DNA of 64,000 bases. Source: Catellatospora sp. TT07R-123 (GTDB lineage: Bacteria > Actinomycetota > Actinomycetes > Mycobacteriales > Micromonosporaceae). The DNA lies in the NCBI RefSeq assembly GCF_018327705.1, contig NZ_BNEM01000001.1, positions 2,232,001-2,296,000 of the forward strand, in the 5' to 3' direction. Positions 1-64,000 of the stretch are shown piece by piece; the stretch's first letter is position 1; every line of letters starts with the position of its first letter. The translations under genes and the position numbers were made by a program. The notes under the pieces are model-generated. The model saw nothing but the letters and a program-made list of their open reading frames with translations. It had not been told where the DNA came from and ran no database searches.

Positions 1-78
1 CCGTTCCCGCAGCAGGTCACTGCGGCCACCATCGACGCACGCCAGCGCCGCCTTGAGGGGACCAGGTAGCCTCGCCGG

Positions 79-1386
79 GTGCCCCTCCCCTCCCACCTGC
101 TGATTTCCCTCGACAGCGTCCGGCGCTGGCTCAGGTCCGACTGGTGGACGCCGCTGCGCGCCGACACGGCGCTGGCGGCGGGGCTGTTCGTCGGCCAGGT
201 GCTGCTCATGCGGGCCGAGCCGTCCTGGAGCGGGCACACCGGCGGCTGGCTGACGGTGTGGACCGCGGTGACGCTGCTGCCGGTGGTGCTGCGGCGCCGG
301 TGGCTGTGGGGTGCGGTCGGGTTCCTGCTGCTGACGCAGGTGGCGGGCTGGTTCAACCCGCTGGTGTGGACCGGGCAGGGCGTCACCCTGTGGGTGCTGG
401 CGTACACGCTGGCGGCGTACGAGCGCTGGTGGCGCGCGGTCGCGGGCAGCCTGCTGCTGTGGACCGCCAACGACCTCGTCTTCGTCTACGCCCACGGCGC
501 GGGCTACCTCGAGGACAAGGCCGGCGGCGAGCTGATCTCGCTGTCGGCCGGGCTGGTCGTGAACGCGGTCGCCATGGTGATCACGTTCCTGATCGGGCGC
601 ACCGTGCGGGCCCGGCGCGAGGCGTCGGCGGCACTGGCCGAGCGGGCCGCGGTCGCCGAGGCGGGACGGCAGGCCCACGCCGAGCAGGCCGTCGCCGAGG
701 AGCGCCGCCGCATCGCCCGCGAGCTGCATGACGTGGTGGCGCACCACGTCAGCGTGATCGGGGTGATGTCGACAGCCGCGCGCCGGATGCTGCACCGCGA
801 CCCGGCCGCCGCCGACGAGGCGCTGACCACGATCGAGCAGACCTCCCGCACCACGCTGCGGGAGCTGCGGCGGCTGCTGTTCGTGCTGCGGGCCGAGGGC
901 GCCGCCGAGCCGGACGAGGCGGGCCTTACCCCGCAGCCGGGGCTGGCCGGGCTGCCCCTGCTGGTGGAGCAGGTGTGCGAGGCGGGGCTGCCGACCGCGC
1001 TGCGCGCCGACGGGCTGCCCACGGACCTGGACCCGGGCGTGGGGCTGACGGCCTACCGGATCGTGCAGGAGGCGCTGACCAACGCGCTCAAGCACGCCGG
1101 GCCGTGCCGGGCCGAGGCCAGGGTGGCCGTGGACGGCTGCCGTCTCACGATCGAGGTGTTCGACACGGGCCGGGGGCCGCGTACGCGTACCCTCACCGCA
1201 GACGGGATCGCGGCGCCGGGGCACGGCCTGCTCGGCATGCGCGAGCGGGTCGCCGTGTACGGCGGCACCCTGCGCACCGGCCCCCGCCCCGGCGGCGGGT
1301 TCCGGGTGTACGCGGTGATCCCGCTGGAGCAGACCGGCCCCGCCCTGGCGGCGGCCCTCGACACGGGCGTGGAGGTGCCGCGGTGA
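79..1386 (+). CDS. NarL-family sensor histidine kinase
   Basis: A 435-residue membrane histidine kinase. The N-terminal 170 residues form about five hydrophobic segments, followed by an Ala-rich coiled coil. Then comes a HisKA_3 dimerisation region with EERRRIARELHD, where His217 is the expected phosphorylation site, and a C-terminal HATPase domain with the N-box EALTNALKHAG and the G-rich GHGLLGMRER. It should phosphorylate the response regulator encoded immediately downstream, whose GTG overlaps this stop codon. The start is GTG; a TAGCCT hexamer lies six bases upstream with no Shine-Dalgarno, which suggests a leaderless message. Because two MacB-like ABC systems follow, the pair probably controls an envelope-stress or antibiotic-export response. 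The family call is firm; the signal is unknown. Confidence 0.93.
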   Translation: MPLPSHLLISLDSVRRWLRSDWWTPLRADTALAAGLFVGQVLLMRAEPSWSGHTGGWLTVWTAVTLLPVVLRRRWLWGAVGFLLLTQVAGWFNPLVWTGQGVTLWVLAYTLAAYERWWRAVAGSLLLWTANDLVFVYAHGAGYLEDKAGGELISLSAGLVVNAVAMVITFLIGRTVRARREASAALAERAAVAEAGRQAHAEQAVAEERRRIARELHDVVAHHVSVIGVMSTAARRMLHRDPAAADEALTTIEQTSRTTLRELRRLLFVLRAEGAAEPDEAGLTPQPGLAGLPLLVEQVCEAGLPTALRADGLPTDLDPGVGLTAYRIVQEALTNALKHAGPCRAEARVAVDGCRLTIEVFDTGRGPRTRTLTADGIAAPGHGLLGMRERVAVYGGTLRTGPRPGGGFRVYAVIPLEQTGPALAAALDTGVEVPR

Positions 1387-2057
1387 AGCCCATCCGGGTG
1401 CTGCTCGCCGACGACCAGCCGCTGCTGCGCAGCGGGTTCCGGATGGTGCTGGGCGCCGAGAGCGACCTCGACATCGTCGGCGAGGCCGCCGACGGCGCCG
1501 AGGCCGTCGAGCTGGCCCGGCGGCTGCTGCCGGACGTGGTGCTGATGGACGTGCGGATGCCGCGCCGCGACGGGGTGGCCGCCACCCGCGACATCGTGGC
1601 GGCCAAGCTGCCGGTCCGGGTGCTGATCCTGACCACGTTCGACCTCGACGACTACGTGGTGGGCGCGCTGCGGGCCGGGGCCAGCGGGTTCCTGGCCAAG
1701 GACGTGCCCGCCGAGGAGCTGGTCGCGGCGATCCGGACGGTGGCGGCGGGCGAGGCGGTGGTCGCGCCGCGCATCCTGCGGCGGCTGCTGGACCGGTTCG
1801 CCGACCTGCTGCCCGACCCGGACGTGACCGTGCCGGACGCGCTGGCGCCGCTGACCGAGCGCGAGCGCGAGGTGCTGGTGCAGGTGGCCCGGGGACTGTC
1901 CAACGCCGAGATCGCCAAGGTGCTGACGGTCAGCGAGACCACGGTGAAGACGCACGTCGGGCACCTGCTGACCAAGCTGGGGCTGCGCGACCGGGTGCAG
2001 GCGGTGGTGCTGGCGTACGAGACGGGACTGGTGCGCCCCGGGTCGGGCCGGCCGTAG
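1383..2057 (+). CDS. NarL/LuxR-type response regulator
   Basis: A 224-residue response regulator. The receiver domain spans about residues 1-120, with the acidic pair D10-D11, phospho-acceptor D56 in LLPDVVLMDVRMP, and a conserved Lys in FLAKDVP. A LuxR-type helix-turn-helix occupies about 150-215 (LTEREREVLVQVARGL and TVSETTVKTHVGHLL). The GTG start overlaps the kinase stop by four bases (GTGA), implying translational coupling. It should bind DNA as a phosphorylated dimer. The likely target is the ABC transporter operon that starts 100 bases downstream, as is common for such pairs, but no operator was proven here. Confidence 0.93.
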   Translation: MKPIRVLLADDQPLLRSGFRMVLGAESDLDIVGEAADGAEAVELARRLLPDVVLMDVRMPRRDGVAATRDIVAAKLPVRVLILTTFDLDDYVVGALRAGASGFLAKDVPAEELVAAIRTVAAGEAVVAPRILRRLLDRFADLLPDPDVTVPDALAPLTEREREVLVQVARGLSNAEIAKVLTVSETTVKTHVGHLLTKLGLRDRVQAVVLAYETGLVRPGSGRP

Positions 2058-2156
2058 CGGGAGGAGGCCGGCTCGTCCTTCAGGAGGAGACGGCCCCGGG
2101 CAAGACCGTGCTGGAGTCGGAGGGCGGACCGGGGCGGCGCTGACAGCCTGTGGGGC

Positions 2157-2936
2157 ATGACTTCACCCCTGACCGACCGGACCGCGGGCGCCGCCGCCGC
2201 CGCGGTCGACCTGTGGAAGGTGTACGGCTCCGGCGAGGCGCAGGTGCTCGCCCTGCGCGGCGTGAGCTGCGCGCTGGAGCGCGGCCGCTTCACCGCGATC
2301 ATGGGCCCGTCCGGCTCCGGCAAGTCCACCCTGATGCACTGCCTGGCCGGGCTCGACAGCGTCACCCGCGGGCAGGTGTCGATCGGCGAGACCGTGGTGA
2401 CCGGCCTGTCCGACAAGGGCCTGACGAAGCTGCGCCGTGACAAGGTCGGCTTCATCTTCCAGCAGTTCAACCTGCTGCCGACGCTGACGGCGGAGGAGAA
2501 CATCCTGCTGCCGCTGGCCATCGCGGGCCGCAAACCCGACCCGGCCTGGTACGACACCGTCATCGACACCGTCGGCCTGCGCGACCGCCTCAAGCACCGG
2601 CCCAGCCAGCTCTCCGGCGGCCAGCAGCAGCGCGTCGCCTGCGCCCGCGCCCTGGTCGGCCGCCCCGAGGTCGTCTTCGCCGACGAGCCGACGGGCAACC
2701 TGGACAGCCGCTCCGGTGCCGAGGTGCTCGCCTTCCTGCGCCGCAGCGTCACCGAATACGGCCAGACCATCGTGATGGTCACCCACGACGCCAACGCCGC
2801 CTCGTACGCCGACCGCGTGGTCTTCCTGGCCGACGGGCAGATCGTCGACGAGCTCGTCTCGCCCACCGCCGACGCGGTGCTGGACCGGATCAAGCGGCTG
2901 GACACCGCCGCCGCGACCGCCGGAGCCACCGAATGA
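2157..2936 (+). CDS. MacB/LolD-like ABC transporter ATP-binding protein
   Basis: A 259-residue ABC ATPase with all motifs intact: Walker A GPSGSGKS at residues 50-57, Q-loop in [10 protein letters not shown], signature [15 protein letters not shown], Walker [14 protein letters not shown], and the switch His in VMVTHD. Sequence and size place it with the LolD/MacB group that powers FtsX-like permeases for lipoprotein or drug export and envelope stress. Its stop overlaps the permease ATG by four bases (ATGA), so the two form one translational unit. It is nearly identical to the broken ATPase at 5783-6558 but has an intact reading frame, so it could in principle serve both permeases. Confidence 0.93.
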   Translation: MTSPLTDRTAGAAAAAVDLWKVYGSGEAQVLALRGVSCALERGRFTAIMGPSGSGKSTLMHCLAGLDSVTRGQVSIGETVVTGLSDKGLTKLRRDKVGFIFQQFNLLPTLTAEENILLPLAIAGRKPDPAWYDTVIDTVGLRDRLKHRPSQLSGGQQQRVACARALVGRPEVVFADEPTGNLDSRSGAEVLAFLRRSVTEYGQTIVMVTHDANAASYADRVVFLADGQIVDELVSPTADAVLDRIKRLDTAAATAGATE

Positions 2937-5476
2937 TCAAGGCAAGCCTGCGCGGGCTGCTACAGCGCAAGCTGCGCCTGTCGCTCGCCGTCTTCGCGAT
3001 CGTGCTGTCGGTCGGCTTCCTGTCGGCGATCCTGGTGCTGTCGGGCACCCTGAACGCGCAGTTCACGACCCTGTTCAGCACGATCAACCAGAACGTCGCG
3101 GTGCAGGTGCAGGCCGAGGAGCCCGGCGCGAGAGCACCCCGGCTGACCGCGGAACAGGTACGGGACCTGGCCGCCACCGAGGGTGTCAGCGCGTCCTCGC
3201 CCGAGGTCAGCGCCGAGGGCGTGGTGCCGTACCGGGCCACCGACGACGTCCCGGTCAGCACCGACGTGGCGCTGGGCTTCGGCGTCGACGGCCGGGACGA
3301 CCCGCTCGGGCTGGTGGCGCTGCGCGAGGGCGCCTGGCCGACCGGCGCCGACGAGGTCGCCGTGAGCGCCCGCACCGCCGAGCAGGCGAAGGTGAAGCTC
3401 GGTGACCGGCTCAAGGTGTACCTGCCGGTGCTCAACGAGCCGCGCACCTTCCGCGTGGTCGGCGTCGTCGGGTTCGCCGGGGGCCGCGACTCGCTGGCGG
3501 GCGAGACGATGGTGCTGTTCCAGGAGGCGTTCGCGCAGCAGACGTTCTACGGGCAGACCGGGGTGTACGCGGGCGTCTCGTTCGCGGCCGCCGACGGGGT
3601 CAGCCAGACGCAGCTGCGCGACCGGATCAGGGCGAAACTGCCGGCCGGGTTCACCGCCAAGACCGCCGACGAGGCCAACGACGAGCAGGCTAAGGCGGTC
3701 AGCACCCAGTTCGACTTCTTCACGTACATCCTGATCGGCTTCGCGGTGCTCGCGGGGCTGGTCGGGGTCTTCCTGATCTACAACACCTTCAACATCATCG
3801 TGGCGCAGCGCACCCGCGAGCTGGCGCTGCTGCGCGCGATGGGCGCCGGCTGGGGCCAGGTCGCCGCGTCGGTGCTGCTGGAGGCGCTGGTGGTCAGCGC
3901 GGTCGGGGCCACGCTGGGCCTGGCCGCGGGCATCGGGCTGGGCTACTGGGGTGAGGCCGCGCTGGCCGCGCAGATCGAGATGGACCCGGTGCCGGTGGTC
4001 ATCTCGCCGCTGACGGTGCTGCTGGCGTACGCGCTGGGCATCGTCGTGACGATGGTGGCCGCGTTCATCCCCGCGATCAGGGCGTCGTCGGTGCCGCCGG
4101 TGGCCGCGATGCGCGACGTGGTCCGGCCCGACCGGTCGCTGCTGGCGCTGTCGCTCACCGGTGCGGCGTTCGCGCTGCCCGGGGCGGCGCTGGTGCTGCT
4201 GGGCGCACTCGCCGACCTGGGCGGCGCCGGGTTCCTGGTGCTGCTGGGCGGGGCGGTGCTGCTCCTGCTCGGCGCGCTGCTGCTGGCCCCGCTGCTGGCC
4301 CGCCCGGTGATCCGGGCCCTGGGCGCGGTGCTGGGCCGGGGCCAGGCGGGGCGGCTCGGCGTACGCAACGCGCTGCGCAACCCGCGACGCACCGCCGTCA
4401 CCGCCGTCGCGCTGACCGTCGGCGTGATGATGGTCGGCACCGCCGCGACCGTGATCGAGTCGTTCAAGAGCAGCCTGACCGACGCCCTCGGCGAGAGCGT
4501 CGGCGTGGAGGTGCTGATCCAGGCGCAGCTCAACGCCGCCCCGGACGGCACCCAGGGCTTCGACCCGAAGGCGCTGGACCGCGTACGCGCGATCCCGGGC
4601 GTCAAGGAGGCCTCGGCGTGGCACTTCGACGCCGTGGACGTCACCGTCGCCGGGCAGCCGCAGTTCGTCTTCGCCACCGACGTCGGCCAGGCGACCCAGA
4701 TGTTCTCGATGAAGACCGTCTCCGGCAGCCTGCGCACCCTCGGCGCGCAGGAGCTGGTGCTGGACGAGAACACGGCCAAGGCGCTGGGACTGTCCGCGGG
4801 CGGGCAGACGATGGTACGGCTCGGGCCGGTGGAGCGGCAGTACACGGTCGTGGCCGTGTACGAGACCACCCCGGTGATCCAGGGCATCCTGATCGGCGAA
4901 CCCGCGGTGGCCGACTTCGGCGGCCCGCTGGCGTTCCAGGGCCTGGTCTCGCTGAACGAGGGCGTGGACGCCGGGCCCGTGGTGACCCGGATCGAGCAGA
5001 TCATGAAGGACTACCCGGGCGTGCGCGTCGGCGACCGCCAGTCCTACATCGAGCAGTCCACCTCCCAGCTGGACGGCCTGCTGGCCGGCATCCAGATCCT
5101 GCTGTTCGTGTCGCTGCTCATCGCGGTGCTGGGCATCCTCAACACGCTGATGCTCAGCGTCACCGAGCGCACCCGTGAGATCGGCCTGGTCCGCGCGATC
5201 GGGCTGAGCCGCGGCGGGGTGGTCGCGATGGTCAACGTCGAGTCGATCCTGATGGCCGTCTTCGGGGTCGCCCTGGGTCTGGCCCTCGGGGTCGGCATCG
5301 GGGCGGCCCTGACCCAGGCGCTGATCCGGATCAAGTTCGCCACGGCGATCACGATCCCGTGGACCCAGCTGGTCGCGTACCTGGTCGTCGCGGTGCTGGC
5401 GGGCATGCTCGCCGCGATCCTGCCCGCGCGGCGGGCGGCGCGGCTGAACGTGCTGGACGCGATCGCGTACGAGTAG
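2933..5476 (+). CDS. FtsX-like ABC transporter permease
   Basis: An 847-residue permease with the actinobacterial double-FtsX layout: one N-terminal helix, a large extracytoplasmic MacB-like domain (about 45-250), three helices, a fourth-helix hydrophobic stretch near residues 400-465, a second extracytoplasmic domain (about 500-710), and a final three-helix FtsX bundle. Each bundle carries the typical coupling motif before a helix (RTRELALLRAMGA and RTREIGLVRAIGL). It partners with the ATPase encoded just upstream. Such transporters usually move lipid-linked or peptide substrates across or out of the membrane, but the substrate cannot be predicted. It is diverged from the second permease at 6562 although both are 847 residues long. 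Confidence 0.9.
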   Translation: MIKASLRGLLQRKLRLSLAVFAIVLSVGFLSAILVLSGTLNAQFTTLFSTINQNVAVQVQAEEPGARAPRLTAEQVRDLAATEGVSASSPEVSAEGVVPYRATDDVPVSTDVALGFGVDGRDDPLGLVALREGAWPTGADEVAVSARTAEQAKVKLGDRLKVYLPVLNEPRTFRVVGVVGFAGGRDSLAGETMVLFQEAFAQQTFYGQTGVYAGVSFAAADGVSQTQLRDRIRAKLPAGFTAKTADEANDEQAKAVSTQFDFFTYILIGFAVLAGLVGVFLIYNTFNIIVAQRTRELALLRAMGAGWGQVAASVLLEALVVSAVGATLGLAAGIGLGYWGEAALAAQIEMDPVPVVISPLTVLLAYALGIVVTMVAAFIPAIRASSVPPVAAMRDVVRPDRSLLALSLTGAAFALPGAALVLLGALADLGGAGFLVLLGGAVLLLLGALLLAPLLARPVIRALGAVLGRGQAGRLGVRNALRNPRRTAVTAVALTVGVMMVGTAATVIESFKSSLTDALGESVGVEVLIQAQLNAAPDGTQGFDPKALDRVRAIPGVKEASAWHFDAVDVTVAGQPQFVFATDVGQATQMFSMKTVSGSLRTLGAQELVLDENTAKALGLSAGGQTMVRLGPVERQYTVVAVYETTPVIQGILIGEPAVADFGGPLAFQGLVSLNEGVDAGPVVTRIEQIMKDYPGVRVGDRQSYIEQSTSQLDGLLAGIQILLFVSLLIAVLGILNTLMLSVTERTREIGLVRAIGLSRGGVVAMVNVESILMAVFGVALGLALGVGIGAALTQALIRIKFATAITIPWTQLVAYLVVAVLAGMLAAILPARRAARLNVLDAIAYE

Positions 5477-5782
5477 GAGTCGCGCGTCGCCTGCGCGGCT
5501 CGCAGGCAAGGAAGGGCACCTTCTCGTCGCATTCCGATGTAGAAGGTGCCCTTTCCGACGTCCGGGGCGGGCACTGGGCGGGCGGAGCGGGAGGCGGTGG
5601 GTCGGGGTTGGCCCTGAGGGGCGGGTGGGGGTACTCCCGGGGCGGACGACCCGGGCACGGTCACCCTGCGGGCCGAGGTCCGGGCCGCGCGGCGCCATGA
5701 CGATGGGTACACCGGCCGGCCGGGTGCTCCCGCCTTAAGCACCTCGCCGGCCGGTCCATGTCATCCGGCCGAGGGACCAATC
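5477..5782. other. intergenic region between the two ABC modules
   Basis: About 306 bases without a convincing gene. It holds the hairpin at 5510-5556 close to the first permease stop, then a G-rich stretch with no recognisable reading frame. A promoter for the second module is expected here, but no hexamer pair stands out clearly. Confidence 0.6.
5510..5556. terminator. stem-loop, AAGGGCACCTTCT family
   Basis: Inverted repeat with arms at 5510-5524 and 5541-5556 (GGAAGGGCACCTTCT pairing with AGAAGGTGCCCTTTCC, one bulged T) and a 16-base loop. It lies 34 bases after the first permease stop and probably ends that transcript. Hairpins with the same core lie at 57208-57253 and, more diverged, at 17679-17720. 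Confidence 0.65.
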
Positions 5783-6558
5783 ATGACCACAGCAGCCCCG
5801 CCCCTGTCGCGTCCGCGCGCCGAGACCGCCGCGGCCCGCGCGACCGGAGTCTGGAAGGAGTACGGCTCCGGCGAGGCGCAGGTGACCGCCCTGCGCGGCG
5901 TCGACATCGCGCTCGACCGCGGCCGCTTCACCGCGATCATGGGCCCGTCCGGCTCCGGCAAGTCCACGCTCATGCACTGCCTGGCCGGACTGGACAGCGT
6001 CACCCGCGGCCAGATCCACGTCGGCGAGACCCAGGTCACCGGCCTGTCCGACAAGGGCCTGACGAAGCTGCGCCGCGACAAGGTCGGCTTCATCTTCCAG
6101 CAGTTCAACCTGCTGCCCACCCTCAGCGCGGAGGAGAACATCCTGCTGCCGCTGGCCATCGCGGGCCGCAAACCCGACCCGGCCTGGTACGACACCGTCA
6201 TCGACACCGTCGGCCTGCGCGACCGCCTCAAGCACGCCCCAGCCAGCTCTCCGGCGGCCAGCAACAGCGCGTCGCCTGCGCCCGCGCCCTCGTCGGCCGC
6301 CCCGAGGTCGTCTTCGCCGACGAACCCACCGGCAACCTCGACAGCCGCTCCGGCGCCGAGGTCCTCGGCTTCCTGCGCCGCAGCGTCACCGAGTACGGCC
6401 AGACCATCATCATGGTCACCCACGACGCCAACGCCGCCTCGTACGCCGACCGGGTCGTGTTCCTCGCCGACGGCGCGATCGTGCACGAGCTGGCCTCGCC
6501 CAGCGCCGACGCCGTGCTGGACACGATGAAGAACCTCGACCGCGGGGACGGTCGGTAA
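5783..6558 (+). pseudogene. MacB-like ABC ATPase with a one-base frameshift
   Basis: The second copy of the ABC ATPase. Frame 1 reads normally from ATG 5783 through Walker A GPSGSGKS and the Q-loop to DRLKH near 6236. The signature LSGGQQQRV, Walker [12 protein letters not shown] and switch His (VTHD) continue in the frame one base back, ending at TAA 6556-6558. Compared with the intact paralogue (CACCGGCCCAGCCAG), this copy reads CACGCCCCAGCCAG, one base short, at a run of four C. Read as given, the product would lose its signature and Walker B motifs. It could be a sequencing error in a C run, a real inactivation, or a -1 slip site. The permease at 6562 starts three bases after the TAA and looks intact. 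Confidence 0.85.
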
Positions 6559-6561
6559 GCC

Positions 6562-9105
6562 ATGCTGCGCGCCTCACTCAAGAGCCTGTTCTCCCGCAAG
6601 CTCCGGCTGACCCTGTCGGTGCTCGCGGTGGTCCTGGGCGTGATGTTCGTGTCCGGCTCGTTCGTGCTCACCGACGCGCTGGGCCGCTCCTTCGACAACA
6701 TGTTCTCCTCGTCGATGGCCTCGACCGACGTGCTGGTCACCGCCAAGCCCGCCATCGACGTGTCGGAGCTGGCGGGTGAGTCCGTGCCCGGCCTGCTCAC
6801 CACCGCCGACCGCGACAAGGTCGCCGGGGTGGCGGGCGCGGCCCAGGTCATCGGCGACGTGCAGGCCGACGGGGCCCGGGTCGTCGGCGCCGACGGCAAG
6901 GTCGTCACCTCGTACGGGCCGCCGCGCTTCGGCGAGAACTGGACCGGCGAGACCGGCGGCCTGGAACTGCGCGAGGGCCGGGCCCCGGCCGCCGACGACG
7001 AGATCGCGGTGAACGTGCTGCTGGCCGAGCTGGGCAAGCTCAAGGTCGGCGACCGGGTCGGCGTGCTGACCACCCAGCCGAAGCAGACGTTCACGCTGGT
7101 GGGCGTCTTCGGTTACGAGGGCGGGCTGCCCAGCCGCGGACCGGTGCAGGAGGTGCGGTTCACCGAGCCGGTGGCGCAGCGGCTGATGCTGGGCACGGCC
7201 GGGGCGTACACGAGCATCAGCGTGACCGCCACGCCCGGCACCGACCCGGCCGCGCTGCGCGACGCCATCAGGGCGCGGCTCGGCGACGGGTACACGGTGC
7301 AGACCGGTGCAGAGGCCGCCGCCGCGATCGCGAGCGGCTTCAAGGAGGCGTTGTCCTTCTTCAACAAGATCCTGCTCGGCTTCGCCGGGGTGGCCCTGTT
7401 CGTCGGCAGCTTCCTGATCCTCAACACGTTCTCGATCATCGTGGCGGAGCGGACCAGGGACCTGGCCCTCCAGCGCGCCCTGGGCGCCAGCCGCCGCCAG
7501 GTCGTACGGGCGATGCTGGTCGAGTCGCTGGTGATCGGCTTCATCGCCTCGGTGGTCGGCCTGGCCGCGGGCGTCGGGGTCGGGGCGCTGCTGGCGAACC
7601 TGGCGGCGGACATGAACAACCTGGTCCTGGCCGGGATCGGCGTGCCGCTCGCGGCGGTGCTCGGCGCGTTCGGGGTCGGCATGATCGTCACCCTGATCGC
7701 CGCGCTGCTGCCCGCGGTGCGCGCCTCGCGGGTGCCGCCGATCGCGGCCCTGCAGGAGACCGCCACCCCCGACCGGCCGCTGACCAGGCTCACCGTCTCC
7801 GGGTCCGCCCTGGTCGCGGTGGGCGCGGGCCTGATCACCTGGGGAATGGCCGTCGACGGCGACGCGGTGACGTGGCTGCTGCTCGGCGGGGTGCTCAGCG
7901 CGTTCGTCGGGGTCGCGCTGCTCAGCCCGGCGCTGGCCAAGCCGACCGTGTCGCTGCTGGGCCGCCTCTTCTCGTGGTCGGTGCCGGGCCGGCTGGGCCG
8001 GCTGAACTCGGGCCGCAACCCGCGGCGTACCGCGATCACCGCGGCCGCGCTGATGGTCGGCGTCGCTCTGATCACCGGCGTGAACACGATGCTGACCTCG
8101 GCCGACAAGTCGCTGCGCGGCAACGCCGCGGAGAGCTTCCAGGCTGATCTGATCATCTCCGGCCAGGAGAGCCCCGGCGTGCTGCCCACGTTCGACGCGG
8201 CGCTGCTGCCGGGCATGCAGCAGCTGCCGGGCGTGACGTCGGTCGCCGCCGAGTACAACGACCAGGCCGTGATCAACGGCGGGCCGAGCTGGGCCACCGC
8301 CGTCACCGATCTGCCCGCGGTCGCCCGGGACCTGTCCCTGGCCACGGTCGCCGGTTCGCTGGCGCAGCCGGGTCCGGGCGAGGTCGTGATCGACGACGAG
8401 ATCGCGAAGGAGACCGGGTTGTCGGTCGGCGACACCGTCTCGGTCCGGCCGACGCGCGGCGAGCAGTCCGACTACCGCATCACCGGCGTCTACAAGCGGG
8501 TCGAGTTCTACGGCGGATACGTGTTCGGCACCGGCATCGCGGCGCAGATGCGCTCGCAGCAGCCGTCGTTCGCGTACGTCACGCTGGCCCCGGGCGCCGA
8601 CGAGCGCGCGGTCCGCGACGGCCTGGCGGCGCTGCTGGCGGACAGCCCCGAGATGCTGGTGGAGAACCAGCAGGAGTACCTGGACCGGCAGCTCGGCGAC
8701 GGCGCGCAACTGCTGCTGATGATCCAGGTGCTGCTGGGCCTGGCCATCGTCATCGCGGTGCTCGGCGTGATCAACACGCTGGCCATGTCGGTGCTGGAGC
8801 GCACCCGCGAGATCGGCCTGCTGCGGGCGATCGGCCTGAGCCGGGCCGCGACCATGCGGATGGTCACGGTCGAGGCCGTCGTGATCACGGTGTTCGGCGC
8901 GCTGCTGGGGCTGGTCGTCGGGGCGGGGCTCGGCGCGACGATGGTGCGCGGCCTGGCCGACGAGGGGCTGAAGGAACTGGCCTTCCCGTGGGGACAGATG
9001 GGGGCGTACCTGGCGCTGGGTGTGGTGGTCGGCGTGCTGGCGGCGGTCCTGCCGGCGATCAGCGCGGCGCGGATCAACGTGCTGAAGGCGATCGCCCACG
9101 ACTGA
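6562..9105 (+). CDS. FtsX-like ABC transporter permease, second module
   Basis: An 847-residue double-FtsX permease: an N-terminal helix (about 18-37), an extracytoplasmic domain to about 265, a first helix bundle with RTRDLALQRALGA, a central hydrophobic stretch (about 400-465), a second extracytoplasmic domain, and a last bundle with RTREIGLLRAIGL. It starts three bases after the reconstructed stop of the frameshifted ATPase, so the two were built as an operon. It differs widely from the permease at 2933 in the extracytoplasmic parts, which suggests a different substrate. If the local ATPase is truly broken, it may use the nearly identical ATPase at 2157. The call is firm, the substrate unknown. 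Confidence 0.9.
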   Translation: MLRASLKSLFSRKLRLTLSVLAVVLGVMFVSGSFVLTDALGRSFDNMFSSSMASTDVLVTAKPAIDVSELAGESVPGLLTTADRDKVAGVAGAAQVIGDVQADGARVVGADGKVVTSYGPPRFGENWTGETGGLELREGRAPAADDEIAVNVLLAELGKLKVGDRVGVLTTQPKQTFTLVGVFGYEGGLPSRGPVQEVRFTEPVAQRLMLGTAGAYTSISVTATPGTDPAALRDAIRARLGDGYTVQTGAEAAAAIASGFKEALSFFNKILLGFAGVALFVGSFLILNTFSIIVAERTRDLALQRALGASRRQVVRAMLVESLVIGFIASVVGLAAGVGVGALLANLAADMNNLVLAGIGVPLAAVLGAFGVGMIVTLIAALLPAVRASRVPPIAALQETATPDRPLTRLTVSGSALVAVGAGLITWGMAVDGDAVTWLLLGGVLSAFVGVALLSPALAKPTVSLLGRLFSWSVPGRLGRLNSGRNPRRTAITAAALMVGVALITGVNTMLTSADKSLRGNAAESFQADLIISGQESPGVLPTFDAALLPGMQQLPGVTSVAAEYNDQAVINGGPSWATAVTDLPAVARDLSLATVAGSLAQPGPGEVVIDDEIAKETGLSVGDTVSVRPTRGEQSDYRITGVYKRVEFYGGYVFGTGIAAQMRSQQPSFAYVTLAPGADERAVRDGLAALLADSPEMLVENQQEYLDRQLGDGAQLLLMIQVLLGLAIVIAVLGVINTLAMSVLERTREIGLLRAIGLSRAATMRMVTVEAVVITVFGALLGLVVGAGLGATMVRGLADEGLKELAFPWGQMGAYLALGVVVGVLAAVLPAISAARINVLKAIAHD

Positions 9106-9120
9106 CGGGCACCGGGATAC

Positions 9121-9165
9121 CGGCCCCGGGCTGCGGCGACACTCTCCTGCCGCCGCCCGGGGCCG
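9121..9165 (+). terminator. stem-loop after the second ABC module
   Basis: GC-rich inverted repeat with arms at 9121-9138 and 9151-9165 (CGGCCCCGGG... with ...CCCGGGGCCG, with a small bulge). It begins 15 bases after the permease stop and lacks a T-run, which is usual for actinomycete terminators. Confidence 0.6.
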
Positions 9166-9184
9166 CTCCGCAGGTTGAACGGAA

Positions 9185-9204
9185 TTGCCAAGAAGTCTTT
9201 GCAA
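9185..9204. promoter_or_regulatory. operator-like palindrome of the ArsR-type regulator
   Basis: TTGCCAAGAAGTCTTTGCAA is an imperfect palindrome (16 of 20 positions symmetric, pattern TTGC-N-AAGA-NN-TCTT-N-GCAA). It ends four bases before the proposed ATG at 9209. An inner 12-base perfect palindrome TCTTTGCAAAGA overlaps its right side. The position next to an ArsR-like gene fits autoregulation of the regulator-exporter pair. Confidence 0.65.
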
Positions 9205-9208
9205 AGAT

Positions 9209-9790
9209 ATGTTGGCGGTCGTGACCGACGACCGGATCTCCCTGGACCCGCGTACGCTGCGCGGCCTGGCCCACCCCCTGCGGGTGCGGATCCTGCAACT
9301 GCTGCGCGACAGCGGCCCCTCCACCGCCACCCTGCTGGCCCAGCGGCTCGGCCTGTCCAGCGCCGCCACCAGCTACCACCTGCGCCAGCTGTCGCTCTAC
9401 GGCTTCGTCACCGACGAGACCGAGCAGGCCAGCGGCCGCGAGCGCTGGTGGCGCGCCGTGCACCGCGGCACCACCGTCGACCGGGTCGACCCCGACTCGT
9501 ACGGCGACTTCGAGATCTACCTGCGCGCCGTCGCCGCCGAATACGCCGCGCGCATGGACCGCGCCATCAGCGAGCTGCCCACCCGCCCCGCCGACTGGGC
9601 GAACGTCGGCACCCTCAGCGACTGGACCCGGCAGCTCGACCCCGCCGAGACGGAGGCGTTGCTGGCCGAGCTGACCGAGGTGATCGACCGCTACCGCCGG
9701 GCCGAACCCGGCTCCTGCGCCCCCGAGGGCACCCGCCGGGTCCAGGTGCAGCTCCAGGTGCTGCCGGTCTTCGACGAGGTGCAGCAGTGA
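9209..9790 (+). CDS. ArsR-family (HTH_20) transcriptional regulator
   Basis: A 193-residue regulator with an N-terminal winged helix-turn-helix: RTLRGLAHPLRVRILQLLRD, then LLAQRLGLSSAATSYHLRQL as the recognition region, and YGFVTDET as the wing. The rest is helical and lacks the Cys pairs of metal sensors, so a small-molecule or drug ligand is more likely than a metal. ATG 9209 is preferred; a TTG at 9185 is inside the palindrome and GTG 9221 is a further alternative. There is no Shine-Dalgarno, which suggests a leaderless message. The stop overlaps the GTG of the MFS exporter by three bases, so it probably represses that exporter and itself through the palindrome at 9185. Confidence 0.85.
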   Translation: MLAVVTDDRISLDPRTLRGLAHPLRVRILQLLRDSGPSTATLLAQRLGLSSAATSYHLRQLSLYGFVTDETEQASGRERWWRAVHRGTTVDRVDPDSYGDFEIYLRAVAAEYAARMDRAISELPTRPADWANVGTLSDWTRQLDPAETEALLAELTEVIDRYRRAEPGSCAPEGTRRVQVQLQVLPVFDEVQQ

Positions 9791-11091
9791 AGGGCCTGAT
9801 CGGACTGTTCACCGCCGGCACGATCTCCCAGATCGGCAGCCGGATGACGTTCCTGGCGGTGCCGTGGCTGGTGCTGGTCACCACCGGCAGCCCGACCCGG
9901 ATGGGCCTGGCCGCCGCCGCCGAGTGGCTGCCGTACGTGCTCGCCGCCCCGCTGGGCGCACCCCTGCTCGACCGGTTCGGCGCCCGCCGCATCGCCATCG
10001 GCGCCGACCTGGCCAGCGCACTGGCCACGGCGGCGGTGGCGCTCGGCTACGTCGGCGGCTTCGGTTCGCTGCTGGCGCTGCTGGTCGTCGCCGGGGCGCT
10101 GCGCGGCATGGGCGACAACGCCAAGCGGATGCTGCTGCCGCGCACCATCGCCGCGTCCGGCGTGGACATCACCCGCGCCGCCTCGGTGTACGACGGCGTC
10201 AACCGGCTCGCGGGCCTGCTCGGCGCGGGCATCGGCGGCAGCGTCATCGTCTGGCTCGGCGCACCCGGCGCGGTCCTGTTCGACGGGGCCACGTTCGCGG
10301 TGTGCGCCCTGCTGGTCTGGCTCCTCGTCCCGGCCGACACGGCCGGCGGGCCGGTGCCCCTGACCGGGCTGGCGAAGGTGCTGGCCGCGCCCCGGGAGCC
10401 GTACCTGACCGCGATCCGGGGCGGCGCCCGCTACCTGCGCGAGGACCGGCTGATGGTGGGCATCCTGGCCCTGCTGTTCGTGACCAACCTGGCCGACCAG
10501 GCCAACGCGGCCGTCTTCGTGCCGCTCTGGGTCGACCAGGTGCTGCACTCGCCGATCGCGCTCGGCTTCACCGGCGGCGCGTTCGCGCTGGGCGCGGTGC
10601 TGGGCAACATCGGCTTCACCGCGCTGGCGCCGCGCGCCCCCCGGTATGCCGTGTTCACCATCGGGTTCCTGCTCGGCGGGGCGCCCCGGCTGTTCACACT
10701 GGCCCTGTCGGACACGCTGACCCTGGTGCTGGCGGTGTCGTTCGTGGGCGGCCTGGCGATGGCGGCCGTCAACCCGATCCTGTCGGCGGTCAGCTTCGAG
10801 CGGGTGCCCGAGCATCTCCAGGCCCGGGTGCTGAGCCTGTCCACCGCGATCGCGTACGCCGGGATCCCGCTGGGCGGCCTGGTCGGCGGCTGGGCCGTGA
10901 ACGGGATGGGCCTGACCTGGTCGCTGGCGCTGTTCGGCGGGCTGTACCTGGCCGCCACCCTGCTGCCGGTCGTCGACCGGCAGACCTGGCGCCAGCTGGA
11001 CCGCCGCCCGGACGCCGCCGCCACCGTGCCCGCCCCGCGCCGTCCCGAACCGGCGGAGAGCTCGCCCGGGGTCGAGGTCGGCGTCGCCTGA
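9787..11091 (+). CDS. MFS transporter (drug efflux type)
   Basis: A 434-residue major facilitator protein with about twelve hydrophobic helices starting right at the N-terminus (LIGLFTAGTISQIGSRMTF). It shows the MFS loop between helices 2 and 3 in the form LLDRFGARRIAIGADL, and a second cytoplasmic loop in the middle. It resembles the MFS_3/enterobactin-exporter-like group often annotated as macrolide or multidrug efflux. GTG 9787 overlaps the regulator stop, showing coupled translation. The C-terminus is a hydrophilic Pro/Glu-rich tail. Export of a small hydrophobic compound is the likely job; the substrate cannot be named. Confidence 0.9.
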   Translation: MKGLIGLFTAGTISQIGSRMTFLAVPWLVLVTTGSPTRMGLAAAAEWLPYVLAAPLGAPLLDRFGARRIAIGADLASALATAAVALGYVGGFGSLLALLVVAGALRGMGDNAKRMLLPRTIAASGVDITRAASVYDGVNRLAGLLGAGIGGSVIVWLGAPGAVLFDGATFAVCALLVWLLVPADTAGGPVPLTGLAKVLAAPREPYLTAIRGGARYLREDRLMVGILALLFVTNLADQANAAVFVPLWVDQVLHSPIALGFTGGAFALGAVLGNIGFTALAPRAPRYAVFTIGFLLGGAPRLFTLALSDTLTLVLAVSFVGGLAMAAVNPILSAVSFERVPEHLQARVLSLSTAIAYAGIPLGGLVGGWAVNGMGLTWSLALFGGLYLAATLLPVVDRQTWRQLDRRPDAAATVPAPRRPEPAESSPGVEVGVA

Positions 11092-11140
11092 CCGGGCGAC
11101 GGGTGGCAGGGCGTCCGGGTTGGACATACCCTTGCGCGCC

Positions 11141-12004
11141 ATGAAGCTGTACGAGCGGCAGGTCGGTCGCGCCGAGGCCCTGGTGGCGATCGCGGCCCTG
11201 GCCGCCTGGACGCCCACCGGGCGGACGGGCGGCCCGCTGCATCCCGGCGACGTCGGCTGGCACCTGCGCTTCGAGGACGCCCTGGTCCGCGACGCGCTAC
11301 GGGTCTGGTCCGACGCCTCGGGGCCGGTCGCGGTGACGCTGACCGACGGCCCGGTGCTGCACGCCGGGATGGCGCCGCGCGTGACCGCCGACCGGGCCCT
11401 GGCCGACCTGCTGGCCGCCCGGTTCGCGCAGGTGCTCGGGGACGGGCAGGCCTGGTGCGCGCTGCCCGAGGGTTCGCCGGTGGGCGCCGCGCTCGTGCGC
11501 GACGGCTGGTCGCCGGACCCCGACGAGCCGTGGGTGCTGCTGGTCTGCGACGACCTGCCGCCGTCGGCCCCGGCCGGGGTGCGCGCGGTCGCGGTGGACG
11601 AGGCGGTGGCCGCCGAGCGGGTGGCGGTGCAGCGGGCCGCGTTCGAGGGCTCGACGTTCACGGTCCAGCGGTGGCAGGCGATGCGCAGCTCTGTGGCGGC
11701 GTCGCTGTGCCTGGAGGCGCTGGTGCTGACGCCCGGCGGGCAGCCCGCCGCGGCGGCCACGGGCTGGCTGTCGGCCCCGGGCCGGTGCGGGCTGCTGGAG
11801 CCGGTCGGCACCCACCCTGAGCACCGCGGGCACGGTTACGGCCGCGCGGTGGTGCGGGCGGTCTGCGCGCGGCTGCGCGCGGAGGGGGCGAGCGCGGTCG
11901 CGGTGCGCACGCCGTCGACGAACACGGCGGCGGTGGCGCTGTACCGCTCGGCGGGCTTCCGTGAGGTGGCCCGGCAGCGGCCACTGCGCCGGTTGTCAAC
12001 CTAG
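11141..12004 (+). CDS. GNAT-family N-acetyltransferase
   Basis: A 287-residue protein. The C-terminal half (about 140-285) is a GNAT domain: the acetyl-CoA binding motif A is seen in GTHPEHRGHGYGRAVVRAV (Q/R-x-x-G-x-G/A pattern), followed by ALYRSAGFREVAR, the usual strand-helix end. The N-terminal half has GNAT-like length but no intact motif A, so it may be a degenerate first domain. ATG 11141 is chosen because a TACCCT hexamer lies eight bases upstream, typical of leaderless starts. The acceptor substrate is unknown. Its last codons overlap the first palindrome of the next gene's control region. Confidence 0.85.
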   Translation: MKLYERQVGRAEALVAIAALAAWTPTGRTGGPLHPGDVGWHLRFEDALVRDALRVWSDASGPVAVTLTDGPVLHAGMAPRVTADRALADLLAARFAQVLGDGQAWCALPEGSPVGAALVRDGWSPDPDEPWVLLVCDDLPPSAPAGVRAVAVDEAVAAERVAVQRAAFEGSTFTVQRWQAMRSSVAASLCLEALVLTPGGQPAAAATGWLSAPGRCGLLEPVGTHPEHRGHGYGRAVVRAVCARLRAEGASAVAVRTPSTNTAAVALYRSAGFREVARQRPLRRLST

Positions 12005-12010
12005 GTTGAC
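11995..12010. promoter_or_regulatory. operator-like palindrome 1 before the FAD monooxygenase
   Basis: GTCAACCTAGGTTGAC is a perfect 16-base palindrome. It overlaps the stop codon of the acetyltransferase gene and shares the GTCAAC/GTTGAC half-sites with the second palindrome at 12019. Confidence 0.6.
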
Positions 12011-12018
12011 GCTCGCCG

Positions 12019-12044
12019 CTGTTGTCAACTACGGTTGACAACAG
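12019..12044. promoter_or_regulatory. operator-like palindrome 2 before the FAD monooxygenase
   Basis: Arms CTGTTGTCAAC and GTTGACAACAG (11 bases, perfect) separated by TACG. The centre is 29 bases (almost three helical turns) from the centre of the first palindrome, so two dimers could bind on the same face. The regulator is not encoded next door. Confidence 0.7.
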
Positions 12045-12113
12045 CCCGGCCGCGGCGCCCCGCCCACGTGGACACCCGTGCCGCCGGGGCAGCCCGTCCA
12101 GAGGGAGACGACC

Positions 12114-13706
12114 ATGCCCGCGTACGAACACACCGACGTCGTCATCGTCGGCGGCGGCCCGACCGGGCTGCTGCTCGCCGCCGAGCTGCGCCGGGGCGGC
12201 GTCGGCGCGGTCGTACTGGAACGCCGCGCCGCCCCGGACGACCTGCCCCGCGCCAACGGCCTGGTCGGCCAGGTGGTGCGGGTCCTCGACCAGCGCGGCC
12301 TGCACGCCGCGCTCGCCGGGCACTCCCGCGGCCCGTCCGGGCTGCTGCGCCGGGTCGGCACCGGCAACCTGGGCCGTCCCCGCCCGATCCGCGCCTTCGG
12401 CTACGCGGGCTTCCGGCTGCCGCTGCACCTGCTGCCCGGCAACCCGCTGCATGTGCTGCCGGTGCCGCAGCGCCACCTGGAACAGGTCTTCCAGGGCGAG
12501 GCGCTGCGGCTGGGCGCCGAACTGCGGCGCGAGCACGAGCTGGTCTCGTTCGTGGCCGACGCCGACGGGGTCGACGTGGAGGTGCGCGGCCCCGGCGGCA
12601 CGTACCGGCTGCGGGCGGCGTACCTGGTGGGCTGCGACGGGGCGCACAGCGCCGTACGCAAGGCCGCCGGGATCGCGTTCCCGGGGCTGACCAGCCGGGA
12701 CTCGGTCAGCCGCGACGGCCACGCGGTGCTGGCGCCGGGCACTCTCACCCGCTCCGGGGCGCTGCGCCGGCCCGGCGGCGAGCCGCTGCGCCCGTTCGAG
12801 CTGCACCGGCTGCCGGGCGGGGTGTTCACGTTCGCCTCGTTCCGGCCCGGGGTGCACCTGGTCCACGTGACCGAGTGGGACCAGCCCGACCCCGGCGAGG
12901 ACGTCCCGATGAGCCTGGCCGAGCTGCGCGCGGCGGTGCTCCGGGTGCTCGGGCACGACCTGCCGCTGCGGGCGCCCGACGGACCCGGGCCGCACGTGCT
13001 GCGGCGGCTGACCGCGCGCAACTCGCGGGTGGCGCAGCCGTTCCGCAGCGGGCGCGTGTTCGTGGCGGGCGACGCCGCCCACGTCGTGGCCGGGTTCGGC
13101 GGGCCGGGGCTCAACCTGGCCCTGCAGGACGCCGTCAACCTGGGCTGGAAGCTCGCCGCGGCGGTGCGCGGCGACGCCCCCGCCGGGCTGCTCGACACCT
13201 ACGACGCCGAGCGCGCGCCGCAGGCGCTGCGGATGCTGGAGCACGTACGGGCACAGGCGGCCCTGATCGCGCCCGGCGACGAGGTGACGGCGCGGCGGGC
13301 GGAGTTCGCGGCGCGGCTGACCGAACCGGCGGTGCTGGCGCGGCTGGCGGCGACGATGGCGGGCAGCGACGTGCCGTACCAGGATGATCCCGCCGATCCC
13401 CGGATCGGCCGGCTCGTGCCCGACCTGCGGGTGCGCGTCGGCGGCCGCCGCACCCGGATGGGCGAGCTGCTGCGCACCGGCCGGGCGCTGCTGCTGGACG
13501 CCACCGGCCGCGCCGACGGCCAGGCCCCCGCCCGCCTGGCGGCGCCCTGGTCAGCGCGGGTCGACGCGGTCACCGCCACCGCGGCCACCCCGGAGGCCCT
13601 CCTCGTCCGCCCCGACGGATACGTCGCCTGGACCAGCGCCTCGGCGACTCCCCTGTCGGCGGTCCTGGCCCACTGGTTCGGCCCGCCCGCCCCCACTTCG
13701 CCGTAG
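12114..13706 (+). CDS. FAD-dependent aromatic monooxygenase (PHBH family)
   Basis: A 530-residue flavoprotein hydroxylase. The Rossmann motif VIVGGGPTGLLLAAEL starts near residue 10, the NAD(P)H/FAD 'DG' motif is GCDGAHSAVRKAAG near 175, and the second FAD motif is FVAGDAAHVVAGFGGPGLN near 310. The C-terminal 110 residues form the thioredoxin-like extension seen in larger members such as the PgaE/RdmE and phenol or rifampicin hydroxylase group. ATG 12114 has a good ribosome site (GAGGGAG). It probably hydroxylates a phenolic or polyketide-like compound with NAD(P)H and O2. Two palindromic operators upstream suggest induction by a ligand. It may act in detoxification or catabolism; there are no biosynthetic genes nearby. 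Confidence 0.9.
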   Translation: MPAYEHTDVVIVGGGPTGLLLAAELRRGGVGAVVLERRAAPDDLPRANGLVGQVVRVLDQRGLHAALAGHSRGPSGLLRRVGTGNLGRPRPIRAFGYAGFRLPLHLLPGNPLHVLPVPQRHLEQVFQGEALRLGAELRREHELVSFVADADGVDVEVRGPGGTYRLRAAYLVGCDGAHSAVRKAAGIAFPGLTSRDSVSRDGHAVLAPGTLTRSGALRRPGGEPLRPFELHRLPGGVFTFASFRPGVHLVHVTEWDQPDPGEDVPMSLAELRAAVLRVLGHDLPLRAPDGPGPHVLRRLTARNSRVAQPFRSGRVFVAGDAAHVVAGFGGPGLNLALQDAVNLGWKLAAAVRGDAPAGLLDTYDAERAPQALRMLEHVRAQAALIAPGDEVTARRAEFAARLTEPAVLARLAATMAGSDVPYQDDPADPRIGRLVPDLRVRVGGRRTRMGELLRTGRALLLDATGRADGQAPARLAAPWSARVDAVTATAATPEALLVRPDGYVAWTSASATPLSAVLAHWFGPPAPTSP

Positions 13707-13715
13707 CCGCCCGCT

Positions 13716-13788
13716 TTTCATAAACGTTGGCCTATCTCATCGAGTAATTCGAGATCATCTTCGATGAGATAGGCCAACGTTTATGAAA
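13716..13788. terminator. long AT-rich perfect palindrome between convergent genes
   Basis: Two 28-base arms, 13716-13743 and 13761-13788, are perfectly complementary and flank a 17-base spacer. The arms begin TTTCATAAACGTTGG and are far more AT-rich than the surrounding DNA. It starts ten bases after the monooxygenase stop and lies 76 bases from the end of the convergent ATPase gene, so a bidirectional terminator is the simplest role. Confidence 0.6.
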
Positions 13789-13863
13789 GATGGGGTTTGT
13801 GGGGCCCCGGGACGGGGATTGTGGGGCCAGGGCGGGCGGCCCCGCAGCCGACGGCGACGGCGG

Positions 13864-14838
13864 TCAGGCCAGTGAGCGCAGGTGGGTGTAGATCGCGTCC
13901 GGGGTGAGGATGCCGAGCACGGCCGCGCCGTCGCGGACGGCGACCCACCCGGTGTCGGCCTCCAGGATCGCGGCGAGCGCGTCGCGCAGGCTGGCCGAGG
14001 CGTCGACCGCGGGAGCCCCGGCGGGCGCGTCGGCGGGCAGCGGCGCCAGCCCGGTACGCGGCACCGGTGTCACCGCGAGCAGCTTGATCCCCCGGTCGCC
14101 GCCGACGAACGCGGCGACGAAGTCGTTGGCCGGGCGTGACAGCAGCGTGGCCGGATCGGCGAACTGCTCCAGGTGCCCGCCCTCGGACAGCACCGCGATC
14201 CGGTCACCCAGGCGCACCGCCTCGTCCACGTCGTGGGTCACGAACACGATCGTCTTGCGTACGGTCTGCTGCAACCGCAGGAACTCGTCCTGCAACCGGC
14301 CCCGCACGATCGGATCGACGGCCGAGAACGGCTCGTCCATGAGCAGCACCACCGGGTCGGCGGCCAGGGCACGGGCCACCCCGACGCGCTGGCGCTGGCC
14401 GCCGGACAGCTCGTGCGGGTAGCGGGCGGCGTACTGCGGGGCGGGCAGGCCGACGAGGTCCAGCAGCTCGTCGACGCGCGCGGCGGTGCGGGCCTTGGGC
14501 CAGCCGAGCAGGCGCGGCACGGTGGCGACGTTGTCGCGCACGGTGTGGTGCGGGAACAGGCCCACGTTCTGGATCACGTAGCCGATGCGGCGGCGCAGCT
14601 CGATCGGGTCGACCGCGGTGATCTCGTCGTCGCCGAGCCACATCCGGCCGCCGGACGGCTCGATCAACCGGTTGATCATGCGGAGCAGGGTGGACTTGCC
14701 GCAGCCGGACGGGCCGACGAGCACGCTGAGCTGTCCGGCGGGCAGTTCCAGGCTGAGCTCGCGCACGGCCACGGTGCCGTCGCCGTACTGCTTGCGGACT
14801 CCGTCCAGCCGGATCGAGACCGCGGCGGTACCGTTCAT
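13864..14838 (-). CDS. osmoprotectant ABC transporter ATP-binding protein (OpuCA/ProV-like)
   Basis: A 324-residue ABC ATPase: Walker A VGPSGCGKSTLLR, Q-loop in YVIQNVGLFPHHTV, signature LSGGQRQRVGVARAL, Walker B VVLLMDEPFSAVDP, and switch His in VFVTHDVDEA. The C-terminal 70 residues hold one CBS-like module (DTGWVAVRDGAAVLGILTPDAIY), as in OpuCA/ProV proteins that sense ionic strength or a nucleotide. The start is ATG 14838 with GGAGGG upstream. It is divergent from the two permease genes, whose first ATG lies only three bases away. Together with the permeases and binding protein it should import glycine betaine, choline or a similar compatible solute. Confidence 0.92.
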   Translation of the reverse strand: MNGTAAVSIRLDGVRKQYGDGTVAVRELSLELPAGQLSVLVGPSGCGKSTLLRMINRLIEPSGGRMWLGDDEITAVDPIELRRRIGYVIQNVGLFPHHTVRDNVATVPRLLGWPKARTAARVDELLDLVGLPAPQYAARYPHELSGGQRQRVGVARALAADPVVLLMDEPFSAVDPIVRGRLQDEFLRLQQTVRKTIVFVTHDVDEAVRLGDRIAVLSEGGHLEQFADPATLLSRPANDFVAAFVGGDRGIKLLAVTPVPRTGLAPLPADAPAGAPAVDASASLRDALAAILEADTGWVAVRDGAAVLGILTPDAIYTHLRSLA

Positions 14839-14841
14839 CCC

Positions 14842-15552
14842 ATGCCCTCCAAGGTCAGCGCGATCGTGTCCGCCTGGGCCGCCTACGATCCGGACGTCGA
14901 CAATCCCTGGTTCTCCTGGGACTACCTGCGCCAGAACACCGGCACGCTGCTGGCCGCGCTGCGCGAACACCTCCTGCTGACCTTAGCCGCCGTCGCCGTC
15001 GCCGCGGTGCTCGCGATCCCGCTGGCGGTGCTGGCCCACCGCATCGGCTCGCTGACCGGCCCGATCCTGGGCGTGACCGGGGTGCTGTACACGATCCCGT
15101 CGCTGGCGCTGTTCGCGATGCTGGCGCCGTTCACGGGCCTGCGGCCGGTCACGGTCCTGATCGGACTGGTGCTGTACGCGCTGCTGACCATCGTGCGCAA
15201 CACGCTGACCGGCCTGCGCCAGGTGCCCGCCGAGGTCGTCGACAGCGCCCGCGGCATGGGCTACGGTCCCGCCGCGCTGCTGTGGCGCATCGAGCTGCCG
15301 CTGGCGCTGCCCGGCGTCATGACCGGCCTGCGCATCGCGACCGTGTCCACGGTGGCGCTGGTCACCGTCGGCGAGCTGGTCGGCTTCGGCGGCCTGGGCA
15401 ACCTCATCATCGGCGGCTTCAACAGCAACTTCTACCGCGCCCAGATCATGGCGGCCACGCTGGCCTGCATCGGCCTGGCGCTGGCCCTCGACCTGGCCCT
15501 GGTGCTGCTGAGCCGCGCCGTCATGCCCTGGCACCGCCGGAGGACAGCGTGA
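14842..15552 (+). CDS. osmoprotectant ABC transporter permease (OpuCB/ProW-like), first subunit
   Basis: A 236-residue inner-membrane permease with about six helices from residue 40 and the ABC coupling loop RQVPAEVVDSARGMGYGPAALLWRIELPLALP (EAA-type, split here by its conserved G). The first ATG at 14842 leaves three bases to the divergent ATPase start; GTG 14866 is an alternative in-frame start. It contains a TTA leucine codon at 14983-14985, which is rare in such GC-rich genes. The stop overlaps the next permease GTG (GTGA). Works with the partner permease as a heterodimer. Confidence 0.9.
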   Translation: MPSKVSAIVSAWAAYDPDVDNPWFSWDYLRQNTGTLLAALREHLLLTLAAVAVAAVLAIPLAVLAHRIGSLTGPILGVTGVLYTIPSLALFAMLAPFTGLRPVTVLIGLVLYALLTIVRNTLTGLRQVPAEVVDSARGMGYGPAALLWRIELPLALPGVMTGLRIATVSTVALVTVGELVGFGGLGNLIIGGFNSNFYRAQIMAATLACIGLALALDLALVLLSRAVMPWHRRRTA

Positions 15553-16268
15553 GCATCATCCATGACTCGATCTTGTGGCTCAACGATCCGCTGAACTGGA
15601 CCAATCCGGACGGAATCCTGGCCCGCACCGGCGAGCACCTGTGGATCTCGGCGGCGGCGGTCGGGCTCGGCTGCGCCGTCGCCTGGCCGGTGGGGGTATG
15701 GCTCGGCCACGTCGGCCGCGGCGGCACCGCCGTGGTGACCATGACCAACCTCAGCCGGGCCGTGCCCACGGTGGCGCTGCTGACCATCCTGCCGCTGACC
15801 GTGCTCGGGTTCGGCCCGCCCGCGATCATCCTGGCGCTGGCGCTGTTCGCGATCCCGCCCCTGCTGGCCAACGCCTACCTGGGCGTACGCGAGGTCGATC
15901 CGCAGGTGCGCGACGCCGGGCGGGGCATGGGGCTGTCGGGGTGGCAGCTGCTGCGCTCGGTAGAACTGCCGCTGGCGGTGCCGTACCTGGCCAACGGGTT
16001 GCGCATCGCGGCGGTGCAGGTGCTGGCGACGGCGACGCTGGCCGCGTTCGTGAACGGCGGCGGGCTTGGCATGATCATCAGTCGCGGGTTCGGGCTCGGG
16101 CTGAACGCGGGCGGCGGCCAGGTGCTGGCCGGCGGCCTGCTGGTGGCGCTGCTGTGCCTGCTCGCCGACGGCGCGCTGGCCCTGGTCGAACGCGCCGCGC
16201 TGCCCAAGGCCCTGCGCCGCACGAGCCGCCGCCTCCCCCACTCAGCCGCCGACGCCGTCGCGCCCTGA
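15549..16268 (+). CDS. osmoprotectant ABC transporter permease (OpuCD/ProW-like), second subunit
   Basis: A 239-residue permease with about six membrane helices and the coupling loop REVDPQVRDAGRGMGLSG followed by WQLLRSVELPLAVPYL. The GTG start overlaps the stop of the first permease by four bases, so both subunits should be made in equal amounts. It has the same fold as the first permease but a distinct sequence, as in heterodimeric Opu systems. A large palindromic element at 16276 follows almost directly and separates the permease pair from the binding-protein gene, which then needs its own promoter or readthrough. Confidence 0.9.
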   Translation: MSIIHDSILWLNDPLNWTNPDGILARTGEHLWISAAAVGLGCAVAWPVGVWLGHVGRGGTAVVTMTNLSRAVPTVALLTILPLTVLGFGPPAIILALALFAIPPLLANAYLGVREVDPQVRDAGRGMGLSGWQLLRSVELPLAVPYLANGLRIAAVQVLATATLAAFVNGGGLGMIISRGFGLGLNAGGGQVLAGGLLVALLCLLADGALALVERAALPKALRRTSRRLPHSAADAVAP

Positions 16269-16275
16269 CCTCCCG

Positions 16276-16336
16276 GCAGTTTCGGGGAAAGTGCAGGAAT
16301 CCGGCCGCCCTTTCGTGCAGTTTCCCCGCAACTGCA
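16276..16336. terminator. conserved palindromic element, GCAGTTTCGGGGAAAGTGC family
   Basis: Arms at 16276-16295 and 16316-16336 (left GCAGTTTCGGGGAAAGTGCA, right its near-complement with two mismatches). The spacer is also conserved with a second copy at 57100-57161. It starts eight bases after the second permease stop, so termination is likely. Confidence 0.6.
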
Positions 16337-16507
16337 CGGATCATGGAGCCGATGTGGCGCGAGTATCGCGTACCCGTCCAACGACACGCCAGGCTCGAAA
16401 GTGCGCAATCCGGCGGTAGGCGGACGTGGGCCTGCCGTGCATGATGATCGTCACTGCACCTGGGGGAACAATCGCGGTTCGTCGCGGCTGCCTGCACAGA
16501 CTTCCGG

Positions 16508-16552
16508 TTTGTGAACGGCTGTTCGCGGGTAGGGCCGCGGGCAGTTCACAAA
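16508..16552 (+). promoter_or_regulatory. candidate structured leader stem-loop
   Basis: TTTGTGAAC at 16508-16516 pairs perfectly with GTTCACAAA at 16544-16552; inside, CGCGG pairs with CCGCG around a short loop. It lies about 108 bases before the start of the binding-protein gene. It could be a 5' leader structure or a protein-binding palindrome. No known riboswitch consensus was recognised. Confidence 0.4.
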
Positions 16553-16659
16553 TCTTCGCAACGATGTCCCACGTATCCGCTAAGAAACGTGGTGACGACA
16601 CCATTCGCGCACGTTCGGCCGGGGATGCCCCCGTGCCGCGAACGGAAGGCTGCACACGC

Positions 16660-17664
16660 ATGTACTCACATACTCGAAAGCTGTCCGCCCTGGCGCTGGC
16701 GGGCGTCGCGGCGGCGGCGTTCACGCTCGCGGCCTGCGGCGACGCGGGCTCCTCGGGCACGACCGCGCCGCAGAGCGCCTCGGGCGCCGGCTGCGCGCCG
16801 GTCGCCGGGACGGCCCTGGTGATGCTGGCGGACGACAAGCACCTACAGAACGCCGACAACGTGATCGCGGTCGCCAACGCCAAGGCGGCCACCCCCGCCC
16901 TGATCGCGGCGGTCGACAAGGTCGGCGCGGCCCTGGACACGCCCAAGCTGGTGGCGCTGAACCGGGCCGTCGACGTCGACCGCAAGACCGCACAGGTCGC
17001 GGCGGCCGACTTCGCCACCACGGCCGGGCTGGCCAGTGGCCTGTCCGGCGGCAGCGGCAAGGTGGTCGTGGGCGCGGCGAACTTCCCGGAGAGCCAGATC
17101 CTGGCCGAGCTCTACAAGATCGCCCTTAACGCCGCGGGCTTCACCGCGACCGTGCAGGTGGCGGGCAACCGCGAGCTGTACGAGGCGGCCCTGGAGCGCG
17201 GCGAGCTGACCGTCTTCCCCGAGTACGCCGCGACGCTGACGGAGTTCCTGAACCAGAAGCAGAACGGCAAGGAGGCCCAGCCCAAGGCCAGCGGTGACGT
17301 GACCGCGACGGTGACCGCGCTGAAGGGCCTGGCCGAGAAGGCGGGCCTGGCCGTCGGTACCCCGTCGGCCGCGACCGACCAGAACGCGTTCGCGGTGACC
17401 AAGGCGTTCGCCGACGCCAACGGCGTGAAGACGCTGTCGGAGTTCGCGACCAAGTGCAGCGGCAAGGCGTCGGTGCTGGCCGGTCCGGCCGAGTGCCCGG
17501 CCCGCCCGTTCTGCCAGCAGGGCCTCAAGACGGTCTACGGCATCGACTTCGGCTCGTTCTTCCAGGCCGACGCGGGCGGCCCGCAGACGAAGACCGCGCT
17601 GACCACGGGCAAGGCGAGCCTCGGCACCGTCTTCTCCTCGGACAGCGCCTTCGCCGCCAGCTGA
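16660..17664 (+). CDS. osmoprotectant-binding lipoprotein with permuted OpuAC domain
   Basis: A 334-residue lipoprotein: signal peptide with lipobox LAAC (Cys26), then an OpuAC/ProX-type binding domain in an unusual order. Residues about 53-125 (ADDKHLQNADNVIAV to FATTAGL) match what is normally the C-terminal end of this family. A Gly/Ser linker (about 126-134) follows, and residues 135-334 (VVVGAANFPESQILAELY to LGTVFSSDSAFAAS) match the usual N-terminal and middle part, ending exactly where the displaced segment would begin. The fold is therefore probably intact but circularly permuted. ATG 16660 has a GGAAGG site. It should deliver betaine-like solutes to the permease pair encoded upstream. 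Confidence 0.9.
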   Translation: MYSHTRKLSALALAGVAAAAFTLAACGDAGSSGTTAPQSASGAGCAPVAGTALVMLADDKHLQNADNVIAVANAKAATPALIAAVDKVGAALDTPKLVALNRAVDVDRKTAQVAAADFATTAGLASGLSGGSGKVVVGAANFPESQILAELYKIALNAAGFTATVQVAGNRELYEAALERGELTVFPEYAATLTEFLNQKQNGKEAQPKASGDVTATVTALKGLAEKAGLAVGTPSAATDQNAFAVTKAFADANGVKTLSEFATKCSGKASVLAGPAECPARPFCQQGLKTVYGIDFGSFFQADAGGPQTKTALTTGKASLGTVFSSDSAFAAS

Positions 17665-17678
17665 CCCGGAAAGCAGGC

Positions 17679-17720
17679 AAGGGCGCCCTCTACCCGCTTT
17701 GCGAGGTAGAGGGCGCCCTT
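17679..17720. terminator. bidirectional stem-loop between convergent genes
   Basis: Perfect 16-base arms AAGGGCGCCCTCTACC (17679-17694) and its complement (17705-17720) around a ten-base loop. It lies between the binding-protein gene (+) and the HAD gene (-) and should stop both. The core resembles the hairpins at 5510 and 57208. Confidence 0.75.
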
Positions 17721-17752
17721 CTTCACGGCCGTCGGCGGGTGCGAGCGCTGGC

Positions 17753-18400
17753 TCAGTGCAGGGTCGAGAGGTGGGCGAGGGTGGTGCCGGCGAGGGTGGG
17801 CAGCAGGACCAGGCCCGGGGCGGGTTCGACGGCGACCGCGTGCGGCACGGCGATGACGCGCACCCCGGCGGCCAGGGCGCTGGCGGCGCCGGCCGGCGAG
17901 TCCTCGATGGCCAGGCAGTCCGCGGGCTCGACGCCGAGCAGCTTCGCCGCCCGCAGGTACGGGTCCGGGTGCGGCTTGGTGAACGCGACCTCGTCCCCGC
18001 ACACCACCGCGCCGAACGCGTCGCGGCCCAGCGTGTCCAGCGCGATCTCGACCACGCGCCGGTTGGTCGAGGTCACCAGCGCGGCGGGCACTCCGGCCGC
18101 GCGCACCTCGGCCAGCAGTTCGCGGGCGCCGGGCCGCCAGACCAGGTCGGTGGCGAACAGCACCGCGACCCGCTCGTAGATCCAGTCCGAGCTGGTCTTG
18201 GCCTCGCGCCAGGGCTGCCCGATGCCGTCATGGAACAGCACCATGGACTCGGGCACCGACCGGCCGACCATGGACAGGCGCACCTCGACCGGGAGCACCG
18301 AGCCGTACTCGGCGGCCAGTTCGTCGATGGCGATGTCCCACAGCGGCTCGCTGTCGAAGAGGGTTCCGTCCATGTCGAAGAGCACTGCTGCGGGAATCAC
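17753..18400 (-). CDS. HAD-superfamily phosphatase (beta-phosphoglucomutase-like)
   Basis: A 215-residue haloacid dehalogenase-type hydrolase. Motif I FDMDGTLFDSEP gives the nucleophile Asp and acid Asp; motif II is LVTSTNR; the motif III Lys is in FTKPHPDPYL; motif IV is CLAIEDSPAGAASALAAG. The helical cap lies between motifs I and II, so it belongs to subclass I, close to beta-phosphoglucomutase and sugar-phosphate phosphatases. The start is GTG 18400. It is probably a cytoplasmic phosphatase of a small phosphorylated metabolite; the substrate is unknown. It converges with the osmoprotectant operon. Confidence 0.88.
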   Translation of the reverse strand: MIPAAVLFDMDGTLFDSEPLWDIAIDELAAEYGSVLPVEVRLSMVGRSVPESMVLFHDGIGQPWREAKTSSDWIYERVAVLFATDLVWRPGARELLAEVRAAGVPAALVTSTNRRVVEIALDTLGRDAFGAVVCGDEVAFTKPHPDPYLRAAKLLGVEPADCLAIEDSPAGAASALAAGVRVIAVPHAVAVEPAPGLVLLPTLAGTTLAHLSTLH

Positions 18401-18577
18401 CCGACGATCATCGCCGACGGGTCCCCGCGACGGCCCGCGAATATCGACCCCAGTGGCCGGGATCACGCTGACCAGCACCGATGAGCCCGCCGTGGGACGG
18501 TCGGCGCCGCTGTCGGAGGCGGTCGCTAACGTACCGCGAGTCCGAGCGCTTCCCCGCCGCGAAAGGCAGAGCCTGCC

Positions 18578-19999
18578 ATGCCCCGTGAGACGACGTACCT
18601 GGAACTGTCCGAAGCCGACGGCGGCTCGCACAAGTTCTACGAGGTGATTGTCGACGACACCGAGCTGACCATCCGGTACGGCCGCATCGGCGACCCGGGT
18701 GCCACCAGCCACAGCACCTTCGCCGACCACGACAAGGCCAAGGCCGCCGCGGCGAAGAAGATCGGCGAGAAGGTGCGCAAGGGCTACGCCCCGGCCGTGC
18801 TGGGGCAGCGGCAGAAGCGGTCCGTCTCGCGGCGCGTGATCACGAGCACCCGCTCCACCGCCAAGAGCGCGCCGGTGCTGTGGCGCTACCGCTCGGGCAC
18901 GTCCGCGTTCGGCATCTTCGTCGACGAGCGGGTGTGCATGGTCGGCAACGAGGCGGGCGTGATCACCACGCTGAACCACGACGCCGAGGTGATCTCGCAG
19001 GTCAAGCTCCCCGACGGCGTGAAGTGCATCGTCGCCGACGACGCGTGGCTCTACGCGGGCTGCGACGACGGCAACGTGTACGACCTGTCCGGCAAGATGC
19101 CGCGGGTGGCGTACCAGATCGCGCCCGACATCGACATCTACTGGCTCGACATCCACGACGGCGTGCTCGGCGTCTCCGACGCGCGCGGCGGCATCGCCGC
19201 GATCGACCACGAGGACGAGTTCCTCTGGCGCAAGCAGAGCGAGGGCTCCTCGGGCTGGATGGTGCGCTGCGACGCCACCGCCGTGCACCACGGCCACTCC
19301 GGCGGTGTGACCAGCTATAACTGGCAGACCGGCGACGTGGTGTGGAAGCACCGCACCAGCGCGGTGCTGTTCGGCTGGCAGGAGGAGCACACGCTGTACG
19401 CGGGCACCTCCGACCGCAAGGTCGTCGAGCTGGCCAAGGACGGCGCGCACCGCCGCACGTACTCCTGCGACGCCGCCGTCTTCTCGTGCGCCACCAGCCC
19501 CGACGGCAAGTTCATCTTCGCCGGCGACAACAGCTCGTCGGTGTACTGCTTCGACGACGCGGGCAACCGCCTGTGGAAGCTCGGCACCGGCTGCGGCTCG
19601 GCCTACTCGATGCAGTACCACGACGAGCGGCTCTACATCGTGACCACGGACGGCTCGCTGGCCTGCATCGACGCCTCGGAGCCCGCGATCCGCGCGGCCG
19701 AGGCGGGCACCGTGCCGGCCGTCGTCGACATCAAGGCGCCCCAGCAGGCCCCGGCGGTGGCCGCGCCGACCGCGATCGAGACGACCACCGACAGCAGCGG
19801 CGGCGTCGTGCTGGAGTGCGTCGAGGAGGGCGGCCGCCTGCGGGTGCGCGTGGTCTCGGCGGGCTTCCAGAGCTCCTGGCAGGTGCAGTTCCCGAAGGGC
19901 ATCCGCGAGGCGGGCGCCCGGTACCTGGTCAGCGAGGTGCGCGAGGCGAGCCGGGGCGGTTTCTACCGCGCCTTTGGCGAGATCCGGAAACTGGTCTAA
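18578..19999 (+). CDS. WGR-domain / beta-propeller protein
   Basis: A 473-residue protein that starts with a WGR domain (about residues 5-70; LTIRYGRIGDPGATSHSTF carries the W/Y-G-R core), a fold that in PARPs and MolR-like regulators contacts nucleic acid or partner proteins. Residues about 105-375 form a propeller of repeated blades of the PQQ/WD type (WRYRSGTSAFGIFVDERVC, VYCFDDAGNRLWKLG, LYIVTTDGSLACID). A Pro/Ala linker leads to a compact C-terminal domain (about 405-473) that I do not recognise. There is no signal peptide, so it is cytoplasmic. The function is unknown; a sensor or scaffold role is only a guess. Confidence 0.8.
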   Translation: MPRETTYLELSEADGGSHKFYEVIVDDTELTIRYGRIGDPGATSHSTFADHDKAKAAAAKKIGEKVRKGYAPAVLGQRQKRSVSRRVITSTRSTAKSAPVLWRYRSGTSAFGIFVDERVCMVGNEAGVITTLNHDAEVISQVKLPDGVKCIVADDAWLYAGCDDGNVYDLSGKMPRVAYQIAPDIDIYWLDIHDGVLGVSDARGGIAAIDHEDEFLWRKQSEGSSGWMVRCDATAVHHGHSGGVTSYNWQTGDVVWKHRTSAVLFGWQEEHTLYAGTSDRKVVELAKDGAHRRTYSCDAAVFSCATSPDGKFIFAGDNSSSVYCFDDAGNRLWKLGTGCGSAYSMQYHDERLYIVTTDGSLACIDASEPAIRAAEAGTVPAVVDIKAPQQAPAVAAPTAIETTTDSSGGVVLECVEEGGRLRVRVVSAGFQSSWQVQFPKGIREAGARYLVSEVREASRGGFYRAFGEIRKLV

Positions 20000-20006
20000 T
20001 TTCGAT

Positions 20007-20053
20007 GCGGGCACCGTCGCAGCCGTCCAGCTCTCGGGTGCGGCGGTGCCCGC
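20007..20053. terminator. bidirectional stem-loop
   Basis: Arms GCGGGCACCGTCGCA (20007-20021) and TGCGGCGGTGCCCGC (20039-20053), with one G-U pair, between the stops of the convergent WGR and NHL genes. Likely terminator for both. Confidence 0.7.
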
Positions 20054-20057
20054 TCTG

Positions 20058-21128
20058 TCAGCCCTTGACGAACCGGTGGATCGGGCGTCCCTCGCTGGCG
20101 GCGACGTACACGGTGGCACCGGTCCAGTCGGCCGCGAGCTGCTCCAGCCCCAGGTAGCCGGTGCCGGCGGGCCAGCCGAAGCGGTCGAGGACCCGCCCGC
20201 CGAAGTCCAGCTTCACCACCTGCTGACGCAGCGGGTCGCCGTCCGGGTCGTCCAGCCGGTCGCCGCCGTCGAGCACCCACACCGCGTCCGGGGTGACGTA
20301 CACATCGCACGGGCGGCCCAGTGCCGCGGCGCGCCACTGCGCCACAGGGGTGCCGTCGGGCCGGAACACGCTGACGCGGGCGTTGCGGCGGTCGGCGACG
20401 TAGACCAGCTCATGCCACTGGTCGTAGGCGATGCCGGACAGCAGGTTCAGCTGGTCGGGGCCGTCGCCGAGCGACCCCCAGCCGTTCAGGAACGTGCCGT
20501 CGGCCGCGAAGTGGGCGATGCGGGCGCCCCGGAAGCCGTCGGCGACGAAGACCGAGCCGTCCGGCGCGACCGTGACGTCGGCGGGCTGGTCCAGCACGTA
20601 CGGGTCACCGGTGCAGGGCAGCCGGGACAGCACGGTGCGCACCCGCAGGCAGGCGTCCAGCGCGCCGGTGTGGTCGGCGCCGATGCGGCGCAGCTCACGC
20701 CCGTCCGCGTCGAACTCGATCACCTGGTTCAGCACCGCGTCGGCGACCCACAGGTGGTAGTCGAGGCCCAGCGCCAGCCCGTGCGGCGAGCGCAGCACGC
20801 CCGCTCCCCACATGCCGACCTGCTCCGACCCGGCGAAGCGGATGACCGCGTTCTCCGTCACGACGCTGTCCTGGGCGAACGGCCGCCCGCCCCGGTGCAG
20901 CAGGTGGAAGTAGGTCCGGAACCCCGGGGCCACTCCGGTCCCGGCGGCGGCGCCCACCGGCAGCGGCGGCTGCACCGGATCGAGACGGTACGCCGACGGC
21001 AGCGCGGCGGGCGCGGGTGCGACCTGGGCGGCACCGGGCGGGAAGCCGTACAGCACCGCGGCCGCGGCGGCCAGCAGCACCACGGCGATGGCCGGCGCGG
21101 CAACACGGGGGCGGACACGACGGATCAT
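20058..21128 (-). CDS. secreted/anchored NHL-repeat beta-propeller protein (PAL-like)
   Basis: A 356-residue protein with an N-terminal signal or anchor helix (AIAVVLLAAAAAVLYGF). The body is a propeller of NHL-type blades: SPHGLALGLDYHLWVADA, QPADVTVAPDGSVFVADG, LLSGIAYDQWHELVYVADRR. The arrangement, with paired Asp and His at blade starts, resembles the lyase half of peptidylglycine amidating enzymes (PAL), but I cannot confirm the zinc site. The start is ATG 21128 with GGAGGAG upstream. It acts outside the membrane. Alternatives are a sugar-lactone or teneurin-like binding propeller. No partner gene is obvious. Confidence 0.75.
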   Translation of the reverse strand: MIRRVRPRVAAPAIAVVLLAAAAAVLYGFPPGAAQVAPAPAALPSAYRLDPVQPPLPVGAAAGTGVAPGFRTYFHLLHRGGRPFAQDSVVTENAVIRFAGSEQVGMWGAGVLRSPHGLALGLDYHLWVADAVLNQVIEFDADGRELRRIGADHTGALDACLRVRTVLSRLPCTGDPYVLDQPADVTVAPDGSVFVADGFRGARIAHFAADGTFLNGWGSLGDGPDQLNLLSGIAYDQWHELVYVADRRNARVSVFRPDGTPVAQWRAAALGRPCDVYVTPDAVWVLDGGDRLDDPDGDPLRQQVVKLDFGGRVLDRFGWPAGTGYLGLEQLAADWTGATVYVAASEGRPIHRFVKG

Positions 21129-21290
21129 CAGCGCGACTCCTCCTGCTCGCGGCGCCGGAGCGGTCGGGCCGTCACTGCGCGCCCGGCCCGAGGCCGAAGG
21201 CCGTCGCGGGGGTGCGAGATCGCTGTGATCCTGTCAGGTCGGGCGGCGGCCGTCCATGGTCGTGCGGCCACGCCCGACCGCCACTCTGCT

Positions 21291-21344
21291 CCGCGGGTCA
21301 CTCCATATGCGATGTGGTCACACCGCATATGGAGTGACCCGCGG
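21291..21344. terminator. 21-base perfect palindrome after the PHP gene
   Basis: Arms 21291-21311 and 21324-21344 are perfectly complementary (beginning CCGCGGGTCACTCCATATG) with a 12-base spacer. It lies just past the stop of the minus-strand PHP gene and upstream of the NHL gene, so it can end the PHP transcript. Confidence 0.65.
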
Positions 21345-21358
21345 CGAGAGGCACCCGG

Positions 21359-22264
21359 TCAGGCGGCCGCGGCGTCGGGGTCGGGCAGCGCGACCGGCCG
21401 GGACGCCCCGCCGACGTCGAAGGTGAGCTGCTCGCGGTAACCGGCGGCGCGGGCGTAGCGGGCGATCTCGTCGAAACGGTCGGCGGCCTCGTGCGGCTCG
21501 TGCGCGTCGCTGGCCAGCGTGATCGGCACGCCCGCGTCGTGGCACATCCGCAGCAGGGTCGGCGCCGGGTACGGCTCGGCGCAGCGTTTGCGCAGCCCGG
21601 CGCTGTTCACCTCGACCGCCACCCCGCCGCGGACCGCCGCCGCGACCAGGCGCTCGTACAGGTCCACCGGCTCGGTGTCGCACCGGTGCCCGAACTTCTT
21701 GACCACGTCGGCGTGGCCGAGCACCTGCACGACTCCCGCCTCGGCCAGCTCGGTGACCAGCGCGAAGTAGTCCTCGTAGGCACGGCGCACGCCGCGGCGC
21801 TCGTACTCGTGCGTGACGGCGGGGTGGTCCAGGGCCCATTCGCCGACCCAGTGCACCGAGCCGACCAGGAAGTCGAACGGGTACTGCGCCAGGATGCCGG
21901 CGACGCGGTCCATGTGCGCCGGGAACCAGTCGACCTCCATGCCCAGCCGGACCGGCAGGCCCCGGTCGCGGGCGCCGGTGACGGCCTCGACATACCGGTC
22001 CAGGTGCAGGTTGAGCTCGTCGTAGTACATCCGCCGGGACTGCTCGGTCAGGTCCTGGCGCGTCCCGGCCGTCCAGAAGCCCTCGATCGCCGGGGCGAAC
22101 TCGACGAAGCGGTACAGGTGCTCGGTGAAGCCGACCTCGGCCGCGCCGCGCGACAGCGCCCGCTCGACGAACGCGTCGACGTGTCCGGGCGGGTACTGCC
22201 CGGGGGGCGGGCTGGTCTCCGGCCGCGGCTCGTGCGGGTGCAGGTGCACGTGGTAGTCGCCCAT
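21359..22264 (-). CDS. PHP-domain phosphatase (histidinol-phosphatase type)
   Basis: A 301-residue PHP-family metallohydrolase. The N-terminal metal motif is GDYHVHLHPHE (HxH), further ligands are seen in VGFTEHLYRF, GMEVDWFPAHM, VGSVHWVGEWALDHP, VLGHADVVKK and ASDAHEP. This is the order of the HisK-like histidinol-phosphate phosphatases, which dephosphorylate histidinol phosphate in histidine synthesis; other sugar or nucleotide phosphates are possible. The start ATG 22264 directly precedes the metal motif; a longer reading frame upstream has no family similarity. No other his genes are near, so the true substrate is uncertain. Confidence 0.85.
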   Translation of the reverse strand: MGDYHVHLHPHEPRPETSPPPGQYPPGHVDAFVERALSRGAAEVGFTEHLYRFVEFAPAIEGFWTAGTRQDLTEQSRRMYYDELNLHLDRYVEAVTGARDRGLPVRLGMEVDWFPAHMDRVAGILAQYPFDFLVGSVHWVGEWALDHPAVTHEYERRGVRRAYEDYFALVTELAEAGVVQVLGHADVVKKFGHRCDTEPVDLYERLVAAAVRGGVAVEVNSAGLRKRCAEPYPAPTLLRMCHDAGVPITLASDAHEPHEAADRFDEIARYARAAGYREQLTFDVGGASRPVALPDPDAAAA

Positions 22265-22419
22265 GACGTCAGCTCTAGTCCACGGCACGGCACGCGCTGA
22301 CGGCGGGGGTCCGGCACGCCACAGCCTGGGAGGCCGCGCCCACGCGCCGAGCAGGCCCGGCGCCGGGTGGGCGGTGCCGGACGGACGGTGCCGGACGGGG
22401 CGAACCACGCCGAGCCGCC

Positions 22420-22986
22420 TCAGCCGCCGGTCAGCCCGTCGACGATGACGCCGATGACGCGGGCGCGCCCGGCGGGGTCGGCGGCCAGCGGCTCGACCGC
22501 GCGGGAGGCGCCGATGAGCAGGCTCATCAGGTCGCTGACGGTCAGCTCTGGACGTACCCCCGCCTGCTGGGCGCGGCGCAGCAGCGCGCCCAGCGCGGCC
22601 CGCAGCCGCGTGCCCGCCGCCGACGCCGCCGCGTGCGGGTCGACCCCGGCCGCCGCCAGCGCCTCGGCGAGGGCGTTCTTGGACGCGGCCTGCTCGACCG
22701 TCTCGGCGAAGAACGTCCGCAGCGCCGCAACCGGGTCGGCGGCCTCGGCGAGCAGGTCGGCGCGGTCACCCAGGCGGTCCAGCCGCGCCAGGTATACGGC
22801 CGACAGCAGGCTCTCCTTGGTCGGGAAGTGCCGGAAGGCGGTGCCGACGCCGACCCCGGCGGCGCGGGCCACCTCCTCGACGGGCGCGCCGGTGCCGCGC
22901 GCGGCGAAGACCTGCTCGGCGGCGTCGAGCAGGCGGGCGCGGTTGCGCGCGGCGTCGGCGCGCAGCGGTCTGTCCTGTGCCGACAT
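22420..22986 (-). CDS. TetR-family transcriptional regulator
   Basis: A 188-residue repressor. The N-terminal helix-turn-helix is ARLLDAAEQVFAARGTGAPVEEVARAAGVGVGTAFRHFPTKESLL (broken here only by the usual loop), at about residues 16-62. The rest is an all-helical ligand-binding and dimer domain without cysteines. It is divergent from the SnoaL-like gene at 23089, and the shared 102-base region carries two near-identical 16-base palindromes. It very likely represses the neighbour and itself, released by an unknown ligand. Confidence 0.92.
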   Translation of the reverse strand: MSAQDRPLRADAARNRARLLDAAEQVFAARGTGAPVEEVARAAGVGVGTAFRHFPTKESLLSAVYLARLDRLGDRADLLAEAADPVAALRTFFAETVEQAASKNALAEALAAAGVDPHAAASAAGTRLRAALGALLRRAQQAGVRPELTVSDLMSLLIGASRAVEPLAADPAGRARVIGVIVDGLTGG

Positions 22987-23004
22987 GTTCTCTTCTCCTG
23001 GACC

Positions 23005-23034
23005 TGGACAAGCGGAGTGATCAGTCCGTATAGT
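23005..23034 (+). promoter_or_regulatory. candidate promoter of the SnoaL-like gene
   Basis: TGGACA (23005-23010) and TATAGT (23029-23034) are separated by 18 bases. The spacer is almost exactly filled by the first TetR palindrome, the classical layout for repression. Confidence 0.55.
23013..23028. promoter_or_regulatory. TetR operator 1
   Basis: CGGAGTGATCAGTCCG, a 16-base palindrome with one mismatched pair, identical to operator 2 except at one base. It lies between the candidate -35 and -10 hexamers. Confidence 0.75.
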
Positions 23035-23041
23035 CGAAGAC

Positions 23042-23057
23042 CGGAGTGATCACTCCG
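23042..23057. promoter_or_regulatory. TetR operator 2
   Basis: CGGAGTGATCACTCCG, a perfect 16-base palindrome 29 bases from operator 1 (start to start), around the expected transcription start of the SnoaL-like gene. Confidence 0.8.
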
Positions 23058-23088
23058 ATTATGCCCCACGGCCGGGAGGAGACCGACC

Positions 23089-23484
23089 ATGACCCCACGA
23101 GAGCTGTTCGACCAGCGGGTACGCCTCATCCACGCGAACCGGTGGCACGACCTCGCCCAGCAGTACGCCCCCGACGCCGTCGTCGAGATCCCGTTCGCCC
23201 CGCCGCAGCCCATCCGCCTGGTCGGCCGCGAGGCCATCGCCGCCCAGCTCGCCCGCGCGGGCACGCTGCGGCTGGCGTTCGCGGTGCGCGACGTGGTCGT
23301 GCACGAGACCGCCGACCCCGAAGTGATCATCGTCGAGTACGGCTACGACCTCACCGACCCCGCGACCGGCCATACCGCCGCCGTCGACAACATCCAGCTG
23401 TTCCGGGTGCGCGACGGGCTCATCACGTACACCCGCGACTTCCACGACCACCGCGCCATCGGCGAGCTGCTCAATCGGCCATAG
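23089..23484 (+). CDS. SnoaL-like / NTF2-fold protein
   Basis: A 131-residue single-domain protein with the NTF2-like cone fold pattern: a first helix ([21 protein letters not shown]), then [25 protein letters not shown] and the strands [21 protein letters not shown] and [20 protein letters not shown]. It fits the SnoaL / limonene-epoxide-hydrolase-like group; these act as isomerases or hydrolases on small hydrophobic compounds or simply bind them. GGGAGGAG precedes the ATG. It is the evident target of the divergent TetR repressor, so its substrate may relate to the inducer. Confidence 0.8.
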
Positions 23485-23548
23485 AGCGTGGTTCGGGCGT
23501 GACGCGGGTAACATCGCCGTGAACTCTCAGCGTGCCAAGGAGGTCACG

Positions 23549-24634
23549 GTGGTGCATGAGGTACGCGGCGTCGTCGCTCGCGCCAAGAACGCCCCGGTCG
23601 GTATCGAGACGGTGCTCGTGCCCGACCCGGGGCCCGGTGAGGCGCTGGTGGCGGTGCAGGCCTGCGGGGTGTGCCACACCGACCTGCACTACCGCGAGGG
23701 CGGCATCAACGACGACTTCCCGTTCCTGCTCGGCCACGAGGCGGCCGGGGTGGTCGAGGCGGTCGGCGCCGGGGTCACCGAGGTCGCCCCGGGCGACTAC
23801 GTGGTGCTCAACTGGCGGGCCGTCTGCGGCCAGTGCCGGGCCTGCACCCGCGGCCGCCCCTGGTACTGCTTCGCGACCCACAACGCCAGGCAGAAGATGA
23901 CCCTGGCCGACGGCACCCCGCTGGCCCCCGCCCTGGGCATCGGCGCGTTCGCCGACAAGACCCTGGTCGCGGCCGGGCAGTGCACCAAGGTCGACCCGTC
24001 CGTGCCGCCGGAGGTCGCCGGGCTGCTCGGCTGCGGGGTGATGGCCGGGCTCGGCGCGGCGCTCAACACCGGTGCCGTCGGCCGCGGCGACAGCGTCGCC
24101 GTCATCGGCTGCGGCGGCGTCGGCAACGCCGCCGTCGCCGGGGCCCGCCTGGCCGGGGCGACCACCATCATCGGCGTCGACCTCGACGACCGGAAGCTGG
24201 AGTGGGCGCGGCAGCTCGGCGCCACCCACACCGTCAACGGCGGCCAGGCCGACGTGGTCGCCGCGATCCAGGAGCTGACCGGCGGCTTCGGCGCCGACGT
24301 GGTGATCGACGCGGTCGGCCGGCCCGAGACGTACCGGCAAGCCTTCTACGCCCGCGACCTGGCCGGGACCGTGGTCCTGGTCGGCGTGCCCACGCCCGAG
24401 ATGAAGCTCGAACTGCCGCTGCTGGACGTCTTCGGCCGCGGCGGCGCCCTCAAGTCCTCCTGGTACGGCGACTGCCTGCCCAGCCGCGACTTCCCGGTCC
24501 TGCTGGAGCTCTACCGGCAGGGGCGGCTCGACCTCGGCGCGTTCGTGTCCGAGACGATTGCGCTGGACCAGGTCGAGGAGGCGTTCGCCAAGATGGGCCG
24601 CGGCGAGGTGCTGCGCTCGGTGGTGCTGCTGTGA
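23549..24634 (+). CDS. S-(hydroxymethyl)mycothiol dehydrogenase (formaldehyde dehydrogenase)
   Basis: A 361-residue zinc-dependent class III alcohol dehydrogenase. Catalytic zinc ligands are seen in [14 protein letters not shown] and [12 protein letters not shown]; the structural zinc loop is [15 protein letters not shown]; the NAD site is [18 protein letters not shown]. The start [18 protein letters not shown] and the loop order match the mycothiol-dependent MscR/AdhE2 group, which oxidises the formaldehyde-mycothiol adduct. AAGGAGG lies five bases before GTG 23549 (GTG 23552 is also possible). The next gene overlaps its stop, and mshC at 57262 shows that the cell makes mycothiol. Confidence 0.9.
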
Positions 24635-25260
24635 CCGCGCGCATCGAGAAGATCGTCACCCACGGCGTGTTCCGCCTCGACGGCGGCGAGTGGGAGGTCG
24701 ACAACAACATCTGGCTCATCGGCAACGACTCCGACGTGCTGGTCGTCGACGCCGCCCACGACGCGGCGGCCATCGCCGCGGCCGCGGGCGGGCGCCGCGT
24801 CGTCGCCATCGTGTGCACGCACGCGCACAACGACCACATCGACGCCGCCCCCGAGCTGGCCCGCCGCACCGGGGCGCCGATCATGCTGCACCCCGACGAC
24901 CGGATGCTGTGGGACCAGACCCACCCCGACCGGGCGCCCGACCGCGAGCTGGTCGCCGGCGACTGCCTGACCGTCGCCGGCGTCGACCTGTGGGTCCTGC
25001 ACACCCCGGGCCACTCCCCCGGCGCGATCTGCCTGTACGCGCCCTCGCTGAAGGCCCTGTTCTCCGGGGACACCCTGTTCCACGGCGGGCCGGGCGCGAC
25101 CGGGCGGTCCTACAGCGACTTCGGCACCATCATCGCGTCCATCCGGGACCGGCTGCTCACCCTGCCCGCCGACACCACCGTCCACACCGGGCACGGCGAC
25201 ACCACCACCATCGCCGCCGAATCCCCCGACCTCCCCATCTGGATCACCCGCGGCCACTGA
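24631..25260 (+). CDS. metallo-beta-lactamase-fold hydrolase (glyoxalase II-like)
   Basis: A 209-residue MBL-fold protein. The metal motif THAHNDHID (HxHxDH) is near residue 70, a second His ligand is in [13 protein letters not shown], the bridging Asp in LFSGDTLF, and the last His in VHTGHGD. The GTG start overlaps the dehydrogenase stop by four bases. In other actinomycetes such a gene follows the mycothiol-dependent formaldehyde dehydrogenase and is thought to hydrolyse S-formylmycothiol to formate and mycothiol. That assignment is by context; the family call is firm. Confidence 0.88.
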
Positions 25261-25278
25261 CCGAGCGGCGGGGCGGAG

Positions 25279-26223
25279 TCAGCGCAGGTGGTAGACGACG
25301 CTGGTCCACGTGCTGGTCACCGTGAAGCCCAGGGCGTGGTTGACCGCGAGCATGCCCGTGTTGGTGCCCGCGTTCGACGTCTTGACCACGGCCGCGTCGG
25401 GGCGGTCTGCCGCCAGGCGGGCCAGCGACTCCGCCTTCACCCAGGTGGCCAGGCCGCGCCGCCGGTGGGCGGGCACCACGGCGGTGTCCTCGGTGGACAC
25501 GACCACCTCGGGCGGCGGTGCGGCCACGAGCTGCGTCAGCGCGGCGACCTCGCCGCTGTCGGCGACGATCGCGGTGACCCGCAGCTGCTGCCCGCGCGCG
25601 GCGACGGCCGCCTCCTCGTCGCGGACCCGGTCCGGCGTCCACTCGTCGTGCAGCCGCCCGCCGGAGTCGCTCGGGGCGTCGGCGATCGCATTGCGGGCCC
25701 GCGCGTAGGAGTCGAGCAGCTCGTCCGGGGCAGGCCCGGTCCAGGAGACGGCGCGGTAGCCGGGAACCGGCGCCGGGGCCAGGCGGGCGGGCAGATCCAG
25801 GCGGCAGGCGATCACGCTGTGGCCGCGCTCGGCGCCGGTGACGGCGGTGAACTCCGCGGCCGCCGGGTCGCCGTAGACCCCGGTGATGTGGGTACGGCCC
25901 AGGGCGCGGGCCCGGCTCAGCGCCGCGTCCAGCAGGGCGGTGCCGTGCCCGCGGCGGCGGTGCTCGGGCAGGACGCAGATGCGCAGGAACCCGGTCGTCA
26001 CGCCCGGCGGCAGGTAGAGCCCCCCGTACGCGACGACCGGGTCACCGGCCGTGCCGTGCCAGCGCTGCTCGCCGGGCGGGGTGACCCGCATGCCGGAGAC
26101 GCCCCAGGCCAGGTCCGGGGGTTCCTCCTGCGGCGCCACGGCCCGGTGGCACACCCGGCGGATCTCGTACATGTGCCGCAGCAGCGCCTCGTCGGCGTGC
26201 TCGGTGTCGACCTCGGTGACCAT
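25279..26223 (-). CDS. tandem GNAT acetyltransferase
   Basis: A 314-residue protein with two GNAT domains. Domain 1 (about 1-160) has the acetyl-CoA motif LPEHRRRGHGTALLDAAL; domain 2 (about 165-314) has VVPAHRRRGLATWVKAESL and ends with NHALGFTVTSTWTSVVY. The tandem layout is shared with mycothiol synthase MshD, but the rest of the sequence does not show MshD-specific features, so another acceptor is more likely. ATG 26223 is chosen over a GTG nine bases upstream. It converges with the MBL gene, with only 18 bases between the stops and no hairpin. Confidence 0.82.
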   Translation of the reverse strand: MVTEVDTEHADEALLRHMYEIRRVCHRAVAPQEEPPDLAWGVSGMRVTPPGEQRWHGTAGDPVVAYGGLYLPPGVTTGFLRICVLPEHRRRGHGTALLDAALSRARALGRTHITGVYGDPAAAEFTAVTGAERGHSVIACRLDLPARLAPAPVPGYRAVSWTGPAPDELLDSYARARNAIADAPSDSGGRLHDEWTPDRVRDEEAAVAARGQQLRVTAIVADSGEVAALTQLVAAPPPEVVVSTEDTAVVPAHRRRGLATWVKAESLARLAADRPDAAVVKTSNAGTNTGMLAVNHALGFTVTSTWTSVVYHLR

Positions 26224-26256
26224 GCCCGGCACCGTACCGGCCGGGCGGGGGTCAGG

Positions 26257-26508
26257 TCAGCCCACTTCCTCGTGTACGAAGCACCAGCGCCAGTCCTCGC
26301 CGGGCTCGAACGACTGGATCACCGGGTGCTCGGTCTCGTGGTAGTGCAGCGTGGCGTGCTTCTGCGGCGAGGAGTCGCAGCAGCCGATGTGCCCGCAGGT
26401 CAGGCAGCGGCGCAGGTGCACCCAGCCGGTGCCGTCGCGCAGGCACTCCACGCATCCCTCGGCAGTCGGGGCCGGGTTCTCGGCGCTCTTCAGGTCTTCG
26501 CAGCTCAT
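26257..26508 (-). CDS. UBP-type zinc finger protein
   Basis: An 83-residue protein that is essentially one ZnF-UBP domain: GCVECLRDGTGWVHLRRC, LTCGHIGCCDSSPQKHA, and HYHETEHPVIQSFEPG provide the Cys/His zinc ligands. In eukaryotes this fold binds the ubiquitin C-terminus; bacterial versions are uncharacterised and often sit beside, or fused to, cation/proton antiporters. Here its ATG overlaps the antiporter stop (ATGA), so they are co-translated, and a regulatory or accessory role for the transporter is plausible. Confidence 0.88.
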   Translation of the reverse strand: MSCEDLKSAENPAPTAEGCVECLRDGTGWVHLRRCLTCGHIGCCDSSPQKHATLHYHETEHPVIQSFEPGEDWRWCFVHEEVG

Positions 26509-28076
26509 GCCTCTCCCATCCGGTGCAGCATCGACTCTTCCAGGTCCATGTCCCGCTGGGCTCGGACCAGGACCTCTTCGGGGATCTTTCCCTCGTCCCG
26601 GGCCGTACGAAACACCGCCCGCTCTGCTTCCAGCATCTCCCGCCGCAGTCGCACGTACGCCGCGGACGGGGTTTCCCGGTTGCCGCCCAGCCGCTCCCAC
26701 ACCGAGTTGGACCGGTGCTCGGTGAGCTGGCGCAGTTTGGCCACCACGTCCGGGGTGGTCCGCTCGGCCAGCTCCTCCAGCCGCTCCAGTGCGGCCTTGC
26801 TCGCCTGCTGCTGCACCTGCGCCTCGGCGAGGATGTCGCGGGTCGGATCGTCCTGGGGCACCCGCAGCAGGCGGGCCACGGTCGGCAGGGTCATCCCCTG
26901 CAGCACCAGCGTGCCCACGATCACCGCGAACGCCAGCCACACGAACAGCGCCCGCGGGTATTCCATTCCCCCGGCCAGGGTGGCCGGCAGCGCCAGCGCG
27001 GTGGCCAGGGTGACCACCCCGCGCATGCCCGCCCAGGCGAGCACGGTCGGGATGGAGATGTGCGGGGCGGGGTCGCGGCGGCGTACCCGGGGCAGCAGGC
27101 GGGTGAGGTAGGTGGCCGGGTACATCCAGAGGAAGCGCACGCCGACGACGGCGAGCAGCACCGCCAGCGTCACCCAGACCACCTCTTCGAGCGGGGCCTG
27201 CAGGTTGGCCAGCACCTCCCGCAGCTGGAGCCCGACCAGCAGGAAGACCAGGCCCTCGATCATGTACGTGGCCATCTTCCAGAACGCGCTCATCTGGAGC
27301 CGCGACTGCGCCGACATCAGGGTGGGCATCCGGTGGCCCAGGTAGAGGCCGGTCACCACCACGGCGACCACGGCCGAGGCGTGGATGGACTCGGCGACCG
27401 CGGTGACCGCGAACGGGGTGATCAGCGAGATCGAGTTGTCCAGCAGCGGATCGGTGGTCTTGCGGTGCACGTACGCCGCGGCCAGCGCTCCGATCGCGCC
27501 CACCAGGATGCCGCCGCCCGCGGCGAGGACCACCTGCCGCCCGATGGCCATCGGCCCGACCGCGGCGCCGGTGGCGGCCAGCACCGCGACCCGGAACAGC
27601 ACCAGCGCGGTGGCGTCGTTGAGCAGGCTCTCGCCTTCGAGGATGGTCACCACCCGCCGTGGCAGCCCGATCCGCCGGGCCACGGCGGTGGCCGCGATGG
27701 CGTCGGGCGGGGCGACGACCGCGCCCAGCGCCAGGCAGGCCGCCAGCGGCACCTGCGGCAGCATCACGTGCACGGTCAGGCCGACCGCGACCGCGGTGAC
27801 CAGGACCAGCCCGACGGCCAGCAGCAGGATGGGCCGCAGGTTGTACCGGAACGCGGGCACCGACGTCTCCAGGGCCGCGACGTACAGCAGCGGCGGCAGG
27901 ATGCCGATGAGCACGAGTTCCGGCTCCAGGCGCAGCACCGGGAAGCCCGGCACGAGCGCCAGGATCAGGCCCACGATCACCAGGGCGATCGGGTTGAGCA
28001 GGCCGTACCGGCGGGACACGGCCGTCACGGCGACCACGACCGAGGCCAAAACCACCGCTACCAGCAGCGCATTCAC
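26505..28076 (-). CDS. CPA1-family Na+/H+ (cation/proton) antiporter
   Basis: A 523-residue membrane antiporter with about twelve helices in the first 400 residues and the CPA1 active-site pattern LEGESLLNDATALVLFRV (ND motif) after APPDAIAATAVA. The C-terminal 110 residues are a hydrophilic, helical cytoplasmic tail typical of bacterial NhaP/YjcE-like proteins. The GTG start at 28076 gives a first helix NALLVAVVLASVVVAV. It exports Na+ or K+ in exchange for protons and so serves pH and salt balance. It is coupled to the zinc finger gene. Palindromes of the ACCGGCCGGT type lie 48 and 79 bases upstream of the start. Confidence 0.92.
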   Translation of the reverse strand: MNALLVAVVLASVVVAVTAVSRRYGLLNPIALVIVGLILALVPGFPVLRLEPELVLIGILPPLLYVAALETSVPAFRYNLRPILLLAVGLVLVTAVAVGLTVHVMLPQVPLAACLALGAVVAPPDAIAATAVARRIGLPRRVVTILEGESLLNDATALVLFRVAVLAATGAAVGPMAIGRQVVLAAGGGILVGAIGALAAAYVHRKTTDPLLDNSISLITPFAVTAVAESIHASAVVAVVVTGLYLGHRMPTLMSAQSRLQMSAFWKMATYMIEGLVFLLVGLQLREVLANLQAPLEEVVWVTLAVLLAVVGVRFLWMYPATYLTRLLPRVRRRDPAPHISIPTVLAWAGMRGVVTLATALALPATLAGGMEYPRALFVWLAFAVIVGTLVLQGMTLPTVARLLRVPQDDPTRDILAEAQVQQQASKAALERLEELAERTTPDVVAKLRQLTEHRSNSVWERLGGNRETPSAAYVRLRREMLEAERAVFRTARDEGKIPEEVLVRAQRDMDLEESMLHRMGEA

Positions 28077-28123
28077 GGGTAGAGCCTAGGGGCAGCCGTG
28101 CCCGGACCGCTGATCAGGAGCAG

Positions 28124-28141
28124 TGACCGGCCGGCCGGTCA
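28124..28141. promoter_or_regulatory. TetR-like palindrome, site 1
   Basis: TGACCGGCCGGCCGGTCA is a perfect 18-base palindrome. A second ACCGGCCGGT lies at 28155-28164 and a looser one (CTACCTGCCGGTCGGTAG) at 28293-28310. This motif type is often used by TetR-family repressors. Confidence 0.5.
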
Positions 28142-28383
28142 TCGACCCCCACTGACCGGCCGGTAGGTAAGATTCCTCTCCCGCATCGTAGGAACCAGAG
28201 GTGCCACCGCTTCTGTTCACTCGAAGTTCACGCAGGTCGGCGTGTACCGCCAGGCGGACGCACGACGCCCGGTGTCCGCCCCGGTTTCCGATCTACCTGC
28301 CGGTCGGTAGGCGGCCTCCGTGAACGGTCCGTGAACGCCGTCACGACACACCCGATCGGCCGCCCGGAACCGCCTACGCGCCT

Positions 28384-28412
28384 TTGACGAGGTCAGACGG
28401 CAGATCTTCAAT
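28384..28412 (+). promoter_or_regulatory. sigma70-like promoter of the His-rich protein gene
   Basis: TTGACG (28384-28389), 17-base spacer, TTCAAT (28407-28412), 42 bases before the ATG. One of the clearest vegetative promoters in the window. Confidence 0.6.
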
Positions 28413-28454
28413 GGTGTGATCCACGCAACAGCCATCCAGGGAGGAGGCATCGCG

Positions 28455-28793
28455 ATGCAGGAGACAGTCCGTGACGCGGGTGCCCGGCTGCGGGCGCTGA
28501 TGACCGTGATCGGGGTCGTACTGGTCATGTTCACCGGCGCGGCGGTGGCGGCCAAACCCGCGGCGGCGGCACCGGCCCCGGCGCAGGTGTCCGCACAGGA
28601 CGCCACGACGGTCACGCCCGACACCGGGCGGCGCTGCTACCGGCAGTCGTACTGGCACCACGGCCACCGCTACAGCTACTACAAGTGCCGCTGGTACGGC
28701 GGCTACAACCACCACGACAACCACGGCGACAACCACCACGGCGATAACAACCACCACGGCAACGACAACCACCACGGCGGGAACCGCTGGTGA
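28455..28793 (+). CDS. small exported His-rich protein
   Basis: A 112-residue protein with an N-terminal signal segment (about 12-38, VIGVVLVMFTGAAVAAKPAAAA) and likely cleavage after the Ala run. The mature part has one Cys pair (RRCYRQSYWHHGHRYSYYKC) and ends in repeats of the type NHHGDN, giving about twenty His residues in the last fifty. Repeats are visible in DNA as CACCACGGCGA(C/T)AAC units. ATG 28455 has a strong GAGGAGG site. No family was recognised. His-rich exported proteins often bind Zn, Ni or Cu; that is inference. Confidence 0.75.
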   Translation: MQETVRDAGARLRALMTVIGVVLVMFTGAAVAAKPAAAAPAPAQVSAQDATTVTPDTGRRCYRQSYWHHGHRYSYYKCRWYGGYNHHDNHGDNHHGDNNHHGNDNHHGGNRW

Positions 28794-28809
28794 GTTCCAT
28801 CCGTCCCTC

Positions 28810-28843
28810 GGGCCGGCGGGCGTACCCCCGCCGGCCCCTTTCT
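28810..28843 (+). terminator. Rho-independent-like terminator
   Basis: GGGCCGGCGGG (28810-28820) and CCCGCCGGCCC (28827-28837) form a perfect 11-base stem with a six-base loop, followed by CTTTCT. It lies 16 bases after the His-rich protein stop. Confidence 0.8.
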
Positions 28844-28862
28844 GCGTGGCACGATGTGCCGC

Positions 28863-30242
28863 ATGGCTGAGACCCCACTGCTGCCGGCCACGAGCCGGGC
28901 CCTGCTGCACCGCATCGCCACCGCCCAGACCCAGGGCCGCGCCCCGTCGGTCGCCGCCGCGGTGCTGCGCGACGGCGCCCCCGTCTGGAGCGGGGGATAC
29001 GGCCTGGTCGACGGCGCGGTCCCCGGCGACGACACGCAGTACCGGATCGGGTCGCTGACCAAGACCTTCGTCGCCGTACTGGTGCTGCGGCTGCGCGAGG
29101 AGGGCCTGCTCGACCTGGACGACCCGCTGTCGCGGCACCTGCCCGGCGCCCCCGCCGGCGCGTCGACCGTGTTCCAGCTGCTCGCCCACACCAGCGGCAT
29201 CGCGTCGGAGACGCCCGCCCCGTGGTGGGAGCGCACCCCCGGCGACGTGCGCCCGGAGCTGGCCGACGTGCTCGGCGACGACTACCGCAAATACCCGGCC
29301 GGGCACCGGCACCACTACTCCAACCCCGGGTTCGCGCTGCTGGGCGCACTGGTGGAGCAGGTGCGCGGCCGGTCGCTGGGGCAGGTCCTGCACGACGAGA
29401 TCCTGGCGCCGCTGAAGATGACCCGCACCACGCTGCTGCCGCAGGCCCCGCACGCGCACGGCTGGGCTGTGCACCCGTGGGCCGACGTGCTGCTGCCCGA
29501 GCCGACCGAGGACGCGGGCCGGCTGGCCCCGGCCGGGCAGCTGTGGTCGACGCTGGCCGACCTGTCCCGCTTCGCGGCGTTCCTGGCCGACGGCGACCCC
29601 GCGGTGCTGCCCGCCGCCGCGGTCGAGCTGATGCGCACGGCCGCCAGCCCGCCCGAAGGCGACCAGTGGGACTCCGGATACGGCCTGGGCGTGCAGCTCA
29701 AGCGCGACCACGGCCGCATGCTGGCCGGGCACACCGGCTCGATGCCCGGCTTCCTGGCCACGCTGTGGTTCAGCCCGGCCGACCGGATCGCGGCGGTGGT
29801 CCTGGCCAACACGACGACGGGCGTGTCGGTCGGGGGGCTGGGCGCCGACCTGGTCCGCATCGTCTGCGAGCACGAGCCGCGCCTGCCCGCACCGTGGCAG
29901 CCGCTGACCTCGTACGACCCGGCGCTGCTGGAGCTGACCGGCCCCTGGTACTGGGGACCGGGCGCGGTCGCGCTGAAGCTGCTCGCCGACGGCGACCTGG
30001 AGCTGGCCCCGCTGGCCGGCCCGGGTCGCGGCGCCCGGCTGAAGGCGCAGGGCGACGGCACCTGGCGCGGCCTGGACGGCTACTACGCCGGGGAGACCCT
30101 GCGCGTGGCGCGCCGCCCCGACGGCACGGTCGACCACCTGGACCTGGGCAGCTTCGTCTTCACCCGCACCCCGTACGACGCGGCCGCGGACGTGCCCGGC
30201 GGCGTGGACCCGGCGGGCTGGCGCGGGCTGCCGCGGGACTGA
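28863..30242 (+). CDS. serine hydrolase of the class C beta-lactamase fold
   Basis: A 459-residue serine hydrolase. The SxxK motif is GSLTKTFVA (near residue 63), the YxN motif is YSNPGFALLG, and the third motif is GHTGSMPG (HTG replacing KTG), a pattern of esterases and D-aminopeptidases of this fold more than of true beta-lactamases. The last 110 residues form an extra beta-rich domain (TGPWYWGPGAVALKLLADGDLEL). No signal peptide is visible, so it is probably cytoplasmic. ATG 28863 is taken over ATG 28854. It converges with the LAL regulator with two bases between stops. Substrate unknown. Confidence 0.85.
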   Translation: MAETPLLPATSRALLHRIATAQTQGRAPSVAAAVLRDGAPVWSGGYGLVDGAVPGDDTQYRIGSLTKTFVAVLVLRLREEGLLDLDDPLSRHLPGAPAGASTVFQLLAHTSGIASETPAPWWERTPGDVRPELADVLGDDYRKYPAGHRHHYSNPGFALLGALVEQVRGRSLGQVLHDEILAPLKMTRTTLLPQAPHAHGWAVHPWADVLLPEPTEDAGRLAPAGQLWSTLADLSRFAAFLADGDPAVLPAAAVELMRTAASPPEGDQWDSGYGLGVQLKRDHGRMLAGHTGSMPGFLATLWFSPADRIAAVVLANTTTGVSVGGLGADLVRIVCEHEPRLPAPWQPLTSYDPALLELTGPWYWGPGAVALKLLADGDLELAPLAGPGRGARLKAQGDGTWRGLDGYYAGETLRVARRPDGTVDHLDLGSFVFTRTPYDAAADVPGGVDPAGWRGLPRD

Positions 30243-30244
30243 GC

Positions 30245-33091
30245 TCAGCTCTCGTCGGTGCGCGCGGCGCGGTCGGCGCCCGCGTGCACGGCCACGGCCA
30301 GCTCGACGCGGGAGGTCAGGCCGACCTTGGCCAGGATGCTGGACACGTGCGACTGCACCGTGCGGCGGGACAGGAACATCTGCGCGGCGATCTCCGGGTT
30401 GGACAGCCCGGCGGCGACGTGCTCGGCCACCCGCTGCTCGGTGTCGGTCAGGGCGGCCCAGCCCTGCTTGGGGCGGTTGCGGCTGCCGCGTGCCCCGGTG
30501 CGCAGCCCGGCCTGCCGGGCCCGCGCCCTGGCCCGGTCGGCGTCCCAGCCCGCGTCGAGCCCGGCGTAGGCGGCCAGGGCCCGCCGCAGCGCGGCGCGGG
30601 CGTCGGCGGCGGCACCGGCGCGGGCGTGCGCGAGCGCGGCCGCCTCCTGGGCGTAGCCCTCGTACAGCGGCCAGCCCGCGCGCCGGAACCAGACGGCCGC
30701 CGCGGCCAGCGGGGCCGGGTCGCCGGTGCGGGTGCCCTCGCACAGGTCCAGGCAGCCGTGCAGGCTCGGCACGGGTCCGGCCTCGACGAGTTCCCGCAGC
30801 ACCCCGACCAGGTCGGCGAGCTCGCGGTCGCGGCCCAGTGCGAGCAGCGTGCGGGCCAGGTCCGGTGTGATCTTGTAACGCAGCCGGTGCGACTGCGCCA
30901 CGCCCGCGTCCGCCCATACCGGGTAGAGCAGCTCGAAGGCCCGGTCGTGCGCGCCGGCCGCCTCCTGCCCCAGGGCGCGCGCCCACGCGACGATGCCCGA
31001 GTCGCCGGTGTCCTCCCCGTCGGCCGTCGGCGGCTGCGGCTCGCCCAGCCCGGCACCGGGCTCGCCGCGGTGCACGCCGACCAGGGCGTCGAACGCCCAC
31101 AGGCGGCAGCTGTGGCCGAGCGGGTCCGGGCCGTCCATGCCGGTGCGGCACTCGGCCCGCGCGTCGTCCCAGCGCCCCTGGAGGTAGCGCAGGTGGGCGC
31201 GCTCGACGTACGCGGTGGTCAGGTACATGCCGCCGGTGCGCTGGTTGACGCGTACCGCCGTGGCGCTGGCCTCGTCGGCCTCGTCGAGCCGGTCCAGCTC
31301 GATCAGGCAGAACCCCTTCAGCGTGTACGGGTCGACCTGGAGATCCGGCTGGATCCCCGGCCCGAGGCAGCCGATGGCCCGCTCCACCAGGTCCAGCGCC
31401 TGGCCCAGGTCGCTCCTGGTCAGCGCGAACCCCTTGGCCAGGCTGCCGATCCCGACGGCGGTGTCGTCGGCCGCCGCCTGCCCGTCGGCGACCGCCCGGT
31501 CCGCCCAGGCCACGCCCTCGTCATACCGGCGCTGGAACAGCAGGCAGGCCGCGCCGATGCCGCGCAGCCGCGCGGCCTGCGCGGCGGTGGTGCCCGGGTC
31601 GGCCAGCGCCTCGCCGACGGTGTCGACCGTGTCGCGCAGGTGCCCCTGGCGCAGGCACGCCTGGGTGAGCAGCCAGCGCAGCTCGGTGCGGCTGGCCGGA
31701 TCGGCGTCGGGGACGCTCAGCGCCTCCCGGGCCAGCACCTCGGCCTGCACCGGGTCGCCCGCCCACAGCAGCGCCCGGACCAGGTGCCGCCGCAGCCGCG
31801 CGGTCTGGTCCGGCGTACGCCCCGAGACGACCGCCAGGGCCTGCCGCATGAGCTGCACCGCCAGCTCGGGAGCGCGCACGATCAGCACGTCGGCGTCGGC
31901 GTCGAGCCAGGCTACGTCGTCGCCGTCGAGGCGGCCCGCCGCCAGCAGGTGCCCGGCGACCCGTTCCACCGGCGCGCACTGCTCCTCCAGCACCCGCCCG
32001 GCGCGCTGGTGCAGCGCGGTGCGCACCGCCGCGGGCAGGCTCTCGGCCAGGATCTGGCGGGTCAGGTTCTGCCGGAACCGCAGCGTCTGGCCGGTCTCGA
32101 CCAGCAGCCCGGCCTCGATGGCGTCGGCGATCACGTCGGACAGCTCCATGACCGGGGTGTCCAGCACCGCGGCGAGCTGGGCGACGTCGACGGTCGAGCC
32201 GAGCACCGCCGCGGTCTGCACCGCCTCCCGGTAGCGGCGCGGGACGAGTTCCAGCTCGTGTGCGGCGATCTCGGCCAGCGGCCGGGGCGGCCCGGCGCGG
32301 CGCGGGCCGGGGGCCAGCTCCGCCCGCCCCTCGTGGACCAGCACCGAGCCGTCCTCGCGCGCCTCGGCCAGGATCGCCTTGACGTAGGTGGGGTTGCCGC
32401 CGGCGGAGTCGAGCAGGGCCAGCACCTCCGGCGAGGCGGCCGCGCCGAGCTCGTGCTCGGCCAGCGCGCGCACCGCGGCGGCGTCCAGCTGAGGCAGGGT
32501 GACCATGACCGCGCCCCGCCCCGCGAGGCTGCGCTGGAGGCTGTCCAGGGCCTCGCCTGGGGCGACGATCCGGGCGGCGACGACCAGCAGCAGCGGGAGC
32601 TGCTCGATCGTGCGCGCCAGCCGGTGCAGCACCACGGCGCTGGCGCGGTCGGCCCACTGGGCCTCGTCGAGCAGCAGCGCGAGCGGGGCGCGGCTTAGCC
32701 ACCGGTCGGCCAGGTCGAGGATGGCCTCGGTCAGGGCCAGTTCGTGGTTGGCGGCGGTGCTGCTGTGGGTGAGGGCGCCCTCGCCGCGCAGCAGGGCGGC
32801 GACGTGGGCCAGGTCGGGGTCGGCGGCGATGGTGCGCGGGTCGGCGACGCAGGTCGAGATCGCGGCGAAGGGCAGGTCCTGCTCCAGCTCCTCGGCGGTG
32901 CCGCGCAGCACGCGCATGCCGAGGCGGGCGCACTCGGCGGCGAGGTGGTCGAGCAGGGTGGTCTTCCCGAAGCCGATCGGGGCCTGTACGAGCACGGCCC
33001 GGCCGTGCCCGGCGGCGGCGGCGCGGGCGGCGGCATACAGCTGGTCGCGCTCGGCGTCCCGGCCCGCCAGGTACGGCAAACCAGACTCCAC
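30245..33091 (-). CDS. LuxR-family (LAL) large ATP-binding regulator
   Basis: A 948-residue STAND-type regulator. The N-terminal nucleotide-binding domain has Walker A APIGFGKTTLLDHL and Walker B LALLLDEAQWAD. The middle is a long helical, TPR-like region (about 400-870). The C-terminal LuxR helix-turn-helix is LTDTEQRVAEHVAAGLSNPEIAAQ followed by LSRRTVQSHVSSILAKVGL. Such MalT/LAL proteins activate transcription after binding a ligand and ATP. GTG 33091 is preferred since it leaves room for a divergent promoter; GTG 33151 would add 20 residues. Target unknown; the divergent thioesterase is a candidate. Confidence 0.88.
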   Translation of the reverse strand: MESGLPYLAGRDAERDQLYAAARAAAAGHGRAVLVQAPIGFGKTTLLDHLAAECARLGMRVLRGTAEELEQDLPFAAISTCVADPRTIAADPDLAHVAALLRGEGALTHSSTAANHELALTEAILDLADRWLSRAPLALLLDEAQWADRASAVVLHRLARTIEQLPLLLVVAARIVAPGEALDSLQRSLAGRGAVMVTLPQLDAAAVRALAEHELGAAASPEVLALLDSAGGNPTYVKAILAEAREDGSVLVHEGRAELAPGPRRAGPPRPLAEIAAHELELVPRRYREAVQTAAVLGSTVDVAQLAAVLDTPVMELSDVIADAIEAGLLVETGQTLRFRQNLTRQILAESLPAAVRTALHQRAGRVLEEQCAPVERVAGHLLAAGRLDGDDVAWLDADADVLIVRAPELAVQLMRQALAVVSGRTPDQTARLRRHLVRALLWAGDPVQAEVLAREALSVPDADPASRTELRWLLTQACLRQGHLRDTVDTVGEALADPGTTAAQAARLRGIGAACLLFQRRYDEGVAWADRAVADGQAAADDTAVGIGSLAKGFALTRSDLGQALDLVERAIGCLGPGIQPDLQVDPYTLKGFCLIELDRLDEADEASATAVRVNQRTGGMYLTTAYVERAHLRYLQGRWDDARAECRTGMDGPDPLGHSCRLWAFDALVGVHRGEPGAGLGEPQPPTADGEDTGDSGIVAWARALGQEAAGAHDRAFELLYPVWADAGVAQSHRLRYKITPDLARTLLALGRDRELADLVGVLRELVEAGPVPSLHGCLDLCEGTRTGDPAPLAAAAVWFRRAGWPLYEGYAQEAAALAHARAGAAADARAALRRALAAYAGLDAGWDADRARARARQAGLRTGARGSRNRPKQGWAALTDTEQRVAEHVAAGLSNPEIAAQMFLSRRTVQSHVSSILAKVGLTSRVELAVAVHAGADRAARTDES

Positions 33092-33177
33092 GGGATCAGC
33101 GTAGTCAGGTGAGGGCCGCTCAGAACGGCGCAACTGCGCGATCGGCCGCACGCGGGGCGCGCGCTACCCTCGGGCCC

Positions 33178-33666
33178 ATGCAGCGGTCGATCACGGCTCC
33201 CGTGCCCCATCCCGAGGCCCCCGGCCCCGGCAGCGTGCTGCCGTCGCACTACCACCACTGCTACGGCTGCGGCCCCGCCCATCCGACCGGGCTGCACTCC
33301 CGCGTCGTGGTCGGCGAGGGCGTGTCGGTGCACAGCACCGTCGAGCTGACCCGCGACCACCAGGGCGCCCCCGGCCTGGCCCACGGCGGGCTGCTGTCCA
33401 CGGCGCTGGACGAGGCGTTCGGCAGCGCGGCGCTGCTGCTGGGGCGGCCCGCGGTCACCGCGAGCCTGTCCGTCGACTACCTGCGCCCGGTGCCGATCGG
33501 CACCACCCTGCACATCCACGCCTGGTGCACCGGCAACGACGGCCGCAAGGTGCGCCTGAACGCCACCGCGATGATCGACGACCCCGCCGCCGACCCGGTC
33601 CTGCGCGCCACCGCCGTCTTCATCGCGGTCACCTTCGACCACTTCACCCGCCACCGCACCGCCTGA
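33178..33666 (+). CDS. hotdog-fold thioesterase (PaaI-like)
   Basis: A 162-residue protein with the hotdog fold of the PaaI/4HBT group: HCYGCGPAHPTGLH, then the helix motif GLAHGGLLSTALDEAFGSAALLL with the expected HGG and acidic residue, and the strands VTASLSVDYLRPVPIGTTL. It should hydrolyse an acyl-CoA or similar thioester. The ATG lies seven bases after a TACCCT hexamer, so the message may be leaderless. It is divergent from the LAL regulator. Physiological substrate unknown. Confidence 0.87.
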   Translation: MQRSITAPVPHPEAPGPGSVLPSHYHHCYGCGPAHPTGLHSRVVVGEGVSVHSTVELTRDHQGAPGLAHGGLLSTALDEAFGSAALLLGRPAVTASLSVDYLRPVPIGTTLHIHAWCTGNDGRKVRLNATAMIDDPAADPVLRATAVFIAVTFDHFTRHRTA

Positions 33667-33685
33667 CGCGAGCGCCGGTCACGTA

Positions 33686-33760
33686 GATCGGCCGAGTTGC
33701 CGGGCAGTCGGGCACTCGAAGCCTCCACTTTCGCCCGAGTGCCCGGCAACTTGGCTGGTC
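33686..33760. terminator. conserved palindromic element, GTTGCCGGGCA family
   Basis: Arms at 33686-33713 and 33733-33760 (28 bases, four mismatches; core AGTTGCCGGGCA) with a 19-base spacer. It lies between the thioesterase gene and the GH13 gene and touches the GH13 stop codon. A second copy is at 54036-54110. Confidence 0.6.
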
Positions 33761-35384
33761 AGGGGGTCGTGCGGAGCCAGGCGGCGGTGTCGGTGGGGAG
33801 TTGGCCGTCGGGCAGGGGGGCGCTGGACAGGAGGAGGTCGGTGTGCCAGGGGAGGTCGACCGGGCGGTCGCCGAAGTTGACGACGCAGGTCAGGCCGCCG
33901 GGGCGGGTGAAGGCGAGCACCTGGTCCTCGGTGTCCAGCCAGGTCATGGGGCCGTCACCGAGACCGGCCTCGGCGCCGCGCAGGGCCAGGGCCGCCTGGT
34001 ACAGCCGGAGCATCGAGTCCGGGTCGGCCTGCTGGTCGGCGACCGTCGACCCGGCCCAGTGCCGCGGCTGGGGCAGCCACGCGGGCTGCGCGCCGTCGGG
34101 GCTGAACCCGAGCGAGGTCCCGTCGGCCGACCAGGGCAGCGGCACGCGGCAGCCGTCGCGGCCCGGGTCGTTGCCGCCGGAGCGGTGGAAGATCGGGTCC
34201 TGGCGTACCGTGCCGGGCAGGTCCTCGACCTCGGTCAGGCCCAGCTCCTCGCCCTGGTACACGTAGACCGAGCCCGGCAGGGCCAGGGTCAGCAGCGCCG
34301 CCGCCCGCGCCCGGCGCAGGCCCAGCGCCGCGTCGGTCGGCACCTGGTGGCGCACCTGGCGCAGCGCGTGGTCGAACCCGGTCTCGGCCCGGCCGTAGCG
34401 GGTGACGGTGCGGGTCACGTCGTGGTTGCACAGCACCCAGGTGCTGGGCGCCCCGACCGGGGCGTGCGAGGCCAGGGTCGCGTCGACGCAGGCCCGCATC
34501 GCCTTGGCGTCCCACGGGGCGCCGAGGAAGTCGAAGTTGAACGCGGCGTGCATCTCGTCGGGCCGCAGGTAGCGGGCGAACCGCTCGGTGTCGCCCAGCC
34601 ACACCTCGCCGATGAGCGCGCGCGGCACCTCGTACGAGTCGGCGACGGCGCGCCAGCTCCGGTAGATGTCGTGGATCTCGTCCCGGTCGACGAACGGGTG
34701 CGGGTCCGGCGGGCTGGTGCGGTCGAAGTCGGCCAGCGCCGGGTCCTTGACGCACATCGCCGCCGAGTCGATCCGGATGCCGTCGACGCCCCGGTCGAAC
34801 CAGAACCGCAGGATGTCGGCGAACTCGGCCCGCACCAGCGGGTTGTCCCAGTTCAGGTCGGGCTGCTCGGCGGCGAACAGGTGCAGGTACCACTGCCCGT
34901 CGGCGACCCTGGTCCAGGCCGGGCCCTCGAACACCGACTGCCAGTCGTTGGGCGGCAGTTCGCCGTGCTCGCCCCGGCCCTCGCGGAACCAGAACAGGTC
35001 CCGGGCGGGCGAGCCGGGCCCCTCGGCCAGCGCCTGCTGGAACCAGGCGTGGGCGTCGGAGCAGTGGTTGGGCACGATGTCGACGATGATCCGGATGCCG
35101 TGCGCGTGCGCCTGCTCGATCAGCGTCTCGGCTTCGGCCAGGGTGCCGAAGCTCGGGTCGATGTCGCGGTAGTCGGCCACGTCGTAGCCCGCGTCGGCCA
35201 TCGGCGACGGGTACCACGGGCTGAACCAGATCGCGTTGATGCCGAGGTCGTGCAGGTACCCGAGCTTCGCGCGGATGCCCGCGAGGTCGCCGGTCCCGTC
35301 GCCGTTCGCGTCGGCGAAGGAACGCGGGTAGACCTGGTAGATGGCCGCATGGCGCCACCAGTCACGGGAGTCGTGGTGAAACAC
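33759..35384 (-). CDS. GH13 alpha-glucosidase
   Basis: A 541-residue GH13 enzyme of the oligo-1,6-glucosidase/alpha-glucosidase group (YQVYPRSFADANGDGTGDL). Conserved regions: DIVPNH, GIRIDSA with nucleophile Asp206, GEVW with acid/base Glu260, and NHDV with Asp322. There is no signal peptide, so it acts in the cytoplasm. It hydrolyses short alpha-glucosides at the non-reducing end. It is the last gene of the alpha-glucan cluster, 31 bases after the GH87 gene, and probably converts imported nigero- or malto-oligosaccharides to glucose. The GTG start at 35384 has an AGAGAG site upstream. Confidence 0.92.
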   Translation of the reverse strand: MFHHDSRDWWRHAAIYQVYPRSFADANGDGTGDLAGIRAKLGYLHDLGINAIWFSPWYPSPMADAGYDVADYRDIDPSFGTLAEAETLIEQAHAHGIRIIVDIVPNHCSDAHAWFQQALAEGPGSPARDLFWFREGRGEHGELPPNDWQSVFEGPAWTRVADGQWYLHLFAAEQPDLNWDNPLVRAEFADILRFWFDRGVDGIRIDSAAMCVKDPALADFDRTSPPDPHPFVDRDEIHDIYRSWRAVADSYEVPRALIGEVWLGDTERFARYLRPDEMHAAFNFDFLGAPWDAKAMRACVDATLASHAPVGAPSTWVLCNHDVTRTVTRYGRAETGFDHALRQVRHQVPTDAALGLRRARAAALLTLALPGSVYVYQGEELGLTEVEDLPGTVRQDPIFHRSGGNDPGRDGCRVPLPWSADGTSLGFSPDGAQPAWLPQPRHWAGSTVADQQADPDSMLRLYQAALALRGAEAGLGDGPMTWLDTEDQVLAFTRPGGLTCVVNFGDRPVDLPWHTDLLLSSAPLPDGQLPTDTAAWLRTTP

Positions 35385-35415
35385 GGGTACCTGCTCTCTA
35401 ATTCGGTTTCGTCGG

Positions 35416-38388
35416 TCAGAAGCCGCTGTTGCCGGGGCCGAGGTTGAGCGTGTAGCCGGTCCGGTTGATCAGACCGCCGCTCGCGGCACCGGTGACCGTG
35501 ACGTACGTGACGTACGCGCTGCCCGCGGCGTTGAGCTCGATGCCGTACGTCCCGGCCCCGTTGACGGTGACGTGGTCCAGCGTCAGGCTGGTGATGTTCT
35601 TCAGGTAACTGAGCAGGATGCCCTGGTATTGGCTGTCGATGATGTCGACGTCCTTGACCAGGACCGGCGCGGTGATGTCGGTCGCCTCGGCGTAGATCCA
35701 CAGGCCGCCGAGCGAGGAGTTCCAGTTGCGCTCGAAGCTGCTGGTACGGGTCAGCGTGTTGCGCTGCACCGACGTGGTGCCGCTGAACGCCAGCGCCCCG
35801 TGCCAGGTGCTGACGGTGATGCCCGCACCGGCGTACACCGAGTCGGTGATGAGGTTGTCCTCGATCCGGTTGGCGGTGCCGCCGTAGATCGCCGCGCCGT
35901 TGGCCAGCATCGGCAGGTTCACCGTGTTGAACGTGAACGCGCTGTTGGTGACCGGCGCCGAGTTCGACCACATGGCCAGGGCGTCGTCACCGGTGTTGCG
36001 CAGCACGCTCTGGTCGACGCGCACGTTGGCCGCCCCGCCGTTGACGTTCACGCCGTCGGCGAAGGTGTTCCGGATGCGGACGCCGACCGCGTAGAGGCCG
36101 TTGGTGCCGGTGGTGGGCCACATGCCGACCTTCGTGTGCTCGATCCACACGTGGTGGATCAGCGAGCCGGTGCCGAAGTTGCCCTCGATGCCGGTGTCGA
36201 ACGCGCTGTCGTCGCGGTAGCGGACGTCACCGGCGATGGTGAAGTCGGCCAGGCGCACGTTCGAGCCGGTGGCGAAGAAGCCGCCCTTGCCGTTCGTGCC
36301 CTTGATGACCGTGTACCACTCGCCCGCGCCGCGCAGGCTGACGTTGGCGATGTTGATCCGCGCGTTGACGACGAACGTGCCCGAGGGCACCCACACGCCC
36401 TTGCCCTGGCTCTGCGCCGCCGAGATCGCGCTGTTGAACGCGTTGGTGTCGTCGCCGCTGTCGTTGGCCACGGCGCCGTAGTCGGTCACGGAGAGGAAGT
36501 TGGCGGGCTGGGTGAGCGCGGCCGGGGTGACCTCGCCCTCGATCAGGTCGATCGTGTAGTACGCCGCCGAGGAGGACGCGTCCTTCTGGAGCTTGACCAC
36601 GGTGCCCGCCGCGTACGTGCTGGGCAGGGTCACCCGGACCTCGTCGAAGAAGCGGTGCGGCTCGCCCCCGGCCGGGTTGTTGTTGTACGGGTACGCCCCG
36701 TACACCCAGCTGTAGACCGAGCTCAGGGTCACGTCGGCGACCTTGGTGGTGCCGTTGTACAGCGCCAGCGGCGCGGTCTGGCCGGTGCCGCCCGCGTTGT
36801 CCGGGATCGAGTAGCGGATGACCAGCGCGTTGGCGGGCTTGGTGAGGGTGACCTGCACGTACTGGCCGGTCGAGGAGAGCTTGACCGCCTTGCGGCCCGA
36901 CGCCTCCGAGGCCTCGGTGAGGTAGGTGCGGTTCGGCCCGACCACCGCCGCGTTGGTGCTGCCGCTCTCGGCCTCGTAGGTGGTGTAGGGCACCGTCGCG
37001 CCCCGGGCGGCCAGGGCCGCGCCGCCGGTCACGTACAGCGTGTCCAGCTGCACGTTGCCGGAGTCGCCGGAGTCGTACTGGTAGGTGACGATGTTGAGCC
37101 CGGCGCGCAGGGTCAGGTTCTGCGCGGCGGTGAGCCAGCCCGACCCGGCGGGCAGCGTGAGCTGGCCCTGCTTGAGGTCGTTGACGTACACCGACACGGT
37201 CCGGGAGGCCCCGTTGGTGTTGGCGTAGCGCAGCGTGGTCGCGGCGGAGCCCGCGGCGGCGGCGTTGACGGTGCGGATCACGCGGGCGCCGACGCTGGTC
37301 AGGCCGGTGACGTAGCCGGTGCCGTTGTAGCCGGCCGTGGCGGTCGCGGCCGAGGTGCCGCCGGACAGGAAGCCGGTCTCCAGCTCGTACGGCTGGCCGC
37401 CGGGCTGACCGGTCGGCGAGGGGGACGGCGAAGGCGACGGCGAGGCCGACGGGCTGGCGGCGGTGCCGGACACGGTGATGTTGTCGATGTTGACGTTGCC
37501 CGAGTCGGTCGTGTCGAACTTGTACGCCACGGTGTTGCCGCCGTTGTTCAGGCTCACCGAAGAGGCGAACGTGCCCCAGGTGTCCCAGTTGGCGGTGGCG
37601 GGCAGGCTGACCTGGCCGGTCTTGGCGCCGTTGGCGTACAGCGACAGGGTCATCGTGGCGCCGGTGCCGTTGGCGTAGCGCAGCGTCACCGTCCGCGAAC
37701 CGGCCCCGGACACGCTGACCGTGAAGGCCGTGTTCGCGTTGCCCTTGTTGCCGTCGGTGTAGCCGCCGACGAACCCGGATCCGGTGAAGCCCGGGTGGTC
37801 CGTGGCGATGGTCGCACCGCCGGACAGGGCGGCCGACTCGGCCTCGTACTGGCCCGCGGGCGGCGCGGCGACGTCGGCGACGGTCAGGCTGTCGATGTTG
37901 ACGTTGCCCGAGTCGGCCGTGTCGAACTTGTAGCTGACGGTCGCGCTGCCGTTGGGCAGGCTCACGGTCTCGACCTCGGTGCCCCAGCTGTCCCAGTTGG
38001 CGGTGGCGTTGAGGCTGATCTGCTTCTGCTTCGTGCCGTTGACGTACAGCGACAGCGTCTTGGTCTGGGTGGTGCCGTTGGCGTAGCGCAGCGTCAGCGT
38101 GCGGCTGGCGGCACCGGAGTTGCTGACCGTGAAGGTCGTGTTCGCGTTGCCCTTGTTGCCGTCGGTGTAGCCCCCGACGAAACCGGAGCCGGTGTAGCCG
38201 GTGTGGTCGGTGGCGACCGTGGTGCCACCGGCCAGCGCGGCCGACTCGGCCTGGTACGTGGTGCTGGCGGCCTCGGCGGGCAGCGCGGCGAGCACGCCGG
38301 TGACCAGGGCGGTCGCCGTCGCGGCAGCGGTCGCCAGCGCGATGCGCAGCGTGTTGCGGGAGGTGGTGCGTGGTGCGGAGCGGTGCAT
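35416..38388 (-). CDS. secreted GH87 mycodextranase / alpha-1,3-glucanase with CBM35-like modules
   Basis: A 990-residue exported enzyme. After a signal peptide (about 1-40, ending LAALPAEA), two near-identical CBM35-like modules follow (about 44-172 and 182-308; each YQAESAAL-type start and SGFVGGYTDGNKGNANT), a Pro-Ser linker, a third related module (about 333-455), a further beta-sandwich (about 465-640), and a parallel beta-helix catalytic region (about 650-990) with FADGVNVNGG and NTGDDALAMWS, where the GH87 catalytic aspartates are expected. GH87 enzymes cut alpha-1,3-glucan or nigeran, found in fungal walls. The CBMs would hold insoluble glucan. Expressed from the MalEFG operon direction. 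Confidence 0.88.
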   Translation of the reverse strand: MHRSAPRTTSRNTLRIALATAAATATALVTGVLAALPAEAASTTYQAESAALAGGTTVATDHTGYTGSGFVGGYTDGNKGNANTTFTVSNSGAASRTLTLRYANGTTQTKTLSLYVNGTKQKQISLNATANWDSWGTEVETVSLPNGSATVSYKFDTADSGNVNIDSLTVADVAAPPAGQYEAESAALSGGATIATDHPGFTGSGFVGGYTDGNKGNANTAFTVSVSGAGSRTVTLRYANGTGATMTLSLYANGAKTGQVSLPATANWDTWGTFASSVSLNNGGNTVAYKFDTTDSGNVNIDNITVSGTAASPSASPSPSPSPSPTGQPGGQPYELETGFLSGGTSAATATAGYNGTGYVTGLTSVGARVIRTVNAAAAGSAATTLRYANTNGASRTVSVYVNDLKQGQLTLPAGSGWLTAAQNLTLRAGLNIVTYQYDSGDSGNVQLDTLYVTGGAALAARGATVPYTTYEAESGSTNAAVVGPNRTYLTEASEASGRKAVKLSSTGQYVQVTLTKPANALVIRYSIPDNAGGTGQTAPLALYNGTTKVADVTLSSVYSWVYGAYPYNNNPAGGEPHRFFDEVRVTLPSTYAAGTVVKLQKDASSSAAYYTIDLIEGEVTPAALTQPANFLSVTDYGAVANDSGDDTNAFNSAISAAQSQGKGVWVPSGTFVVNARINIANVSLRGAGEWYTVIKGTNGKGGFFATGSNVRLADFTIAGDVRYRDDSAFDTGIEGNFGTGSLIHHVWIEHTKVGMWPTTGTNGLYAVGVRIRNTFADGVNVNGGAANVRVDQSVLRNTGDDALAMWSNSAPVTNSAFTFNTVNLPMLANGAAIYGGTANRIEDNLITDSVYAGAGITVSTWHGALAFSGTTSVQRNTLTRTSSFERNWNSSLGGLWIYAEATDITAPVLVKDVDIIDSQYQGILLSYLKNITSLTLDHVTVNGAGTYGIELNAAGSAYVTYVTVTGAASGGLINRTGYTLNLGPGNSGF

Positions 38389-38534
38389 GGTGCGTTACTC
38401 CTTCCCTGCGGTGATGGGGGTCCCCCGTGTCCCGGGCAGCGGCCATCGGCTCACCGTCGACGGTGGGCTGGTGGTCGGTGTCGGTGCCGGTCAAGCACCG
38501 CCGGGCGCGGCGCTCGACCGTGTCTGCGGTGCCG

Positions 38535-39422
38535 TCAGCCCTTGATGGCTCCGGCGGACAGGCCGTTGAGGATCCGGCGCTGGAAGATCATGAAGACGAC
38601 GATCATCGGGATGCTGGCCATGGCCAGCGCGGCGTACAGCTCGTTCTGCGGCACCTGGCCGGTGAAGGACAGGCGGCTCAGCGCCACGCTGATGGTCTGC
38701 TCCTGCGGGTCCTGGAGCACCAGCAGCGGCCAGAGGAAGTCCTTCCACGATCCGATGATCGCGAAGATCGAGATGACCGCGAGCACGGGCAGCGACAGCG
38801 GCAGGATCACGTTCCACAGCGTGCGCAGCCGGCCCGCGCCGTCGATGCTCGCGGCTTCGAGCAGGTCGTCGGGGATCTGGTCGAAGAACCGCTTGAGCAC
38901 GTAGATGTTGAACGCGTTCGCCGCGCCGGGCAGCCACAGCGCCCACGGGCTGTCGATCAGGTTGAGACCCACGATCGGCACGTCGACCACGGTCAGGTAC
39001 GACGGCACCAGCAGCGCGGCGGCGGGCAGCATCAGGCTGGCCAGCATCGCGCCGAGCACCACCTTGCCGAAGACGGGCCGCAGCTTCGACAGGGCGTACG
39101 CCGCCGCGACGTCCACCAGCAGCTGGATCAGCCAGCCGAAGAACGCGTAGTAGGCGGTGTTGGCCAGGAAGTGGCCGACCTGGAGCCGCTCCCACGCGTC
39201 GGCGAAGGTGCTCCAGCGCCACTCCTGCGGCAGCAGCGTCGGCACCGGCTGCACCAGCTCCTGCGGCGACTTCAGCGCGCCGGAGAACATCCAGTACAGC
39301 GGGAAGATGAACGCCAGCGCGAAGGCCGCGGCCAGCGCACCCAGCACCAGGCGGTAGACCAGCCGGTTGCGGCCGCGCCGCAGGTCGGCGTCGGAGATCA
39401 GCGATCGGGTCGAGGAACTCAT
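38535..39422 (-). CDS. carbohydrate ABC transporter permease (MalG-like)
   Basis: A 295-residue permease with six helices and the coupling loop EAASIDGAGRLRTLWNVILP (EAA motif). The cytoplasmic N-terminus and the first helix LVLGALAAAFALAFIFPLYW are typical of MalG. ATG 39422 is preferred to an upstream GTG. Pairs with the MalF-like subunit encoded directly upstream (15 bases apart) to import an oligosaccharide delivered by the binding lipoprotein. 146 bases separate it from the GH87 gene. Confidence 0.92.
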   Translation of the reverse strand: MSSSTRSLISDADLRRGRNRLVYRLVLGALAAAFALAFIFPLYWMFSGALKSPQELVQPVPTLLPQEWRWSTFADAWERLQVGHFLANTAYYAFFGWLIQLLVDVAAAYALSKLRPVFGKVVLGAMLASLMLPAAALLVPSYLTVVDVPIVGLNLIDSPWALWLPGAANAFNIYVLKRFFDQIPDDLLEAASIDGAGRLRTLWNVILPLSLPVLAVISIFAIIGSWKDFLWPLLVLQDPQEQTISVALSRLSFTGQVPQNELYAALAMASIPMIVVFMIFQRRILNGLSAGAIKG

Positions 39423-39437
39423 CTGCGGCACCTGCTC

Positions 39438-40328
39438 TCAGTCGGGCTTGCGGGTCAGGCGCAGGTACACGGCCGAAAACGCGCCGAGCACGATGAACAG
39501 CAGCACGCTCATCGCGGCGGCCAGGCCGAAGTCGTTGTTGACGGTGAAGGCGTACCGGTAGATCAGCACCATCACCGTGATGGTGTCCGGGTTCGTGGTG
39601 CCGGTCAGCTGGAACGGCTCGATGAACACCTGCATGGTGGCCACGATCTGGAGCAGCAGCAGGACCAGCATGATGAAGCGCATCTGCGGGATGGTCACGT
39701 GCCGCACCCGCTGCCAGACGCTCGCGCCGTCGAGCTCGGCGGCCTCGTAGAGCTCGCTCGGGATGCCGGCCAGCCCGGCCAGGTACATGATCGTCGCGCC
39801 GCCCATGTTGGCCCAGGTCGAGACCAGCACCAGCGAGACCATCGCCATCTTCGGCGACTGGGTCCACTCCGAGGTCGGCAGGTGCAGCGCGCTCAGCACG
39901 GCGTTGAACAGGCCCGTGCCGGGGTCGTAGAAGTACTTCCACAGCAGCACGCTGACGATCGGCGGCAGCATCACCGGCAGGTACACGGCGACCCGGAAGA
40001 AGCCCTTGGCGTGCCGGAACTCGTTGATGACCAGCGCCACCACGAACGGCACCGCGTACCCGAACAGCAGCGCCAGGGCCGTGAACTCCAGCGTGTTGAG
40101 CCAGGCGGTGCCGAACAGCGGGTCGGCGAACAGCGCCCTGTAGTTGTCCAGCCCGACCCAGTAGGGCGGGCTGACGAAGTTGTCCTGCTGGAAGCTGAGG
40201 ATGATGCCCTTGACCAGCGGATACCAGGAGAACAGGCCGAAGCAGACCAGACCGGCCGCCAGGAACGCGTACGCCTGCAGGTTGTCGCCGATCCGCCGCC
40301 GCAGCCGCTCGGATGCCAGAACCGTCAT
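39438..40328 (-). CDS. carbohydrate ABC transporter permease (MalF-like)
   Basis: A 296-residue permease with about six helices and the coupling loop YEAAELDGASVWQRVRHVTIP. It lies between the binding protein and MalG genes, the usual order. The start is ATG 40328. A strong hairpin in the 71-base gap to the binding-protein gene probably lowers its expression relative to the binding protein. No nucleotide-binding subunit is encoded in the cluster, so a shared MsiK-type ATPase elsewhere is expected. Confidence 0.92.
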   Translation of the reverse strand: MTVLASERLRRRIGDNLQAYAFLAAGLVCFGLFSWYPLVKGIILSFQQDNFVSPPYWVGLDNYRALFADPLFGTAWLNTLEFTALALLFGYAVPFVVALVINEFRHAKGFFRVAVYLPVMLPPIVSVLLWKYFYDPGTGLFNAVLSALHLPTSEWTQSPKMAMVSLVLVSTWANMGGATIMYLAGLAGIPSELYEAAELDGASVWQRVRHVTIPQMRFIMLVLLLLQIVATMQVFIEPFQLTGTTNPDTITVMVLIYRYAFTVNNDFGLAAAMSVLLFIVLGAFSAVYLRLTRKPD

Positions 40329-40359
40329 CGTGCCCGCCCTCTCTGCTCGGACAAGGGGT

Positions 40360-40394
40360 AGGCCCCGGGCCGCCAATCCCCCGGCCCGGGGCCT
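40360..40394 (-). terminator. attenuating hairpin between binding protein and permease genes
   Basis: Perfect 13-base arms AGGCCCCGGGCCG (40360-40372) and its complement (40382-40394) with a nine-base loop, six bases after the binding-protein stop on the minus strand. Such hairpins allow more binding protein than permease to be made. Confidence 0.7.
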
Positions 40395-40399
40395 GTTCG

Positions 40400-41755
40400 T
40401 CACTTGGCTGCGGCCAGGATCGTGTTGACCTGGGCCTCTGCGTCAGCGAGGAGCTTCGCGATGTCGGCGTTGCGGTCGGTCAGGACCTTCTGCATCGCCG
40501 TGTCCAGCACCGCGTAGACCTGCTGCGCCAGCGGCGGCTCCAGCTTCAGCGGGATGCTCGCGGTTCCGGCGACGAACGGTGCGAAGTTGCCCGAGGGCAC
40601 GTTCGCGAACTTCGTGGTGGCTTCCTCACGCTTGGCGGCGGAGGCGCCGGTCCAGATGTTGGGCTGCGGCAGGCCGACGGGCTGGCCCGCCTTGGACGCC
40701 TTCTCGTTGTCCGCCATGATCCGGTCCGGGTTGACCGTCTTGAAGGACAGCCAGGTCAGACCGGCCTTGATCTTCTCCGGGCTGAGGCCGGCCTTGAACA
40801 TGTAGCCGTCGCCGCCGCCCAGGGTGCCCTGGCCGCCGGGCATGACCGACAGGCCGTAGTCCTCGTACTTGCCCTTGTACTGGTTGACGATGACCGGCAG
40901 GTTGTCCGACGAGCCGATGTACATGCCGAGCTTGCCCGAGGCGGCCATCTGGATCAGGTCGGCCCACTCCAGCAGCTGGCGGCTGCCCATGGTGTCGTCG
41001 GTCCAGCGCATGTCGTGCAACTGCTGGAGGACCTGCTTGCCCTTCTCGTTGTTGAAGGCGGCCTTCCACTTGTCGCCGTCCTTGACGGCGATGTCGCCGC
41101 CGACGGAGTACATCTCGGCGGTGAAGTGCCAGCCGCCGGTGTTGCTCTTGCTGTAGTCGCCGTAGCCGACCACGCCGTCACCGAGCGCCTTCAGCTTCTG
41201 GGCGGCCGAGCGGACCTCTTCCCAGGTCTTCGGCGGGTTGGCCGGGTCGAGACCGGCCTTGGTGAACAGCGTGCGGTTGTAGACCAGGCCCAGCGAGTAG
41301 TTGGCCGAGGGCAGGCCGTACACCTTGCCGTCCGGCCCGGTGAAGACCTTCATCAGCTGCTCCTGGATGTCCTTCACCTGCGGGACGGTGTCCAGGTAGG
41401 CCGAGATGTCGGAGACCTGCTTCTTGGCGATCAGCGCCTGCGGGTCGGTGAAGTAGACGTAGAAGACGTCCTCCAGCTGGCCGCCGGCCAGCTTGGTGGC
41501 GAACGTCTGGGGGTCCATGAACCCCTCTTTGGCGTCAATCTTGATGTTCGGGTACTTCGCCTCGAACGCCTTGACGTCGGCCTCGAAGTTGGCCAGGTTG
41601 ACCGCGTCGGTCGCCGGCGGCTTGCCGTTGACCGTGATCGTCACGGGGCCGTTCGACTCGGCGGGCTTGTCCTCGCCGGAGCAGGCGGCGCCGAGCAGCG
41701 CCGTGCTGGCGACCAGCGCCAGCGCGACGGACTTGCCAAGCATGCGACGGTTCAT
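40400..41755 (-). CDS. sugar-binding lipoprotein of an ABC importer (MalE-like)
   Basis: A 451-residue extracellular solute-binding protein, family 1. The signal peptide ends in the lipobox LLGAAC, giving a lipid anchor near Cys25. Motifs typical of this family are NIKIDAKEGFMDPQTFATKLAGG, VYGLPSANYSLGLVYNRTLF, KTWEEV and GKLGMYIGSS. It captures an oligosaccharide, most likely the alpha-glucan products of the GH87 enzyme, for the MalF/MalG permease. ATG 41755 has a GGAAGGG site. It heads the transporter operon, with a 284-base control region behind the LacI gene. Confidence 0.92.
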   Translation of the reverse strand: MNRRMLGKSVALALVASTALLGAACSGEDKPAESNGPVTITVNGKPPATDAVNLANFEADVKAFEAKYPNIKIDAKEGFMDPQTFATKLAGGQLEDVFYVYFTDPQALIAKKQVSDISAYLDTVPQVKDIQEQLMKVFTGPDGKVYGLPSANYSLGLVYNRTLFTKAGLDPANPPKTWEEVRSAAQKLKALGDGVVGYGDYSKSNTGGWHFTAEMYSVGGDIAVKDGDKWKAAFNNEKGKQVLQQLHDMRWTDDTMGSRQLLEWADLIQMAASGKLGMYIGSSDNLPVIVNQYKGKYEDYGLSVMPGGQGTLGGGDGYMFKAGLSPEKIKAGLTWLSFKTVNPDRIMADNEKASKAGQPVGLPQPNIWTGASAAKREEATTKFANVPSGNFAPFVAGTASIPLKLEPPLAQQVYAVLDTAMQKVLTDRNADIAKLLADAEAQVNTILAAAK

Positions 41756-42039
41756 CGTCAAAAATCCCTTCCTGGATATGCACAGGTACCGGGCCGGGGC
41801 AGCCCGGGTCGACCGGAAGCGCGGGCGCTCCGGTTGTTGCTTGCGCATTGCCACCGCGTTGCTCCGAGATTTCCGAGCGTTTCGGCGTGAGCAGAAGGCT
41901 AGACCTTCCGCCCCCAAGAAGTCCATGGGTTGTTGCAAAAAATTGACCAGATGATCGTCTTTGAGTTGCACAACCCCGCAAACACGAAACTTATCGATGC
42001 ATCAAGCGCCTGAACTGGCCATTGTCGACTTCGGACTGA
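41756..42039 (-). promoter_or_regulatory. control region of the alpha-glucan operon
   Basis: Non-coding, locally AT-rich. On the minus strand it holds TTTTTTGCAACAAC near 41938 and TGCGCAAGCAACAACC near 41840, sequences of the TTGC/GCAA type favoured by LacI proteins, but no perfect palindrome. Promoter and operator for the binding-protein gene are expected here. Confidence 0.45.
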
Positions 42040-43044
42040 TCACGACGGGCAGGGGCCAGTTGAGCTGCGCACAATCAGCTCCGGGTCGAACAGGATCTCG
42101 CCCCGGTCCACCACGCCGCCTTCGATCTGCGCCATCAGCGCGGCCACCGCGGCGGCCGCCATCGGCTCGATCGGCTGGCGGATCGTGGTCAGCGGCGGAT
42201 CGGTCACGCCCATGAACACCGAGTCGTCGAACCCGATCACCGACACGTCCTGCGGCACCGAAAGCCCCTGCTTGCGTACGGCCCGGACCGCCCCCAGGGC
42301 CAGCGCGTCACTGGCGCAGACGATCCCGGTCACGCCCTCGGCCAGCAGGCGGGTGGCCGCCCCGCGGCCGCCCTCGGTCGAGAAGATCGTGTGCTCCACC
42401 CAGCGCCGCCACTGCCGCGCCTGCCCCCGCTGCTCGAAGAACCGCACGTAGGCGGCCAGTTTGCGGGCCGACGGGATGTGCCCGGGCGGCCCCAGCACCA
42501 GGCCGATCCGCTCGTGGCCCAGCGCCGTCAGATGGGTCAGCGCCTGGTCGACGGCCAGTTCGTCGTCGACGCAGACGCGCGGCACGCCCAGGTTCTCGTC
42601 GGCCGCGTTGAGCAGCACGATCGGCAGTCTGCGCTCCTCCAGCCGGCGGCACTGCTCGGGCCCGGCGTCGGCGTAGCTGCCGCCCACGAACACGATGCCG
42701 CCGACCTGGTGCGACAGCAGCATCTCGATGTAGTGCGACTCCGACACCCCGTCGGCCGTACGCGTGCACAGCGCCGGGACCAGGCCGCGCTTGATCAGCG
42801 CCTGCGCGATGACCTCGGCGAACGCCGGGAAGATGGGGTTCTGCAGGTCGGGCAGGACCAGGCCGACCAGGCGGCCGCGCTCGGCGCGGATGCGCTCCGG
42901 GCGCGGGAAGCCGAACACGTCCAGGGCCGTGAGCACGGCATCCCTGGTCGCGGGGGCGATGCCCGGCTTGTTGTGCAGCACGCGGCTGACCGTCGCCTCG
43001 GAGACTCCGGTGAACTTGGCCACCGCCGCCAGTCTGCTCGTCAC
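42040..43044 (-). CDS. LacI-family transcriptional regulator of the alpha-glucan locus
   Basis: A 334-residue LacI/PurR-type repressor. The N-terminal helix-turn-helix and hinge are SRLAAVAKFTGVSEATVSRVL and HNKPGIAPATRDAVLTAL; the ligand-binding domain starts GLVLPDLQNPIFPAFAEVIAQAL and contains HLTALGHERIGLVLG and VIGFDDSVFMGVTDPPLTTIRQP. GTG 43044 is chosen; ATG 43068 would add eight residues. It lies directly upstream of, and in the same direction as, the transporter operon and should repress it until a sugar inducer binds. Confidence 0.92.
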   Translation of the reverse strand: MTSRLAAVAKFTGVSEATVSRVLHNKPGIAPATRDAVLTALDVFGFPRPERIRAERGRLVGLVLPDLQNPIFPAFAEVIAQALIKRGLVPALCTRTADGVSESHYIEMLLSHQVGGIVFVGGSYADAGPEQCRRLEERRLPIVLLNAADENLGVPRVCVDDELAVDQALTHLTALGHERIGLVLGPPGHIPSARKLAAYVRFFEQRGQARQWRRWVEHTIFSTEGGRGAATRLLAEGVTGIVCASDALALGAVRAVRKQGLSVPQDVSVIGFDDSVFMGVTDPPLTTIRQPIEPMAAAAVAALMAQIEGGVVDRGEILFDPELIVRSSTGPCPS

Positions 43045-43079
43045 ACGGGCGAGCTTACGGCAACTCATGCAAAAACTCG

Positions 43080-43165
43080 ATACCCGAACGCAATCGCTTG
43101 CGTCGCTCTGTCGCTCTGTCGCTTGCCTCGCTCCGTCGGTCCGTCGGTCCGTCGCGCGCGCTGTC
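43080..43165. repeat. low-complexity TCGCTCTG / TCGGTCCG tract
   Basis: Short tandem repeats (TCGCTCTG twice, CCGTCGGT several times) in the gap between the LacI and DHA2 exporter genes. No coding or hairpin role is obvious, although CGCGCGCGCTGTCG and CGACGGCGCGCG can pair. Confidence 0.45.
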
Positions 43166-43181
43166 GCACGACGGCGCGCGG

Positions 43182-44729
43182 TCAGTCGGTGGCCGGGCCC
43201 TCCGCGTGCCGGGCGAAGTTCGCGGGAGGTTCGGTGCGGGGAGCCCCGGACCCGGCTGCGGGACTCGCGGTCGGTGCGGCGGCCGGGGCACCGGCCGACT
43301 CCCGGGCGGTGCGGCGCCCGGCGCGGACGTCGATCAGGGCCACCACGAGCGCCGCCAGCACGAACGCGATCGTGAGCAGCAGTCCGTGGCGGAACGCGGT
43401 GGCGAAGTCGCCGTGCGAGTTCTCCAGGCCCTCGAAGAAGATCGCGCCGATCGCCGCGATACCGACCGCAGCCCCGATGCGCTGCCCCGTCTGCAGGACG
43501 CCGCTGGCGCTGCCCGCCCCGGCGACGGGCACCTCGGCCAGCGTCAGCGTCTGGTTCGGGGCGATCACCAGGCCGCTGCCGACACCCGCGATGAGCAGCG
43601 GCAGCGCGGTGGCCCAGCCGTCGGCACGGCCCGGCACCAGCTCGACGGCGAGCTCGACCCCGGCCAGGCCGACGGCCACCAGGCCCAGGCCGATCGCGAT
43701 GAGGGTACGACCGATGCGGGTCACCACCCGCCCGCCCGCACCCGCCGACACCGCGGAGCCGAGCGCGAACGGCAGCGTGGCCAGGCCGGCCTGTAGCGCC
43801 GAGTAGCCCAGGCCCTGCTGGAGGTAGAGGGTGAAGATGAAGAAGATCGCGGTGAAGCCGGCGAAGTAGACCAGGCCCAGCAGCGTGCCCAGGGCGTACG
43901 AGCGGCGGCGGAACAGCTTCAGGTCGACCATCGGGGTCGCGGTGCGCGCGTACCGCCGCTCCCAGACCACGAACCCGGCCAGCACGGCCATCCCTGCCGC
44001 GAGCAGCAGCCACGTCTGGTGCCACGACCAGGTCTGCTCCTGGATCAGCGGCAGCAGCACCAGCACCACCCCGACCGCCAGCAGCAGCACCCCGACCGGG
44101 TCGAAGCTCTCTTTGCGTCTTCGGTTGTCGCAGAAGGCGGGGATGAAGCGGTACGCCATGATGATCGCCGCCACCCCGACCGGGATGTTGACGTAGAAGA
44201 CCCAGCGCCAGCCCTGCGCCACCCCGGCCGCCTGGATGAGCAGCCCGCCCAGCAGCGGGCCGATCGCGGTGGAGATGCCGACGATCGCACCGAGCATGCC
44301 GAAGGCCCGGCCGCGTTCGGCACCCCGGAACAGCTGCTGGATCAGGCCGCTGATCTGCGGGTTCATGATGCCGCCCGCGGCGCCCTGGATGAGCCGGGCC
44401 AGCACCAGCATCAGCGCGGTGCGGGCCAGCCCGGCCGCGGCACTGGACAGCGTGAACAGGGCGACCGCCGCGACGAACGCGTTGCGCCGCCCGTGCATGT
44501 CGCCGAACCGGCCCGCGGGCACCAGCAGCAGGCCGAAGGCCAGCGCGTACCCGGAGAGCACCCATTGCAGATCGCTGTCCGTGGCATGCAGTCCCATCCG
44601 GATCGACGGCAGCGCCACGTTGACGATGCTGACGTCGAGCAGGGCCATGAAGCCGCCGATGAGGCACACGCTCAGGGCGTGCCACCGGCGCGGATCGGGC
44701 CGGTAGTCGTCACCCGCGCCGCTGTACAT
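43182..44729 (-). CDS. MFS transporter of the DHA2 (14-helix) family
   Basis: A 515-residue exporter of the EmrB/QacA group with about fourteen helices. The first helix region has LIGGFMALLDVSIVNVALPSI (motif D1, split by the conserved A), and the loop is GRFGDMHGRRNAF (motif A). Motif C lies in MLGAIVGISTAIGPLLGGLL. A Pro/Ala-rich hydrophilic tail of about 40 residues ends the protein. It probably exports hydrophobic or cationic drugs using the proton gradient. It stands alone, with no regulator beside it. Confidence 0.9.
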   Translation of the reverse strand: MYSGAGDDYRPDPRRWHALSVCLIGGFMALLDVSIVNVALPSIRMGLHATDSDLQWVLSGYALAFGLLLVPAGRFGDMHGRRNAFVAAVALFTLSSAAAGLARTALMLVLARLIQGAAGGIMNPQISGLIQQLFRGAERGRAFGMLGAIVGISTAIGPLLGGLLIQAAGVAQGWRWVFYVNIPVGVAAIIMAYRFIPAFCDNRRRKESFDPVGVLLLAVGVVLVLLPLIQEQTWSWHQTWLLLAAGMAVLAGFVVWERRYARTATPMVDLKLFRRRSYALGTLLGLVYFAGFTAIFFIFTLYLQQGLGYSALQAGLATLPFALGSAVSAGAGGRVVTRIGRTLIAIGLGLVAVGLAGVELAVELVPGRADGWATALPLLIAGVGSGLVIAPNQTLTLAEVPVAGAGSASGVLQTGQRIGAAVGIAAIGAIFFEGLENSHGDFATAFRHGLLLTIAFVLAALVVALIDVRAGRRTARESAGAPAAAPTASPAAGSGAPRTEPPANFARHAEGPATD

Positions 44730-44833
44730 GATCCCGAGCCTACCGGCGGGATGTCCGCTTCCCGGCTGGTTCGCGGTAATCGTGCCGACTCGACCTCCGT
44801 CGCCGACTCCCCCAGCTCATACCCCTCCGGCCC

Positions 44834-44942
44834 GGTCGGCTCCGACTCGGTCGGCTCCGGCTCGGTCGGCTCCGGCTCGGTCGGCTCCGGCTCGGTCGGC
44901 TCCGGCTCGGTCGGCTCCGGCTCGGTCGGCTCCGGCTCGGTC
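44834..44942. repeat. 15-base minisatellite (GGTCGGCTCCGGCTC)
   Basis: Seven consecutive copies of GGTCGGCTCCGGCTC (first copy has GACTC) plus a partial one. The 15-base unit keeps all frames open, but the array lies between the DHA2 gene start and the Imm51-like stop with no supported gene in it. Confidence 0.85.
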
Positions 44943-44960
44943 GTCGGATTCCTCCCGGGC

Positions 44961-45299
44961 TCAGTCGTCGAACTCGACGCCGGTCGCCTGCGCCAGGGCC
45001 ACCAGGGCGCGCAGGCGGTCGCCGTCGGTGGCGACACCGCCGAGCAGCTCGCCCAGCTCGGCCAGGGCGGCCCGGTCGGTGCCGTACGCGCAGAACATGC
45101 CGGCCTCCGGGTCGTAGCCGAAGCGGCCGTCCAGGTCGGGGGCCTCGTGCTCGACGACGAGCCGGGCGACGCCCTCCCAGAAGTACCCGTTCGGTTCGTG
45201 GCCGAGCTCCTCGATCAGCTCGTCGACCTCGGTGGTGCCCGCGTTCAGCAGAAGCGAGTACTTGCCGGCATCCGTTTCGATCAACTTCAACGGGGTCAT
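44961..45299 (-). CDS. Imm51-family immunity-like protein
   Basis: A 112-residue soluble acidic protein. The segments LKLIETDAGKYSLLLNAGTTEVDELIEELGHEPNGYFWEGVA (broken at GTTEV in other members) and RFGYDPEAGMFCAYGTDRAAL correspond to the Imm51 family of polymorphic-toxin immunity proteins. I rely on recall of that family, so the name is moderately sure. The start is ATG 45299. No toxin gene is adjacent, so it is either an orphan immunity gene or a family member with a house-keeping role. The minisatellite lies just behind its stop. Confidence 0.65.
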   Translation of the reverse strand: MTPLKLIETDAGKYSLLLNAGTTEVDELIEELGHEPNGYFWEGVARLVVEHEAPDLDGRFGYDPEAGMFCAYGTDRAALAELGELLGGVATDGDRLRALVALAQATGVEFDD

Positions 45300-45430
45300 G
45301 GCGCGAAGCCTCGCACACGCCCGGCCCGCCCGCGCGGGCGCGTGGACGCGTGGGCGCGTGGATGGCGAACGGCGGCGCGCAGGCCGGCGTAGCTGGTAGA
45401 CATAGCTGACTGCCACGGGGACGGGGCGCG

Positions 45431-46117
45431 ATGGGCGACTCGCTGGATACGCTGACGCTGGCCGGTGTGGTGGACCTGCTGGTCAAGCTGGTCGAGTTCG
45501 CCGGCGCGCTGATCATCTTCGTCGGCGCCGCGTTGGCGTTCGCGCAGTTCGTCACCACCGCCGTCCGGGTACGGCGTACCGAGAGTTTCACGCCGATCCG
45601 GCTGGGCCTGGGGCGGTTTCTCGTGCTCGGGCTGGAGTTCCAGCTCGCCGGCGACATCCTGCGCACGGCGATCGCGCCGACGCTACGCGACATCGGCGAG
45701 CTGGCCGCGATCGCGGCGATCCGCACCGCGCTGAACTTCTTCCTCAACCGCGAGATCAGAGACGAACGGGCCGAACTCGCCGCCGCGGCCGGACCGCGCC
45801 TAGACCCGGCCGACGACATGGGTCCCAGCCACAGGCGTCCGACCAGCCCACGCTCCGCCGCCGGAACTCCGGTCAGCAAGGGTGCCGACGCCGGGGGCTC
45901 CGACGGCAGGGGTTCAGGCGGCAGCGGCTCCGACGCCAGGATTTCCAACGGCGGGAGCTCAGACGGCGGGACCTCAAGCGGCGGGGGTTCCGATGGCGAG
46001 AGTTCGGGCGGCGGGAGCTCAGGTGCCGAGGGTTCTGATGGCGGGAGCTCAGGCGGCGAGGGCTCAGGCGGCGAGGGCTCAGGCGGCACCGGGCGCGGGA
46101 GTCGGGGCTGGACGTGA
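45431..46117 (+). CDS. DUF1622 membrane protein with Gly/Ser repeat tail
   Basis: A 228-residue protein. Residues 1-125 are a DUF1622 domain with three helices (VDLLVKLVEFAGALIIFVGAAL, the LGRFLVLGLEFQLAGDIL region, and LAAIAAIRTALNFFLNREI), a small inner-membrane family of unknown function. Residues about 150-225 are a hydrophilic tail built from pentapeptides such as GGSSD, GGTSS, GESSG and GEGSG, encoded by a degenerate 15-base DNA repeat. The tail is unusual for the family. The next gene overlaps its stop. Divergent from the Imm51-like gene. Confidence 0.8.
   Translation: MGDSLDTLTLAGVVDLLVKLVEFAGALIIFVGAALAFAQFVTTAVRVRRTESFTPIRLGLGRFLVLGLEFQLAGDILRTAIAPTLRDIGELAAIAAIRTALNFFLNREIRDERAELAAAAGPRLDPADDMGPSHRRPTSPRSAAGTPVSKGADAGGSDGRGSGGSGSDARISNGGSSDGGTSSGGGSDGESSGGGSSGAEGSDGGSSGGEGSGGEGSGGTGRGSRGWT
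45897..46088 (+). repeat. degenerate 15-base coding repeat
   Basis: About twelve imperfect copies of a 15-base unit (for example GGCGGGAGCTCAGGC) in frame within the DUF1622 gene, giving Gly/Ser/Asp/Glu pentapeptides. Copies near the 3' end are most alike. Confidence 0.8.
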
Positions 46118-46404
46118 CCGCGGCAGCTCTGATCAACTTCGCTGCCATGGCCTGCGTCGCGGCAGGGCTGGTCGCGGGCGGGCTGGTGCTGGCCACGGGC
46201 GCTACGGCACGGTTGGCACTCGCCGTGGCGCTGGACTTCTGGCTGGCTGCGGGGCTGCTGCGGCTTGCACTGCCCGTGCCGTGGCAGGCGGTGGCCGCTG
46301 CGGCGGCCATCCTGGCGATACGCCGTCTGCTGAGCGCGGCCCTGCGCCACCCGGCCGACACCCCGCCCACCGCCCCGGCCCCGACGACCGCCACCCGCCG
46401 CTAG
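46114..46404 (+). CDS. small membrane protein, two or three helices
   Basis: A 96-residue hydrophobic protein: helices at about 5-28 (LINFAAMACVAAGLVAGGLV), 33-52 and 57-75, then a Pro/Thr tail. GTG 46114 overlaps the stop of the DUF1622 gene by four bases, so the two are co-translated and likely act together. It resembles partner proteins of DUF1622 only by context. No function can be assigned. Confidence 0.7.
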   Translation: MTAAALINFAAMACVAAGLVAGGLVLATGATARLALAVALDFWLAAGLLRLALPVPWQAVAAAAAILAIRRLLSAALRHPADTPPTAPAPTTATRR

Positions 46405-46464
46405 CGCCAACCTCCCCACCGCCCGACCCCGCCACTCCCGCGGACCGACCGAAGGCTCCGCCCC

Positions 46465-46786
46465 GATGATCGGCGCTCCCAGTCAAAATGCCCGCCACCA
46501 CATCACGACCTGACCGAAAACGCCGATCACCTCCCCCGCCACCCACCTCAACAGCCCCCTCCCGGCCGCGCCACCAGCCCAAAGATCAGCACTTGCGGTC
46601 AAAACCTTCCCCACCACCCCAGATCCAGACCGGAAACGCCGATCATGTGGCGATCTGCCCGCACCGTCGCTGTCGGCCCGGACCGTCGTCTCGGGCTCGG
46701 GCGCCGACCGGATACCGATGATCGGTTTCTCCGGTCGGAATGTTCGGCAGCAGAGCAGGTTCCGACCGCAGACACCGATCATTGGT
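46465..46786. repeat. array of three GATCGGCG-type palindromes
   Basis: Each unit has the form (A)TGATCGG-N5-8-CGGTC ... GACCG-N5-8-CCGATCA over 64-73 bases. The outer arms agree between units more than the middles. Two further units with the same ends lie at 47876-47930 and 47920-47988. Confidence 0.7.
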
Positions 46787-46882
46787 ACCGGCGCGGGGAA
46801 CCGCTGCGGCCGCGCGGAGGGCGTCGGCGGACCGGAGTACTTCAGGCCGGGTGCGCCGGGCAGGGCCGGGTGCGCGGGGCAG

Positions 46883-47023
46883 GGGACGGCATGCCTGGTG
46901 GGACGGCGGCCCGGTGGGGATGGGACCGCGTGCTCGGTGGGACCTTGGCGACGACCACCGGCCCCGGGCCCCACGGCTGGTGGCAGGTGGGGACGGGACG
47001 GCGTGTCTGGTGGGACGGCGGTG
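46883..47023. repeat. degenerate GGGACGGC repeats
   Basis: Units such as GGGACGGCATGCCTGGTG, GGGACCGCGTGCTCGGTG and GGGACGGCGTGTCTGGTG recur with spacing of roughly 25-75 bases downstream of the META-domain gene. Role unknown. Confidence 0.55.
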
Positions 47024-47036
47024 CTGAGGGAGGGTG

Positions 47037-47828
47037 TTACTTGGCCTGTAGGGACAGGCTGTGGCCGGCGGGGCCGGTGAGGGAGAGGCGGTCGGCGGTG
47101 ACCTTCCAGGTCACCTCGCCGGTCAGGGTCGCCAGCACTGCCTGCTCCAGCCGGTTCAGGTCGTCGGCGCAGGCCATCTTGGTGGTGCGCAGCGCCGAGA
47201 AGACGATCTTGTCGCCCCGCTGGACCGCGGTCCCGCCGAGCTGGTTGCACCCCGTCGACCCCTCCACCCGGCCGTCGGTGAACTCCAGGTACGCCGCGCC
47301 GGTGGGCACCGAGCCCGCCGCGTCGCCCGTGATCACGGTGTCGACCAGCCAGCGGGTGCCGGCCAGCGGCCGGTCCGGCTCGGCGGTGGCCCGGTCCTGC
47401 ATGACGATCTCCGTCTTCCCATCGGTGAGCGTGAGCACGTCCCCGGCCACGGACCACGACGGCCCCGCCTCGACGAACTTCGCGAGCCAGCTGTCCTGGT
47501 CGTGCCGGGCGGGGTCGCAGCCCATCTCGGTCGACCCGAGACCGTCCACGACCAGCCTGCCGCCACCGTAGGCGCCCATGCCGACAAGGTGGTTGCACCC
47601 CGCCGTGAGGTCGATCCGCCCGTCTTCCTGCACCGTCAGCCGGATCCGGGTGCCGGCCACCAGGGTCCGTGCCGTCCCGTTCTCGGCCACCGACGTCGAC
47701 AGGAACGTCCGCCCCGCCAGCACCGCTGCGGCGTCCGGGCCGGCCGACCCGGCGTCGACGGGCCGGGCACACGCCCCGGCCAGCAGCACGACGGACAAGA
47801 TCGCAACGGTACGCACAACACCAGACAT
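47037..47828 (-). CDS. lipoprotein with two META (HslJ-like) domains
   Basis: A 263-residue lipoprotein with lipobox LLAGAC near residue 20. Two META domains follow (about 35-145 and 150-262), each with a TAGCNHLVG / STGCNQLGG motif and a MGCDPARHDQD / MACADDLNRLE motif whose cysteines can pair. META domains occur in HslJ, linked to novobiocin resistance and heat shock in E. coli, but the biochemical role is unknown. ATG 47828 has a GAAAGGGG site. It acts on the outer face of the membrane. Confidence 0.87.
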   Translation of the reverse strand: MSGVVRTVAILSVVLLAGACARPVDAGSAGPDAAAVLAGRTFLSTSVAENGTARTLVAGTRIRLTVQEDGRIDLTAGCNHLVGMGAYGGGRLVVDGLGSTEMGCDPARHDQDSWLAKFVEAGPSWSVAGDVLTLTDGKTEIVMQDRATAEPDRPLAGTRWLVDTVITGDAAGSVPTGAAYLEFTDGRVEGSTGCNQLGGTAVQRGDKIVFSALRTTKMACADDLNRLEQAVLATLTGEVTWKVTADRLSLTGPAGHSLSLQAK

Positions 47829-47875
47829 GCCCCTTTCGACTCGCCACCCCCGCCCCCGGTTCCCACCGGCCGGGT

Positions 47876-47930
47876 GCCGATCACCACCCGGCCCGGGGCG
47901 AGAGGTGGGCCGGGCCGGGTGGTGATCGGC
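47876..47930. repeat. 21-base perfect palindrome
   Basis: Arms 47876-47896 (starting GCCGATCACCACCCGG) and 47910-47930 are perfectly complementary with a 13-base spacer. The right arm also begins another GGTGATCGGCG ... CGCTGATCACC unit ending at 47988. Located in the divergent region between the META gene and the kinase gene. Confidence 0.75.
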
Positions 47931-48048
47931 GTCCGCGGCCCGCCTCCCGCCCCGGGCCGCGGGTTCTAGCCGGAGACGCTGATCACCCAACGGGCGAGCG
48001 GCCAGCCGGGGGGAGTAAACGGTCTATTCTTGGTGACATCGACATTTC

Positions 48049-51000
48049 GTGCGTACGTACCATGGAGAACTGGGTGTTTTGACGGATCCGGCGGCGAACG
48101 ACGAGCAGCGACGTGACAGCCCGCCGCTCGACGACGCACGGCCCGAGCAGCTGCACCGCAGCGACCGCACCCTGGTCACCCGGCGGTTCCTGCCCGGCGG
48201 CGGGTCCGTCATCGTCAAACAGGCGCTCGGCCCGGACGCCGTCAAGCGCACCGACCACGAGCTGGCCATCCTGCACCGCCTGCGCGGCGCCGAGGGCGTC
48301 GCCCAGCTCGCCGACACCCTCGCCGAACGCGGCACCCTGGTCCTGGTCGACCCCGGCGGCACCACCCTGGCCCAGCGTGCCAAGCCGCTGCCGCCGGGCG
48401 AGGTCGTCACGATCTCGCTCGACCTGGCGCGTGCCCTGGCGGAGATCCACCGGCGTCACGTCGTACACCGCGACGTCTGCCCGGCCAACGTCGTGCTGCC
48501 GCCCGGCGGCGGTGTGTGCCTGGTCGACTTCGAGCTGGCCACCGCGTTCGCGGAGATCAGGCCCGAGTTCACCCACCACAACGAGATCGTCGGCTCGCTG
48601 CCGTACCTGGCCCCGGAGCAGACCGGGCGCACCGGGCGCGCCGTCGACCAGCGGGCCGACCTGTACGCCCTCGGCGCCACCATGTACGAGCTCGCCACCG
48701 GCGCGCCGCCGTTCGGCACCGGCGATCCGCTGCGGCTCAGCCACGCCCACCTCGCCCGGCGCCCCGTGCCGCCCGCCGAGGCCGACCCGAGGATCCCCGC
48801 CGAGCTGTCGGCGGTCATCATGCACCTGCTGGAGAAGGAGCCCGACCTCCGGTACCAGAGCGCCGAAGGCCTCGCCCACGACCTCGCGCTGCTGCGCGAC
48901 GCCCCGCCCGGCAGCCCGGCCGGGCTGCGGGTCGGCGCCAACGACGTGCCGCTGCGGCTGCTGCCCCAGTCGCGCATCATCGGCCGCGACCCCGAGATCC
49001 AGACCCTGGCCACGGCGTTCGCCGACGCGATGAGCGGCCTGGGCCGCGGCCTGCTGGTCAGCGGCGGCGCCGGGGTCGGCAAGACCTCGCTCGTCGACGA
49101 GCTGCGCGCCATCGCGTCGGCCGGCGGCGGCTGGTTCGTGTCGGGCAAGTTCGACCCGCACCGCCACGACCGCGAGTACGACGCGGTCAGCCAGGCCACG
49201 CGCGCGCTGGGCCGGCTCCTGCTCGCCGAGCCCGAGGAGGAGCTGGTCGAGCTGCGTGCCCGGGTGCTGCGCTCGCTCGGGCACAACGCCGGGCTGATCG
49301 CCGCGGTGCTGCCCGAGTTCGCGGCGCTGCTGCGGGTCGAGCCCGACGACTCCGACAGCGGCGACACGATGCAGGCCGCCGCCCGCGTCCAGCGCGCCGG
49401 GGTGGACCTGCTCGCCGGGATCGTGTCGCCGAAGCGGCCGCTGGTGATGTTCATCGACGATCTCCAGTGGGCGGCGCGTACGCCGCTGGGCTTCATCGAC
49501 CTGCTGGTGTCCGAAGGTCCGCCCGACGGTCTGCTGCTGGTCGGGGCATACCGGGAGGACCAGGTCGACGCCACCCACCCCCTGGCGGCGATCACCGCCC
49601 GCTGGCGGCGGCTCGGCGTCGAACCGCTGCGCATCCGGCTGGAGAACCTGCCCGCCGCCAGCACCACCGAGCTCGTCGGCGACCTGCTGCACCTCGACCC
49701 GCACGACGCCGCCGAGCTGGCCGGGCCCGTCGTGCAGCGCACGCTGGGCAACCCGTACGACACCGTCGAACTGATCAACGCGCTGCGGCGCGACGGCGTG
49801 CTGCGCCTCGACGAGGACGGCTGGTCCTGGGACGGACCCGGCCTGGCCCGCTACCTGCGCCAGGCCGACGTCGCCGACCTGTGGACCGCCCGGGTGCGCG
49901 CCCTGCCCGACCCCGCCCACCGCGCCGTCGAGATCATGGCCTGCCTCGGCGGCAAGGCCGACCTGACCCTGCTCCAGACCGTCTCCGGCCAGTCCGCCGC
50001 CGCGGTCGAGGAGCTGCTCGTCCCCGCCCTCGACGACGGGCTGCTCGTGCTCGAACCCGGCGACCCCGCCGACGTCGTCCGGTTCCGCCACGACCGGGTG
50101 CGCCAGGCGATCCTCGACAGCCTGCCCGGCCCGAGACTGGCCCGGCTGCGCCTCGACCTGGCCCGCCGCCTGACCGGACGGCTCGACCCGGACGACGACC
50201 CCGGCCTGGCCGAGCTCGCCGCGCAGCAGTACCTGGAGGTCGCCGACCGCATCACCGACCAGCCGGAACGCTGCCGCGCCGCCGGCCTGTTCGCCCGCGC
50301 CGCCGAACGGTCCAAGATCCTCAGCAACAACGCCGCCGCCGAGCGCTACCTCGCCGCCGCGATCACCCTGGCCGACCCCGACGACACCGCCCGCCTGATC
50401 CGGCTGCACACCGCCCGCCACGCCGCCCTGTACGGCCTCGGCCGCCTCGACGAGGCCGACGAGGTCTACCGCACCGTCGAGCAGCTGTGCGCCGACCCCG
50501 CCGACCTGGCCGACGCCGCCCTGGTCCGCGTGCTCAGCCTCACCAACCAGGGCCGGGCCGCGCAGGCCGTCGAGCTCGGCGTGCAGATGCTCGACCGGCT
50601 CGGCATCCACGCCCCGCCGCGGGAGCGCATGGACGACCAGATCGAGTCCGACCTCGACCGGCTCGGCCGCTGGCTCGACCACGGCGACGTCGACACCGAC
50701 CTGGCCAAACCCGAGCCTGCCGACCCGCGGCTGCTGGCCGCCGCCGCGCTCATCAACCGGATGATGGCCCCGGCGTTCTTCAGCGACCAGACCACCATGT
50801 GCTGGCTGACCATGCAGGCGCTGCGCTGCTGGGCCAAGCACGGCCCGGTCCCGGCCCTGGTCGGACCCGTCGCGCACACCATGTTCGTCACCGTCGGCCG
50901 CCGCGCCGACTACCGCACCGGCCACCGCGCCATGCGCCGCTTCCTCGCCGCCGCGCAGGCCCGCGGCTACGAACCCGACACCTCCCAGGCCCGCTTCCTG

Positions 51001-52968
51001 TACGCCCTGAGCACCGGCCACTGGTACGAGCCCCTGGAGGACGCCGTCCGCCAGGCGCAACTCGCCCGCGAAGGGCTGCTGCACGGCGGCGACCTGCAAA
51101 AAGCCTGCCACACCTACTACGTCACCGTTTACGGCCTGCTCGACTACGCGCCCAGCCTCGACAGCTACCTCACCGAGGTCGACGCCGGCCTCGGGTTCGC
51201 CACCCGCACGGGCAACGACCAGTCCACCGACGTGTACCTGCCCTACCGGCGGCTGGCCGCGACCCTGCGCGGCGAGCACGTCGAGGCGTACGCCGACGAG
51301 GACGCGCTGCTGGACACCCTGTCCGGCAACATCGTCGCCGCGTCCAACGTGCACGTCACCCGGGCGCTGGCCGCCGCACTGCTCGGCGAGCCCGACGCGC
51401 TGCACCGCCACGTCACCGCCGCCGCCGCGCTCATGCACACCAACCCGGCGACGTACCCGGTGGCGGTCACGCAGCTGCTGCGCGCCCTCGACCTCGCCGA
51501 CAGCATCCCCGCCGCCCCGCCCGCCGCGCGGGCCGGGCTGCTGTCCGACCTGGACGCGTGCACGCGCTGGCTGGCCCAGCGCAGCGCCGACTGCGCCACC
51601 AACTTCGAGCACCTGCTGCTGCTCGTACGCGCCGAGAACGCCGCCGCCCGCGGCGACTTCGCCACCGCCGCCCGCGCCTTCGACGCCGCCCGGCGCGAGG
51701 CCGCCACCCGGCAGCGGCCCTGGCACCGCGCCCTCATCCTGGAACGCGCCGCCCGGTTCTACCTCGCCCACGACATGCCCACCGCCGGGCGCGACCTGCT
51801 CGACGACGCCCGGCACGCCTACCAGGCATGGGGCGCCACCGCGAAGGTCGCCCGCCTGGACCGCGCCTACCCGCCGACCACCCCCGGCCCCGCAGCCCCC
51901 ACCGAACCGCAGCGGCCCATCCTCACCAGCACCATCGACCTGCTCGGCATCCTTGAGGCGTCGCAGGCGCTCAGCTCCCAGACCACCTTCGACGGCGTAC
52001 GCGCCCGCGTGGTCGAGGTGCTCAGCGACATGACCGGCGCCACCGCCGTGCACCTGCTGCTGCGCGACGCCGACGGCGAGCACTGGTCCCTGCCCGACCA
52101 GCAGCCCGGCGACCGGCCCGCCGCCCCCGCCTCCGTCATCCGGTACGTCGAGCGCACCCGCGAACCGCTGGTCGTCGGCGACGCCGCCCGCGACGACCGG
52201 TTCGCCCGCGACCCGTACTTCGCCGGACTGGACACGTGCTCGCTGCTGGCCGTGCCGATCGTCAACCGGGGCGCCTGGCAGGCGCTGCTGCTGCTGGAGA
52301 ACCACCTGATCCGCGAGGCGTTCTCCGCCGAGCGGCTGGACACCGTGCTGCTCATCGCCGGGCAGCTGGCCGTGTCGCTGGACAACGCCACGGTGCTGGC
52401 CTCGCTGGAGCGTACGGTCGCCCAACGCACCGAGGAGCTGACCGCCGCCAACACCCGGCTGGAGCTGCTCAGCACCACCGACGCACTCACCGGGCTGGCC
52501 AACCGGCGCCGCTGGGAGCAGCGGCTGGCCGACGCCTGGCACCACGCCGGGCGCACCGGCACGTCACTGGCGCTGGCGATGGTCGACATCGACCACTTCA
52601 AGCCGTACAACGACCACTACGGCCACCCGGCGGGCGACGACTGCCTGCAACGGGTCGCCGCCGAGCTGACCCGCAACCTGCGCCCGGCCGACCTGGTCGC
52701 CCGCTACGGCGGCGAGGAGTTCGCGGTGCTCATGCCCGGCCTGGGCATCGACCGGGCCCGGCAGGTCGGCGAACGCCTGCGGGGCGCGGTCGCGGCGCTG
52801 CGCGAGCCGCACGTGATGGCCGGCGACGGCATCGTGACGGTCAGCGTCGGGGTCGCCTCGATGGTGCCCGGTCCGGGCCGTGACGCCGACGACCTGCTGC
52901 GGCTGGCCGACGTCGAGCTGTACCGGGCCAAGCGCAGCGGCCGCAACCAGGTCCGCGCCGCCGCCTGA
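48049..52968 (+). CDS. multidomain kinase - STAND ATPase - GAF - GGDEF signalling protein
   Basis: A 1639-residue cytoplasmic protein. Residues about 40-290: Ser/Thr kinase-like domain with HRDVCPAN (catalytic Asp142), DFE (160-162) instead of DFG, and APEQTGR; the glycine loop is weak. About 315-720: AAA/STAND ATPase with Walker A SGGAGVGKTS (Lys345) and Walker B LVMFIDDLQWA. About 730-1270: long helical TPR-like region. About 1310-1450: GAF sensor. About 1470-1639: diguanylate cyclase with GGEEF at 1554-1558 and an inhibitory I-site RPAD at 1545-1548. It should make c-di-GMP under control of the upstream domains. GTG 48049 is used; TTG 48079 behind GGAG is an alternative. Confidence 0.9.
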   Translation: MRTYHGELGVLTDPAANDEQRRDSPPLDDARPEQLHRSDRTLVTRRFLPGGGSVIVKQALGPDAVKRTDHELAILHRLRGAEGVAQLADTLAERGTLVLVDPGGTTLAQRAKPLPPGEVVTISLDLARALAEIHRRHVVHRDVCPANVVLPPGGGVCLVDFELATAFAEIRPEFTHHNEIVGSLPYLAPEQTGRTGRAVDQRADLYALGATMYELATGAPPFGTGDPLRLSHAHLARRPVPPAEADPRIPAELSAVIMHLLEKEPDLRYQSAEGLAHDLALLRDAPPGSPAGLRVGANDVPLRLLPQSRIIGRDPEIQTLATAFADAMSGLGRGLLVSGGAGVGKTSLVDELRAIASAGGGWFVSGKFDPHRHDREYDAVSQATRALGRLLLAEPEEELVELRARVLRSLGHNAGLIAAVLPEFAALLRVEPDDSDSGDTMQAAARVQRAGVDLLAGIVSPKRPLVMFIDDLQWAARTPLGFIDLLVSEGPPDGLLLVGAYREDQVDATHPLAAITARWRRLGVEPLRIRLENLPAASTTELVGDLLHLDPHDAAELAGPVVQRTLGNPYDTVELINALRRDGVLRLDEDGWSWDGPGLARYLRQADVADLWTARVRALPDPAHRAVEIMACLGGKADLTLLQTVSGQSAAAVEELLVPALDDGLLVLEPGDPADVVRFRHDRVRQAILDSLPGPRLARLRLDLARRLTGRLDPDDDPGLAELAAQQYLEVADRITDQPERCRAAGLFARAAERSKILSNNAAAERYLAAAITLADPDDTARLIRLHTARHAALYGLGRLDEADEVYRTVEQLCADPADLADAALVRVLSLTNQGRAAQAVELGVQMLDRLGIHAPPRERMDDQIESDLDRLGRWLDHGDVDTDLAKPEPADPRLLAAAALINRMMAPAFFSDQTTMCWLTMQALRCWAKHGPVPALVGPVAHTMFVTVGRRADYRTGHRAMRRFLAAAQARGYEPDTSQARFLYALSTGHWYEPLEDAVRQAQLAREGLLHGGDLQKACHTYYVTVYGLLDYAPSLDSYLTEVDAGLGFATRTGNDQSTDVYLPYRRLAATLRGEHVEAYADEDALLDTLSGNIVAASNVHVTRALAAALLGEPDALHRHVTAAAALMHTNPATYPVAVTQLLRALDLADSIPAAPPAARAGLLSDLDACTRWLAQRSADCATNFEHLLLLVRAENAAARGDFATAARAFDAARREAATRQRPWHRALILERAARFYLAHDMPTAGRDLLDDARHAYQAWGATAKVARLDRAYPPTTPGPAAPTEPQRPILTSTIDLLGILEASQALSSQTTFDGVRARVVEVLSDMTGATAVHLLLRDADGEHWSLPDQQPGDRPAAPASVIRYVERTREPLVVGDAARDDRFARDPYFAGLDTCSLLAVPIVNRGAWQALLLLENHLIREAFSAERLDTVLLIAGQLAVSLDNATVLASLERTVAQRTEELTAANTRLELLSTTDALTGLANRRRWEQRLADAWHHAGRTGTSLALAMVDIDHFKPYNDHYGHPAGDDCLQRVAAELTRNLRPADLVARYGGEEFAVLMPGLGIDRARQVGERLRGAVAALREPHVMAGDGIVTVSVGVASMVPGPGRDADDLLRLADVELYRAKRSGRNQVRAAA

Positions 52969-53010
52969 GGGCGGAATCAGGGCTGCTCGATGCCGCCGGT
53001 GGGAGTCGAC

Positions 53011-53035
53011 GACGTCCGCCGTTCAGGCGGACGTC
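53011..53035 (+). terminator. stem-loop after the signalling gene
   Basis: GACGTCCGCC and GGCGGACGTC, perfect 10-base arms with a five-base loop, 43 bases after the stop. Confidence 0.6.
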
Positions 53036-53128
53036 GAGACGAGCCACTGGCGTCGGTGTGACCGGCGCGACGCGCCAGCGCGCCCGACTCGCCTGGACGA
53101 CGCGGCGCTTCGCCGTAGGCTGACAGGC

Positions 53129-53995
53129 GTGACCGAGTTCGACGGCCTTCCAGTCCTGCGCTCCCCTGTCGCCATCGCCGCCTTCGAGGGGTGGAACGAC
53201 GCTGCCGACGCGTCGACCGCCGTGGTGGAACACCTGGAGCAGGTGTGGGATGCCCGCGAGGTGGCCGTGGTCGACCCCGAGGAGTTCTACGACTTCCAGG
53301 TGAACCGGCCGCTGATCACGCTGGTCGAGGACGAGCGGCGCATCGAGTGGCCCAGCACCCGCTTCCTGGTGGCCTCGCCGCCGGGGGCCAAGCACGACGT
53401 GGTGCTGATCCGCGGCATCGAGCCGAGCCTGCGCTGGCGCACGTTCTGCGGCGAGGTGCTGGAGATCTGCCACAGCCTCGGGGTGGAGCGGCTGGTGCTG
53501 CTGGGGGCGCTGCTGGCCGACGTGCCGTACAGCCGGCCGCTGCCGATCAGCGGCACCGTGACCGGCAAGGCGGCGGCCGAGGAGAAGGTCAAGCTGACCC
53601 CCACCCGGTACGAGGGCCCGACGGGCATCGTCGGGGTGCTCCAGGAGAACGCCCGCCGCGCCGAGCTGGACGCGATGTCGTTCTGGGTGCACGTGCCGCA
53701 CTACGCCAGCAACCCGCCGTGCCCGAAGGCGACGCTGGCGCTGCTGCACCGCCTGGAGGAGGTGCTGGACCTGCCGGTGCCCATGGCCGACCTCGCCGAG
53801 GAGTCGGCCGAGTGGGAGGACCGGGTCCGCGCCGCCGCCGCCCAGGACGCCGAGCTGGCCGAATACCTGCGCGATCTGGAGGAGCGGGCGGGCGACGCGA
53901 TCAAGCCGCTGTCCGGCGACGAGATCGCGGTCGAGTTCGAGAAGTACCTGCGCCGCCGGGGCGGCTCCCACGGCCCCACCCACGGCACCTGGTAA
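53129..53995 (+). CDS. PAC2-family protein
   Basis: A 288-residue protein of the PAC2 family (related to proteasome-assembly chaperones): VAIAAFEGWNDAADASTAVVEHLEQVW at the start, then EFYDFQVNRPLI, DVVLIRGIEPSLRWRTFC and LVLLGALLADVPYSRPLPI. In actinobacteria this family is conserved beside central genes but its job is not established; a link to proteasome or ATP-grasp functions is suggested by homology only. TAGGCT lies seven bases before the GTG and TGGACG 16 bases further up, consistent with a leaderless promoter. Confidence 0.88.
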   Translation: MTEFDGLPVLRSPVAIAAFEGWNDAADASTAVVEHLEQVWDAREVAVVDPEEFYDFQVNRPLITLVEDERRIEWPSTRFLVASPPGAKHDVVLIRGIEPSLRWRTFCGEVLEICHSLGVERLVLLGALLADVPYSRPLPISGTVTGKAAAEEKVKLTPTRYEGPTGIVGVLQENARRAELDAMSFWVHVPHYASNPPCPKATLALLHRLEEVLDLPVPMADLAEESAEWEDRVRAAAAQDAELAEYLRDLEERAGDAIKPLSGDEIAVEFEKYLRRRGGSHGPTHGTW

Positions 53996-54035
53996 CCCGC
54001 CCTCCCCTCCTCCGACCGGCCGACCGGTCGTCCTT

Positions 54036-54110
54036 GATCAGCCAAGTTGCCGGGCAGCCGGGCGAAAGACGGTGCAAGATACGCCCGACTGCCCGGCAAC
54101 TTGGCTGATC
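54036..54110. terminator. conserved palindromic element, GTTGCCGGGCA family, second copy
   Basis: 29-base arms at 54036-54064 and 54082-54110 with a single mismatch (start GATCAGCCAAGTTGCCGGGC) and a 17-base spacer. It follows the PAC2 gene by 40 bases and matches the element at 33686-33760. Confidence 0.65.
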
Positions 54111-54138
54111 TTGGGGGGCGCGACACTGTCGCTAGGCA

Positions 54139-54148
54139 GTCCTAGGAC
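54139..54148. promoter_or_regulatory. CTAGG-type operator before the GntR gene
   Basis: GTCCTAGGAC, a 10-base palindrome flanked by GCTAGG on the left and CTAGG on the right, so three CTAGG half-sites occur in 27 bases, 39 bases before the GntR start. Likely autoregulatory site. Confidence 0.5.
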
Positions 54149-54186
54149 GCTAGGTATTCGGACATTCGTACGGCATGATCCCTCTC

Positions 54187-55008
54187 ATGACCGAGACGGG
54201 CATCGGCGGGATCAATCCGGGCGCGGCGGAGCATCCGCACCGCCAGATCGCCGCCCAGCTGCGCGCGAAGATCAGAAGGGGTGACTGGGCCGCGGGCGAG
54301 CAGCTGCCCTCGATCCCCGCCCTGGCCCAGATGTACGGCGTGGCCAAGCAGACCGTGCAGCGCACCATCGACCAGCTCCGCATCGAGGGCCTGCTGATCA
54401 CCAAGCCGGGCTCCGGCACGTTCGTGCGCGGCACCCGGCGCCGCCTCAACCGGCTGTCGCGCGGCCGCTACGGCACCCAGCGCGGCTACCACGCCGACCT
54501 GGCCGCCCGCTACCGCCAGCAGCTCACCGAGGTCGGCCGGGCCGTCCCCCCGGCCGAGGTGGCCGACGCGTTCGGCGTCCCCGACAGCACCGAGCTGGTG
54601 GTGCGCCGCCACCTCGTGCGCACCCAGGAGGCCACGGTGGAGGTGGGCGCCTCGTGGCTGCGCCCGACCGACGCCGCGGGCAGCGGGCTGGAGCGGTTCG
54701 AGTCGTTCGGCCGCCCGCTGTACCAGGAGGTCGAGGAGGTGACCGGGCGCCGCTACACCACCGCGACCGACACCATCACCGCCCGGCTGCCCACCCGCGA
54801 GGAGGCCGAGGTGCTCCAGATCCGCCCCGACACGCCGGTGCTGCACCTGCTGCACGTCGCGTACGACGCCGACCACCGCCCCATCGAGGTGGCCCAGGCG
54901 ACCTGGCCGGGACCGATGACGACACTCACGGAGGACTACCGGGTGCCCGCGCCACGCCCGGACGCGGACCTCGATGGCGACCCGGATCCGGGCCTGGTGC
55001 TGGGCTGA
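54187..55008 (+). CDS. GntR-family regulator (HutC/UTRA type)
   Basis: A 273-residue regulator. The N-terminal winged helix is HRQIAAQLRAKIRRGDWAAGEQLPSIPALAQMYGVAKQTVQRTI (helix-turn-helix in the second half), and GLLITKPGSGTFV is the wing. The C-terminal UTRA ligand domain runs from about 100 to 250 (ELVVRRHLVRTQEATVEVGASWL, LQIRPDTPVLHLLHVAYD). ATG 54187 is used; ATG 54175 is an option. The ligand is probably a small organic acid or sugar phosphate. No clear target operon besides itself and the downstream membrane gene. Confidence 0.9.
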   Translation: MTETGIGGINPGAAEHPHRQIAAQLRAKIRRGDWAAGEQLPSIPALAQMYGVAKQTVQRTIDQLRIEGLLITKPGSGTFVRGTRRRLNRLSRGRYGTQRGYHADLAARYRQQLTEVGRAVPPAEVADAFGVPDSTELVVRRHLVRTQEATVEVGASWLRPTDAAGSGLERFESFGRPLYQEVEEVTGRRYTTATDTITARLPTREEAEVLQIRPDTPVLHLLHVAYDADHRPIEVAQATWPGPMTTLTEDYRVPAPRPDADLDGDPDPGLVLG

Positions 55009-55077
55009 TCCCTTAATGTCGGGTGGCCGACACTTTTTCTCCTGCGCGCGAGCGCACCGGTCGCGAGGATGGAACGC

Positions 55078-55449
55078 ATGACCCTTCGCCGAGACGTCGC
55101 CGCAGGTAAGCGCGGCGCCGCGGAGCGGCCGGGAGGCACCGGCCGCAAATCCCCGCAGGCGTTCGTCGCCACGCTGGGCGCCCTGGTCGTGGTCGTGATC
55201 GGACTGGCGCTGCTGGCCATCCTGGTCGTCGGGATCGCCGACGGTGTCGCCTCGACCGGCGTGCTGCTGCTCGGAGCGCTGTGCCTGGGCGTGTTCGCGC
55301 TGGCCGCGCGCCTCGGGTACGTCGCGTTGCAGCTGCGCCGCGAGGCCGCCGCCCCGCCGGCCCGGCCCGCCGCGCCCCGCCGGCCCGCACCGGCGCAGCC
55401 GCCCCGCCCGGCCGGGCGCACCCGCCCGCAGCCGCGTCCGCGCGCCTGA
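55078..55449 (+). CDS. small two-helix membrane protein
   Basis: A 123-residue protein with a basic N-terminus, two helices (about 27-52 VATLGALVVVVIGLALLAILVV, and 59-80), and a Pro/Arg/Ala-rich cytoplasmic tail. GAGG lies nine bases before ATG 55078; ATG 55069 is possible. Not a member of any family I recognise. Confidence 0.6.
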   Translation: MTLRRDVAAGKRGAAERPGGTGRKSPQAFVATLGALVVVVIGLALLAILVVGIADGVASTGVLLLGALCLGVFALAARLGYVALQLRREAAAPPARPAAPRRPAPAQPPRPAGRTRPQPRPRA

Positions 55450-55509
55450 CCGGTCCCACCGGCCGCGACGGGACAGCGGACGGTGCGCGCATGGTGCACC
55501 ATTCGAGCC

Positions 55510-55998
55510 GTGCAGATCTTCCCGCTGCCGCGCACACGGCGGGTCACGCCGCGCCTGCGGGGCCGTCGCCGCGCGCTCATCGCTTTCTGGATGCTGCTGT
55601 TCATCTGCACGCTGATGGTCACGGACATCATCGCGCACGGCCCCGAGCAGGACAACCTCGCCGGGTTGGGCTGGCTGTGGTTCTGTGGGGCGAAGGCGAT
55701 GGAGCTCGTGCGCGGCGTCCACGTGGGCGACGGCTTCCTGGTCGTCGGGACCGGGATGCGGCTGCGGCGGGTCGCACTCGCCCAGATAACGGGGTTCACG
55801 CTGCGTGCGGCGGCCGGGTCCGAGATCCTCTGGATCGACCTGGCCGACGGCCGACAGGTCGAGACGCCCGTCGTCGTGGCCGCCGACGCGGTGGCCCACC
55901 GGGACGACCTGATCCCGATGCGGCGGTTCACGCTGCTGCGCCTGGTCGAGGAGCTGGAAGGGCTGCGGCAGGCGGCCATCGCCCGAACGGCCGGCTGA
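55510..55998 (+). CDS. tandem membrane paralogue 1 (PH-like domain)
   Basis: A 162-residue protein: basic N-terminus, two helices (about 26-45 and 55-70), then a beta-rich domain GVHVGDGFLVVGTGMRLRRVALAQITGFTLR and ILWIDLADGRQVETPVVV, ending in a helix EELEGLRQAA. The layout resembles small bacterial PH-like membrane proteins. It is the first of three tandem paralogues sharing the signature LW(I/V)DL-[AST]-[DG]-GR followed by T-P-V. CACCAT lies seven bases before GTG 55510, suggesting leaderless translation. Function unknown. Confidence 0.65.
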   Translation: MQIFPLPRTRRVTPRLRGRRRALIAFWMLLFICTLMVTDIIAHGPEQDNLAGLGWLWFCGAKAMELVRGVHVGDGFLVVGTGMRLRRVALAQITGFTLRAAAGSEILWIDLADGRQVETPVVVAADAVAHRDDLIPMRRFTLLRLVEELEGLRQAAIARTAG

Positions 55999-56049
55999 GC
56001 GGGCCGCGACGGGGCGGCGCGGGTGGCCCGCGCCGTACACAATGGCCGC

Positions 56050-56502
56050 GTGTGGCAGCCATTCGACAGAGACAGCCAGCGGCTCACCCCGTTCAGCCGT
56101 TCCGGCCTCATCTACCCGGTCCTAGGGTTGATGGGGGTGTTCCTGATCGTCGCGGGTGAGCGGGTCGGCCTGCTCTCCTTGCTCATCATGATCGCCGGGA
56201 CCATCCGCTTCCTGCGCACCGGGATCTTCGCCTCCGCCGCGAAGCTGCGGGTCGGCGGCGGGGCAACGTTCACGGTGCGCTGGAACGAGGTGGCCGGGTT
56301 CGCCGTACGCCGCGACGAGCGCAAACCCAGGACCCTCTGGGTGGACCTCACCGACGGCAGGCGCTACCCGACGCCGGTCGGACTCGACAAGGACAAGCAC
56401 CTCATCGTGATGAGCCAGCCGCAGCTCGACGCCCTGATCGCGAATCTGGAGTTCCGGCGCGCCGCCGCCACCGGCCAGGTCCCGACCAATACAGCCGCCT
56501 GA
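56050..56502 (+). CDS. tandem membrane paralogue 2 (PH-like domain)
   Basis: A 150-residue paralogue of the previous gene: helices at about 20-36 and 40-57, then a beta-rich domain with TFTVRWNEVAGFAVRRDERK and LWVDLTDGRRYPTPVGL, and a final helix QLDALIANLEF. CACAAT is six bases before GTG 56050, again without a Shine-Dalgarno, so the start is taken there rather than at GTG 56023. Function unknown. Confidence 0.65.
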   Translation: MWQPFDRDSQRLTPFSRSGLIYPVLGLMGVFLIVAGERVGLLSLLIMIAGTIRFLRTGIFASAAKLRVGGGATFTVRWNEVAGFAVRRDERKPRTLWVDLTDGRRYPTPVGLDKDKHLIVMSQPQLDALIANLEFRRAAATGQVPTNTAA

Positions 56503-56563
56503 CCGCGAGACCGGGCCGCCGAGGGGGCAGCGGGACGGGCGCGGGCCGCGCACAATCGTGGCC

Positions 56564-57058
56564 ATGCTCTACTTCGGCCGTCCCGGACTGCGGCGCCTGA
56601 CCCCGGAAGCACGCGGTCACAGCACCGTGATCACCTCCCTTTTCGGGGCTGTCGTGCTCCTGTCGGTCGTGGCCTTCATCGGCGGGCTGGTTACCGGACA
56701 CAATCCGAGCGGGTTCCTCCACACGCCGTTTCTCGTCGGCATGCTGGTGCTCGTCGTGACCCAGCTCAGGCGGGGTGTGTTCGTCGAAGGCGGCTCGATC
56801 GTGGTCAGCGACGGGTTCCGGTTCCAGCGGTTCGCCTCCACCGAGATCGAGGCGGTGGTCCTGCGGCCCGACGAGCAGGGTGAGCGGCTCTGGATCGACC
56901 TGTCCGGCGGGCGGCGCTTCGAGACGCCGGTGGTGGTCGCCGAGCGGCAGGGCGGCATCCGCAGGGACATCGGCATGACCCGGCCGAACGTGAAAGCGCT
57001 GATCACGTGGCTGGAGCAGCACCGGGAGGCCGCCCGCACCGGCCGGCCCCTCCCCTAG
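56564..57058 (+). CDS. tandem membrane paralogue 3 (PH-like domain)
   Basis: A 164-residue paralogue with helices at about 25-44 and 54-69, then GSIVVSDGFRFQRFASTEIEAVVLR and LWIDLSGGRRFETPVVV, and a terminal helix VKALITWLEQHREAA. CACAAT is seven bases before ATG 56564. The three copies are each about 150-165 residues and share only scattered identity, so the duplication is old. Followed by two palindromic elements before mshC. Confidence 0.65.
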   Translation: MLYFGRPGLRRLTPEARGHSTVITSLFGAVVLLSVVAFIGGLVTGHNPSGFLHTPFLVGMLVLVVTQLRRGVFVEGGSIVVSDGFRFQRFASTEIEAVVLRPDEQGERLWIDLSGGRRFETPVVVAERQGGIRRDIGMTRPNVKALITWLEQHREAARTGRPLP

Positions 57059-57099
57059 CCCCACCCAGCCCCGGACCGCGCGGTGGCGGTGGCTGGCGG

Positions 57100-57161
57100 T
57101 GCAGTTTCGGGGAAAGTGCTGGAATCTTGGCCTCGATTCGTGCAGTTTCCCCGAAACTGCA
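57100..57161. terminator. conserved palindromic element, GCAGTTTCGGGGAAAGTGC family, second copy
   Basis: Arms at 57100-57119 and 57141-57161, 42 bases after the third paralogue. The arms and part of the spacer (GGAATC and TTCGTGCAG) match the element at 16276-16336. Confidence 0.65.
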
Positions 57162-57207
57162 CGAACCCTGAGCGGCAGCGGCAGCGCCGTCCGGTGACGG
57201 CGGGTGG

Positions 57208-57253
57208 GGAAGGGCACCTTCTTCCACGTGATGCGGTAAGAAGGTGCCCTTCC
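57208..57253. terminator. bidirectional stem-loop before the mshC end
   Basis: Perfect 16-base arms GGAAGGGCACCTTCTT (57208-57223) and its complement (57238-57253), loop of 14 bases, eight bases from the mshC stop. Same core as the hairpin at 5510. Confidence 0.75.
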
Positions 57254-57261
57254 TCACCCGG

Positions 57262-58503
57262 TCAGAGTGCGAGGCCGAGGAGGGCGTCGAGGGTCCGCGC
57301 CATCAGCGCGGGCGCGTCGCGGTCGGTGCCCGCGCCGGCGAGGGTGTCGTCGGCCCAGGCGTCGATGAGGGCCAGCGCCCCCGGGGTGTCCAGGTCGTCG
57401 GTGAGCTTGTTGCGCACCCCGGCGAGGAACTCCGCCCCGGACGGCCCGGCGGGGGCCTGCGCGGCCCGGCGCCAGCGGGCCAGGCGGGCCTCGGCGGTCT
57501 TGAACAGCTCGTCGGTCCAGGACCGGTCGGCCCGGTAGTGGTCGGTGACCAGCGCCAGCCGTACGGCCATCGGGTCGACGTTGTCCGAGCGCAGGCGGGA
57601 GACGAAGACGAGGTTGCCCCGCGACTTGCTCATCTTCTCGCCTTCCAGGCCGATCATGCCCGCGTGCACGTAGTGCGCCGCGAAGGGGGCCCGGCCGGTG
57701 AGCACCTCGGCGTGGGCGGCCGAGCACTCGTGGTGCGGGAAGAGCAGGTCGTTGCCGCCGCCCTGCACGTCGATGGTGTCGCCGAGCAGGCCGAGGGCGA
57801 TGACGGCGCACTCGATGTGCCAGCCGGGGCGCCCGGCGCCGAGCAGGCCGCCCTCCCAGGACGGCTCGCCGGGGCGGGTGCCGCGCCACAGCAGCGGGTC
57901 GAGGGGGTCGCGCTTGCCGGGGCGGCCGGGGTCGCCGCCGCGCTCGGCCGCGAAGACGAGCATCTGCTCGCGGGACAGGTTCGACTCGTACCCGAAGCGG
58001 GGTGCGGCGCTGATGTCGAAGTAGACGTCGCCGGTGCCGTCGTCCAGACGGTACGCGGCACCGGTCTCCAGCAGCGACACGACGCGTTCGACGATGGCCG
58101 GGATCGACTCGACGGCGCCGACGTAGCGGGCGGGCGGGATGATCCGCAGCGCCTCCATGTCCTCGCGGAACAGGGCGGTCTCGCGCATGGCCAGGACCTT
58201 CCAGTCCTCGCCGTCGCGGTTGGCCCGTTCCAGCAGCGGGTCGTCGATGTCGGTGACGTTCTGGACGTAGGTGACCTCGTGGCCGGCGTCACGCCACAGC
58301 CGGTTCACCAGGTCGAACGTGATCATGGTGGCGGCATGGCCCAGATGCGTCGCGTCGTAGGGGGTGATGCCGCAGACGTACATGGTCGCGTGCCCGCCGG
58401 CGGGGCGGCTGGGGTGCGCGCCCTGGCGGGCGGAGTCGAAGAGAACGAGGGGCTGACCGGCGCCGGGTAGGCGTGGGACGTCGAGTCCGGACCACGATTC
58501 CAT
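57262..58503 (-). CDS. mshC: cysteine:GlcN-Ins ligase, mycothiol biosynthesis
   Basis: A 413-residue homologue of cysteinyl-tRNA synthetase lacking the anticodon-binding half, the mark of MshC. It joins cysteine to glucosaminyl-inositol using ATP. Motifs: zinc ligand Cys44 in [17 protein letters not shown] with the HIGH-like HLGH at 53-56, the substrate segment [24 protein letters not shown], and KMSKS at 290-294. Start ATG 58503 gives the typical [15 protein letters not shown]-terminus. Divergent DUF3090 and SCO1664-type genes follow in the usual actinobacterial order. Its product supports the formaldehyde dehydrogenase at 23549. Confidence 0.96.
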
Positions 58504-58591
58504 GTCCGCCAGCCTAACCAGCATTCTGCCGAGAGCGGATCTAGCCTCGAGGGGTTACCCGCTTGCCCGCGCGTGACGCTAGGGTCGAGGC

Positions 58592-59170
58592 ATGACCCAT
58601 CAGGTGTACGCGTTCGAGCCGCCGGAGCGGTTCGTGGCAGGCACAGTGGGTTCGCCCGGTGAGCGCACGTTCTTCCTCCAGGCGCGTGGCGGGGGCCGCC
58701 TGATCAGCGTCGCACTGGAGAAGATGCAGGTGGCGCTGCTGGCGGAGAAGCTTGAAGAGCTGCTCACCGAGGCACATCACCGCTTCGGGGCGGACCTGCC
58801 CGGCACCGAGCTGCCTGCGGACAACGATCCGCTGGACGCGCCGGTCGACGAGGAGTTCCGGGTCGGCACGCTGGGGCTGGCCTTCGACGTCGAGTCCAGT
58901 ACGGTGGTGATCGAGGCGATCGCGGCCGAGGAGGCCGAGTTCGAGGCCGAGACCGACACCGGTGACGAAGCCGACGCCGAGGACGCGCCGGAGATCTCCG
59001 ACGACCTGGACCGGTTGCGGGTGCGGCTCACGCCGCAGGAGGTGCGCAACTTCATCGACCGCGCCAAGCGGGTCGTGGCGGCAGGGCGGCCGCCGTGCCC
59101 GCTGTGCGGCCAGCCGCTGGACCCGGCCGGGCACCTGTGCCCCCGGCACAACGGCTACCACCGAAGGTGA
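58592..59170 (+). CDS. DUF3090 family protein
   Basis: A 192-residue soluble protein: MTHQVYAFEPPERFVAGTVG at the start, TFFLQARGGGRLISVALEKMQVALLAEKLEELL, a central acidic stretch (EAEFEAETDTGDEADAEDAPE), and a C-terminal zinc-ribbon-like CPLCGQPLDPAGHLCPRHNG. This family is conserved in actinobacteria next to mshC and an SCO1664-type gene; its biochemical role is unknown. TAGGGT lies six bases before the ATG, suggesting a leaderless start. Confidence 0.9.
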   Translation: MTHQVYAFEPPERFVAGTVGSPGERTFFLQARGGGRLISVALEKMQVALLAEKLEELLTEAHHRFGADLPGTELPADNDPLDAPVDEEFRVGTLGLAFDVESSTVVIEAIAAEEAEFEAETDTGDEADAEDAPEISDDLDRLRVRLTPQEVRNFIDRAKRVVAAGRPPCPLCGQPLDPAGHLCPRHNGYHRR

Positions 59171-59238
59171 AACCGTAGGTGGTCATGTAACGGCCACCGA
59201 AGGTAAAAGGCAGGCAGAGCAGCCGAGGAGGTCGGGCC

Positions 59239-60015
59239 ATCCCTCCCGTAGACGACAAGACCGAGCTCGGGCGCCTGCTGCGCGATGCCGACATGGAGAT
59301 CGAAGGCCGGTTGGTCGAGGCCTCCAACACCACCCTGCGCGTGATCCTGACCGCCGACGGGCACACCTTCCGGGCGGTCTACAAGCCGGTGCGCGGCGAG
59401 CGGCCGCTGTGGGACTTCCCACACGGCACCCTGGCCGCGCGGGAGGTCGCGGCGTACGCGGTGAGCGATGCGCTGGGCTGGGACATCGTGCCGACCACGG
59501 TGATGCGCGACGGGCCGCTCGGCCCCGGCTCGTGCCAGCTGTGGCTGGACGAGGTGACCGAGCCGCCGGTGGACTTCGTCCCCGCCGACGAGCTGCCGCG
59601 GGGCTGGCTGCCGATCGCGGCCGCCGAGGACGACGCGGGGCGGCCGTACCTGCTGGCGCACGCCGACGACCCGGGCCTGGCCCGGATGGCCGTGTTCGAC
59701 GCGATCGTCAACAACGCCGACCGCAAGGGCGGGCACGTGCTGGCGACCCCGGACCGACGGCTGTACGGCGTCGACCACGGCATCTGCTTCCACACCGAGG
59801 ACAAGCTGCGCACCGTGCTGTGGGGGTTCGCGGGCCGGGCCCTGGCGCCGGACGTGGCCGTGGCGCTGCGCGGCTTCGACGCGGGCATCCTGTCCGACCT
59901 GCTGGCCGCGGCCGAGGTCGAGGCGTTGCAGACCCGGGTGAAGCACCTGGTCGCGGACGGGACGCTGCCGCAGCCGCCGGACGACCGGCACGCCATCCCG
60001 TGGCCGCCGATCTGA
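59239..60015 (+). CDS. SCO1664-family protein (PI3/4-kinase-like fold)
   Basis: A 258-residue protein if started at an ATC codon at 59239, which stands seven bases after a perfect GAGGAGG. The first in-frame ATG, at 59293, has no ribosome site and would delete 18 residues (starting MEIEGRLVEASNTTLRV). Motifs: FRAVYKPVRGERPLWDFP (phosphate-binding Lys), MAVFDAIVNNADRKGGHVL (catalytic-loop-like D..N), and YGVDHGICFH (metal-binding-like). This kinase-like fold is shared by a family found beside mshC; substrate unknown. The start codon is the main doubt. Confidence 0.82.
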   Translation: MPPVDDKTELGRLLRDADMEIEGRLVEASNTTLRVILTADGHTFRAVYKPVRGERPLWDFPHGTLAAREVAAYAVSDALGWDIVPTTVMRDGPLGPGSCQLWLDEVTEPPVDFVPADELPRGWLPIAAAEDDAGRPYLLAHADDPGLARMAVFDAIVNNADRKGGHVLATPDRRLYGVDHGICFHTEDKLRTVLWGFAGRALAPDVAVALRGFDAGILSDLLAAAEVEALQTRVKHLVADGTLPQPPDDRHAIPWPPI

Positions 60016-60018
60016 GGG

Positions 60019-60327
60019 CTACTTCACCCGGCGGTGGTCGGTGACCACGATCGCGCTGTACTCCGGGTGGCGCTCCAGCCATCCGGCCAGGAACGGGCAG
60101 ACCGGCACGACGGTGCGGCCCGCCGCGCGGGCGTCGTCCATGACCCGGCGGGCGATGGCGCCGCCGACGCCCTGGCCCTCGTGGTCGGGGAACACCTCGG
60201 TGTGCGTGAACGCGATGATGTTGCCGGTGACCTGGTAGGTCATGATCCCGGCGAGGGCGTCGCCGTCGCGTGCCTCGTACCGCCCCTTGGCCGGCGCGTC
60301 TGCCACCTCGATCGTCACAGCCACCAT
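60019..60327 (-). CDS. small GNAT acetyltransferase (YjdJ/COG2388 type)
   Basis: A 102-residue minimal GNAT protein: YEARDGDALAGIMTYQVTG, the acetyl-CoA motif FPDHEGQGVGGAIARRVMDDA, and VVPVCPFLAGWLERHPEY. Members of this group are single-domain and of unknown substrate. It starts one base past the XdhC stop and so is the last gene of the purine operon on the minus strand. It converges with the SCO1664-type gene, three bases between stops. Confidence 0.85.
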   Translation of the reverse strand: MVAVTIEVADAPAKGRYEARDGDALAGIMTYQVTGNIIAFTHTEVFPDHEGQGVGGAIARRVMDDARAAGRTVVPVCPFLAGWLERHPEYSAIVVTDHRRVK

Positions 60328-60328
60328 C

Positions 60329-61459
60329 CTAGTACGGGCCCACCCCGGCGCCGCGGTGGTGGATCGGACCGTCGACCTCGGACAGCACCGCGCCGGAGCC
60401 GCCCCACCGGTTGGCCACGATCTCGGCGGCGATGCTGACGGCGGTCTCCTCCGGGGTGCGCGCGCCCAGGTCCAGCCCGATCGGCGAGCGCAGCCGCCCC
60501 AGCTCGGCGTCGGTGAGCCCGGCCAGCCGCAGCCGGGCCAGCCGGTCGTCGTGGGTGCGCCGCGAGCCCATCGCCCCGACGTACGCCACGGGCAGCCGCA
60601 GTGCCACCTCCAGCAGCGGCACGTCGAACTTCGGATCGTGGGTGAGCACGCACAGCACCGTCCGCTCGTCGACGAGCCCGAGGCCGGCCTGCTCGGCCAG
60701 GTAGCGGTGCGGCCACTGCACCACCACCTCGTCGGCGGCCGGAAAGCGCCGGGCGGTGGCGAACACGGGCCGGGCGTCGCAGACGGTGACCCGGAACCCC
60801 AGGAACGATCCGATCCGGGCCACCGCGGCGGCGAAGTCGATCGCCCCGAACACGATCATGCGGGCGGCCGGGGCGTACGACGCCACGAACAGGGTCAGCT
60901 CGTCGCCGCGCCGCTGCCCGTCGGCGCCGTAGCGCAGCGTGCCGGTGCGCCCGGCGGCGAGCATGCCCCGGGCGTCGTCGGCCACGGCCGCGTCCAGGCG
61001 CGGCGACCCGAACGACCCGGCGGTCCGGTCGGCCCACACGATCAGCCGCCGCCCGAACCGCTCGTGGTCGGCGGGCTCGACGCAGGTCGCCACGGCCACC
61101 GGCTGCCCCGCCCGGATCGCGGCGACGACCGCGCCGAGCTCGGGAAACGTCTGCCGTGACACCCGTTCCACGAACACGTCGACGATGCCGCCGCAGGTCA
61201 GGCCGACCGCGAACGCGTCGTCGTCGCTGACGCCGTAGCGCTGAAGCAGCGGCAGCCCGTCCGGGTCGACGGCCAGCTCGTAGACGGCCGCCTCGACGCA
61301 GCCGCCGGAGACGCTCCCGGTGACCTCGCCGTCGGGGGCGACCAGCATCGCCGCGCCCGGCTGGCGCGGCGCCGAGAGCCAGGTGCGCACGACCGTGGCC
61401 AGCCCGACCGTCGCGCCCTCGGCCCACCAGCGGTGCAGCTCGTCGAGCACGTCACGCAT
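60329..61459 (-). CDS. xdhC: XdhC-family molybdoenzyme maturation protein
   Basis: A 376-residue XdhC/CoxI-family protein. The N-terminal XdhC domain has the Cys-containing GSVSGGCVEAAVYE; the C-terminal Rossmann-type domain starts MIVFGAIDFAAAVARIGSFLG and has CVLTHDPKFDVPLLEVALRLPVAYVGAMGSRRTH (split by the family-typical D-x-P). XdhC inserts sulfurated molybdenum cofactor into xanthine dehydrogenase. It overlaps the MobA-like gene by eight bases, in an operon with allantoin genes, which supports a role in purine breakdown. Confidence 0.9.
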   Translation of the reverse strand: MRDVLDELHRWWAEGATVGLATVVRTWLSAPRQPGAAMLVAPDGEVTGSVSGGCVEAAVYELAVDPDGLPLLQRYGVSDDDAFAVGLTCGGIVDVFVERVSRQTFPELGAVVAAIRAGQPVAVATCVEPADHERFGRRLIVWADRTAGSFGSPRLDAAVADDARGMLAAGRTGTLRYGADGQRRGDELTLFVASYAPAARMIVFGAIDFAAAVARIGSFLGFRVTVCDARPVFATARRFPAADEVVVQWPHRYLAEQAGLGLVDERTVLCVLTHDPKFDVPLLEVALRLPVAYVGAMGSRRTHDDRLARLRLAGLTDAELGRLRSPIGLDLGARTPEETAVSIAAEIVANRWGGSGAVLSEVDGPIHHRGAGVGPY

Positions 61460-62033
61460 CGCGGTCCCGCGGGACGGCCGGGTCCAGGTCGGCGGGCGAG
61501 TCGATGTCGGTGCCGTCGGCGACGTCGTCGCAGGGCACCTCCTCCACCAGCTGGGTGACCAGGTACGGCCGGGCGCCGACGTCGCCGACGGCCAGTCGCC
61601 CCGCCCCGTCCCAGTGGTCGCGTCCGAGCAGCACCGGGTGCCCGCCCTCACCGCCGTAGGTGGCCACCCGCAGGGTCTGCGCGCGGGCCCCGGCCGCGAC
61701 GCGGCGCACCGCCTGCGGGGTGATCCCGGGCGTGTCCACCAGCAGCACCACCACCGCCTGCACCTCCTCCGGCAGCGCGGCCAGCCCCGTACGCAGCGAC
61801 GAGCCCAGGCCGGTGGCCCAGTCCTCGTTGACCACCACCTGCGCGTCGGGCAGCGGCGGCACCTCGTCGGCGCCCGCGCCGAGCACCACCACGACCGGGT
61901 CGCAGCCGCCCTCGCGCAGCGTCCGCAGCGCCCGCCGCACCAGCGGCTCGCCGTCGGGCAGCCGCGCCAGCGCCTTGGGCATGCCGTAGCGCCGCCCCTG
62001 CCCGGCGGCCAGCAGCAGCCCCGCCGGGCTCAC
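61452..62033 (-). CDS. MobA-like molybdenum cofactor nucleotidyltransferase
   Basis: A 193-residue NTP-transferase. The nucleotide motif is GLLLAAGQGRRYGMPKAL, then VVVLGAGADEV, VVNEDWATGLGSSLRTGLAAL and the metal site LLVDTPGI. This is the MocA/MobA group that adds CMP or GMP to molybdopterin. Together with XdhC it would prepare the cofactor for a xanthine dehydrogenase or related hydroxylase, though no such subunit lies in the window. GTG 62033 overlaps the allantoicase stop. Confidence 0.9.
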   Translation of the reverse strand: MSPAGLLLAAGQGRRYGMPKALARLPDGEPLVRRALRTLREGGCDPVVVVLGAGADEVPPLPDAQVVVNEDWATGLGSSLRTGLAALPEEVQAVVVLLVDTPGITPQAVRRVAAGARAQTLRVATYGGEGGHPVLLGRDHWDGAGRLAVGDVGARPYLVTQLVEEVPCDDVADGTDIDSPADLDPAVPRDRDA

Positions 62034-63007
62034 CGGCCGTCCTCCTGCCAGGTCTTGGCCAGGCGGGCCAGGCCGTCGGGGGTGAGCGCGCCGTGGACGC
62101 GCAGCCGGGCCATGCCGCCGTCGGGGTAGACGTCGAGCAGCACCTCGTCGACGGGTGCCGCGATCGCGGGCCGGAACCGGTGCCGGGTGTCGGGCTGCAA
62201 CCGGGTACGCGGCAGCAGCTGCTCGCCGTCCGGGCCGGTGAGCGCGGCCCAGCCCGGGGCGTTGCCCTTGAAGTGCGAGGTGTCCAGCTCGATCAGGGCA
62301 GGCACGCCGGGGGCGGCCAGCCGGACCCGTACCCAGTCGTTGCCGCCGTCGCGGCGGCGCCGGGTCTCCCAGCCGTCGCCCATGGTCGCGGCCAGGCCGG
62401 GCAGCAGCAGGTTGCCGGGCGAGCCGTAGAAGCGGTCGGAGCAGTCGAGCACGCGGCCGCCGTACTCGGCCGCGGCCAGGTCGAACACGTCGGGCAGCAG
62501 GTCGGGGTCGATCGCGGGCTCGCCGTAGACGCGCAGCCGGGCCACGCCGCCGTCGGGGAAGATGCTCAGCCGCACGTGCGAGGCCCGGCGCGGCGAGTCC
62601 ACCGGGAACCGGTTGCGGGTGTCGCCCTGCAACGGCGAGCGCTCCACCAGCGGGAACCAGTCGGCCCCGGCCAGCTCGCCCGGCGACGGATAGCCGGCGA
62701 GCAGGCAGCCGTCGACGGCCGCCTCGGGCGGGTAGTTGCCGGTGAAGTGCGCGGTGTCGACGACGACGCCCCGGACGGCCCCGGGGGTGCCGAGCCGGAC
62801 GATCGCGTGGTCGTGGCCGGGTTCGCGGCGGCGGCGGGTCTCCCAGCCGTCGTACACCTGGCCCTTGGCGCCGAAGGTGCGCGGGGTGAACCCCGGCGCC
62901 CACGGGTTGATCAGGTTGTCGCGCTCGGCGAAGAACTCGTCGTTGGCGGCCACGACGCTGCCGCCGAGCGCCCGCGAGGCCAGGTCCAGCGATTCCTCGA
63001 ACATCAT
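62030..63007 (-). CDS. alc: allantoicase
   Basis: A 325-residue allantoicase with the family's two homologous halves, each with a GWETRRRR motif (VYDGWETRRRREPGHD and MGDGWETRRRRDGGND) and an (A/S)HF.GN motif (TAHFTGNYPPEA, TSHFKGNAPGWA). It splits allantoate to ureidoglycolate and urea. ATG 63007 overlaps the allantoinase stop (ATGA), and the next gene overlaps its own stop, so the operon is tightly coupled. Cytoplasmic. Follows allantoinase in the pathway. Confidence 0.95.
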   Translation of the reverse strand: MMFEESLDLASRALGGSVVAANDEFFAERDNLINPWAPGFTPRTFGAKGQVYDGWETRRRREPGHDHAIVRLGTPGAVRGVVVDTAHFTGNYPPEAAVDGCLLAGYPSPGELAGADWFPLVERSPLQGDTRNRFPVDSPRRASHVRLSIFPDGGVARLRVYGEPAIDPDLLPDVFDLAAAEYGGRVLDCSDRFYGSPGNLLLPGLAATMGDGWETRRRRDGGNDWVRVRLAAPGVPALIELDTSHFKGNAPGWAALTGPDGEQLLPRTRLQPDTRHRFRPAIAAPVDEVLLDVYPDGGMARLRVHGALTPDGLARLAKTWQEDGR

Positions 63008-64000
63008 GGGCGCTCCAGCAGTCGGCCGAACGGTTCCGCGCCGGCCAGGCGGCCGCGCAGCCAGGTGTCGCGGACCACCCCGCGCAGCCGCCGCCCCTGG
63101 TACGGCGAGACCGGGTGCCGGTGCAGCAGCGCCGCGGCGTCCACGGTGAACTCCGCCTCCGGGTCGAACGCGACCAGGTCGGCGTCGGCGCCGACCGCGA
63201 TGCGGCCCTTGCCGGGCAGGCCGACCAGGTCGGCGGGGGCCTGCGCCATCCAGCCGACGACCTGCGCCAGCGGCACCGCCCGGGTCACCGCCGCGGTCCA
63301 GACCACGGGCAGGCTGAGCTGCACCGACGCGATGCCGCCCCAGGCGGTGGCGAAGTCGCCTGCCTTCAGCTCGGGCGGGCACGGCGAGTGGTCGGACACG
63401 ACCGCGTCGATGACGCCGTCACGCAGCCCCTGCCACAGGGCGTCCTGGTGGGCGCCGTCGCGCACGGGCGGGCAGCACTTGAACTCGGTGGCGCCGTCGG
63501 GCACCTGGTCGGCCCGCAGGGTGAGGTAGTGCGGGCAGGTCTCGGCGGTGACGCGTACGCCGTCGGCCTTGGCCTTGGCGATCTCGGCGACGGCCTCGGC
63601 GGCGGCCAGGTGCAGGATGTGCACCCGGGCGCCGGTGCGCCGGGCCAGGCCGATCGCGGTGGCCACGGCCGACGCCTCGGCCTGCGGCGGGCGGCTGGCG
63701 ACGAAGTCGGTGAAGTGCGCGGCGTGCGCGGGCGTACGCACCAGCGCCGGGTCCTCGGCGTGCAGCACGAACAGCGCGTCGACGGCGCGCAGCGCCTGCT
63801 CCAGCCCGGCCGGGTCCAGCGGCGGGAACTCCGGCACCCCGGAGTCGATGAGGAACGCCTTGAACCCGAAGACGCCCTGGGCATGCAGGCGCGGCAGCTC
63901 GGCGGCGTTGCCGGGCACGGCGCCGCCCCAGAAGCCGACGTCGACGTAGCACTGCTCGGCCGCCGCCGCGCGCTTGACCGCCAGCGCCGCCGGGTCGACC
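63004..64000 (-). CDS. allB: allantoinase (5' end outside the window)
   Basis: The C-terminal 331 residues of a cyclic amidohydrolase; the reading frame stays open to the window edge (VDVGFWGGAVPGN near the edge). Metal and active-site motifs: GFKAFLIDSGVPEFPP with the Lys that is carbamylated, HILHLAAAEAVAEIAKAKADG, VTAETCPHYLTL and VVSDHSPCPPELK with the last Asp. The spacing fits allantoinase rather than dihydropyrimidinase. It hydrolyses allantoin to allantoate, feeding the allantoicase encoded next. The start codon is not in the window. Confidence 0.93.
   Translation of the reverse strand, partial: VDPAALAVKRAAAAEQCYVDVGFWGGAVPGNAAELPRLHAQGVFGFKAFLIDSGVPEFPPLDPAGLEQALRAVDALFVLHAEDPALVRTPAHAAHFTDFVASRPPQAEASAVATAIGLARRTGARVHILHLAAAEAVAEIAKAKADGVRVTAETCPHYLTLRADQVPDGATEFKCCPPVRDGAHQDALWQGLRDGVIDAVVSDHSPCPPELKAGDFATAWGGIASVQLSLPVVWTAAVTRAVPLAQVVGWMAQAPADLVGLPGKGRIAVGADADLVAFDPEAEFTVDAAALLHRHPVSPYQGRRLRGVVRDTWLRGRLAGAEPFGRLLERP

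Follow-up and report, generated by a model that had tools for sequence, protein, structure and literature searches.

The gene analysed here lies in a 64,000-nucleotide stretch of the Catellatospora sp. TT07R-123 genome (called the window throughout) and encodes a binding protein whose chain is circularly permuted: the segment that closes the chain in proteins of the ProX/OpuBC class stands ahead of the usual N-terminal start. This permutation is real and confirms the observation from which the analysis set out. The fuller reading, in which a lipid-anchored substrate-binding protein (SBP) of a ProX/OpuBC-related ABC importer was permuted by the mechanism described below, is given a probability of roughly 68%. 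The parts of the gene, its product and the neighbouring transporter genes are listed in Table 1.

Table 1. Parts of the permuted SBP gene and of its transporter operon, in window coordinates
Feature	Position	Strand	Basis or remark
PF04069 (OpuAC-domain) circularly permuted substrate-binding lipoprotein, 334 aa	16660..17664	+	Sequence and Pfam
Signal peptide and lipobox LAAC, residues 1-26	16660..16737	+	Cys26 is the predicted lipid anchor
Tether, residues 27-44	16738..16791	+	AlphaFold2 model
Cys45, putative partner of Cys266	16792..16794	+	Cysteine counts across relatives
Strand 53-55, predicted last D2 strand, now N-terminal	16816..16824	+	Model secondary structure, EgtUC boundaries, alignments
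Hinge linker 2, about residues 56-67, DDK motif	16825..16860	+	Equivalent to EgtUC 433-444
Lobe D1, canonical C-terminal portion, about residues 68-126	16861..17037	+	Pfam and ProX alignments, model
Junction linker LSGGSG, residues 127-132, old C-terminus to old N-terminus	17038..17055	+	
Lobe D1, canonical N-terminal portion, residues 133-232	17056..17355	+	Pfam, model, EgtUC alignment
Hinge linker 1, about residues 233-241	17356..17382	+	Equivalent to EgtUC 332-340
Remainder of lobe D2, residues 242-334	17383..17661	+	Chain end precedes the place of strand 53-55
Cys266, closing the helix ahead of D2 strand 268-275	17455..17457	+	Alignment, model
Cys279 and Cys285 pair	17494..17514	+	Present too in several canonical relatives
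Transporter ABC ATPase, PF00005, divergent	13864..14838	-	
Permease 1, PF00528	14842..15552	+	
Permease 2, PF00528	15549..16268	+	

Segment order and rotation

A PF04069 search of the own genome placed profile positions 187-255 on window positions 16813-17016 and profile positions 2-185 on 17059-17658, which reverses the usual order (itself no formal Pfam criterion); both stretches exceeded the curated cut-off of 21.2 bits, with 109.9 bits in two pieces, and the domain was matched by 25 of 25 aligned relatives. In a PDB sequence search, A. fulgidus ProX 4-169 aligned to residues 131-302, and ProX 201-273 aligned to residues 53-124, the latter being weak when taken alone (i-Evalue 0.86). The sequence was then rotated by placing residues 131-334 ahead of residues 45-130. 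After this rotation, the two reversed Pfam matches fused into a single stretch (2-255 of 257 profile positions, 124.3 bits), and ProX gave a single alignment over 5-273, the full-length collinear match being obtained only in the rotated order.

The original prediction had described a circular permutation with the canonical C-terminal segment at residues 53-125, a chain that stops where this segment would begin, and a Gly/Ser linker between the old termini, and it had proposed alignment in both orders, structure prediction and a search for homologues in the same order as checks. The alignments above bear out the permutation and the position of the segment, and the model and the homologue search, reported below, are in agreement with it. 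The stop codon directly follows residue 334, and no further PF04069 segment was found near the gene in the own-genome PF04069 search. The predicted linker is present at the junction (Table 1), which measures 6-8 residues in 122 of 123 permuted rows and 11 in the remaining one.

Distribution of the permuted form

Matches at E<=1e-3 were found in 51 of 61 own and related genomes, and 35 of the 61 gave a single alignment along almost the full length of the permuted protein (own genome; same genus, 10/10; same family, 21/26; same order, 3/24). All 30 loci examined from this search were permuted, as were 80 of the best 80 of 572 named relatives, of which 79 are Micromonosporaceae by record title and one is an unplaced actinobacterial MAG. 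Class-wide sampling of 296 genomes gave 66 with a match at E<=1e-40, and a full-length permuted match was found in 12 of the 296, distributed over four family codes; 18 loci with partial matches taken from this search (L125-L142) were all canonical, one of them truncated. A phylum-wide sample of 296 genomes, searched at E<=1e-60, returned two genomes, the own one and one of its own family, and showed no permuted form outside the class.

After merging 36 repeats and setting aside the truncated row L146, the distinct permuted proteins numbered 109. An assembly or gene-calling artefact is refuted by this number, since the same order recurs in many independent genomes, and by crude dN/dS ratios, which stayed below 1 against all five relatives compared (the two nearest gave 0.12 and 0.13, and the remaining three 0.30-0.41); chance is excluded by the 109 proteins as well. 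The other PF04069 matches of the own genome are taurine/sulfonate-like and molybdate-binding proteins, so that the permuted protein is the only one of its class found there. Two near-full-length matches in the permuted order, sharing 75% and 72% identity with the protein of the window, were observed on one contig of another genome of the family (G019, contig C3).

Phylogeny and operon layout

For phylogenetic analysis, 58 proteins were all rotated to one order. This set comprised 12 permuted rows of the own family, selected from over 100, together with those rows numbered L116 and upwards in which both segments were present; fifteen loci, either repeats or truncated, were left out of this selection and of the four-cysteine count given below. 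In the midpoint-rooted tree, in which L158 and L159 form long branches, all 24 permuted rows fell into one clade (support 100/98), and a single origin of the present permuted form is well supported. A fusion of pieces from two different binding proteins, as opposed to the permutation of one, is highly improbable, because the pieces, once rotated, form a complete domain that is matched in one stretch, and because a single, well supported clade came out when the joined pieces were used for the tree.

In a tree built from the ATPase and both permeases (30 loci, without canonical L149 and L158), the 22 permuted rows again grouped together, with weaker support (80/87), and 7 canonical rows stood on the opposite side (94/89). 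The layout of divergent ATPase, permease, permease and SBP was seen in 22 of 22 permuted loci and in 7 of 9 canonical loci examined, a comparison that drew on 13 loci of the best 80 relatives; the canonical loci lacking the full layout were L149, which is truncated at the end of its contig, and L158, which lies in a different neighbourhood. On the simplest reading, the SBP was permuted within an already standing transporter operon. Family code f23 holds permuted genes (G067, G087, G102) beside canonical ones (G116, G129), which means that transfer or loss has occurred and the history is blurred. Two genomes considered as carrying tandem-gene intermediates (G065 and G085) were rejected, as their genes proved on inspection to be ordinary canonical ones, and no fused tandem intermediate was seen among the loci examined.

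Predicted fold and position of the lipid anchor

The AlphaFold2 model was confident (pLDDT 90.9, pTM 0.83), with lower values in the last residues (pLDDT 79) and in the tether (39), residues 26-36 falling below 50. The pieces matched the expected fold, model residues 107-309 of the mature protein matching EgtUC 234-428. PMC9732360 assigns EgtUC residues 233-331 and 445-506 to lobe D1 and 341-432 to lobe D2, with a two-strand hinge. These boundaries were transferred at 26% identity, and the two lobes and two hinge strands of the present protein (type II, subcluster F-III) are read by this transfer together with the strand list of the model.

Read in this way, the model puts the cut inside lobe D2, ahead of its last strand, with both hinge strands predicted to be kept and lobe D1 to be made contiguous. 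The predicted lipid anchor is shifted from D1 to D2, in agreement with the original prediction that the anchor had moved. The segment at residues 53-125, correctly described as N-terminal, needs one refinement, as strand 53-55 belongs to lobe D2 by comparison with EgtUC. A cut that removes one hinge strand, with a disulfide in its place, was also considered and dropped, because the EgtUC boundaries keep both hinge strands.

Cysteines and proposed mechanism

All 25 aligned relatives kept the anchor residue Cys26 and each of the four further cysteines, Cys45, Cys266, Cys279 and Cys285. Cys45 and Cys266 were present in 109/109 distinct permuted proteins, in 0/34 canonical proteins and in 0/9 differently permuted proteins. 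The domain body contained exactly four cysteines in each of 123 permuted rows, and Cys45 stood 8 residues ahead of residue 53 in 123 of 123. From this exclusivity, parity and position we infer a disulfide between Cys45 and Cys266 by which the new N-terminal strand would be stapled onto D2. Since the permuted form is one clade, the cysteines and the permutation coincide once only, and it is their retention, rather than repeated gain, that serves as evidence.

In the proposed mechanism, the ancestral gene was probably duplicated in tandem and then trimmed, the old termini would have been joined via a short Gly-containing linker, and the new termini would have arisen within D2, at a point that follows its fourth strand (321-325) and precedes its last strand (53-55). 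D1 would thus become one contiguous insert in D2, with both hinge strands surviving, and the lipid tether would enter D2, and no longer D1, right next to hinge strand 2. The Cys45-Cys266 disulfide would fasten the short D2 strand at the N-terminus to the core of D2, and the pull of the tether would then be taken up by the lobe and kept from the hinge. Lobe closure and the capture of ligand are expected to resemble those of other type II binding proteins.

A second permutation and known permuted relatives

A different permuted order, with profile positions 114-256 followed by 2-141, was found in genome G052 and six other genomes of family code f2, and in two further genomes with other family codes (loci L145:4026-4997(-), L164-L170, L176 and L177). 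Three genomes with the genus code of G052 (G363, G365 and G366) showed the canonical order, with 55-63% identity over the pieces; the canonical loci under this genus code are L171, L174 and L175. The second form accounted for 2 changes on the 58-row tree and may have arisen once or more than once. In L145 (genome G052), the sole second-form locus examined, the ATPase lies on the same strand, unlike in the present operon. In the VIA alignment, model residues 20-239 matched OpuAC 63-272, which implies that Bacillus OpuAC has the second order, opening with the half of D2 found at the C-terminal end of the present protein. The second actinobacterial form (P0002) thus has the apparent OpuAC-type order; the present protein does not, as it starts at the last D2 strand and not at the second half of D2.

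The glycine betaine-binding proteins 2b4l, 1r9l and 1sw1 were described in 2008 as mutual circular permutants, and B. subtilis OpuAC (2b4l, 3chg) as circularly permuted relative to AfProX (PMC2395249). Given that published case and the second form, the present order is, as far as we can tell, a third topology within a family known to permute. It is neither the first permuted binding protein nor the first in its family; its topology is distinct, is old and occurs widely within one class, and it has its own structural marker and close relatives in two other orders. The present form was unreported in the literature searched for permuted osmoprotectant- or solute-binding proteins (titles and abstract starts, non-exhaustive), which includes work on Tp0684 and CPSARST, and the accessible sections of PMC2861598 make no mention of permutation.

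With the ProX/OpuBC/EgtUC/OsmF type II proteins (PF04069; AfProX 1sw1, EgtUC 7txk), the present protein has the domain in common, and its fold matches theirs; identity is 26% over some 190 aligned residues, several ligand residues are conserved, and the ABC transporter genes are related. It differs from them in its permuted chain, in the predicted anchor in D2, in the extra Cys45 and Cys266, and in the replacement of Lys13 and 2 of 4 cage tyrosines. B. subtilis OpuAC is cut at another place in D2 and has a Trp-based pocket (PMC9732360). Treponema Tp0684 (MglB-2), proposed to be a 'Type Ic' permuted glucose-binding lipoprotein by authors who suggest anchoring as a cause of its permutation (PMC4990184), is likewise a lipid-tethered binding protein that was circularly permuted in nature, but it has a Type I fold, belongs to another family and gains a fourth crossover by its cut, whereas the crossover number of the present protein seems unchanged.

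The permutation could be real and nonetheless neutral, that is, an accident of tandem duplication that kept the fold, with an inconsequential move of the anchor and with cysteines that only restore lost stability. We consider this unlikely, while giving it appreciable weight: operon layout and partner genes are alike in canonical and permuted systems, and circular permutants mostly keep their function (PMC2395249), yet the two permutations of this class and Bacillus OpuAC all appear to put the N-terminus in D2, which chance cuts would not necessarily produce, the cases being few and two of them, the second form and OpuAC, being read from alignments. A wider version of the preferred mechanism, held tentatively and at somewhat under even odds, is that the family has been cut open repeatedly, each time with the N-terminus, and hence the anchor, placed in D2, and that in the present case the disulfide replaces the broken continuity of D2 and allows the tether to be re-sited by the hinge without loosening it.

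If true, this would turn the family into a model for asking why binding proteins on a tether undergo permutation. Both orders are alive in the same operon slot, which offers material for studying how a permutation happens and what its effects are, and canonical, permuted and differently permuted relatives are similar enough to be aligned and placed in one tree, the partner genes providing an internal control. Annotators should be aware that the usual C-terminal quarter stands at the N-terminus, so that the best domain stretch resembles a truncated family member.

Ligand pocket

Residues of ProX that we take to line the pocket were mapped by alignment: Tyr63, Thr66, Asp109 and Arg149 are kept as Tyr189, Thr192, Asp240 and Arg282; Lys13, Tyr111 and Tyr214 are replaced by Ala140, Asn242 and Asp66; and Tyr190 stands opposite Phe325 in the rotated alignment. 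Two of the four positions of the aromatic cage are thus aromatic (Tyr189, Phe325) and two are polar (Asn242, Asp66), and with this incomplete cage the protein was not classed as a quaternary-amine binder. The equivalent ligand residues of EgtUC, with four cage aromatics, are given in PMC9732360. Some canonical actinobacterial relatives have, as judged by eye, similar polar residues at these positions, and the change therefore seems older than the permutation. The OsmF model NF049931 scored 51.3 bits, or 58.4 after rotation, against an equivalog cut-off of 400. Of the name originally proposed, osmoprotectant-binding lipoprotein, the relation to the ProX/OpuBC class and the lipobox stand; the sequence does not secure an osmoprotectant role, and the substrate is best left unnamed.

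RNA element upstream of the SBP gene in relatives

An element of about 60 nt, in which two covarying stems flank an internal loop (RGACACGCG ... CGGGACACRGAAGGC), was observed just ahead of the SBP start in both permuted and canonical loci, for example at L157:3895-3955(+), L156:3933-3989(+), L143:4749-4801(-) and L041:5934-5991(+). A pattern for the loop gave 89 sequences, of which 45 were kept and 34 of these entered the alignment; conservation of the loop is therefore partly by construction, the stems being unaffected. Pairing was seen in 87.4% of cells. Changes on both sides were found in 59 cells, compared with 22.4 in shuffles (0/500) and 13-22 when slid, and 9 pairs carried such changes, compared with 6.9 in shuffles (9/500); RNAalifold alone gave 10 pairs, 3 of them changed on both sides.

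The RNA model found one copy each in 16 of 60 genomes, 7 of the 16 being from the training set. Fifteen copies lay directly upstream of the gene for the present SBP on the same strand, and the remaining one lay at a contig end without that gene. Among 20 sources tried, five gave clear matches; none was found in the window, in six Catellatospora loci or in eight others, L084 giving a weak one. No Rfam match at gathering score was obtained in 12 loci, and no known RNA family at gathering score near the SBP gene. The element looks like a cis-regulatory leader RNA, and is possibly a riboswitch for the transported solute.

Other features of the transporter locus

The best NCBIfam match of the ATPase was proV, at 306.2 bits, below the cut-off of 326.6. 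The start codons of the divergent ATPase and permease 1, as placed here, are 3 bases apart (window 14838-14842), so that promoters would lie within coding sequence, or transcripts would be nearly leaderless. A perfect inverted repeat with 28-nt arms and a 17-nt spacer, AT-rich relative to the window, lies at window positions 13716-13788, between an ORF ending at 13706 and the ATPase gene, whose end is at 13864, and would be accounted for by a bidirectional terminator.
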